Below the pieces are notes generated by a model. The model was not told the origin of the DNA. It ran no database searches and worked only from the letters and a program-made list of their open reading frames with translations. The position numbers were made by a program, and so were the translations under genes. Shown here one piece after another: positions 1 through 34,692 of a stretch of DNA of 34,692 nucleotides (positions within the stretch are counted from its first letter, which is position 1; each line of letters opens with the position of its first letter). Source of the DNA: Saprospiraceae bacterium (lineage in GTDB: Bacteria > Bacteroidota > Bacteroidia > Chitinophagales > Saprospiraceae); the NCBI GenBank assembly GCA_024762995.1, contig JANTGI010000019.1, forward strand, positions 1 through 34,692, written 5' to 3'.

Positions 1-96
1 ACCACAATATCCAACTTCCTATGGTTTTTTACAAATCTTTTCTTACAGAACAATTGATTTGAATAAAAAATATGAAATCATTAAACTCTTTAAGCC

Positions 97-675
97 ATGA
101 TAGAAAAACACTATTACTTTTTGGGAATTGGTCTATTCTTCTTACTATTTGGTAGTTGCGGCAACGATAAAGATTGTCACTGCATATATGACAATACGGA
201 AATGTCTTCCGACGAAAAATGTCATTGTCCAGAAGGATTCTATCAGTTTGGAGAATATTCTAGCAGTTGCGATGAGTTAAAAAAAACAGGGATTTGTTTT
301 GAAAAAAAAGAAAACAGATATCTGATGACACATGATTGTAAATGTACGACGCTTACTGCTTATGATAGTGTTGGAGTTGGGCTTAATACGTTCGGGTTAA
401 ATTGGGCCAATAAATTTACAGGTGGCGGTAGGGGTGGGCTTACGGGTGATTATTATTTGGAAAAACCTGATGGCAATGAATTCTATTTCACCTACATTTC
501 ATCTGATATCGACTCAGCATTCCCGGATATTGAATGTGAAGGCGAATACCCAGCCAATGCGTTTGGTTTTATGAAAGGAAAGTTTAATCCTGAAAATACG
601 TACTGCAAGACGAAAATCTACTGGAAAGTAGGTAGTACTATCGTGGATTCCTGCAATGTTGAATTACGGAGATAG
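97..675 (+). CDS. Cys-rich lipoprotein, function unknown
   Basis: Predicted lipoprotein of 192 aa. The N-terminus has a basic residue, a hydrophobic stretch (residues 6-18) and a lipobox FGSC with the lipidated Cys at residue 21, so it should be anchored in the outer or inner membrane. The first 90 mature residues are rich in Cys, including paired CHC motifs and an EGF-like CHCPEGF segment, which suggests a disulfide-bonded extracytoplasmic domain. The C-terminal half is Gly/aromatic rich with two further Cys. I do not recognise a named family. The ATG at 97 is chosen because it begins the signal peptide directly. A strong hairpin follows the stop, so it is probably monocistronic. It may belong with the lipoprotein cluster downstream, but it is not visibly homologous to those genes. 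Confidence 0.8.
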   Translation: MIEKHYYFLGIGLFFLLFGSCGNDKDCHCIYDNTEMSSDEKCHCPEGFYQFGEYSSSCDELKKTGICFEKKENRYLMTHDCKCTTLTAYDSVGVGLNTFGLNWANKFTGGGRGGLTGDYYLEKPDGNEFYFTYISSDIDSAFPDIECEGEYPANAFGFMKGKFNPENTYCKTKIYWKVGSTIVDSCNVELRR

Positions 676-676
676 C

Positions 677-770
677 AATTTTCGGTAACACTATGTATGA
701 CGGAATGCCAGCCGAAAAAAGGCTGGCACTCCGCATACAATTACCATTAGCGAAAATTAAAGAAAATAAT
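677..770 (+). terminator. Hairpin terminator after the Cys-rich lipoprotein
   Basis: An imperfect inverted repeat has arms at 695-713 and 721-738 (core TGCCAGCC/GGCTGGCA) with a short A-rich loop. It is enclosed by a second inverted repeat AATTTTCG/CGAAAATT. It begins just after the stop at 675 and fits an intrinsic terminator, although a T-run is not prominent. The rest of the gap to 951 holds nothing I can name. Confidence 0.6.
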
Positions 771-989
771 AATAGTACTCCATTATCGAGCAAACAGAAT
801 AGAGCCAATCATTGCGAATTTGGCTAAAACCACTCAGATTAGAGAATTGCTCAATGGCTAGTAGATTATTTTTAAGAATTGATTTTTGTTACGGTCAATT
901 GACCAAACTCGCTCATTGATTGAGTGGGTAAATTATTATAATTTTGACTAAATGAAAAAGTATTTTTATTTATTGTTTCTTTTGGGCTT

Positions 990-2966
990 GTGTTTCAGGC
1001 CTGTAAGAAGCCTTCGGAGAACTTGATGTCCGAGAATTCGCAGAAAATTGAAACTGTCCAAAGTCGCTCCGAAATCGTGACAAAAAACCTTGAAGGAGAG
1101 ATTAGTTTGGGAAAAAAAAGGCCAAATCCGCTTACTCCTGAAAATATGAAGCAAGCTTATAACAATCTTTATGATAGCAAAATTGAGAAAGTTCTACCAA
1201 CACATAAGTATGTAAGATTTTTGCCTACATTCGCAGAACTTAAGCAATTACAAGATATGGATGATTTAGACCTGATTGATTATCCATTAGATAGAGTCAT
1301 TATTAAAGATGGTTCTTTTTATCATGATCCAAGTATAGGAGCTAATCAAATTACATGGCAATATGCAATTGTTCCCATAGATTTCAAATCTCCAGTTAAT
1401 GTTACTGAAGTTTTAGATGAAATGGTAATTGTTGATTATGATTCACATTGGGTTGAAGAAGCCTATAGAACCCAAGGTCTTGAATACGATGGCACCCCTT
1501 ACGGCAAATATGACCGTTCAATGCCAACAATCGTTGTTACAACTACCGGAGCTGTAATTCTTCCTGATGATGATGACCTAATATGTGGACCTGATTGTGT
1601 AAAAAAGCTTCGCCTAATTGACGATCCAGCACCGGGCCCTATGAAATGGGAATGGTATTGTGACTGTACGACGACGCCCACAGACCCAGACCCCGTAAGA
1701 GCATGTAATTGTAATCCCGTTTCTAATGAACATTTAGCATCAGGCTCTGTATGTGTTTTTGACACTCAACATGGTGGTGGTAGTTTTGAAGGAGTTGAAG
1801 GTGTAATGATTAAGACTTGGAGAAAAAACATTATGTGGGGCTGGGCTTTTAAGAATAGAACATTTACAGATGAAAACGGATGCTGGAGTACCCGAACCTA
1901 CAAAAAGAAAAGATTTGGAAAGTTCAAGAAAGTAACAATTGGTATCAAGTTGAAATTTAAAAACAAACATATCGTTATACGTGGTATGAATGATTCTAAA
2001 GATATTAGTGGTTATTATAACCCGGTAAAGGAAGTAAGAGAAGTAACGGCTGTAGATCTGCGTGGAATCAATTTCTCTTACGGCGAAGCTGGTGGAGGTA
2101 ATACTCCATCTAAACGTTATCATGCAGCTACTGCGATGAATGCCTTTTTTGAATTCAATGATTTTGCTGCTCAAGATGGAATTCCCCAAATTGATAAAAT
2201 TGACGTTTTGCTACATCCTTTTAATCTAGGTGGAGCTTCTGCGCCAATGCTAGACCAAATAAATGGTAATTTATTGAGTGAATTGGGCCAAGCATATGGT
2301 ATGGCTCAAGTACTGAATGCTGCAACCAAATCTAGCCTAGGAACTATTGTCTTTCCTGCAATTGCAATAGGTTGGGTTTTTGCTCCTGATATTACTTATC
2401 CAATTACTTCTTTTAGTACTAAATCTGACCAAATTAAGGAGATTTTTTTCCATGAGTTTGCCCATGCGTCTCACTTCAGTAAAGTTGGTGAAAATTATTG
2501 GAAAGATAATATACAATACGTTGTCGTTAATAATGGATATGGAACAGCCGCGGCACCTGGTTCTGGTCGAACTGCCGTAATTGAAATGTGGGCCTATCAT
2601 TATGGTCCTACACTTGCTGATAGGTTGTATGGGACAATGCATAGTAATACTGTTTTTGGATTAGATAATGACGAAGCAAGGCATATTAATCTACTTGAAA
2701 GACGGATGTTTGCATCTGGCTTTATTCCTGCTGGATTAGTACATGATTTAATTGATAATAATTCATCACCAATTTTAGGCTCTGTGGAGAACCCAGCGGT
2801 AACAACGACTGATATTATTAGTGGATTTAGTCATTCTTCGTTTTTTAACAGACTAAATGCTAGTATTTTATCTCCAACACAGCTTAGAACACCTTTAAGT
2901 AGTGTTGCTCCAAGCGGTGTTACAATTAGTCAAATCAATTCTCTATTTGGAAGCTATGGCTTCTAA
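990..2966 (+). CDS. HEXXH metallopeptidase-like lipoprotein (start out of frame)
   Basis: Predicted extracytoplasmic zinc peptidase-like protein, 658 aa from the in-frame GTG at 990. The motif HEFAH lies at residues 488-492, with a candidate third ligand Glu532 (IEMWAY), 40 residues on, as in gluzincins. A Cys-rich middle section (about 199-256) precedes it. The C-terminus ends in a conserved-looking tail that is repeated in a relic downstream. The protein begins VFQACKK, a good lipobox (FQAC), but the hydrophobic part of the signal peptide lies upstream with no start codon in this frame. The ATG at 952 is one base out of frame, after a run of five A. Adding one A would give a perfect lipoprotein signal MKKVFLFIVSFGLVFQAC. 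So this is either a sequencing error, a phase-variable gene or a fresh mutation. Peptidase activity is inferred from the motif only; the family is not recognised. Confidence 0.75.
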   Translation: MFQACKKPSENLMSENSQKIETVQSRSEIVTKNLEGEISLGKKRPNPLTPENMKQAYNNLYDSKIEKVLPTHKYVRFLPTFAELKQLQDMDDLDLIDYPLDRVIIKDGSFYHDPSIGANQITWQYAIVPIDFKSPVNVTEVLDEMVIVDYDSHWVEEAYRTQGLEYDGTPYGKYDRSMPTIVVTTTGAVILPDDDDLICGPDCVKKLRLIDDPAPGPMKWEWYCDCTTTPTDPDPVRACNCNPVSNEHLASGSVCVFDTQHGGGSFEGVEGVMIKTWRKNIMWGWAFKNRTFTDENGCWSTRTYKKKRFGKFKKVTIGIKLKFKNKHIVIRGMNDSKDISGYYNPVKEVREVTAVDLRGINFSYGEAGGGNTPSKRYHAATAMNAFFEFNDFAAQDGIPQIDKIDVLLHPFNLGGASAPMLDQINGNLLSELGQAYGMAQVLNAATKSSLGTIVFPAIAIGWVFAPDITYPITSFSTKSDQIKEIFFHEFAHASHFSKVGENYWKDNIQYVVVNNGYGTAAAPGSGRTAVIEMWAYHYGPTLADRLYGTMHSNTVFGLDNDEARHINLLERRMFASGFIPAGLVHDLIDNNSSPILGSVENPAVTTTDIISGFSHSSFFNRLNASILSPTQLRTPLSSVAPSGVTISQINSLFGSYGF

Positions 2967-2983
2967 CTATTAATTCACTTCAT

Positions 2984-3016
2984 CTTGCTACTCACTATTT
3001 GTGGGTAGCAAGATTT
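2984..3016 (+). terminator. Terminator after the metallopeptidase-like gene
   Basis: A perfect 8-bp inverted repeat, CTTGCTAC (2984-2991) and GTAGCAAG (3005-3012), is followed by ATTTT. It sits 17 bases after the stop at 2966. A hairpin in the same position follows the relic copy at 3834. Confidence 0.75.
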
Positions 3017-3026
3017 TAAATAAAAT

Positions 3027-3692
3027 ATGATGAAATACTTATTTTCCATCTTTGTTTTGATTACATTTAACATGTCTTGCACTTCTTGTGATTCAATAAG
3101 TCCCGTAGAAAAGTGCTCAAGAGATTTTTTGTTTTCGATTCCTGTAACTTTGAGCCCAGCACTAGACACTTTCAGAATCGGAGACACCATTTTAGTCGAA
3201 ATGAATTTTCCAATAGAAATGGAGGACGTTAATTCTGGTGATACTATCAATATGGCTGACTTTCCTTTTAATACTGAACTAGCATTAGTGAAAATTGACA
3301 CAAATCCTAGTACCAATGGTAATAATATTGTGGAATATTTTTGTTTTGAAGGACAATTAAACATTCAGCCATTGACAGGCGGTGGGCAAGCTGTTCAAAT
3401 CCAGTTTGCAAAAGACACAACTTCTTTTTCTTTTGCGTGCAAGATTTTGTTAAAAAAGAAAGGTGTATTTGCAATTGGTTACGGTTCTTACTTTTTAGAT
3501 GAGTTTGATGGTGAGCTAGAAATAGGTTGTAGGACTAGTTCTGTCGATATCTCGTATCCATTGACTATTAAAAATGGAACGGATAGCTACAATTATCATT
3601 TGATTCAACAAAGCCCTAATCCTAATATTTCAAAGATAACACAAGAAACCTTTGATAAATATGGAGAGTATGCTTTTGTTGTAATTGAATAG
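3027..3692 (+). CDS. Tandem lipoprotein paralog A
   Basis: Lipoprotein of 221 aa, first of three tandem paralogs. The signal peptide has the lipobox NMSC (Cys18) followed by the shared CTSCD. The shared core reads RDF-x-FSIPV, then SPALDTF-x-IGDTI, then a PFN segment and a central F-F-SC-K-I-LKKKG-F motif, ending in FDKYGEYAFVVIE. The content of Thr/Ile/Val and Asp-Thr turns suggests a beta-sandwich fold. Function is unknown. It is closest to paralog C in the core (SPALDTF and IGDTI are shared). The ATG at 3027 is used; a second ATG codon follows at once. It lies about 60 bases downstream of the metallopeptidase-like gene, separated from it by a terminator hairpin, so the two may be transcribed apart but still be functionally linked. 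Confidence 0.85.
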   Translation: MMKYLFSIFVLITFNMSCTSCDSISPVEKCSRDFLFSIPVTLSPALDTFRIGDTILVEMNFPIEMEDVNSGDTINMADFPFNTELALVKIDTNPSTNGNNIVEYFCFEGQLNIQPLTGGGQAVQIQFAKDTTSFSFACKILLKKKGVFAIGYGSYFLDEFDGELEIGCRTSSVDISYPLTIKNGTDSYNYHLIQQSPNPNISKITQETFDKYGEYAFVVIE

Positions 3693-3711
3693 AAGAAAAA
3701 TTTTATCTATC

Positions 3712-3834
3712 TTTAATCAATTAAACGCCAGTGTCTTGTCACCAACACAATTAAGACCACCTTTGAGCGTAGTAACTCCAAGCGGCGTGACAACTGGACA
3801 AATTAACGCTCTGTTTTTAAATTATGGTTTCTAA
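3712..3834 (+). pseudogene. C-terminal relic of a second metallopeptidase copy
   Basis: This stretch, in an otherwise non-coding gap, translates in one frame to a 40-residue sequence ending in a stop. It matches the last 40 residues of the 990-2966 protein: FNQLNAS for FNRLNAS, LSPTQLRPPLS for LSPTQLRTPLS, PSGVTTGQIN for PSGVTISQIN, then a shared YGF end. The DNA is diverged mainly at third positions, as expected for a copy that was under selection for some time before being lost. No start codon or upstream body remains; homology begins 20 bases after the stop of paralog A. Confidence 0.85.
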
Positions 3835-3854
3835 TTATAATCATATTTTGCAAA

Positions 3855-3893
3855 TTAGATCTTACTGCCTGCAAGGTCGGCCGTAAGATCTAA
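3855..3893 (+). terminator. Hairpin retained behind the peptidase relic
   Basis: A perfect 11-bp inverted repeat, TTAGATCTTAC (3855-3865) and GTAAGATCTAA (3883-3893), lies 21 bases after the relic stop. This is the same spacing as the terminator after the intact gene, so it is probably the terminator of the lost copy. Confidence 0.6.
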
Positions 3894-3902
3894 AAATCAA
3901 TA

Positions 3903-4565
3903 ATGATGAAATATATCTATTTTTTCTTAGGCATAATAATGCTCTCATTTTCCTGTACTTCTTGCGACCCAACTGGGGCAAATGTTTGTACAAGAGATTA
4001 TTCATTTACCGTGCCTGTTAAAATAACTCCTATTAGGGATACTTTTCATTTGGGAGATACTTTACAAATTTCTATGAACTTTCCCAAAAACATGATTGAT
4101 AATTCAAGTGATAGTTTTGATTTAAGCGCCTTCCCGTTTAATGCCACAATAGATCTATTAAAAATTGATGAAGCGCCTTTTTCTGATGGACCAGGGATGG
4201 CTTCCTATAAGGCGATAACTGGTGGTATAAATGTTGTTTACTTTTCGGCAACGGCGTCAGAAGAAGTACAAATCGTTTTTGATAAGGCAACTAATCTTTT
4301 TCTATTCTCCTGCAATGTAATTCTAGAAAAAAAAGGTGTTTTTGACTTATCCTATCAATCTGCTGATTTTTTTGATGAATTTAATGAGTTTGACTTCAAA
4401 AATGAATGTAGGACGAATAGTGTCAAGATTTTTTATGACTTAGAAGCTGATTCTACAAAAACTAACTTTGAATTATTAGGCCAAAGTCCTGATTCACAAA
4501 TTGTAGCAATCACAAGAGAAAAATTCGATAAAAGTGGTGGCTTTGCCTTTGTTGTAGTTGATTAG
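3903..4565 (+). CDS. Tandem lipoprotein paralog B
   Basis: Lipoprotein of 220 aa, second paralog. Signal peptide with lipobox SFSC (Cys18), again followed by TSCD. The core motifs match A and C: CTRDY-SFTVPV, DTFHLGDTL, AFPFNATIDLLKID, FLFSCNVILEKKGVF, and the C-terminal FDKSGGFAFVVVD. It is more diverged from A and C than they are from each other in the first third. It appears to be a cell-surface or periplasmic beta-rich protein with no assignable activity. Two internal Cys (in FSCNV and ECRTNS) are conserved across the three and could form a disulfide. The start is set by the signal peptide, and the relic peptidase hairpin lies just upstream. Confidence 0.85.
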   Translation: MMKYIYFFLGIIMLSFSCTSCDPTGANVCTRDYSFTVPVKITPIRDTFHLGDTLQISMNFPKNMIDNSSDSFDLSAFPFNATIDLLKIDEAPFSDGPGMASYKAITGGINVVYFSATASEEVQIVFDKATNLFLFSCNVILEKKGVFDLSYQSADFFDEFNEFDFKNECRTNSVKIFYDLEADSTKTNFELLGQSPDSQIVAITREKFDKSGGFAFVVVD

Positions 4566-4601
4566 AATTAACTTTTGCTAACAAGCGATGATGACATCAG
4601 C

Positions 4602-4632
4602 CACTCCAAATTGGGGTGGTGAGATTTTAAAA
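4602..4632 (+). terminator. Hairpin before paralog C
   Basis: CCACTCC and GGGGTGG form a short stem with a 5-base AT loop, followed by the same GATTTTAAA string that follows the terminator before paralog A. It may be a relic terminator from the duplicated unit. Confidence 0.5.
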
Positions 4633-4641
4633 AACAATCTA

Positions 4642-5298
4642 ATGAATAACATAGTTCTTTTGACTCTAATTTCCCTTTTATTTCTTTCATGTAACTCCTG
4701 TGATACAATAACAAGTCCTAGATGTGAAAGAGATTTTGCTTTTTCAATTCCTGTAAGCTTAAGTCCTGCTCTAGATACTTTTAGTATTGGAGATACAATT
4801 GCAATTGAATTAGAATTTCCAATCCAAATGATTGACGAAATAACTAGTGATACCATTGATATGACAACGTACCCATTTGCTACAACGATTAACTTTGCAC
4901 GCTTAGATACAATTTTAGCAAGTTCTGCTAACACCCTTGTTGAATTTGTTGTAACTCAAGGAGAATTAGAATTTATTCCATTGTTCGGTGGTATTAATAT
5001 AACACATATTACCTACGAGACAATAAATAGTAATTTTGTTTTTTCTTGCAAAGTAGTTTTAAAATCAAAGGGTCTATTCGAATTCGGTAGTGGTTCGATA
5101 AAACCCTATCATGATATCTATCAAGAAATTCAGCCGTCCTGTAAAACAAAATCAGTAGAGATGAAATATGAATTATTACCTAGTGGTGGCGATGATAATT
5201 TTGATTTTTTGGCCTTTAGTCCAGACCCACAGAAGAAAAATTATCCAAATGATAAATTCATAGCCAATAGTGGGTTTGTCTTTTTTGTTACAGATTAA
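4642..5298 (+). CDS. Tandem lipoprotein paralog C
   Basis: Lipoprotein of 218 aa, third paralog. The open frame can start at 4588, but the ATG at 4642 is preferred: it begins the signal peptide (MNNIVLL...FLSC, Cys17) directly and gives a length matching the 220-221 aa paralogs. Motifs are RDFAFSIPVSLSPALDTF, SIGDTIAIE, YPFATTINF, NFVFSCKVVLKSKGLF, and an end FIANSGFVFFVTD. Upstream of 4642 there is a hairpin (CCACTCC/GGGGTGG) followed by GATTTTAAA, the same arrangement seen before paralog A, which also argues against starting at 4588. Function is unknown. Confidence 0.85.
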   Translation: MNNIVLLTLISLLFLSCNSCDTITSPRCERDFAFSIPVSLSPALDTFSIGDTIAIELEFPIQMIDEITSDTIDMTTYPFATTINFARLDTILASSANTLVEFVVTQGELEFIPLFGGINITHITYETINSNFVFSCKVVLKSKGLFEFGSGSIKPYHDIYQEIQPSCKTKSVEMKYELLPSGGDDNFDFLAFSPDPQKKNYPNDKFIANSGFVFFVTD

Positions 5299-5307
5299 GC
5301 AAATACA

Positions 5308-5382
5308 ATGAAATACTTATTTTTTCTCTTTGTTTTGTTTATTTCTACAAAAAAAACACCGCCCCAAAAAGAGCGATGCTAA
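5308..5382 (+). pseudogene. Signal-peptide stub of a fourth lipoprotein paralog
   Basis: An ATG at 5308 opens a 24-codon frame beginning MKYLFFLFVLFIS, close to the MKYLFSIFVLITF of paralog A. The DNA is nearly identical over its first 15 bases (TGAAATACTTATTTT). After about 13 codons the match ends in an A-rich sequence and a stop follows. No lipobox Cys remains. This reads as the 5' remnant of a fourth tandem copy, cut off where the convergent SPFH gene begins. Confidence 0.6.
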
Positions 5383-5406
5383 AAACGAAAAATTCATCAA
5401 AAAAGA

Positions 5407-6411
5407 TTACTTCCATACAGGTTTTTCAAATAGAGATTTAAATATTTCTTGGTTGGACTCAGATGGTAATACCGCAATTTTGACATGTGAAGCGAGTTGT
5501 TTATTGACCATAGTTGTCGCATAATTTGGATAATCTTGGTATAGCTTGGCCATTTCAATTTCATCCTTTCTAACTGCTGCTTTGACTTGCTGTTCCTGCT
5601 CCAGGGCCATTTCATTTTGTTGCTGTTGTTTTTCGAGCTCGGCTTTCGCCAAAAAACGTTTTCTATCTGCTTCCGCTTTCGCTAAAAGACGAATGTTTTC
5701 CGCTTCCGCTTTGGTTTGACGTTTTTTGATTTGGGCACGAGTTTCTTCTTTGGCAAGTGCATTTTGGCGTTTATTTTTCTCTGTTTTGGCTTTGATTAGT
5801 TCAACTCTGGCGTTGGCTTCTTCTTGGACGATGCGCAATTTAGCTTCTGCTTTTGCTCTTTCCCGATTGGCGACAGCTTCTGCGAGAGCGACCTTACTCT
5901 TTTGTTCGATGAGTTCTAATTCTTGGCGGTGAAGACCTGCTTTTTCCATGGCATGCGTATAAGAAGCTGGAAATACCAAATCGGCAATAATGACTTCCTT
6001 GATGGTGATATTGGTTTCTCCGGCTTTCGCTAAAATACTGGATTTAATGGCATCTAAGAAAGCTGCTCTTTGTCCATAGAATACACTGTCCACGGATTCA
6101 AATTGACCGGCAGTTAATTTAGCCAGTTCATGGCTACGTGGATAGAGAATCAATTGCTGAAAAGTATCTGCTGACGCAAATTGACTAAAAAATGCTTTTC
6201 TATCATCAATTTTCCATCTCAAATAGATTTCTGTTGAAAGCGGCACACCATCTCCGAGTCGCAGTGGTCCAAGCGCAAATTTAAAAACTCGATCCTGTTC
6301 GATGTTTGGGGTAGCTACTGTTGTTTCACCGGATTCTTGCCGACATTGGACACTAAAAATGATGATGACTGCAAGTAACCCAAATAATAATGCACGATTT
6401 GTAATTTTCAT
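5407..6411 (-). CDS. SPFH/prohibitin-like domain lipoprotein or membrane protein
   Basis: Protein of 334 aa. An N-terminal hydrophobic segment (residues 7-20) ends in SVQC (Cys23), a possible but non-canonical lipobox because Gln sits at -1; a membrane anchor is the alternative. Residues about 40-190 resemble an SPFH/band 7 (prohibitin) domain. Residues about 165-285 form a long Ala/Glu/Lys-rich coiled coil, with repeats such as AKAEAENIRLLAKAEADRKR. The C-terminus (YPNYATTMVNKQLASHVKIAVLPS) resembles prohibitin tails. SPFH proteins build oligomeric scaffolds in membranes, often with proteases such as FtsH. No protease gene is adjacent here. Its 3' end converges on the lipoprotein cluster. 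The SPFH assignment is reasonably sure; the partner is unknown. Confidence 0.8.
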   Translation of the reverse strand: MKITNRALLFGLLAVIIIFSVQCRQESGETTVATPNIEQDRVFKFALGPLRLGDGVPLSTEIYLRWKIDDRKAFFSQFASADTFQQLILYPRSHELAKLTAGQFESVDSVFYGQRAAFLDAIKSSILAKAGETNITIKEVIIADLVFPASYTHAMEKAGLHRQELELIEQKSKVALAEAVANRERAKAEAKLRIVQEEANARVELIKAKTEKNKRQNALAKEETRAQIKKRQTKAEAENIRLLAKAEADRKRFLAKAELEKQQQQNEMALEQEQQVKAAVRKDEIEMAKLYQDYPNYATTMVNKQLASHVKIAVLPSESNQEIFKSLFEKPVWK

Positions 6412-6636
6412 AACCTTAATTTTTTGATGATTGATGAGACAAATTTGGGGAAGATACCTACAATATGGAGTGGGGAAATAGAATTTGTAGGGGTGGGCTT
6501 AGAATTCGGAGATGTACGGTCTGTTTGTTAGACAACGGTTTAATCAACTTTGAAAAAAAAGAGCAAAATTTTATTCTGTTACCATTCGATTTTCTTCTGT
6601 TAGGTGAACGGCCGATTCTGCAGGTGGAGTCCGGCA

Positions 6637-6659
6637 GCAGTTCGAAGGGCGAGAACTGC
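6637..6659 (-). terminator. Hairpin downstream of the secreted protein gene
   Basis: GCAGTTC and GAACTGC form a 7-bp stem around a 9-base loop, 24 bases past the stop of the minus-strand gene at 6683. There is no T-run, so a terminator role is only suggested by position. Confidence 0.3.
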
Positions 6660-6682
6660 GGTAGCAGACCTGATAATAATGC

Positions 6683-7597
6683 TCAAAATCTTCGCATCAT
6701 TATAAGCTGGACACCTGTCAGAAAGATAGGAATCTCTTCATCAACTCGAAGCGGGACACTTAGCTCAATGGACTCATTTTTTCTTTTATACATTTTTACA
6801 CCTAAATCCATTCGGTAATCAATTGTTCGATTGTAATAATTATTCTCATCAATGGCCACTCGCGTAAATTCCCTGCCGAAAGAGCTCGTAAACCATATAT
6901 TCGAATACCTAGCATGTATTTTCACGGAAGGATACTCGTACAATAATGCACCAAAACCAATCATAAAACCTGCTTTATTATTCAGAGATAATTTAAAAGA
7001 ACGTCCATTCACAACAAATACATCCGCAACAATTCCACCATTGAATAATAACAAATAATCCAATCCAGCTGTAACACCAATCTCAAACCGACCATCCGAA
7101 ACGAAATCTATTGGAATTCCTTTAAAAAATGGAACTTCTGGAACCCCTTTGTTCTGTCTCCGGCGAAGTGAAAAAACAGACTTAGGTAGCATAAAGTCAA
7201 TCAAATCCAAATTTCTCTGCCTGTACGATTGCTTATACCTACTTCCGAGCAAACTAAGAGAATCCCAACTCATCGTGTCTATGCGATACATTTTTGCCAT
7301 TAAATATGCGGAACACCGACCGCCAGGATACTGTATTTTAGAAGACTGACAGTAACCCGTCACTTTTAGGCAATTCCCACCATTGCGTTTTACAGAATCA
7401 ACTGCCTGGGCAATATACCTAGAATACGGCTTCGGGTTTTCAATTAGTCGCTTTCTTCTAATAACCAAATCTCCTATAAAAGTTTGTCCACTCAATTCAA
7501 TTTCTTCATCAATATTGAAAATTAGAAAATCTTCTGCTTGCGCAAAAAGAAAAGAGTGATGAACCAGCAGTACTAGTGTGAATATGAATATTTTCAT
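6683..7597 (-). CDS. Secreted protein of unknown function
   Basis: Protein of 304 aa from the ATG at 7597, chosen over the upstream in-frame start at 7672 because it opens a classic signal peptide (MKIFIFTLVLL... ending FAQA). A TAnnTTTG promoter box lies between the two candidate starts. The first half has a segment VDSVKRNGGNCLKVTGY, reminiscent of small proteins that sense or bind ligands in the cell envelope, and several Cys. The second half has alternating hydrophobic strands and ends in an aromatic/basic tail (MMRRF), which hints at beta-barrel or beta-sandwich structure. I do not recognise the family. It is convergent with nothing and divergent from tnaA. Confidence 0.7.
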   Translation of the reverse strand: MKIFIFTLVLLVHHSFLFAQAEDFLIFNIDEEIELSGQTFIGDLVIRRKRLIENPKPYSRYIAQAVDSVKRNGGNCLKVTGYCQSSKIQYPGGRCSAYLMAKMYRIDTMSWDSLSLLGSRYKQSYRQRNLDLIDFMLPKSVFSLRRRQNKGVPEVPFFKGIPIDFVSDGRFEIGVTAGLDYLLLFNGGIVADVFVVNGRSFKLSLNNKAGFMIGFGALLYEYPSVKIHARYSNIWFTSSFGREFTRVAIDENNYYNRTIDYRMDLGVKMYKRKNESIELSVPLRVDEEIPIFLTGVQLIMMRRF

Positions 7598-7616
7598 AGT
7601 AGTGGAATTTTTATAC

Positions 7617-7643
7617 CAAAGGTAATCCCTATACACTATACAA
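7617..7643 (-). promoter_or_regulatory. TAnnTTTG-type promoter for the secreted protein
   Basis: Reading the minus strand, TACCTTTG (7617-7624) matches the Bacteroidota -7 box. A TTG at 7641-7643 could be the -33 element, although the 16-base spacing is a little short. The box is about 20 bases from the ATG at 7597. Confidence 0.45.
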
Positions 7644-7644
7644 G

Positions 7645-8164
7645 AAAAATGACTTTTACAATAGTCGTGCAATAGCCAGATAGCAATCTCATAAAAAGTT
7701 CACGATCAATGAATTACAATGAAAAAAAATGAAATTTACTTAAAAGTACAACTGAATTTTTTTTAGGAAAGTCAGTTTCGCTCTTGGGGCTATTAAAAAA
7801 ACGGATAGAATGTTGATGCAATATTTGATATCTAATGCAACTTCAAGGATCTTCCTCGTTTACAGAAGGTTGGGGATTTTGAAAATATATTAGATTTATC
7901 AGCGCATTAATCCAAACAAAATAAAAGAAGCCGTATAAAATGGACATTTATTCAGAGCATCTCCTTAATAGACTCAATGCCTTCGTTTCCGAAAGGGAGT
8001 TTCGCTATGGATGAACGAATGGGAAGGTTTCATTGGTTAGGTTTGCGGGGTTAAGTGACTGTTATAGGTCAGGGGCTTTTTGATTGATGGCCAGCAAGAT
8101 CAGCAAATTCCAAACCGGTCTATTATCTCAATATGCGACACTAGGTAATTATGAGATATTTATC
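7645..8164. other. Gene-poor gap with a dispersed-repeat arm
   Basis: No intact gene is seen between the divergent secreted-protein gene and tnaA. Short coding-like fragments (for example around 7811-7915, interrupted by stops) may be relics, but I cannot name them. At 7926-7952 there is a 27-base repeat whose reverse complement recurs at 31374-31400. Confidence 0.4.
7926..7952 (+). repeat. Dispersed 27-bp repeat, copy 1
   Basis: AGAAGCCGTATAAA followed by two variable bases and GGACATTTATT. The reverse complement of 31374-31400 matches at 25 of 27 positions, and partial similarity continues for about 15 bases. GGACATTTATT occurs once more at 31493-31503. The second copy is an arm of a MITE-like palindrome, so this is probably a truncated relic of the same element. 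Confidence 0.65.
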
Positions 8165-8172
8165 TATCTTTG
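8165..8172 (+). promoter_or_regulatory. -7 promoter box of tnaA
   Basis: TATCTTTG matches the Bacteroidota TAnnTTTG box. It implies a transcription start near 8178, downstream or on top of the alternative TTG start at 8183 and upstream of the ATG at 8222. A -33 TTTG is not clear. Confidence 0.55.
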
Positions 8173-8221
8173 ACGCAATATTTTGCGCAAGCAGAAAATC
8201 TATCCTGCCAAAAAAAGATAT

Positions 8222-9601
8222 ATGCACCATAAAGTCACCATCGAACCCTTTCGGATAAAAGTCGTCGAACCGATTAAACTAACCACCGAAGCCGAAAGAA
8301 TCGAAATTTTACGGAAGGCTCACTATAATCCATTTCTGATTGATGCTGAAGATGTGATTATTGATTTATTGACGGATAGCGGAACATCCGCCATGAGTGC
8401 CAACCAATGGGCCGGAGTCATGCGTGGTGATGAGAGCTATGCCGGTGCTAGGAGTTGGAAGCGAATGGAAAAGGCCATTAAAGATTTGACCGGTTATTCA
8501 TTTATCCTGCCGACCCACCAAGGACGTGCCGCAGAACACCTTTTATACACAAAAATTGGCGGCCCCGGCAAGGTTTTTATCTCCAATACCCACTTTGATA
8601 CGACTCGTGCAAATATTGAGTTTTCCGGGGCAAAAGCAATTGACATACCCATTCCGGAAGGGACACAACCCGCTTCCCTTCACCCTTTTAAGGGAAATAT
8701 GGACACGGAAAAACTGGAACAACTCATCCGGAAATACGGCAAAGAAAGTATTGGCGCAGTCATCTTGACGGTTACCAATAATAGTGGCGGCGGACAACCT
8801 GCTAGCATGGCCAATGCCAAAGCGGTCTCCGAAATCTGTAACAAACATGGCATATTGTTTATTTTTGACATGTGCCGTATAGCCGAAAATGCCTACTTCA
8901 TCAAACACCGGGAAGAAACTTATAAGGACTGGACCTATGAAGATATTGCCAAAAAAATGCTCTCCTTTGGCGATGGGGCCATCATGAGTGCCAAAAAAGA
9001 TGCCTTGGTAAATATGGGTGGATTCCTTGCGCTAAATGATGAACAATTGGCGGATGGATGCAAAACTACGCTTATCGTTACCGAAGGTTTTTCTACTTAT
9101 GGCGGATTGACCGGTAGAGACATGGAAGCGATTGCAATAGGCATCAAAGAAGTATTTGAGCCGGATTACTTGCATTACCGGGTGACGAGTACCGCTTACT
9201 TAGGCAATAAAATCCAAGAATTAGGAATTCCCATCATTCAGCCGGTTGGGGGACATGCTGTTTATGTAGATGCAAAAGCCTTTTATCCGCATATTCCACC
9301 CGAAGAATATCCCGGTCAGGCATTGGCGATTGAATTATACAAAATCGGTGGTGTACGAGCCGTTGAAATTGGCTCTGTCATGTTTGGATCCAAAAATGAC
9401 GCCGGTGAATTTGTACCGGCCAGCATGGAATTAGTCAGAATGGCGATTCCCAGACGAGTTTATACCCAAAGTCATATCGACTATGTGATAGAAGTATTTG
9501 CTGAACTCCTAAATGGCAGAGAAAAAGTGAAAGGAATCAAAATCGTCAAAGAACCGGCTTTCTTAAGGCATTTTACTTCTTGGTTTGATTACGTTGACTA
9601 A
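8222..9601 (+). CDS. tnaA: Tryptophanase (L-tryptophan indole-lyase)
   Basis: PLP enzyme of the beta-eliminating lyase family, 459 aa, predicted to split tryptophan into indole, pyruvate and ammonia in the cytosol. Family signatures run through its length: EPFRIKVVEPI near the start, DLLTDSGT, MRGDESYAG, THQGRAAE, SNSGG-like NNSGGGQPAS, and MSAKKDALVNMGG with the PLP Lys (258/259). Two positions separate it from tyrosine phenol-lyase: Asp in HFDTT, where the phenol-lyase has Thr, and Ile in VEIGS, where the phenol-lyase has the substrate-binding Arg. Both favour tryptophanase. The ATG at 8222 is preferred to the TTG at 8183 because a promoter box lies just before it and MHHKVTIEPF matches the usual N-terminus. 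No tnaC-like leader or permease gene is adjacent. Confidence 0.9.
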   Translation: MHHKVTIEPFRIKVVEPIKLTTEAERIEILRKAHYNPFLIDAEDVIIDLLTDSGTSAMSANQWAGVMRGDESYAGARSWKRMEKAIKDLTGYSFILPTHQGRAAEHLLYTKIGGPGKVFISNTHFDTTRANIEFSGAKAIDIPIPEGTQPASLHPFKGNMDTEKLEQLIRKYGKESIGAVILTVTNNSGGGQPASMANAKAVSEICNKHGILFIFDMCRIAENAYFIKHREETYKDWTYEDIAKKMLSFGDGAIMSAKKDALVNMGGFLALNDEQLADGCKTTLIVTEGFSTYGGLTGRDMEAIAIGIKEVFEPDYLHYRVTSTAYLGNKIQELGIPIIQPVGGHAVYVDAKAFYPHIPPEEYPGQALAIELYKIGGVRAVEIGSVMFGSKNDAGEFVPASMELVRMAIPRRVYTQSHIDYVIEVFAELLNGREKVKGIKIVKEPAFLRHFTSWFDYVD

Positions 9602-9605
9602 ACGA

Positions 9606-9645
9606 AACCTAGTATAGACAAGGCGTGCCTTGTCTATACTAGGTT
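9606..9645 (+). repeat. Palindromic repeat (ACAAGGCGTGCCTTGT family), copy 1
   Basis: A perfect 19-bp inverted repeat (AACCTAGTATAGACAAGGC and its complement) encloses a 2-base GT spacer, four bases after the tnaA stop. It could act as a terminator, but no T-run follows. The 16-base core recurs in the gap at 32981-33016. Confidence 0.8.
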
Positions 9646-9706
9646 GCAAACCATCAAACACGAGAAATTTTAACCGCCGAAAGGTGAGTTATAAATTTAG
9701 AGTCCA

Positions 9707-9714
9707 TATTTTTG
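9707..9714 (+). promoter_or_regulatory. -7 promoter box of the DUF502 gene
   Basis: TATTTTTG matches TAnnTTTG about 50 bases before the ATG at 9764. No convincing -33 element was found. Confidence 0.4.
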
Positions 9715-9763
9715 CAGCAATTTCAACGTTATATCGTTAACTATCACTACAAACCGGACTACC

Positions 9764-10396
9764 ATGAAAATGAAACGCCTTCAAAATTTTATCAATACCA
9801 CTTTTTTAGGAGGGTTCATCGTCTTATTGCCCTTAGCCATCGTGGTTTTTCTCACCAAGTCCTTGGTCGGTGTCATCAGCAAGATGCTAAAACCCATAGC
9901 ATTGCTTATCCACAATACCCTAAACGTAGAATTGCCGCCCCTTTTCTACGATGTCATTGCTTTTGTTTTAGTGATTAGTTTGTTTTTCTTTTTGGGCTTG
10001 TTTGTACGCACCCGTATCGGAAAAAATCTTTTTGATTCCTTTGAAAATCAATATTTGTCAAAATTACCTTTTTACAGCGTCATCAAAAAAACAGTCCAAC
10101 AATTTTCAGGAATTCAAAAAATGCCCTTTTCGGAAGTCGTTTTGGTGGATGCCTATGGTACGGGTATGCTAATGACCGGGTTTATTACAGACAGCAATCC
10201 ATCAACCGGGCATTATACGGTCTTTGTCCCGACCGCCCCCAATCCAACCAACGGCTTTATCTTTCACGCACAGGAGCATCAGATTACTCATACGCCGCAC
10301 ATCAAAACAGAAGATGCCATGCGCACCATTATTGGGATGGGCGTCGGCTCTGAAAAGGTATTTGGTTGGAGTAAGAAGGATGAAAAACCATCATAA
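9764..10396 (+). CDS. DUF502 family membrane protein
   Basis: Integral membrane protein of 210 aa that matches the DUF502 family in layout. The N-terminus FINTTFLGGFIVLLPLAIVVF is the first membrane helix (about residues 9-32), and a second helix spans about 63-85 (FYDVIAFVLVISLFFFLGLFV). A cytoplasmic or periplasmic domain follows, with the family-typical stretch GTGMLMTGFITDS and VPTAPNPTNGFIF. Members are widespread in bacteria and plants (COV-like proteins) without a settled biochemical role. Start at 9764; an in-frame ATG two codons on is an alternative. It stands alone after tnaA, separated by a palindromic repeat and its own promoter box. Confidence 0.85.
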   Translation: MKMKRLQNFINTTFLGGFIVLLPLAIVVFLTKSLVGVISKMLKPIALLIHNTLNVELPPLFYDVIAFVLVISLFFFLGLFVRTRIGKNLFDSFENQYLSKLPFYSVIKKTVQQFSGIQKMPFSEVVLVDAYGTGMLMTGFITDSNPSTGHYTVFVPTAPNPTNGFIFHAQEHQITHTPHIKTEDAMRTIIGMGVGSEKVFGWSKKDEKPS

Positions 10397-10615
10397 TGGA
10401 TAGATTTTCGGCTACTCTCCCCCGTATTTTGCTAAGAGCTTAGATTTTATTTCACTAAATACTGAAATGAATCTATAGATATAGTTCTCCAATGCCGACT
10501 CGAAAAATCACAAATTTTGAGTTGGGTGGACAGTAGTCGAGAAAAACTAGCTCCGACATACCCGTCAAGTCTCATCGAAACGACCACAGACAGACGAGAC
10601 AAAACTGGAGTGTAC

Positions 10616-11899
10616 TTATTCTTCAATAGTCATCGGCACAAAAGAACCCTGCGCAGGCTGCCCTCCGACATCCAGCTTTCGCGAAACTTCCAGAGTATTC
10701 AAGTCTAATTCATAAAACTGACCTTCGGCGGTGACAAAAGAGTAAAATTTATTACCGTCTTTGGAAACAAAATACTTGGGGTGAGCTTGAATCGTCGTCT
10801 GCCCCACCAAGTCTGTTCTATCGCTGACAAAAACATCTTTAATCTTCGTATTGGTTGCCAAGTCAATAATGGTGACAAAAACGTCATTATGATTAATTGC
10901 TACAGCCAATTTTTTAGATTTAATCATTTTGACATGACCGATGCCTTTTCCGGCAGGAATAACCGATTGAACAGACATCGTTTCATAATTAACCACAAAG
11001 ATATTACCTTCTCTGGAGCCCACGTAAACCAACTTCTCAAAAGGATGAAAATCCCCATGATGCAAGCCCATGTCTTCTAATGGGCTACCTCCTGAATCTA
11101 GCGTAACAGACCGGTTAATTTGTAAGCCTTCATGCGGTGTAAACTTTAATTCCAAAATAGATGGATAAACATTATTTGCCCCTTCTGTGGTAATCCCTTC
11201 GGCAGTCGCATAAAAATAACCCGGCTCGCCAAGATAATTTCCTTTGCTGGGAATAATCTGGTGTATGGGCGAAGGTATATCTATCGTATTAACCAATGCC
11301 GTTTGCCATTCACCATTGCTTTTAGCTATAAAATAGGTGCTTAGCTTTAGGTTGCCCCGATCCGGCAAGATAAAATGATGCCGATCCAGCCAAAATGGAT
11401 GCCCACAAGCGTGAGAGCCACTATGGTTATGCGAAACAGGAAAGGTGACTTGCGGACTTCCTACTGTCGCCACGACTTCATCGGTTTTCATGTCAATGAT
11501 AGAAACCATAGGCTTATCCATGCCGGTTACGGCTACCAGACCCAGATCTTTATTGACGCTTTCGGCACTCCGCGGATGGTGGGGCAAGACGATCGTTTTG
11601 ACTAAATCAACACTCGCACAATCAACAACATCTATCGCATCACTCCCGCGATTCACGGCATATACTTTTCCTGTGGAACCCACACGGTCTGCCGTATAGG
11701 TAATTTCATGACCGGTGGGCACCTTACCCACTAACTTAAAATCCTCCACATCCACAGTAACAACCGCATTATTCTTTTTATCACCAAAAAAAGCTCTCGT
11801 GATGTCTCTGGTTTTAGGAAGTGCCGAGTCTTTGCGGCAGCTTGAAAAAAAGGCGAGTCCTAAAATCGCCATAAGGATGATTGGTCGTGTGTGTTTCAT
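10616..11899 (-). CDS. Beta-propeller (YVTN-like) lipoprotein, His-rich
   Basis: Lipoprotein of 427 aa with signal peptide and lipobox FSSC (Cys21). Repeated segments of the type VVTVDVEDFKLVGKVPTG, VYAVNRGSDAIDVVD and FVVNYETMSVQSVIPAGKG show a YVTN/WD40-like seven-bladed propeller filling the mature protein. His-containing loops (SHNHSGSHACGHPFW, HHGDFHP, GHVKM, NHND, AHPKYF) are more numerous than in ordinary YVTN repeats and could bind a metal or haem, as in some propeller oxidases; this is inference. It faces the DUF502 gene convergently. The start at 11899 gives the signal peptide directly. Substrate and partner are unknown. Confidence 0.8.
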   Translation of the reverse strand: MKHTRPIILMAILGLAFFSSCRKDSALPKTRDITRAFFGDKKNNAVVTVDVEDFKLVGKVPTGHEITYTADRVGSTGKVYAVNRGSDAIDVVDCASVDLVKTIVLPHHPRSAESVNKDLGLVAVTGMDKPMVSIIDMKTDEVVATVGSPQVTFPVSHNHSGSHACGHPFWLDRHHFILPDRGNLKLSTYFIAKSNGEWQTALVNTIDIPSPIHQIIPSKGNYLGEPGYFYATAEGITTEGANNVYPSILELKFTPHEGLQINRSVTLDSGGSPLEDMGLHHGDFHPFEKLVYVGSREGNIFVVNYETMSVQSVIPAGKGIGHVKMIKSKKLAVAINHNDVFVTIIDLATNTKIKDVFVSDRTDLVGQTTIQAHPKYFVSKDGNKFYSFVTAEGQFYELDLNTLEVSRKLDVGGQPAQGSFVPMTIEE

Positions 11900-11947
11900 A
11901 TTTTTGATTGATCTCGATAATAAAAAAAAAGTGGGTTCTTTTTACGC

Positions 11948-11990
11948 AACTGTTTAGGTACCCCTGTTCTGGGGCAGAAGATAGACTACC
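11948..11990 (+). repeat. Solo arm of the 12831-13032 palindromic element
   Basis: AACTGTTTAGGTAC at 11948-11961 is identical to 12832-12845, and similarity continues (CCTGTT, then GCAGAAGATAG against ACAGAAAATAG). With the end at 13031 it brackets the phnA-like gene in inverted orientation. The rest of the 11900-12146 gap shows nothing else I can name. Confidence 0.6.
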
Positions 11991-12146
11991 TGGCACAGAT
12001 GGTTCTTGATGGCAAATACAAATCAATGAGGATTTTATCAAGGATGGGGACTTATTCTATCACAAAGTTATCGACCAAGCACATCATAAGTCAATGACAT
12101 TTATCATCCTGAGCAGATGGTACCCTTTCGGAAAAAGGCTTCTTTT

Positions 12147-12177
12147 TTTGTTTCCGATAGAAATCTGCGTATCTTGC
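12147..12177 (+). promoter_or_regulatory. Promoter of the phnA-like gene
   Basis: TTTG (12147-12150) and TATCTTGC (12170-12177, 7 of 8 matches to TAnnTTTG) are spaced by 19 bases, as in Bacteroidota -33/-7 promoters. The ATG follows at 12203. Confidence 0.55.
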
Positions 12178-12202
12178 GCCGTCAAAAATAAAATCGACCT
12201 TC

Positions 12203-12766
12203 ATGAGCTTCGAAAAAGAATTACAAGCCCGCAGCGAATCCAAATGTGAATTGTGTGAATCCACCAATCAACTGTCTGTCTATGCCGTCCAACCAAAAAG
12301 AAATGATAACCCGGATGACTACGCATATCTTTGCGCACATTGCATCGAACAAATCGAAAATCCGGACTCCATCGAGCCCAACCACTGGAGATGCCTGAAT
12401 AACAGCATGTGGAGTGCCGTCCCGGCCGTACAAGTCCTTGCTTACCGTATGCTCCACCAACTAAAAGGCGAAGGTTGGCCGGATGAATTATTGGAAATGC
12501 TTTTTTTGGATGACGAAACTCAAGAATGGGCCAACGCCGGGATGGCCAGTGGTGTCAAACACCTTGATTCTAACGGAGCGGAACTCCAAGCGGGTGATAC
12601 CGTTGTTTTGACCCAAGACTTAAAAGTAAAAGGAGCAAATTTCACAGCCAAAAGGGGAACTGCCGTCCGCCGTATCTCCTTAGTCGCTGATAATCCCGAA
12701 CACATCGAAGGCAAAGTTGATGGACAACGTATCGTAATTCTCACCAAGTTTGTGCGCAAAAAGTAA
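12203..12766 (+). CDS. phnA: PhnA-like zinc-ribbon protein (YjdM family)
   Basis: Protein of 187 aa. An N-terminal zinc ribbon is built from CELC (residues about 15-18) and CAHC (about 49-52). The C-terminal PhnA/YjdM domain begins around residue 120 with SNGAELQAGDTVVLTQDLKVKGA and ends with GKVDGQRIVILTKFVRKK, the family hallmark. Despite the name, the family is not a demonstrated phosphonate enzyme: it was named from its position near the phn operon of E. coli. No phosphonate gene is found nearby here. The middle segment (residues 60-115) is an insertion typical of longer versions. The gene is framed by copies of a palindromic repeat. Confidence 0.9.
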   Translation: MSFEKELQARSESKCELCESTNQLSVYAVQPKRNDNPDDYAYLCAHCIEQIENPDSIEPNHWRCLNNSMWSAVPAVQVLAYRMLHQLKGEGWPDELLEMLFLDDETQEWANAGMASGVKHLDSNGAELQAGDTVVLTQDLKVKGANFTAKRGTAVRRISLVADNPEHIEGKVDGQRIVILTKFVRKK

Positions 12767-12830
12767 GACCGCTCCGGACACTAACATTACACCGCACAGG
12801 GGAGAATATCAAAACAACTCGCTCAAATTG

Positions 12831-13032
12831 TAACTGTTTAGGTACTCCTGTTTTTAGACAGAAAATAGTCATTTTTGTGTATGTTGCACCTGCCTCGCCG
12901 GCAGGCAGGGTCCAATTTTTTGATGCGTAGCCGGGCTACGTGAGAAAATTTGGGCAAAAACAGGCCTACAAGGGCAGGCAGGCGCAAAAAGGGCATTTTA
13001 TGGCAAAAACCTGCGGGTACCTAAATAGTTAC
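12831..13032. repeat. Long imperfect palindrome, MITE-like element 1
   Basis: About 200 bp bounded by 15-bp terminal inverted repeats, TAACTGTTTAGGTAC at 12831-12845 and the complement of TAACTATTTAGGTAC at 13017-13031 (14 of 15 matches). The arms stay similar inward (GTTTTT...AAAAT...TTTTTG), and the centre is the hairpin GTAGCCGGGCTAC at 12927-12939, flanked by CCAA(T)TTTT/AAAATTTGG. CCTGCC/GGCAGG motifs are included. It ends two bases from the stop of kdsD and probably serves as its 3' hairpin. No coding capacity; mobility would need a transposase elsewhere in the genome. Confidence 0.7.
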
Positions 13033-13033
13033 A

Positions 13034-14002
13034 TCAAATTAACCCTTCCCGTATCAGGTCATGCAAGTGCAATATCCCCGCATATCGCTCTCCATCCATA
13101 GCCACCAATTGAGAAATACTATTCTTACGAATAATCTCTAAAGCTTTGACGGCATGAGCTTGATAATCAATCGTCTTAGGATTTTGGGTCATAATGTCTT
13201 TGGCCGTAAGGCTTTCCCAATCCTGTCCGGACTCTAACATTCGACGCAAGTCACCATCAGTAATGATGCCCAATAATTTTCCGGAAGGAGCAAGTACGGC
13301 CGTGATACCTAGTCTTTTGGAAGTCATCTCAATGATAACTTTTTTGATGGAAGCGTCGAGAGAGACTGCCGGCAGCTCATTATTGTCCACCAAATCGCTT
13401 ACGCGCAAATAAAGCTGTTTGCCCAAAGAACCGCCGGGGTGAAATTGAGCAAAATCACTTGGGGAAAACCCCCGCAAAGCCAAAAGAGATGTAGCGATGG
13501 CATCACCCAAAGCCATTTGTGCGGTCGTGCTCGCAGTGGGCGCTAAATTATTGGGGTCCGCTTCTTTTTCGACCGGTGTGTGTATCACATAGGTTGCGGC
13601 TTGCGCCAAAAAAGAATTTAGGTCACTGACCATGGCGATGGTCTGATTACCCATATTTTTGAGAAAAGTCATTAAGACCTTCATTTCTGCCGTATGTCCA
13701 CTTTTGGATACACACAGAATTATATCGCTTTTTTGGATAATACCTAGGTCGCCATGCACCGCATCCGCAGCGTGCATAAAAATAGACGGGGTTCCGGTAG
13801 AATTAAGCGTAGCGACCATTTTCATCCCGACAATAGCGCTTTTGCCAATTCCGGTTACAATGAGCCGTCCCTTACTTTCAAAAATGGCCAAAATAGCGGA
13901 AATAAATTGTTGGTTGACTGCATTCACTAACCCAATAAGGGTATCTGCTTCAATTTGTATCGTTTCTTGAGCAATTTTTTCAATTAATGTTTCATTTGTC
14001 AT
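13034..14002 (-). CDS. kdsD: Arabinose-5-phosphate isomerase (KpsF/GutQ family)
   Basis: Enzyme of 322 aa that interconverts ribulose-5-phosphate and arabinose-5-phosphate, the first step to Kdo for lipopolysaccharide. The SIS sugar-isomerase domain (residues about 35-170) has TGIGKSAIVGMK, FMHAADAVHGDLG and the phosphate-binding CVSKSGHTAEM. Two CBS domains follow (about 200-322), with TSKRLGITAVLAPSGKLLGIITDGDLRR in the first. The length equals that of the E. coli enzyme family. No other Kdo gene lies in the window. Upstream it diverges from recQ. The start MTNETLIEKI is the only good ATG. Confidence 0.93.
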   Translation of the reverse strand: MTNETLIEKIAQETIQIEADTLIGLVNAVNQQFISAILAIFESKGRLIVTGIGKSAIVGMKMVATLNSTGTPSIFMHAADAVHGDLGIIQKSDIILCVSKSGHTAEMKVLMTFLKNMGNQTIAMVSDLNSFLAQAATYVIHTPVEKEADPNNLAPTASTTAQMALGDAIATSLLALRGFSPSDFAQFHPGGSLGKQLYLRVSDLVDNNELPAVSLDASIKKVIIEMTSKRLGITAVLAPSGKLLGIITDGDLRRMLESGQDWESLTAKDIMTQNPKTIDYQAHAVKALEIIRKNSISQLVAMDGERYAGILHLHDLIREGLI

Positions 14003-14292
14003 TCTTTTATCGTATTTTTGAAAGGTTTTTGTCAGATAGGGACGCAGAAGGATTGTGTAAAACCAATTTTAGCACAAAATTATGGTTTTTTGAAGACTTA
14101 TTTTGTTGGTCTCTGTAATAGATCAACCTTCCCTTTTGACCGAACCATTTTCAAACGATACATAATCAAAGCAAGGATTACAAAAATCTTGCGTTTGTCT
14201 GTGTAATTCAGTTGAAGTTACATGAACGGCTGCCACATGGATAGTCCATAAAATAAAGCATTACAGGTGGCTTGACTATAGACAACAAAAAA

Positions 14293-16503
14293 ATGAAGAA
14301 CGGAGTGAGTACAACGATAGTGAAATATGATTTGAAAAAATCCCTAAAACAGTTTTTTGGGTTTGACAAGTTTAAATTGTTTCAAGAACAAGTTATCCGG
14401 AGTGTCCTGGACGGAAAAGATACCTTTGTTATTATGCCTACCGGTGGGGGGAAATCTCTCTGCTACCAACTACCGGCATTGATGATGGAAGGGACTGCCA
14501 TTGTGGTATCCCCATTGATTGCTTTGATGAAAAATCAAGTGGATTCCGTCCGGGGATATAGTGAGAATGATGATGTCGCCCACTTTTTAAACTCATCTCT
14601 CAATAAAACCCAAACCAAAAAAGTAAAATCTGACATCGTCAATGGGACGACCAAGCTATTATATGTCGCACCGGAAACACTCACTAAAGAAGAAAACTTA
14701 GAGTTTTTTGCCCATGTAAAAATTTCTTTTATCGCCGTAGATGAAGCACACTGTATCTCCGAGTGGGGGCATGACTTCAGACCGGAATACCGAAAGATTC
14801 GTTCCATGTTGGATTATATCGGTAAAGAAATACCGGTCATTGCCTTGACGGCTACGGCCACACCCAAAGTAAAATCTGACATCATCAAAAATTTGATGAT
14901 GAAGGACGAAAACGTCTTTGTCTCTTCTTTTAATCGAGACAATCTTTTTTATGAAGTCCGACCCAAAGGCAAAAAACCGGATGTACTCAAAAATATCCTA
15001 AAATTCATCAAGAAAAATGCAGAAGGTGAATCGGGTATCATCTATGTCCAAAATCGAAAAACAACCGAAGATATTGCGGACTTTCTCAAAACCAATAAAA
15101 TTAAAGCCGTCCCTTACCATGCCGGTTTAGACTCAAAGACCCGGACGAAGGCCCAAGATGATTTTTTGACGGAAGAAGTAGATGTCATTGTCGCCACCAT
15201 TGCTTTCGGTATGGGTATTGACAAGCCGGATGTCCGCTTTGTCATGCACTATGACATCCCCAAAAGTATTGAAAACTATTACCAAGAAACCGGACGTGCC
15301 GGTCGGGATGGATTGACTGGGCATTGTCTTGCTTTCTACTCTTACCGGGACATTCAGAGATTAGAAAAGTTTTTGAGAGACAAACCTGTGGCAGAAAGGG
15401 AAATGGGCGCACTATTAATGCAAGATATGATGGCTTACTCCGAAGTAGCCACTTGTCGAAGACAGTATTTGCTGCACTATTTTGGTGAAGACTTTCAAGA
15501 TAAAAATTGTGGAGGCATGTGTGATAACTGCAAGTACCCACGTGACAAAGAAGTCGTAACCAAAGAAATGACCACCGCCTTACAAGCCGTAAAAGAAATC
15601 AAAGAAAACTACCGTATCAAAATGGTCGTTGATTTTTTGATGGGTGAAGAAAATAAAGAAATCAAAGACTTTGGATTTCATCAATATGAGTTTTTTGGGG
15701 CCGGCAAAGATAAGGACAAACCTTTTTGGAACTCTGTCGTCCGCCAAGCCCTTTTGCGCAAGCTCATGTGTAAGGATATCGAAAAATATGGCGTAGTCAA
15801 ATTAACAGATGCAGGTCGCGAGTTTTTGAAAAAACCATACAAAGTGGAAATCCCACTAAATATCAATTACGATGATATCCCTCAGGAAGACAATTCCCCT
15901 TCCGGTGTTTTGGACCAAACCCTACTACACCTCTTAAAAGACTTGCGAAAATCGGAAGCTAAGCGTAGAGGAGTGCCTCCTTATGTTATTTTCCAAGAGC
16001 CTTCCTTAGAAGACATGGCCACACAATATCCCATCAGCATGGAAGATATGCTCCAAATTGGTGGTGTAAGTGCCGGAAAAGCTAAAAAATACGCCAAACC
16101 CTTTTTGGAACTCATCGAAAAATACGTTGATGAAAATGATATCGACCGCCCCACGGATATTCTCGTCCGCTCTATCGCAAACAAATCCAAACTAAAAATC
16201 CATATTATCGAAGGTGTTGATCGTCGATTGCCCCTTGAGTACATTGCATCCACCAATAATATCACCATGGATGAATTGCTGGAAGAAATGTACAAGATTA
16301 TTTCTGCCGGCTCTAAGATTAATATCTCCTACTACCTAGAAGAGACGATGGATATGGATGTCGTGGATGATATTATGGAGTATTTTATGACGGCTAATTC
16401 GGATTCGCTGGATGATGCCTTTGATGCGTTAGAAGAAGATGATATTACTTACGAGGAGATTCAACTCATTCGATTACATTTTCTATCTGAAGTGGCCAAC
16501 TAG
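14293..16503 (+). CDS. recQ: ATP-dependent DNA helicase RecQ
   Basis: Superfamily 2 3'-5' DNA helicase of 736 aa acting in recombination and fork repair. In order: a FGFDKFKLFQEQVI Q-motif region, Walker A MPTGGGKSLCYQLPA, DEAH box VDEAHCISEWGHDFRPEYR, motif III ALTATATP, helicase C with motif VI QETGRAGRDG, the RecQ zinc-binding Cys cluster (TCRRQYLLHYFGE...CGGMCDNCKYPRD), a winged-helix RQC segment, and an HRDC domain near residue 570 (VIFQEPSLEDMATQYPISMEDMLQIGGVSAGKAKKY). A C-terminal extension of about 110 residues, acidic at its end, is usual in Bacteroidota. The ATG at 14293 is preferred; a TTG at 14272 would add seven residues. It is followed by aroQ on the same strand after 80 bases. 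Confidence 0.95.
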   Translation: MKNGVSTTIVKYDLKKSLKQFFGFDKFKLFQEQVIRSVLDGKDTFVIMPTGGGKSLCYQLPALMMEGTAIVVSPLIALMKNQVDSVRGYSENDDVAHFLNSSLNKTQTKKVKSDIVNGTTKLLYVAPETLTKEENLEFFAHVKISFIAVDEAHCISEWGHDFRPEYRKIRSMLDYIGKEIPVIALTATATPKVKSDIIKNLMMKDENVFVSSFNRDNLFYEVRPKGKKPDVLKNILKFIKKNAEGESGIIYVQNRKTTEDIADFLKTNKIKAVPYHAGLDSKTRTKAQDDFLTEEVDVIVATIAFGMGIDKPDVRFVMHYDIPKSIENYYQETGRAGRDGLTGHCLAFYSYRDIQRLEKFLRDKPVAEREMGALLMQDMMAYSEVATCRRQYLLHYFGEDFQDKNCGGMCDNCKYPRDKEVVTKEMTTALQAVKEIKENYRIKMVVDFLMGEENKEIKDFGFHQYEFFGAGKDKDKPFWNSVVRQALLRKLMCKDIEKYGVVKLTDAGREFLKKPYKVEIPLNINYDDIPQEDNSPSGVLDQTLLHLLKDLRKSEAKRRGVPPYVIFQEPSLEDMATQYPISMEDMLQIGGVSAGKAKKYAKPFLELIEKYVDENDIDRPTDILVRSIANKSKLKIHIIEGVDRRLPLEYIASTNNITMDELLEEMYKIISAGSKINISYYLEETMDMDVVDDIMEYFMTANSDSLDDAFDALEEDDITYEEIQLIRLHFLSEVAN

Positions 16504-16583
16504 ACATCCGATTAGAATAATCTCCGGCAATTATGTAGATTTTTGGGAGAAACCACCTTCAGCTTTCGCAAAAAACAGCTTTT

Positions 16584-17000
16584 ATGCGCATTCTTATCAT
16601 TAATGGTCCGAATTTGAACTTACTAGGCACCCGCGAACCGGACTTATATGGTCACCAATCTTTCGATGATTTTTTGAGCACACTGGACAAATCCGGCGTT
16701 CAGATTGACTATTTTCAGAGCAATATCGAAGGAGAAATAATCGAAGCCATTCAAAAAGCCCGTTTGACACACGAGGGCATCATCCTAAACGCCGGGGCTT
16801 ATTCGCACACTTCCATTGGAATTGCAGATGCCGTGACGGCGATTGACCTTCCTGTGGTTGAAGTACATATCTCCAACATTTATCGGAGAGAAAATTTTAG
16901 GCATTTTACCTATCTAGCCTCCAGATGCGTCGGCACTATTTCCGGACTAGGTCTAAAAGGCTATGAGTTAGCTATTGACTACTTGCTTTCGCAAAAATAA
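16584..17000 (+). CDS. aroQ: 3-dehydroquinate dehydratase, type II
   Basis: Enzyme of 138 aa in the shikimate pathway, removing water from 3-dehydroquinate. Type II signatures: NGPNLNLLGTREPDLYG near the N-terminus with the catalytic Tyr22, NAGAYSHTSIGIADA (residues 69-83), and EVHISNIYRRENFRH with His95 and the Arg residues that bind substrate. Family length is about 140-150 aa. Type II enzymes act as dodecamers. It lies alone between recQ and icmF, with no other aro gene nearby, and may be co-transcribed with recQ. Confidence 0.96.
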   Translation: MRILIINGPNLNLLGTREPDLYGHQSFDDFLSTLDKSGVQIDYFQSNIEGEIIEAIQKARLTHEGIILNAGAYSHTSIGIADAVTAIDLPVVEVHISNIYRRENFRHFTYLASRCVGTISGLGLKGYELAIDYLLSQK

Positions 17001-17084
17001 ACGCACACTTCTTCCTGTTCTCCGCCTATTTCTATACTCAAAAGAAAATGATTTGGGAATTATCTTCATCCAGCTTACCAAGCT

Positions 17085-17210
17085 CTCCGCAAGCCTACCC
17101 AAGCGGTAGGCAGGCCTACCTAATCGGCAGACAGGCTATGAGCTTAGCAATCTGGTGCCGCCAACCTGCCTGACGCCTAAAAAGCGAAGCGGTAGGAAGG
17201 CAGGCTCCTA
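17085..17210. repeat. CAGGC-rich intergenic repeat cluster
   Basis: Several copies of AGCGGTAGG, GGCAGGC and CCTGCCTG lie in the aroQ-icmF gap and can pair with each other. Related GGCAGG motifs occur at 12889-12911, at 12971-12983 and at 25659-25675. This looks like a high-copy GC-rich intergenic repeat family standing out from the AT-rich background. Confidence 0.5.
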
Positions 17211-17242
17211 AACTCCCCCCAAAAAAACAACAAGAATTTACC

Positions 17243-17250
17243 TATATTTG
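17243..17250 (+). promoter_or_regulatory. -7 promoter box of icmF
   Basis: TATATTTG matches TAnnTTTG. Its last base is the first base of the alternative GTG start at 17250, so transcription should begin near 17256 and translation at the ATG at 17289. Confidence 0.6.
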
Positions 17251-17288
17251 TGACCTATTTTCCGAAAGGAGCCAAATACGACCTAACC

Positions 17289-20200
17289 ATGACACACCAA
17301 GAAGCAAAACCATACCAACCCAAGCATAATATACGTATCGTTACCGCCGCATCTCTATTTGACGGGCACGACGCCGCCATTAATATTATGCGCAGAATCT
17401 TACAACGTACTGGGGCCGAAATCATCCACATCGGGCACAATCGCTCCGTGGAAACCATCGTCAATACCGCCATTCAAGAAGATGTACAAGGCATTGCCAT
17501 TACTTCTTACCAAGGCGGGCACAACGAGTTTTTTAAGTATATGTACGACTTGCTCCAAGAAAAAGGAGCCGGACACATTAAGATTTTTGGTGGTGGCGGC
17601 GGAACCATTTTACCATCGGAAATAGAAGAACTCCATAATTATGGCATCGCACACATTTATTCTCCGGATGATGGACGGTCGATGGGACTACAAGGAATGA
17701 TTAATGATCTCATCCAACAATGTGACTTCTCGGTCGCCAAACCATTTAAAGGGGAATTTCAGGCTTTGATGGGAAGCAATTATCAAACGATTGCCCGGCT
17801 GATTACCATCGCCGAAAATAATCCCGAAGAAAACCAGAAAATATTAGCATCCATCGAAGAGATGGCCCAAGATGCGAAAACACCTATCTTGGGGATTACA
17901 GGCACAGGCGGAGCCGGCAAATCCAGCTTGGTAGATGAAATTATCCGTCGGTTTTTGATGGATTTTGATGACAAAAAAATCGGGATTATATCCGTTGACC
18001 CTTCCAAACGAAAAACCGGGGGCGCCTTGCTGGGAGACCGGATTCGGATGAATGCCGTCAATCACCCCAATGTCTATATGCGTTCTCTGGCGACTAGGCA
18101 ATCCAATTTGGCACTCTCCAAATATGTCCAATCGGCCTTGAGCATCCTAAAAGCCGCTGATTTTGACTTGATTATCTTAGAAACATCCGGAATCGGGCAG
18201 TCTGATACGGAGATTATCGACCATAGCAACGTGTCTTTGTACGTAATGACTCCCGAGTATGGAGCCGCTTCACAATTGGAGAAGATTGACATGTTGGATT
18301 TTGCGGATTTTATTGCGGTGAATAAGTTTGATAAGCGGGGGGCGGAAGATGCCGTCAGAGATGTCGCCAAACAATACATGCGCAATCATAATCTTTGGGA
18401 TACCCCCATCGAAGAAATGCCGGTGGTGGGCACCATTGCTTCGCAGTTTAATGATCCGGGAACGACCAAGTTGTATCGGCTGTTGATGGATAAGTTATCT
18501 GAATACAATCCGGCTTTAAAGTCCAATTTGGTTATTGGTCAAGGGCAGCGCGGCAAGCAATTTATTATTCCGCCAAGGCGTATTCGTTACCTTTCGGAAA
18601 TATCTGACGAAATCCGCCATTATGCTCAATGGGCACAAACTCAAAGCGAAATTGCTCGCCAACTTTTTGGCATCAAAAATACAATCGCTATCCTAGAGAA
18701 ACAAACTGATTCGGCGGAGCTTATTGAAAAGCTACACCAAACTTACGCGGATTTGGAGATGCATTTGGATGCTTTTTGCCGCAAGGCGCTAGAAGAATGG
18801 GATGATTTGAAAGCGCAATATGCACAGGATGAATTTGTCTATCATGTCCGAAATAAGGAGATAAAAGTACCCACGTTTACAAAGTCGCTTTCGCAAACGC
18901 GTATTCCGCGGGTTATCTTGCCCAAGTTTAAAGATTGGGGAGAAATTCTCAATTGGGTACTGATGGAGAATGTACCCGGTCGTTTTCCGTATGCAGCCGG
19001 TGTATTTCCATTTAAGCGAAAAGGGGAAGACCCTACGAGGATGTTTGCCGGTGAAGGCGGTCCCGAAAGAACCAATCGCCGTTTCCATTATGTGGCAGGC
19101 GACATGCCTTATAGTCGCTTGTCAACAGCCTTTGATTCTGTGACCCTATATGGTGAAGACCCGGATGAGCGACCGGATATTTATGGAAAAGTGGGCAATT
19201 CAGGCGTGAGTATTTCGTCGCTGGATGATGCCAAACGGTTGTATTCGGGATTTGACTTGTGCGATCCGACGACTTCGGTATCCATGACGATTAATGGACC
19301 GGCTTCGATAATGACCGCTTTTTTTATGAATGTTGCCATCGACCAGCAATGTCAAAAATATATTGAAGCACATCGCCTAGAGCACCTTGTCGAAGCCAAA
19401 CTCAAGGAAAAATACGACGATAAAGGAATTGCCCGACCGGTCTATCGGGCAGACATTCCGAAAGGTAATGATGGACTGGGCTTGATGCTACTGGGTCTAA
19501 CGGGAGATGAAGTGCTGGCGCCCGATGTCTATGCAGAATTGAAGGCAAAAGCTATTTCTTCGGTTCGGGGAACCATCCAAGCGGATATTTTGAAGGAAGA
19601 CCAAGCACAGAACACCTGTATTTTTTCCACAGAGTTCTCGTTGCGGTTGATGGGAGATATGCAAGAGTATTTCAATCAGAATCACATAAGGAATTTTTAT
19701 TCGGTATCTATTTCCGGTTATCATATTGCGGAAGCCGGGGCTAATCCCATAACACAGTTGGCTTTTACCTTGGCCAATGGATTCACTTACGTGGAATATT
19801 ACCTGAGTCGGGGTATGGATATTAATAGTTTTGCGCCTAATCTATCCTTTTTCTTTTCCAATGGGTTAGACCCCGAATATGCGGTGATTGGGCGGGTCGC
19901 GCGTCGTATTTGGGCGAAAGCCATGAAACTAAAATATGGTGCTAATGAGCGTTCGCAAATGATGAAATACCATATTCAAACTTCGGGGCGGTCGCTACAT
20001 GCCCAGGAAATTTCATTTAATGATATCCGGACGACACTCCAAGCCTTGTATGCCATTTATGACAATTGTAACTCCCTACATACGAATGCCTATGACGAAG
20101 CGATAACGACCCCAACGGAAGAAAGTGTCCGTCGTGCCATGGCGATTCAACTGATTATCAATCACGAATTGGGCTTGGCCAAAAATGAAAATCCTAATCA

Positions 20201-20666
20201 AGGATCCTTTATCATCGAAGAACTCACGGACTTGGTGGAAGAAGCTGTACTATTGGAGTTTGATCGAATTACGGATAGGGGAGGCGTTCTTGGGGCGATG
20301 GAGACGATGTATCAACGAAGCAAGATTCAGGAGGAAAGCCTTTACTACGAGACCTTGAAAAGCACAGGCGAATTACCGATAATGGGAGTCAATACCTTTT
20401 TGTCGAAAGACGGCTCACCGACTATTATCCCATCCGAAGTTATTCGGGCGGAAGACCAAGAGAAAAAGATGCAAATTAGCTCTTTAAGAGATTTGCATCG
20501 GGCTTATGCGGATAAGAGTCCGATAGCGCTGAAAAAAATTCAGGATGTAGCCCTTTCCGGTGGTAATATCTTTGCAGAAATGATGGAGACGGCCAAGTAT
20601 TGCTCTTTGGGCCAGATAACCAACTCATTATTTAGTGTAGGTGGGGAGTATCGCCGGAGTATGTAA
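17289..20666 (+). CDS. icmF: Fused isobutyryl-CoA mutase IcmF
   Basis: Adenosylcobalamin enzyme of 1125 aa that interconverts isobutyryl-CoA and n-butyryl-CoA. Domains in order: B12-binding (residues about 13-145) with the DGHDAAI ligand motif (His27) and a GGGG turn; MeaB-like G-protein chaperone (about 165-420) with P-loop GTGGAGKSS near 205 and NKFD; then the mutase TIM barrel and substrate domain. The catalytic His is His812 in SISGYHI. At the place where methylmalonyl-CoA mutases bind the carboxylate with Arg, this protein has Gln774 (AQNTCIF), and Phe573 (GVFPF) replaces the Tyr; both mark an isobutyryl-type mutase. The ATG at 17289 is used because a promoter box overlaps the GTG at 17250. 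Likely role: branched-chain or butyrate carbon metabolism. Confidence 0.93.
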
Positions 20667-21149
20667 GTAAGCGAACCCAACTCCCTTTCCTTCTATTCAT
20701 TAAAAAGGAAAGGGAAAGAAGGGACTTAGTTGAGTTCGTGTAAAATAGTGCATTAATCTTTGTGGGATATGAAAAACGAAAATAGCCATAAAGCTATTTT
20801 CGTCATATCATATGGTTAGGCAATAGGCTTCTTCGGTAGTTTTCTCAGTCCGACCTAAGCCGCCTATTAAATCAATGGTTTCGATTCAAGGTTTCATAGT
20901 GTATCAAAACTAAATCATGAGTTCAAGAAACTTTTAGCGCTGTTTTCATCTGACTTCAGCCTAACCAAATACAAAGGTATAGGAAGAAAAAATACCAATG
21001 ATAAAAACTTTGTATTCGTAAAGACTTGGCTTGTATTCGTCTATATCTGCATACAATTGGCTCGAAATTCGGACACATTTATGGAAATACATGCTTGCCA
21101 CCGGATGATGCTCAAACGGGGTGTAATGGTACTTTTCCTTTTATTTTAA
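20667..21149. other. icmF-kinase gap with two hairpins, no gene seen
   Basis: CCCTTTCCTT (20683-20692) pairs with AAGGAAAGGG (20705-20714), extended by an outer CGAAC-/-GTTCG type pairing; this is the likely icmF terminator. A second hairpin has arms at 20766-20786 and 20793-20809 (ACGAAAATAGC/GCTATTTTCGT). The remainder to 21149 has no supported gene. Confidence 0.55.
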
Positions 21150-21157
21150 TAACTTTG
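21150..21157 (+). promoter_or_regulatory. -7 box directly before the first kinase start
   Basis: TAACTTTG matches TAnnTTTG and ends only four bases before the ATG at 21162. If it is the promoter, transcription begins at or next to the start codon and the mRNA is leaderless. Confidence 0.45.
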
Positions 21158-21161
21158 CATC

Positions 21162-22982
21162 ATGAAAAAGACGAAACACATACGCCACTTTTGTAGCCAT
21201 CATGGGGTGTATGTGCTGTTAATTCTCTTTTTTTTAGTCGGTTCGTCGGCACTTTGGGGACAAAAACAGATGGGTTTTTACCACGATAAATTGTACCAAC
21301 TTGCCAAAGAAGATATCAATAGGGCGATAGTATATGGCGACAGCCTTTTGGATGTGCATGCGGAGCCGCGTGATGAAATTCTACACGTCCTTGGAAGCCT
21401 AAATATCGACCGCCATCAAACAAAACTTGCTTACACTTATTTTGCCCAAGAAAAAGAAATCCATGAAAAGTCAGGCAATCAAGTTGGTCTGGCTTATGCA
21501 CTTATCAGGATGGGAGAAGCAAGTATTTATAATCAGCAAAAAGAACAAGCACTTAGCCTTCTAATGGAAGCACTGAATATTGCTAAAAATTTGGGTAACC
21601 AAAAATTAGAAGCTCGATCTTATCATTTTTTAGGACTGATTTATTCTACTTTGGGAGATTTTGAAAAGAGTCTTGATTACACCCAAAAGGCGGCACAACT
21701 TCAAGTCGTACTCCACGATACGACCGGTGTCTCTGAAACTTATAATGATATAGGTACTATTTTTTTAAAAAAAGGAGAGCTAGATAGTGCAAAATACTAT
21801 ATCGAAAAATCACTTTACATAAATAAAAAACGGGGAGATTTGCTTCCCATAATGGTCAATTATTCGATGCTAATGCATGTTTATCGAAAAAAAGGTGACT
21901 TAGAGAAAGCCATATTTTATAACAAAAAAGCCCTACAACTCGAATCCAAAATAAAAACTAATGAACCCCATTTATACTTGACTCTGGCGTCAATGCTTTT
22001 TAAGCAAGGAAAAAAGCAAGAAGCTTATAAATACATGGATATCGCTCTACTACAAGCAAAAAATTCCAATCGAGTAAAAGCTAAAGAAATCGTCCATCGT
22101 CAGCGATTCAAGATGGCACTGCAATCAGGAGACTATAAAAAAGCTCTGTTTTATCAAAATAAAGCGGACTCTCTACTGAGAATGCTACAAAAAAAAGAAA
22201 ATGATGAAAAATTAGCGCTGATCAATAAGCAATACGGTCTCGAAGAAAAAGAAGCGCTCCTTCAAAAAGAATTAGCCATAAACCGTCGAAATAAAATTCT
22301 TTTTGGGACCTTATCCTTATTGTTGCTATTACTGGGAATCAGTATGATGCAAATCAATAAGAATGCTAAACTAAAAAACCAAAAGGAAAGAATTGCCCTA
22401 GAACAACGCATTTTAAGCTCACAGATGAATCCGCATTTTGTCCACAATGTGCTCTCCGCCATCCAAGCGTCTTTACTGAAAAATGACACCTTAAAATCAT
22501 CCGATAGTCTTTCCCAATTTGCCAAACTAATTCGTCAAAATTTTGAGTTTGTCAGTAAGGAAAAGATAAGCTTGGAAGATGACCTTGATGCGCTAAAAAA
22601 CTATATAGATACCCAACGATTCCGGTTTAACAATCAATTTGATTATGAGATTCATGTGGACCCGGATATTGATACTCAAATGGTAAAAATTCCGCCCTTA
22701 TTATTGCAGCCTTTTGTCGAAAATGCCATTGAACATGGGCTTAAAAATTTGCAGAGGAAGGGCTTGCTCAAAATAGACATTACCAAAGTCGATGAAAAGA
22801 TTTGCTTCAAAATTACGGATAACGGGGTGGGTTTAAAAAAGAATTACCCAAAGGGTGATAGGATACATTCATTGATGATTTTTAAAAAGCGTGTCCATTT
22901 GATTAATCCAAATGATTACAAGTCTTTCTCGCTCTCTGATGAGACCGGGGAGACCATTGCAAAATTTTGTTTATCACTATGA
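21162..22982 (+). CDS. TPR sensor histidine kinase, LytS type (kinase 1)
   Basis: Sensor kinase of 606 aa. A signal peptide (to about residue 33, ALWGQ) leads into a periplasmic TPR domain (about 40-345), typical repeats being YHFLGLIYSTLGDFEKSLDY and YNDIGTIFLKKGELDSA. One membrane helix spans about 379-396, and a short coiled coil joins it to a His_kinase (LytS/YehU) domain: phospho-acceptor His425 in QMNPHFVHNVLSAIQ, N-box Asn521 in QPFVENAIEHG, and G-box DNGVG (553-557). Canonical LytS proteins read PHFLFN; here the residue before Asn is His. The gene is first in a three-gene operon; its TGA overlaps the next ATG (ATGA, 22979-22982). The TPR face probably senses a protein or peptide in the periplasm. 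Confidence 0.9.
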   Translation: MKKTKHIRHFCSHHGVYVLLILFFLVGSSALWGQKQMGFYHDKLYQLAKEDINRAIVYGDSLLDVHAEPRDEILHVLGSLNIDRHQTKLAYTYFAQEKEIHEKSGNQVGLAYALIRMGEASIYNQQKEQALSLLMEALNIAKNLGNQKLEARSYHFLGLIYSTLGDFEKSLDYTQKAAQLQVVLHDTTGVSETYNDIGTIFLKKGELDSAKYYIEKSLYINKKRGDLLPIMVNYSMLMHVYRKKGDLEKAIFYNKKALQLESKIKTNEPHLYLTLASMLFKQGKKQEAYKYMDIALLQAKNSNRVKAKEIVHRQRFKMALQSGDYKKALFYQNKADSLLRMLQKKENDEKLALINKQYGLEEKEALLQKELAINRRNKILFGTLSLLLLLLGISMMQINKNAKLKNQKERIALEQRILSSQMNPHFVHNVLSAIQASLLKNDTLKSSDSLSQFAKLIRQNFEFVSKEKISLEDDLDALKNYIDTQRFRFNNQFDYEIHVDPDIDTQMVKIPPLLLQPFVENAIEHGLKNLQRKGLLKIDITKVDEKICFKITDNGVGLKKNYPKGDRIHSLMIFKKRVHLINPNDYKSFSLSDETGETIAKFCLSL

Positions 22983-24850
22983 TGCGTACTCTTTTAAATT
23001 TATTGTCTAGTTATTTACTGCGCCCAAAATATGGCTTTGGTCTAAACCTGACTTTCGTGAAAACTAACCCTATACCACATCTATTGGTCTTGTCGATTCT
23101 GTTTTTTTTATCACCGGCTGCTATTTGGGGACAAAAAAGAGTAGATGAATTTAGGAAAGAAATGAAAAGTATCGCCCAAGCAGATACCAAAAAGGCCATA
23201 GCTTTCGCAAAAGACCGTTTGTCCGCGAATCCCGATTATGCAGAAGATATTTATTATGAAATGGGCCTCTTAGAAATATCAAATCACAACTACCATGAAG
23301 CCATTTCTAGTTTTGAACAAGCAAAGTTACTTTGTGAAAAGAAGGAATTACCGGACAAAATAGCCTTAAATCTCTTGGGACTAGGAGAAGCCCATGCCTA
23401 CTTGAATCATAAGAATCTCGCCATGACGCACATGACAGATGCTTTGTCTATCTCAAAAAAAATCAAAAATAAAGAAGTAGAAGCCAAATCATACATTAAT
23501 ATCGGCTTAATCTATTTCAAACTAGGGAGTTATCGAAAGGCGGCCGACTTTGTCTCTAAGAGCGGAAAAATTCATGAAAATCTAAGAGATTCGGTGGGAA
23601 TAGCCAATGTGTATAATGACCTTGCCGTTATTTATCGACGACTCAATCGACCGGATAGTGCGAAAATATTTATCAACAAAGCCATTGATATTAATCTTTC
23701 TATTGGAGACCCTTTGCCCATCGCTATTGGGTATAGTAACTTGGGAACAATAAATGGGCTTCAGGGTCAGTACATGAAAGCCATAGGCTATTTTAAAAAG
23801 GCTATTGCCATACATCAACAGCTAAAAACCAATAACCCTTTGCCGTATATTAGTTTAGCGAGCACCTATGGAAAAATTCGCAATGATGAAGAAGCCATCA
23901 AATATTATAAAAAGGCCATTGAACTAGCCAAGATTTCCGGTGCGTTAGAGTTGGAAGAGCATGCCTACACCGGTCTGTTAAAAATATTTCTCTACCGAAA
24001 AGAGTATCCAAAATCCATTAACTATCAACAGAAGATTGACTCCATTTCAAAATTGCGGAAGCGAAAAAATAATATAGAAAAGTTGGCACTCGTTAATACG
24101 CAGTACGAACTAAAGCAGAAAGATGATTTATTGCTTCAGAAATTAGCCGTTAGCCAAAGGAATAAATTGATTTTTGGCGGTCTTTCTCTTTTGTTTCTTT
24201 TATTTGGTTTGTATATGATGCAACGCATTCGCAATACGAAACTCAAAAATGAACAAGAAAAATTAATCTTAGAACAACGAATACTCAACTCCCAAATGAA
24301 CCCACATTTTGTGTACAATACTTTGTCGGCGATTCAATCCACCTTACTCAAAAATGATCCTTTGGCTTCCGCCGATAGCTTGTCTCGATTTGCCAAACTA
24401 ATCCGTCAAAATTTTGAATTTGTCAACAAGGCAAAAATAACTTTAGAAGAAGATTTAGATGTTTTAAGAAACTACATTGACACCCAGCGATTCCGTCTGA
24501 ATTACCTTTTTGATTATGAGATAAATATCGATCCGGATATTGATACAGAAGCGGTAGAAATACCACCGTTACTGCTACAGCCCTTTGTTGAAAATGCTAT
24601 TGAACATGGATTAAAACACTTACCGAATAATGGCTTTTTAACCATTAACATCAAAAAGAAAAAAGAGAAAATATGTTTTCAAATTATAGACAATGGTATA
24701 GGTCTTCATCAGAAAGAAAATGACGACAAACTACACTCATTGGAAGTTTTTAAGAAGCGAATTAGTTTAATCAGCAGAGATGATCTCAAATCTTTTAGTC
24801 TTTCCCGCCAATCCGGAAAAACTACTGCACAATTTTGCCTATCCTTATGA
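22979..24850 (+). CDS. TPR sensor histidine kinase, LytS type (kinase 2)
   Basis: Second kinase of 623 aa, a clear paralog of the preceding one over its whole length. The N-terminal signal/anchor is longer (about 50 residues before AAIWGQ), the periplasmic TPRs cover about 55-360, a membrane helix about 397-414, and the kinase domain has His443 in QMNPHFVYNTLSAIQ, the N-box QPFVENAIEHG and the G-box DNGIG. Kinase domains are far more alike than TPR regions, as expected if the inputs have diverged. The ATG at 22979 is used (ATGA overlap with kinase 1); an upstream TTG at 22967 is open but unlikely. Its own stop overlaps the regulator start (24847-24850). It could form heterodimers with kinase 1. 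Confidence 0.9.
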   Translation: MMRTLLNLLSSYLLRPKYGFGLNLTFVKTNPIPHLLVLSILFFLSPAAIWGQKRVDEFRKEMKSIAQADTKKAIAFAKDRLSANPDYAEDIYYEMGLLEISNHNYHEAISSFEQAKLLCEKKELPDKIALNLLGLGEAHAYLNHKNLAMTHMTDALSISKKIKNKEVEAKSYINIGLIYFKLGSYRKAADFVSKSGKIHENLRDSVGIANVYNDLAVIYRRLNRPDSAKIFINKAIDINLSIGDPLPIAIGYSNLGTINGLQGQYMKAIGYFKKAIAIHQQLKTNNPLPYISLASTYGKIRNDEEAIKYYKKAIELAKISGALELEEHAYTGLLKIFLYRKEYPKSINYQQKIDSISKLRKRKNNIEKLALVNTQYELKQKDDLLLQKLAVSQRNKLIFGGLSLLFLLFGLYMMQRIRNTKLKNEQEKLILEQRILNSQMNPHFVYNTLSAIQSTLLKNDPLASADSLSRFAKLIRQNFEFVNKAKITLEEDLDVLRNYIDTQRFRLNYLFDYEINIDPDIDTEAVEIPPLLLQPFVENAIEHGLKHLPNNGFLTINIKKKKEKICFQIIDNGIGLHQKENDDKLHSLEVFKKRISLISRDDLKSFSLSRQSGKTTAQFCLSL

Positions 24851-25581
24851 TTAGAGTTTTTATAGTGGATGATGAAGAAATGGCGCAAAGTGCGTTGACG
24901 CAATTACTTCAATTTATCAAGCCCAAAAGCGAATTGGTGGGGACGGCCCGTAGTGTCTCCGAAAGTGTCGCATTGATTAACAAAACGAAGCCGGATTTAG
25001 TCCTAATGGATATTGAAATTGAAGGGGGAACCGGATTTGATGTTATACAACAACTTTCAAATTTTTCCGGGAAATTGGTATTCACCACAGCGTATTCGCA
25101 ATATGCGGTTCAAGCATTCAAATATAGTGCCTTGGACTACCTGATAAAACCCATTCACTCCGGAGACCTGACAAGAGCGATTGAAAAAGCCATGGAGCTT
25201 ATTAGCATAGAACAAGACTACAAAAAATTAGTACAAGTCTTCAGGGAGAATCAAAACGAAAAGGATAAAAAACTGGTCATCAAAACATCAACGGCGGAGC
25301 ATATCGTATCGGTGAAGGACATTATTAGGATTCAAGCCGATGCCGCCTACTGCACTTTTTATATCAAAGACTCCAAAATTACCGTCTCCAAAAATCTAAA
25401 ATACTATGCGGCTTTCTTAGATGAGCGCCAGTTTGTACGTTGCCATCAATCGCATTTAGTAAATATTGGCTACATCGCCAGTGTTGTCAAAGGAGACCAA
25501 TTGAAACTCAAAAATGGAGAATTGATACCAATCTCTCACCGCAAGAAAACGCTGGTCCTTGATAAAATACGAAATGCTTGA
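24847..25581 (+). CDS. LytTR-family response regulator
   Basis: Response regulator of 244 aa. Receiver domain (1-120): acidic pair DDE at 8-10, phospho-acceptor Asp55 (LVLMDIEIEGG), Thr in TTAYS, and Lys in LIKPIHSGDL. LytTR DNA-binding domain (about 140-244): KTSTAEHIVSVKDIIRIQAD and FVRCHQSHLVNIGYIASV. It is the output of the kinase pair upstream, translated from an ATG that overlaps the kinase 2 stop. A TTG at 24835 is open but less likely. The LytTR targets are not visible; a pair of direct repeats in its own promoter was not found. Confidence 0.93.
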   Translation: MIRVFIVDDEEMAQSALTQLLQFIKPKSELVGTARSVSESVALINKTKPDLVLMDIEIEGGTGFDVIQQLSNFSGKLVFTTAYSQYAVQAFKYSALDYLIKPIHSGDLTRAIEKAMELISIEQDYKKLVQVFRENQNEKDKKLVIKTSTAEHIVSVKDIIRIQADAAYCTFYIKDSKITVSKNLKYYAAFLDERQFVRCHQSHLVNIGYIASVVKGDQLKLKNGELIPISHRKKTLVLDKIRNA

Positions 25582-25745
25582 GAAATGATATGAGTGGGTG
25601 ATGGGCACAGTCGGGTATTGTCCCCCTATTTTAAAGGATAGAACACCGACCCGCCTGCTGTGCGGCTGGCAGGTTTGACGGGGCTGTACGGATTTTAATT
25701 TGCGAAAGTAGTTTAAATGACGGATTTTTACGGATTTGCCCTTCT

Positions 25746-25946
25746 AAACTCGAAAAAGTACTCCATGACGCAACCATTTACGTGTTAGATGGTCATGGAA
25801 ATATGAAGTTTACCGCAAAAATCTAACAACAAGAAGAGCAATTTGATTTGAATGCAGCGGGCTGGTCATCAGGTACCTATTTTTGTATTTATCAAAGTAA
25901 AACAGGGTATAAATCGATCATACCATTTAATGTTTCTGATTATTAA
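25746..25946 (+). pseudogene. Relic of a T9SS type A sorting domain
   Basis: One frame reads KLEKVLHDATIYVLDGHG, then continues to a stop (25824-25826), then QFDLNAAGWSSGTYFCIYQ and KTGYKSIIPFNVSDY before a final stop at 25944-25946. The pattern of a beta-strand, a D-x-x-G turn, a D-L-x-x-x-x-S-G-x-Y motif and a last strand is that of the Por-secretion type A C-terminal domain. No upstream protein body is left; GC-rich repeat DNA precedes it (25655-25690). It is the last trace of a surface protein gene just before a split gene of the same secretion class. Confidence 0.7.
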
Positions 25947-25958
25947 AACAAAGAGCAG

Positions 25959-27110
25959 ATGAAGGTCAAGCGTTTATTGTTCGTTTTTATGCTGTTGGTA
26001 ATCTCTTTGATTGCTTCTGGACAGAATTTTAACCAAAGGTTTCGTTTTGAGAAGCTAGGTGTTTTGTTTTATAATATTAAAAGTCACGGAGATACGCTAG
26101 TAGTGATTGGTTCTGTTAATTTAGAGTTTGAGCCTTATTACCCTGCTAAGCTGACGGTCTCAAAGTTTGATTCTTCGGGTTCTCATTATTATAATCAATA
26201 TTTTGTTCTAGACAGTGCTAAAGCGTATTATCCATTCTCTTCGCGTACACATGGGAATAAAACACTTGTTACGGATTCGGCTGGATATTATAATTCGGGT
26301 GGTCAGTGGGGCTTTATTGGAATGTTGGATTCTAATTATACAGTACAATGGCAGAAGGACTATGAACCCAATAATGGAAACTATTTCTATTATTTTGTAG
26401 GGGGTGAATTAGATGCAAATGGTCATATTATTGCTGTTGCTGCCAATGCTGTGTCAGAAGATGTGACGACGCACTTGACTAAATTTGATAGTTTAGGAAA
26501 TTTGGTATGGGAGAGAGAGTATAAGTTTGATGAATTGAATAAATATAAGCCATGGAGTATGCTACTGCAAAATGATACAACGTACTTGTTGGGTTTAGAG
26601 ATTTATCCAAAGGATGGCGGCACCTTAGCATCCGTCCGCAATGCCATCATCAAGACGGATTCATCAGGTAATGTCCTGCATTTTTGGGAGGATACAACAG
26701 GGATAGGTGGCCGGGGTGTACAGAAGATGATGTCGATGGATGATGGTGGGGTGTTGTTTGTTGGTAAGCGATACTTTAAAGATACGATAATTGGGATTCC
26801 AAACTCCGCATTGCATAACATGTCGCAATCCTATATCTGTCGATTGGATAGTAACTTTAATAAGGTTTGGGAGCGAGATGTAGGCCTGTACGCTGGCTCA
26901 CCTTCCCTAACGGATGTTAGTTTGTATGATTTTATCCAATTAGCAGATGGAGATTACGTGGGGGTAGGGTACTCCGGTGGTATTCCGACAGTAATAGACG
27001 ATATTCTGTATTATAAAAGAAACGGTTTGGTGGTTAAGTTTACTGCCGATGGAGAGATAATCTGGGAGCGATATCATAATTACTTTCCGGATATACATGT
27101 TCTTCAATAA
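25959..27110 (+). CDS. T9SS-secreted repeat protein, 5' part of a split gene
   Basis: Encodes 383 aa with an N-terminal signal peptide (MKVKRLLFVFMLLVISLIASGQ). The body has repeated segments such as LTKFDSLGNLVWEREY, AIIKTDSSGNVLHFWEDT and YICRLDSNFNKVWERD, which is the pattern of delta-60/propeller-like repeats found in many T9SS cargo proteins. The frame ends at 27108-27110, but the missing C-terminus continues in another frame immediately after (SITPLHGVIELADG, joined to the piece starting near 27104). A one-base deletion between about 27090 and 27107 explains it. Whole protein length would be near 514 aa. Role unknown; likely cell-surface or secreted. Confidence 0.75.
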   Translation: MKVKRLLFVFMLLVISLIASGQNFNQRFRFEKLGVLFYNIKSHGDTLVVIGSVNLEFEPYYPAKLTVSKFDSSGSHYYNQYFVLDSAKAYYPFSSRTHGNKTLVTDSAGYYNSGGQWGFIGMLDSNYTVQWQKDYEPNNGNYFYYFVGGELDANGHIIAVAANAVSEDVTTHLTKFDSLGNLVWEREYKFDELNKYKPWSMLLQNDTTYLLGLEIYPKDGGTLASVRNAIIKTDSSGNVLHFWEDTTGIGGRGVQKMMSMDDGGVLFVGKRYFKDTIIGIPNSALHNMSQSYICRLDSNFNKVWERDVGLYAGSPSLTDVSLYDFIQLADGDYVGVGYSGGIPTVIDDILYYKRNGLVVKFTADGEIIWERYHNYFPDIHVLQ

Positions 27111-27148
27111 CTCCGTTACATGGAGTCATAGAGCTAGCTGATGGGAGT

Positions 27149-27502
27149 TTGGTTGCTTGTGGGGTTGCAGAAGAAATTGATGGCGACTATCCACAACAAG
27201 GTTGGTTGATTAAGATGTTTTCCAATGGGCTGATAGATAGTGTGAATCAGGTTTTTGACTTAGGGCCTAGATTATCTAGTGAGTTACAAGTGATGCCTAA
27301 TCCGAGTTGGGATTATGTGGATGTAACACTTGAAGGCGGTGTGATTAACGCCTTGCAGATATACAATACAGAAGGGCGGCTGATGCTTACTACCGAGTCT
27401 AGTGTGCAAAGAAAGCGACTTGATGTAGGGCATTTTCCGCAAGGAATTTACTATATTGTGGTGAATGGGGCTTATGTGCAGCGGTTTGTGGTTGGGAACT
27501 AG
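27149..27502 (+). CDS. T9SS type A sorting domain, 3' part of the split gene
   Basis: A 117-codon open frame that carries on the preceding protein in the -1 frame; its reading extends upstream without a stop to about 27104. It includes VACGVAEEIDGDYPQQGWLIKMF, one more repeat unit, and then a type A Por-secretion C-terminal domain: MPNPSWDYVDVTL, the ALQIYNTEGRLM strand, and the LDVGHFPQGIYYIVV end. The TTG at 27149 is only the first start-like codon and is probably not used. Without the frameshift the cargo would be secreted and anchored by this domain; with it the 5' part lacks a sorting signal. Confidence 0.7.
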   Translation: MVACGVAEEIDGDYPQQGWLIKMFSNGLIDSVNQVFDLGPRLSSELQVMPNPSWDYVDVTLEGGVINALQIYNTEGRLMLTTESSVQRKRLDVGHFPQGIYYIVVNGAYVQRFVVGN

Positions 27503-27516
27503 ACCTAGCGTACCCC

Positions 27517-27681
27517 TTACTCCAACTCTTCTAACAACTCCAAGTTATAACGCACAATTTTATTACTAGTATCTATTTTTAGCGCAAGCAAAAAGGCTTT
27601 TTTTGCTTTTTCTTTATCGGTATGGACGAGCGCCAATCCCTTATTGATATGAATATCAATCTCTGATGCTTTGTAATGCTT
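27517..27681 (-). pseudogene. C-terminal relic of a TPR protein
   Basis: On the minus strand, one frame reads KHYKASEIDIHINKGLALV, then TDKEKAKKAFLLALKIDTSN and NLELLEELE before a stop. This is a plausible final TPR unit and tail. A TGA stands directly upstream (27682-27684) and there is no start codon, so only the last 54 codons of a lost gene remain. It lies between the split T9SS gene and htpG. Confidence 0.55.
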
Positions 27682-27694
27682 TCAATCACCAAAT

Positions 27695-27732
27695 ATTAAA
27701 GGCCTTTTCGCTTGCGCAAAAAGACCTTTAAT
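27695..27732 (-). terminator. Hairpin downstream of htpG
   Basis: ATTAAAGG.CTTTT at one end and AAAAAG.CCTTTAAT at the other form a stem of about 15 bp with a loop CGCTTGCG. It stands about 50 bases after the htpG stop and fits its terminator. Confidence 0.6.
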
Positions 27733-27779
27733 TTATTCTAATACTGCTGATTATTGAGCAGTGTTATTAACTCAGATGT

Positions 27780-29648
27780 CTATTTTTCTCCACCCAAGAA
27801 CTCGATGCTGTTGTTGATAAACTCCGTCATCGCATCTCCTTTTAACATGCCATGACTTAATAAGGCCAAGTCGTAAAGATATTTGGCGAAAGCCTTTTTA
27901 TTATCTCCACGTTTCTTGAGTAGTTTGGCAATCAATGGGTGATTGCTGTTTACCACGATATTGTAGAAGTCAAAATTCATACCTCCCGGGCTTTGCATCA
28001 TTTGCATCTCTTGCATACGACGCAAACTTTCGGGGCGGACAATAGTCACCGGTGGTTCATCAGTGGCCATTGGTTTAAGCATCAAAGTGCCCTGACTTTC
28101 TCCGATGACTTCTTGAAATAACTCCTTGACTTTCTCTTGCTCTTTTTCCGAAAGGACAGACTCCTTATTCTCTTCTTTTTCGATGAGATTATCTAGGGTG
28201 TCAGAATCAATTCTTGCAAATTGAATACCTGACTCTTTGGTTTCCAATTGCTGCATCAAATGATTGTCGATAGGATGATCAAATACCACGACATCATAAC
28301 CCCGCTCCTTGGCCAAGCTTACCTTATGCGTATGTGCATCTACATGATTGGTGTAAAGGATAACCATTTTGTCATCCTTGTTGGTTTGATTAGCTTTGAA
28401 CTTTTCTTGGTATTCTTCAAGAGTAAAGTACTTGCCGTCAGTGTTTTTCAACAAAAAGAACTTGACGGCCTTCTTGTAAAATTTCTCATCGGTAATCATC
28501 CCATATTTGACGAAAAGGGATATATCGTCCCATTTTTCTTCAAAAGATGCTCTTTCGTCAACAAATAAGTCATTGAGCTTTTCAGCTACTTTTTTGGTGA
28601 TGTATCCGGTAATCTTACGGACATTACTATCACTTTGCAAATAACTTCTGGAGACGTTTAATGGAATGTCCGGAGAGTCAATCACCCCGTGCAACAAGGT
28701 CAAAAACTCCGGCACAATGTCTTTTACTTCATCCGTCACATAGACTTGATTGCTGTAAAGCTGGATTTTATTGCGTTCCAACTCAATATTGTTCGTCAAT
28801 TTAGGGAAGTATAAAACGCCACGTAAATTAAACGGATAGTCAATGTTTAGGTGAATCCAAAACATTGGCGGTTGAGACATGGGATAGAGATAATTGTAGA
28901 AAGCGATATAGTCTTCATCTTTGAGATCATTTGGGTTTTTCATCCAAATGGCATCCATTTCGTTGATGATATTATCGACTTCTTTTTTGATTTCTTTTTT
29001 ATCATCGCCTTCTCCTTCATATTCGGTAATGGTTTTTGTACCAAATTTAATTTTTACCGGAAGGAACTTATCGTACTTATTCAAAAGGCCTTCAATCCGG
29101 TCTTTTTGCAAAAACTCCTTGCTATCTTCCGAAATAAATAAGGTGATGTCCGTACCGTGCTCCTTTCTTGTTCCTTTAGTAATGACGGTCTCCGGAGAAC
29201 CTTCACAAGACCAAAGAACCGGCTCTGCATCCTTTTTGTAGGACTTGGTGTTGACTTCTACCTTATCGGCGACCATAAAAGAAGAGTAAAATCCAAGTCC
29301 GAAGTTACCAATAATATTACTTCCTTCGTATTTGGTCATAAACTCTTTGGCGCCGGAGACGGCGATTTGGTTTAAGTACTTGCGGACTTCGTCTTCCGTC
29401 ATCCCAATCCCATTATCAGAGATGGTTAAGGTTTTTTTGTCGGTATCCAGTTTGATTTCGACCAGCGGATTTTCTAATTTACCATCAAATTCTCCTTTTC
29501 TCGAAAGAGTTTGTAGCTTATGAATAGCATCGACGGCATTCGACACCAATTCTCTCAAAAAGATTTCTTGGTCAGAATACAAAAATCGTTTGATAATGTC
29601 GAAAATATTTTCCGACTGCACTTCTATGTTTCCTTTTTTCTTGCTCAT
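27780..29648 (-). CDS. htpG: Molecular chaperone HtpG (Hsp90)
   Basis: Cytosolic ATP-dependent chaperone of 622 aa, close to the E. coli length of 624. N-terminal GHKL ATPase domain: the start NIEVQSENIFDIIKRFLYSDQEIFLRELVSNAVDAI, the ATP-binding DNGIGMTEDEV and GNFGLGFYSSFMVADKVEV. The middle domain has WIHLNIDYPFNLRGVLYFPK and RNKIQLYSNQVYVTDE, with the catalytic-loop segment PLNVSRSYLQSD. The C-terminal dimerisation domain is complete, without the MEEVD tail of eukaryotic Hsp90. It is monocistronic, flanked by a downstream hairpin and a 440-base upstream gap. Confidence 0.97.
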   Translation of the reverse strand: MSKKKGNIEVQSENIFDIIKRFLYSDQEIFLRELVSNAVDAIHKLQTLSRKGEFDGKLENPLVEIKLDTDKKTLTISDNGIGMTEDEVRKYLNQIAVSGAKEFMTKYEGSNIIGNFGLGFYSSFMVADKVEVNTKSYKKDAEPVLWSCEGSPETVITKGTRKEHGTDITLFISEDSKEFLQKDRIEGLLNKYDKFLPVKIKFGTKTITEYEGEGDDKKEIKKEVDNIINEMDAIWMKNPNDLKDEDYIAFYNYLYPMSQPPMFWIHLNIDYPFNLRGVLYFPKLTNNIELERNKIQLYSNQVYVTDEVKDIVPEFLTLLHGVIDSPDIPLNVSRSYLQSDSNVRKITGYITKKVAEKLNDLFVDERASFEEKWDDISLFVKYGMITDEKFYKKAVKFFLLKNTDGKYFTLEEYQEKFKANQTNKDDKMVILYTNHVDAHTHKVSLAKERGYDVVVFDHPIDNHLMQQLETKESGIQFARIDSDTLDNLIEKEENKESVLSEKEQEKVKELFQEVIGESQGTLMLKPMATDEPPVTIVRPESLRRMQEMQMMQSPGGMNFDFYNIVVNSNHPLIAKLLKKRGDNKKAFAKYLYDLALLSHGMLKGDAMTEFINNSIEFLGGEK

Positions 29649-30092
29649 TTTAATTTTTTTTTAATTTTGCAAAAAATGCGGCTCAAAGCCTATGCCATTG
29701 GTCTTTTTTGTGCCAAAATGGCTGTTTTCTTTCCAAGGTGGCAGAAATAAAGACCAAAAAAATGTCACATTTTCTTGTTTTTTTTTCAATATGGTATCAA
29801 AATTGCTTATAGGTTAATGTCTGAATCCGAAAGGATGATGATAGGTGGTAGGTGCGGCTCCATTGGGGGGTAGAGTCGATGTCCTGCCACTTTTTTTATG
29901 TCTTTCTCCGGAAATTTTCCTTTCTTTTATTGTTACTGCTTGGGTATCCCTGTTTTAATCAAAAAATAGTTACCTTTTCTCTGTATTTCTTTTTGCGTGA
30001 CCAATGGGTGAGTAACAATATACCTATGCAGGGCATCATTTTTGCTAATGTCAAGAAAGGCAATCACGTAAATTAACCGAACCACCTTTCTT
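29649..30092. other. htpG-T9SS cargo gap, no gene seen
   Basis: The gap between divergent htpG and the cargo gene is AT-rich. TTGGTCTTT (29698-29706) pairs with AAAGACCAA (29749-29757), with an inner GCCA/TGGC pairing. This could be an upstream regulatory hairpin for htpG. A 74-codon frame at 29852-30076 has no support as a gene. No clear TAnnTTTG box was found on either strand. Confidence 0.4.
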
Positions 30093-31325
30093 ATGAGAAT
30101 TTTTTATACCCTCTCCGTTAGCTTGCTGTTGTTATTCGGCAGCAACCTTCTATTTGGTGCCGGTATAAGCGGACAAGTTTGGCAAGATGACAATGGCGAC
30201 AATCAATTTACTTTTGGAGAGCCTAGACTGTCAAATATTCGTGTTTATCAAATCAATATAAACGGAGATACGCTCCTGTCCACCTTGACAGGTATGGACG
30301 GTAAATATTCTTTTACCAATATCCTACCCGGCGATTACAAAGTGGCCTTTGAGCTGGATTCTCTTCCTTCGGATTATTCGGTCGTGCTTCAAAATTTTGG
30401 AAGCGATGATAGTATTGATAGCGATGTGGACTCCTTGGGCGTAAGTGATACAATATCCCTTATAGCCGGCAGTACCATTAATTTTTTGGATATGGGGGTG
30501 GCTCCGGCACCGATAACAGTTTTAAATACTGATACTATTTATTTGGATATGGATAAGAATGGCTCCCTGTTGATTTGTTTAGATACCACTGAATTAATTG
30601 GGAATGTACAAAGTGCCCAAGTCTTATCTCCACCAACTAACGGAGTGTTGACCAACTTTTCAGGCAACTGTTTTACCTATATTCCAAATACAAATTATGT
30701 AGGTATTGACCAATTCTTGGTCATTGTCTGCGATGATTTGTCCAATTGTGATACGACGTTAGTGAATATGAATGTCATTGGATTATTTGCGATTTTACCG
30801 GTAGCGGTCAATGATATTGATACTGTGGTTCAGGGCAAGCCGACCCAATTGCAGGTACTCTCCAATGACACCTTATTTGCTCCATTGACCAGTCTCCGCA
30901 TCATAGACTACCCAAGCTTAGGCTCCGCAGAAGCAGATTCTTTTGGTTTTATTCAATACATTCCGGAACCTGATATTTGTGATGAAATGGTTTCTCTAAC
31001 TTATGAGATATGTACCCAATTTGGATGTGACACAGGAGTTGTTACGGTATTTATAGAATGTGACCGCATCCAAGTCGTTGATGCATTTTCTCCAAACGGA
31101 GATGGCATTAATGAAAATTTCGTGATCAAAGGGATTGCCAATTATCCAGACAATCGATTAATAATCTTTAACCGGTGGGGGAATAAGGTTTTCGAGCAGG
31201 AGAAGTATGATAATTCTTGGAGCGGTGATTGGAATGACTCAGCCCTATCTAACGGCACTTATTTTTATATATTCGACAAAGGAGATGGCAGCAGATTGAC
31301 CGGTTACTTTTTGATCTTTAAGTAG
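30093..31325 (+). CDS. SdrD-like surface protein with T9SS type B sorting domain
   Basis: Secreted protein of 410 aa. A signal peptide (about residues 1-22) precedes a Cna-B/SdrD-type domain (SGQVWQDDNGDNQFTFGEPRLSNIRVYQI ... GKYSFTNILPGDYKVAF, about 27-120). Two Ig-like segments follow, with NGVLTNFSGNCFTYIPNTNYVGIDQF typical of cadherin-like VCBS/Ig repeats. The C-terminus is a gliding-motility-type (type B) sorting domain: DAFSPNGDGINENFVIKGI, IIFNRWGNKVFE and SNGTYFYIFD. It should be exported by the type IX system and displayed on or released from the surface. Probable adhesin or surface-layer component; no catalytic motif seen. Confidence 0.9.
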   Translation: MRIFYTLSVSLLLLFGSNLLFGAGISGQVWQDDNGDNQFTFGEPRLSNIRVYQININGDTLLSTLTGMDGKYSFTNILPGDYKVAFELDSLPSDYSVVLQNFGSDDSIDSDVDSLGVSDTISLIAGSTINFLDMGVAPAPITVLNTDTIYLDMDKNGSLLICLDTTELIGNVQSAQVLSPPTNGVLTNFSGNCFTYIPNTNYVGIDQFLVIVCDDLSNCDTTLVNMNVIGLFAILPVAVNDIDTVVQGKPTQLQVLSNDTLFAPLTSLRIIDYPSLGSAEADSFGFIQYIPEPDICDEMVSLTYEICTQFGCDTGVVTVFIECDRIQVVDAFSPNGDGINENFVIKGIANYPDNRLIIFNRWGNKVFEQEKYDNSWSGDWNDSALSNGTYFYIFDKGDGSRLTGYFLIFK

Positions 31326-31350
31326 TTTCGGCCCTTAGATATTTATAAAT

Positions 31351-31558
31351 TCAAGTTTTAGGGACACGCCCAAAATAAATGTCCGGTTTATACGGCTTCT
31401 GTTGCGATTGTGGGGCATTTCATCACTCCTGTAGCCGGGCTACCAACACTCTTCCCGCCTTGTCTAATCTCAAAAAAATCTCGCCTAATTATGGACATTT
31501 ATTCTGATTGCGTCCCTTAGCAAACCCACCTGTATGGGGCAGGCAAACCAAAACTTGA
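31351..31558. repeat. Long imperfect palindrome, MITE-like element 2
   Basis: Outer inverted repeats TCAAGTTTT (31351-31359) and AAAACTTGA (31550-31558) and inner 25-bp arms 31360-31384 and 31493-31517 (20 of 25 pairing) surround the central hairpin GTAGCCGGGCTAC at 31431-31443. That same 13-base hairpin is the apex of element 1 (12831-13032). One arm carries the 27-bp repeat also seen at 7926-7952. No coding capacity. It lies between convergent genes and may act as a two-way terminator. Confidence 0.7.
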
Positions 31559-31580
31559 GTTATATCATTTGTCCGCCTAC

Positions 31581-32834
31581 TTATTCGACGATAATGACTT
31601 CGATGCGTCTATTTTGTTTTCGCCCATCTTCTGTATCATTACCGGCAATGGGTTGAGTTTGACCAAGACCTTCGGCAGACATTCGACTACTATCAATACC
31701 AAGATCCATTAACTTTGCCATGACCATTTCTGCACGTTTGGTAGAAAGGGCTAGATTGGCATCCGCATTGCCGGTGTTATCGGTATGGCCGACAATTTTG
31801 ATTTTGATATCAGGATATGCCTTTAGCACTTCAGCCAGATTTTTTACCTCACCAAAAGTTTCGGGAGTAATTGCAGCGGATCCCGTAGCAAAAGTTAGGT
31901 TATTGAACTGAAAGCTTTTGCCGGCGGCAGGCTCTCCGGAAGAAAGGAATCCACTCATTTTTTCTCCAATAGAGCCGGCGGCAAACTTAATATTAGCCAA
32001 GGCTTCTTTGGCTGCATCGGTGACACTACCGGCCACATCTTTGGTCTTATCGGTAACGGTTTTTGCGACGTCTTTAGTTTTATCGGCCATTTTGTCGGTC
32101 GCATCCGTCACGGTATTCGTTACATCATCGACTACATCAACGCCGGTGCCACCACGACTTTTCATATAGTACAATCCTGCCAATACCACTAATGCCCCAA
32201 GTATTAAAGGCCACCAAGCGGCTTTCTTTTTGGTGGGGGTTGGGGTGGTCGCTTTTTTAACTTCTGATACGGCTTCTTCTTTTCCAAAACCTCCAAAACC
32301 TAACAAGTCAGAAATACCGGACAGTCCACTTGGAATAGCATCGGCAACATTCTTTTTTTGTCCCCCCAAAAAGCTCATCAAACCGGATGGCCCCATTGCT
32401 TTTTTCATTACTTGCCGCTTGACAAATCCAATGATAAAAGGAGCTGCCAATTTTAGCAAGGAAGATGTTGAGTTGGATTTCATTCCTGAAAAATTAGACA
32501 ATAAGTTGGCCAAAGGCCCTAATTTGTCTCCGAGTAAGGAGTTTAACAAACCACCCCCTTGATCCATCAAACCGGTCGTCTTATTTTTATCCGAAAATAA
32601 TCCACCAATATTGTCCAAAATGCTATCGTCTGCGTCATTATTCAGTAGATTCAGTAGGGAGCCGGCCCCATCTAAGGAACTGCCCTTGTTGATTAGTGTC
32701 CCGATAAGACTAGGTAAGATACCCGACATAGCAGATGATACATGTGACTCGGATTCACCAAGTAATCCGGTGGCTTGTTTGACTAAAGACCCACTAAGCT
32801 GGTCCGTCATCAATTTGATTAAATTAATACTCAT
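31581..32834 (-). CDS. DUF937-transmembrane-OmpA protein
   Basis: Protein of 417 aa with an unusual order. Residues 1-180 match DUF937: MSINLIKLMTDQLSGSLVKQATGLLGESE, and Leu/Gly/Ser-rich helical repeats such as AGSLLNLLNNDADDSILDNIGGLF. One membrane helix (AAWWPLILGALVVLAGLYYM) follows near residue 205. A linker of near-repeats (DKMADKTKDVAKTVTDKTKDVAG) resembles LEA-like amphipathic helices. The last about 110 residues form an OmpA-type peptidoglycan-binding domain (VGHTDNTGNADANLALSTKRAEMV, GLGQTQPIAGNDTEDGRKQNRRIEV). There is no signal peptide, so DUF937 is predicted cytoplasmic and OmpA periplasmic, linking inner membrane to cell wall. Confidence 0.88.
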   Translation of the reverse strand: MSINLIKLMTDQLSGSLVKQATGLLGESESHVSSAMSGILPSLIGTLINKGSSLDGAGSLLNLLNNDADDSILDNIGGLFSDKNKTTGLMDQGGGLLNSLLGDKLGPLANLLSNFSGMKSNSTSSLLKLAAPFIIGFVKRQVMKKAMGPSGLMSFLGGQKKNVADAIPSGLSGISDLLGFGGFGKEEAVSEVKKATTPTPTKKKAAWWPLILGALVVLAGLYYMKSRGGTGVDVVDDVTNTVTDATDKMADKTKDVAKTVTDKTKDVAGSVTDAAKEALANIKFAAGSIGEKMSGFLSSGEPAAGKSFQFNNLTFATGSAAITPETFGEVKNLAEVLKAYPDIKIKIVGHTDNTGNADANLALSTKRAEMVMAKLMDLGIDSSRMSAEGLGQTQPIAGNDTEDGRKQNRRIEVIIVE

Positions 32835-32980
32835 GATTTTAAGTTTTGATTACAAAAGTTTTAATACACTCTAAAAGTCGTAAACATCGGACGATGATTG
32901 TGACTCCTTTTTTTAGTGCGTTGAGCAAACATACAAAAAGTTATTATATTTTTTGTCGTGTGACAAGGTAAATTTAAAAA

Positions 32981-33016
32981 TAGGTAGATACAAGGCGTGC
33001 CTTGTGTATCTACCTA
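32981..33016 (+). repeat. Palindromic repeat (ACAAGGCGTGCCTTGT family), copy 2
   Basis: TAGGTAGATACAAGGC and a near-complementary right arm (a 2-base bulge, GT) enclose the same core ACAAGGCGTGCCTTGT as the palindrome at 9606-9645, but with different outer arms. It sits in the 392-base gap 32835-33226, on the 3' side of the minus-strand gene 33227-34594. Nothing else is seen in that gap. Confidence 0.75.
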
Positions 33017-33226
33017 TATGAGAAAATTGGCAAAACAAATAAAAGAATTTCCCTAGTATTTTAGTTTTAGTGGATATACTAGATGACCAATCTCCTCCTA
33101 ATTTTCCGACAATGTCGTTAAAAGCTGCGAGTCTAGCGATTCATCCCCCACTCTTCACTATTGCAAGCAAAATAAGATTGTATCAATAAATTTGACAAAG
33201 AACCCCAAAAAATGAGTTATCCGGCT

Positions 33227-34594
33227 CTATTCGACTTTTAGTTTGCTAATTAAGGTGCTGTCAACCGTCTGAATCCTAAGCGAATATAACCCCTTTGGCA
33301 AATCAGAAATATCCATCCGATTAAAATCATTTACAAAGGCCTTCACTCTTTTTCCCGTAAGGGAATAAATCTCAACCGATTTGGCTTGGAGATTACTTGG
33401 AAGAGCAAATACATCTGTCGCCGGATTGGGTGTGAGTTGTACCATGTTTTCCGAATGGGTCGTTTGGTTGCCCAAAAGAATAGTCGATTCTTTGATAGTG
33501 ACCGTCAAAGTGTCTTTGGTCTCATCAATAATGAGTTGTAATTGTTCGTCCCCTTCTACTTGATTATCACCCAATGCCTGGATTTTGAAGCTGGCGGTGG
33601 TGTCTCCCTGATGAAAAGTAAAATATTCGGGGGCCATATAATCTACGCCCATGGTCGCATCACCGGCATAGGAAAAATGATAGGTAATATCTTCTTGGGC
33701 GGGATAAGGAAGCGTTGCGGATATTTGTAAAAGCGTGGAATCTTCGTAGATTTCCTTTTGGTAATGACCTTCCGTAAAATCAAAATCAAAGGCCAATGGC
33801 TTGCTTTCAAATGAATTGGCTTTGATGAAAACCGCCGAGTCCCACATGCCATCCATTACATCCGCAATGGCCAACTTGATGTGGTAAGTGCTAAATGGTC
33901 TGACCGGTGCTTCTGCCGTTAAAGGTACTGTATAGCCATCATACTGAATAAATTCGGCAGATGGATTATTTGAACTGGTGTCGTTGGCTATGTAATATTC
34001 ACTATTGGCCGATTGGTTGACGTTATTGATACTTACGTAGTCATTTGAGCCGGGAATCAGGGCCATATTTTGTTCGCCAATAATACCGGGACCACTAATA
34101 AAAAATCCAAAGACATCATTAAATTGACTGCCGACATATTCCGGGTATTCTTCCGAAGCAAAAACATAGCTGAAGTTAATCATGTTGGTGGTGGGAATGA
34201 AATCAAATTCAATGTAAGTCACATCGTATTGGTTGCCATCGGTTAACGTTGCAAGTTCATTATCCTGCATAGTGGAACTATTGTTGACACCCGCTCCGGC
34301 TTTATTGTTCGGACCTAAAGCTGTGGATACGTCTCCTGTAGAGAGAATAATTCCTTTATCTAAACCAATACCCGCATTGCTAAAATTATTAAAATTGCCA
34401 ATGGAGCGCCCATAATAATAATGGCCATCTACATTAAAAACACCTTGCTTGGATGATGACAAGAAGTCCTGGACAAAGGTGGTCAGATTGTTGGTGTCAA
34501 TTTTAATTATTTCGTGGTTGAAAGTAGTGTCTTGTGCGCGAAGTGTCAGCGTTAGAGTAGAAAATAAACTGACCAAGAATAAAAATTTCTTCAT
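33227..34594 (-). CDS. Choice-of-anchor L protein with T9SS type A sorting domain
   Basis: Secreted protein of 455 aa from the ATG at 34594, chosen over one at 34630 because it opens the signal peptide MKKFLFLVSLFSTLTLTLRAQ. The choice-of-anchor L domain (about residues 30-260) shows GIILSTGDVSTALGPNNKAGAG, YDVTYIEFDFIPTTNMINFSYVFASEEYPEYV, FNDVFGFFISGPG and FIKANSF. A Calx-beta-like domain (about 275-370) follows, with ATMGVDYMAPEYFTFHQGDTTASFKI. The last about 75 residues are a type A sorting domain (VQLTPNPATDVFALP, SVEIYSLTGKRV, DISDLPKGLYSLRI). The Calx-beta part suggests Ca2+-dependent stiffness. It is probably cell-surface displayed, perhaps adhesive. Confidence 0.9.
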   Translation of the reverse strand: MKKFLFLVSLFSTLTLTLRAQDTTFNHEIIKIDTNNLTTFVQDFLSSSKQGVFNVDGHYYYGRSIGNFNNFSNAGIGLDKGIILSTGDVSTALGPNNKAGAGVNNSSTMQDNELATLTDGNQYDVTYIEFDFIPTTNMINFSYVFASEEYPEYVGSQFNDVFGFFISGPGIIGEQNMALIPGSNDYVSINNVNQSANSEYYIANDTSSNNPSAEFIQYDGYTVPLTAEAPVRPFSTYHIKLAIADVMDGMWDSAVFIKANSFESKPLAFDFDFTEGHYQKEIYEDSTLLQISATLPYPAQEDITYHFSYAGDATMGVDYMAPEYFTFHQGDTTASFKIQALGDNQVEGDEQLQLIIDETKDTLTVTIKESTILLGNQTTHSENMVQLTPNPATDVFALPSNLQAKSVEIYSLTGKRVKAFVNDFNRMDISDLPKGLYSLRIQTVDSTLISKLKVE

Positions 34595-34692
34595 TGTATC
34601 TTTTTTTTTATAAAAAATGATGTTTTTCACCTTGTAAAGATGATTTTATTGAAAAGATGTAACTTGGAAGAAATTTATTAGACGGGTATGAG

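Follow-up and report, generated by a model that had tools for sequence, protein, structure and literature searches.

A tandem pair of TPR/LytS sensor kinases ahead of a single LytTR response regulator in a Saprospiraceae bacterium

The three-gene module and its described counterparts

The usual view of bacterial sensor kinases is that they act as homodimers with one regulator each. Among the systems compared below, FasB and FasC belong to the AgrC/ComD class of kinases, ChrS and HrrS are of a different kinase class, and a ComE-like regulator, such as FasA, is one with a LytTR domain. For FasBCAX of Streptococcus pyogenes, the accessible part of the study (PMC12675982) provides data on FasB-FasC heterodimers, on a dispensable FasC kinase domain and on phosphorylation of FasA at D60, proposes that FasC is a pseudokinase, describes FasA as ComE-like and remarks that heterodimerising sensor kinases have rarely been reported. 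In Corynebacterium glutamicum, the paralogous kinases ChrS and HrrS were shown to heterodimerise, with the pseudokinase ChrS inactive in its CA domain (accessible part of PMC9491836). BtsS/BtsR and YpdA/YpdB of Escherichia coli, two similar LytS/LytTR systems, were compared in one study (PMC5552118, accessible part), and BtsS is described as a 7-transmembrane receptor (PMC10653868, accessible part).

In the Saprospiraceae genome GCA_024762995.1, the stretch of DNA analysed here (34,692 nucleotides of contig JANTGI010000019.1; hereafter, the window) carries two TPR/LytS kinase genes, K1 and K2, followed by one gene for a response regulator, RR (Table 1). The gene coordinates and Pfam domains bear out the original prediction of two full-length paralogous kinases ahead of one LytTR regulator. 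The PF06580 His_kinase match reaches 61.3 bits in K1 and 62.3 bits in K2 (curated Pfam cut-off, 25.2 bits), TPR_12 lies above its Pfam cut-off in both kinases, and the Response_reg and LytTR matches of RR score 70.3 and 60.3 bits, against cut-offs of 30.2 and 22.6, respectively. The HATPase_c match falls under the Pfam cut-off of 26.4 bits in the two kinases (19.9 and 23.6 bits). The H, N and G boxes, in the forms NPHF, ENAIEHG and DNGxG, are retained in both K1 and K2.

Table 1. Positions of genes, gene joints and catalytic boxes in the window
Feature	Position	Strand	Details
K1, TPR/LytS sensor kinase	21162..22982	+	606 aa
K1 parts			Hydrophobic signal-like N-terminus (residues 15-33), TPR array, TM segment (379-397), His_kinase, HATPase
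K1 H-box NPHFVHN	22428..22448	+	Phospho-accepting His 22434-22436; H+3 His 22443-22445
K1 N-box PPLLLQPFVENAIEHG	22692..22739	+	Intact
K1/K2 stop/start overlap ATGA	22979..22982	+	DNA; candidate K2 start
K2, TPR/LytS sensor kinase, paralogue of K1	22979..24850	+	623 aa
K2 parts			Hydrophobic N-terminal segment, TPR region, one TM segment (397-415), kinase
K2 H-box NPHFVYN	24299..24319	+	Phospho-accepting His 24305-24307; H+3 Tyr 24314-24316
K2 N-box PPLLLQPFVENAIEHG	24563..24610	+	Intact
K2/RR stop/start overlap ATGA	24847..24850	+	DNA; also at the kinase/RR joint of the congener G004 (L079)
RR, response regulator with receiver and LytTR DNA-binding domains	24847..25581	+	244 aa

The building blocks of the module, LytS and LytTR, are known, and FasBCA is a studied system comparable in its two-kinase layout: there, too, a single locus combines two sensor-kinase-like genes with one response regulator. 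However, six transmembrane segments are predicted in FasB and FasC, and the domains named in the accessible part of that paper do not include a TPR sensor, whereas K1 and K2 combine TPR with one TM segment; likewise, FasC is a proposed pseudokinase, whereas K1 and K2 both look catalytically intact by their H, N and G boxes (PMC12675982). Catalytic degeneracy of one partner, as proposed for FasC, is not seen in K1/K2; an asymmetry of the partners is present in at least 20 short LytS pairs considered below. BtsS/BtsR and YpdA/YpdB resemble the window in pairing a LytS-type kinase with a LytTR regulator but have one kinase per regulator, and the 7-transmembrane receptor described for BtsS (PMC10653868, accessible part) differs from the TPR sensor of K1 and K2. 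ChrS and HrrS serve two separate two-component systems, and the pseudokinase came from laboratory evolution according to the accessible text (PMC9491836), whereas K1 and K2 precede one shared regulator.

A single-chain AF2 model of K2, built on a 12-sequence alignment (mean pLDDT 80.5, pTM 0.52), predicts TPR helix pairs from about residue 85 to residue 339 and a single continuous helix (residues 343-438) that spans the TM segment toward the H-box and is followed by more helices and the ATP-binding domain. The order of the segments places the TPR part of each kinase putatively in the periplasm. Comparisons of K2 with the PDB have eukaryotic and designed TPR proteins as their top matches and thus give little information on ligands; the histidine kinase 6swj matches positions 436-581 of the K2 profile.

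Stop/start overlaps had been predicted at both joints, and ATGA is present in the DNA at both (ATGATG at 22979 and ATGATT at 24847). The K2/RR overlap is firm, because the receiver domain of RR starts at residue 4. At the K1/K2 joint, use of the ATG as the K2 start is unproven: an in-frame GTG at 23057, 74 bp past the K1 stop codon, yields an N-terminus (VKTNPIPH...) that matches up with that of K1 in the K1/K2 alignment, and residues 14-31, which take in about half of the 26 residues that this start would cost K2, have pLDDT below 50 in the AF2 model. The GTG start would also abolish the overlap.

In a scan of positions 20600-26000, promoter-like sites numbered 17 against an expectation of 16.0, and terminator-like sites 6 against 4.1, so that nothing was drawn from it. 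Just ahead of the K1 ATG, at 21150-21158, lies TAACTTTGC, which we take to resemble the Bacteroidota -7 box; four copies of it occur in the window on both strands (0.46 expected), and the two-box promoter pattern has no match at this site. A plasmid search with K2 matched 380 records, none over 80% of K2.

A probable two-input module, and the divergence of the kinases

We consider it rather probable that K1 and K2, equipped with different TPR sensors, are both active and phosphorylate a LytTR regulator that they share. On this view, the three genes would make up a two-component module in which two inputs converge on one output. K1 and K2 would both be catalytically competent kinases of the inner membrane, each built from a TPR sensor in the periplasm, a single transmembrane helix and a long helix that connects to a LytS-type kinase. 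The closely similar dimerisation and phospho-accepting domains of the two proteins would both give phosphate to the single LytTR regulator, and their diverged TPR sensors would read different ligands or partner proteins. The periplasmic placement, the kinase activity, the phosphotransfer to RR and the difference in ligands are here what we infer from sequence. Mixed K1/K2 dimers are plausible within this reading, given 77.5% identity in the His_kinase domain. Counting against the reading are the occurrence of this TPR pair in a single genome, the HATPase_c scores under the cut-off, the uncommon His at H+3 of K1 and the frequent asymmetry of other tandem LytS pairs in the family.

K1 and K2 are 47.9% identical over 593 aligned columns, with 32.2% identity in the TPR domain and 68.1% in the kinase domain (77.5% within the His_kinase domain), in agreement with the earlier description of alike kinase domains and differing TPR sensors; the alignment and the domain content likewise support K1/K2 paralogy and one shared regulator. 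The TPR sensors can be aligned along their whole length, indicating that they are diverged copies of one design. Identities of 59, 71 and 39% at codon positions 1, 2 and 3, respectively, show the pattern of coding constraint. Relaxed selection in one of the kinases, named beforehand as evidence that would speak against the prediction, was not seen: none of the nine relative-rate tests of K1 versus K2 (three outgroups by three overlapping regions) gave p<0.05, the lowest value being 0.078, and this candidate was rejected given no rate asymmetry in these tests. Gene conversion evening out the kinase domains was considered as well, but is not claimed, because the difference between the site patterns of the TPR domain and stalk (75/46/52) and those of the kinase domain (14/17/22) reaches only p=0.08.

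These observations bear on the possibility that the pair is an assembly artefact or a decaying duplicate, which appears highly improbable. The genome is a draft in 241 contigs, and the K1/K2-type TPR pair was found in no second genome among 298 and 398 genomes of the family and a phylum sample of 395. However, copies with so low an identity (47.9%) are unlikely to stem from mis-assembly of one gene, and the open frames, intact boxes, coding codon pattern and lack of acceleration argue against decay.

The residue before the H-box Asn (H+3) had been reported as His in one kinase and Tyr in the other; this is confirmed, with His in K1 and Tyr in K2, but is less telling than first thought, since Tyr is widespread and His recurs. 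Among 63 distinct kinases in the loci examined, 36 have Tyr at H+3, 26 have Phe and one, K1, has His, the Tyr count being inflated because the genome scan used the pattern QMNPHFVY. K1 is the sole kinase with His among six aligned members of its subfamily, the others having Tyr or Phe, and the kinase at the syntenic slot of a congener (G004; see below) has Tyr. Searched as a DNA pattern, NPHFxHN occurs in 28 of 398 family genomes and 17 of 112 genera, compared with five genomes for a reversed-pattern control, and at least the matches in G013:C197 and G022:C6 fall within PF06580 matches. The frequency of 28/398 genomes rules out His at H+3 as a unique mark of the K1/K2 system; from these comparisons, the K1 residue looks derived, rare yet recurrent, and, being uncommon, it could change the activity of K1.

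The same residue enters into another reading of the pair, namely, that the second kinase counteracts or adjusts the first, one working mostly as a kinase and the other mostly as a phosphatase, or that it only adds dosage. The two kinase domains resemble each other, and in the aligned subfamily only K1 has His beside the conserved Asn, in the region that holds phosphatase residues in other kinase families. Nevertheless, we regard this reading as quite unlikely: no catalytic box is lost in K1 or K2, 32% TPR identity argues against plain dosage, and the recurrence of His at H+3 across the family means that it is no special mark of K1/K2. Two active kinases with different sensors remain the preferred reading.

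The slot in related genomes and the age of the duplication

The K1/K2 subfamily is sparsely distributed. At E<=1e-60, it was found in 3 of 298 family genomes, namely, that of the window, G004, which belongs to the same genus, and G062, and a K1 query at 1e-55 gave 3 of 398; in the phylum sample, it is present in 4 of 395 genomes, comprising the window's own and three from another family of the class. The slot in G004 holds one kinase and a regulator (59% identical), between a methylmalonyl-CoA-mutase-like gene (88%) and htpG (89.5%). With one kinase of the same family before the regulator between the same flanks, the kinase-RR pair can work alone there. In G002, where the slot was recognised by a mutase-like flank of 89% identity, the same flanks enclose a 246-aa ORF, with neither a kinase nor an RR; the contig of G003 ends at the slot, and in G001 the flank was unmatched at 1e-200. 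The number of kinases per slot in the three readable congeners is 2, 1 and 0 (the window's genome, G004 and G002, respectively).

The relationships of K1, K2 and the G004 kinase were assessed by AU tests of three topologies with six sequences. For the groupings K1+K2, K1+G004 and K2+G004, respectively, p-AU was 0.0176, 0.983 and 0.0181 with the TPR domain; 0.0203, 0.988 and 0.0213 with residues 36 onward; and 0.25, 0.356 and 0.736 with the kinase domain. In the TPR tree, the G004 kinase falls with K1, which makes K2 look like a paralogue of older origin that G004 has lost, and the simplest reading would be that the duplication predates the split between the two genomes and was followed by loss of K2 in G004, for which six sequences offer support, not proof. 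A recent duplication in this strain is rejected by the TPR-domain value for K1+K2 (0.0176) but is compatible with the kinase domain, which rejects none of the three topologies. Collapse of a G004 pair by recombination, with the front from K1 and the back from K2, was also considered; the best kinase-domain tree is K2+G004, non-significantly, and the collapse is only an idea.

A duplication unique to the strain had been named in advance as counting against the original prediction, and on this point the evidence is divided. The TPR-type pair was seen only here, and the other loci of TPR/LytS and LytTR genes in Bacteroidota, which have the same domains, similar size and gene order, contain a single kinase in 14 of the 14 loci read; on the other hand, the duplication is older by the TPR tree, and the layout recurs in other LytS classes.

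Tandem LytS pairs in the family

Neighbouring kinase genes were surveyed in 25 family genomes, a non-random set chosen by match count (20 low and 5 high) that included the window's own. Among 277 PF06580 matches, nine same-strand neighbouring pairs were identified by eye, in seven genomes, with the match counts (135 and 142) serving as a check. One regulator follows eight of the nine pairs, including that in the window, and the ninth runs off its contig; receiver and LytTR domains are present in the regulators of all seven non-window pairs scanned. At L068, in an uncultured member of Saprospiraceae, two kinases of about 975 aa that are 61.7% identical precede one LytTR regulator; the position of the Gly in the SLGL motif of these kinases is occupied by M, E or D in all six aligned members of the K1/K2 subfamily. 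The partners are sister to each other in each of the pairs L068, L092, L093 and L098 (support 99.6-100), indicating several separate origins of the layout. Among the titles and abstract openings listed by searches of one open-access paper library, none was seen to describe, for Bacteroidota, LytS kinases in tandem that share a LytTR regulator.

In five of the eight readable survey pairs (L093-L097; L099, with its second kinase cut by the contig end, was omitted), one partner has lost a catalytic box, which speaks for heterodimers in general. The pairs of the window and of L098 show no asymmetry; that of L092 is almost symmetric, its downstream kinase carrying Tyr where the N-box His would be. 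The downstream kinase of L093 is without the phospho-His and the upstream kinase of L095 without the N-box. The five pairs aligned outside the 20-pair group described next (L068, L092, L093, L095 and L098) comprise two asymmetric and three roughly symmetric ones.

When a profile built from the upstream kinases of L094, L096 and L097 was searched against 398 genomes, with at most five candidates scored per genome, at least 20 tandem pairs in 19 genomes and 13 genera were recognised among the best ~150 matches. Because these pairs were found by likeness to three degenerate kinases, the loss of the N-box His holds for a set of relatives and not for tandem pairs at large. A regulator lies directly after 18 of the 20 listed pairs, with receiver and LytTR domains in 18/18, and the other two pairs end at a contig edge; at L147, a second gene of the upstream type also lies upstream. 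A 4-bp overlap joins the two kinase genes in 12 of the 20 listed pairs when the first possible start is counted. PF06580 was detected in all 20 upstream and all 20 downstream kinases and HATPase_c in neither set (Pfam, E 0.01). The G-box region of the downstream kinases is of a type other than DNGxG, and these kinases are called intact on the H- and N-box alone, HATPase_c being unmatched.

All 20 upstream kinases of the listed pairs keep PHFLFN, phospho-His included. The N-box His is found in none of them, compared with 20/20 downstream partners and 66/69 control kinases, and the N-box Asn in 9/20 (absent from 11/20, L097 among them), compared with 20/20 and 69/69; Fisher p values for upstream versus downstream kinases and versus controls are 1e-11 and 4e-17 for His and 1e-4 and 5e-9 for Asn, all overstated, as the rows are related. 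The 69 controls, K1 and K2 among them, come from loci fetched for other reasons, many chosen by H-box pattern. When Tyr is accepted at the His position, the counts become 1/20, 20/20 and 68/69 for the upstream, downstream and control kinases, respectively. The upstream kinase of L138 reads ENAFTYN, with Tyr at the His position and the Asn kept; Tyr is normal there in other kinase families, so that not every upstream kinase need be dead.

In the tree, the downstream kinases form one clade (98.6/99) and the upstream kinases two (90.8/99 and 100/100), and the 40 kinases of the listed pairs cluster without other kinases, weakly (74.9/78). Values of dN/dS are 0.09-0.22 for upstream and 0.08-0.21 for downstream genes (13 comparisons at 8 of the 20 loci, many with dS >1; in five further comparisons dS was saturated). 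Both genes are under purifying selection where measurable, at eight loci, indicating that the upstream partners are maintained genes there. For the 20 listed pairs, the better model, judged from their catalytic boxes, would be that the upstream His is trans-phosphorylated by the downstream partner, as proposed for FasB/FasC.

For the window, an obligate, or at least preferred, K1/K2 heterodimer of the FasB/FasC kind, phosphorylating RR as a dimer, seems unlikely to us, although several observations point that way: FasB and FasC interact in a two-hybrid assay with no self-association there, as stated in the accessible part of the Fas paper (PMC12675982); tandem LytS pairs with one degenerate partner occur in at least 13 genera of the family; and K1 and K2 lie side by side and would be translationally coupled if the ATG is the K2 start. 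However, with the H, N and G boxes present in both K1 and K2, no division of labour is visible in sequence, and for this reason the obligate heterodimer originally suggested is unsupported for the K1/K2 pair. Furthermore, the G004 locus runs on one kinase, which groups with K1 in the TPR tree, and the partner is unneeded in that lineage.

At the scale of the family, we put forward, tentatively, that LytS-LytS-LytTR modules may represent a distinct, repeatedly evolved signalling class, in which kinases sharing one regulator would drift to obligate heterodimers, ending with an upstream kinase that has kept the phospho-His, no longer binds ATP and receives phosphate in trans from an intact downstream partner; K1/K2 would then be a still-symmetric stage with TPR sensors that would already work as a mixed dimer. 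The K1/K2 pair itself is real and intact and is so far the single TPR-type example of a recurring layout. The slot with zero, one and two kinases in congeners is a natural comparison for the wiring of a second input to an existing regulator, and the at least 20 upstream-degenerate pairs, with the N-box His lost and the phospho-His kept, are a natural set for the evolution of kinase heterodimers. The main value of K1/K2 is that it leads to the asymmetric LytS pairs kept in many genera.

Asymmetric short LytS pairs in the family

Tandem pairs of short LytS kinases proved to recur elsewhere in the family, with at least 20 among the matches listed by a profile search of 398 family genomes, these coming from 19 genomes (loci L094, L096, L097, L131 and L134-L149; n = 20). 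In every one of these pairs, the upstream kinase has the phospho-accepting His and lacks the N-box His, with the N-box Asn missing as well in 11 of the 20, and the downstream partner invariably carries both N-box residues (20/20). At the eight loci where dN/dS was measurable, the ratio was low, alike for upstream and downstream kinases. A LytTR regulator lies immediately 3' of the pair in 18 of the 20 loci.

Other tandem pairs and a lone kinase

Two further LytS pairs, each followed by one LytTR regulator, were observed (L093 and L068; see the table). The downstream kinase of L093 has Tyr at the phospho-accepting His position (KPYFLFN) and an intact N-box. The L068 kinases, each of ~975 aa, are 61.7% identical to each other and are sisters in the tree, and therefore represent a separate duplication. 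Near the C-terminus, around the ATP lid, the L068 kinases carry an SLGL motif; all six aligned kinases of the TPR/LytS subfamily that includes K1 and K2, the tandem kinases of the window, have Met, Glu or Asp in place of its Gly. A kinase of this subfamily stands alone in the congener genome G004, with a lipoprotein-like N-terminus (LLQSC; judged by eye) and no regulator found within the 8.5 kb read.

Features described in the text
Feature	Source	Position
Element 5' of K1	window	21150-21158
383-aa and 117-aa ORFs	window	25959-27502
313-aa ORF	L079 (G004)	2342-3283
Lone TPR/LytS kinase	L081 (G004, C50)	3435-5129
LytS pair and regulator	L093	2185-4965
LytS pair and regulator	L068 (uncultured Saprospiraceae bacterium)	808-7511

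Flanks of the window kinases

Downstream of the regulator, the 383-aa and 117-aa ORFs occupy separate frames, 38 bp apart, and the 117-aa ORF appears, by eye, to have a secretion-type C-terminal tail; the two are possibly a single frameshifted secreted protein. The 313-aa ORF at the corresponding place in G004 has no detectable similarity to the 383-aa ORF. Upstream, TAACTTTGC ends 3 bp 5' of the K1 ATG and resembles a Bacteroidota -7 promoter box; if it is such a box, the K1 mRNA would have a leader of nearly zero length.
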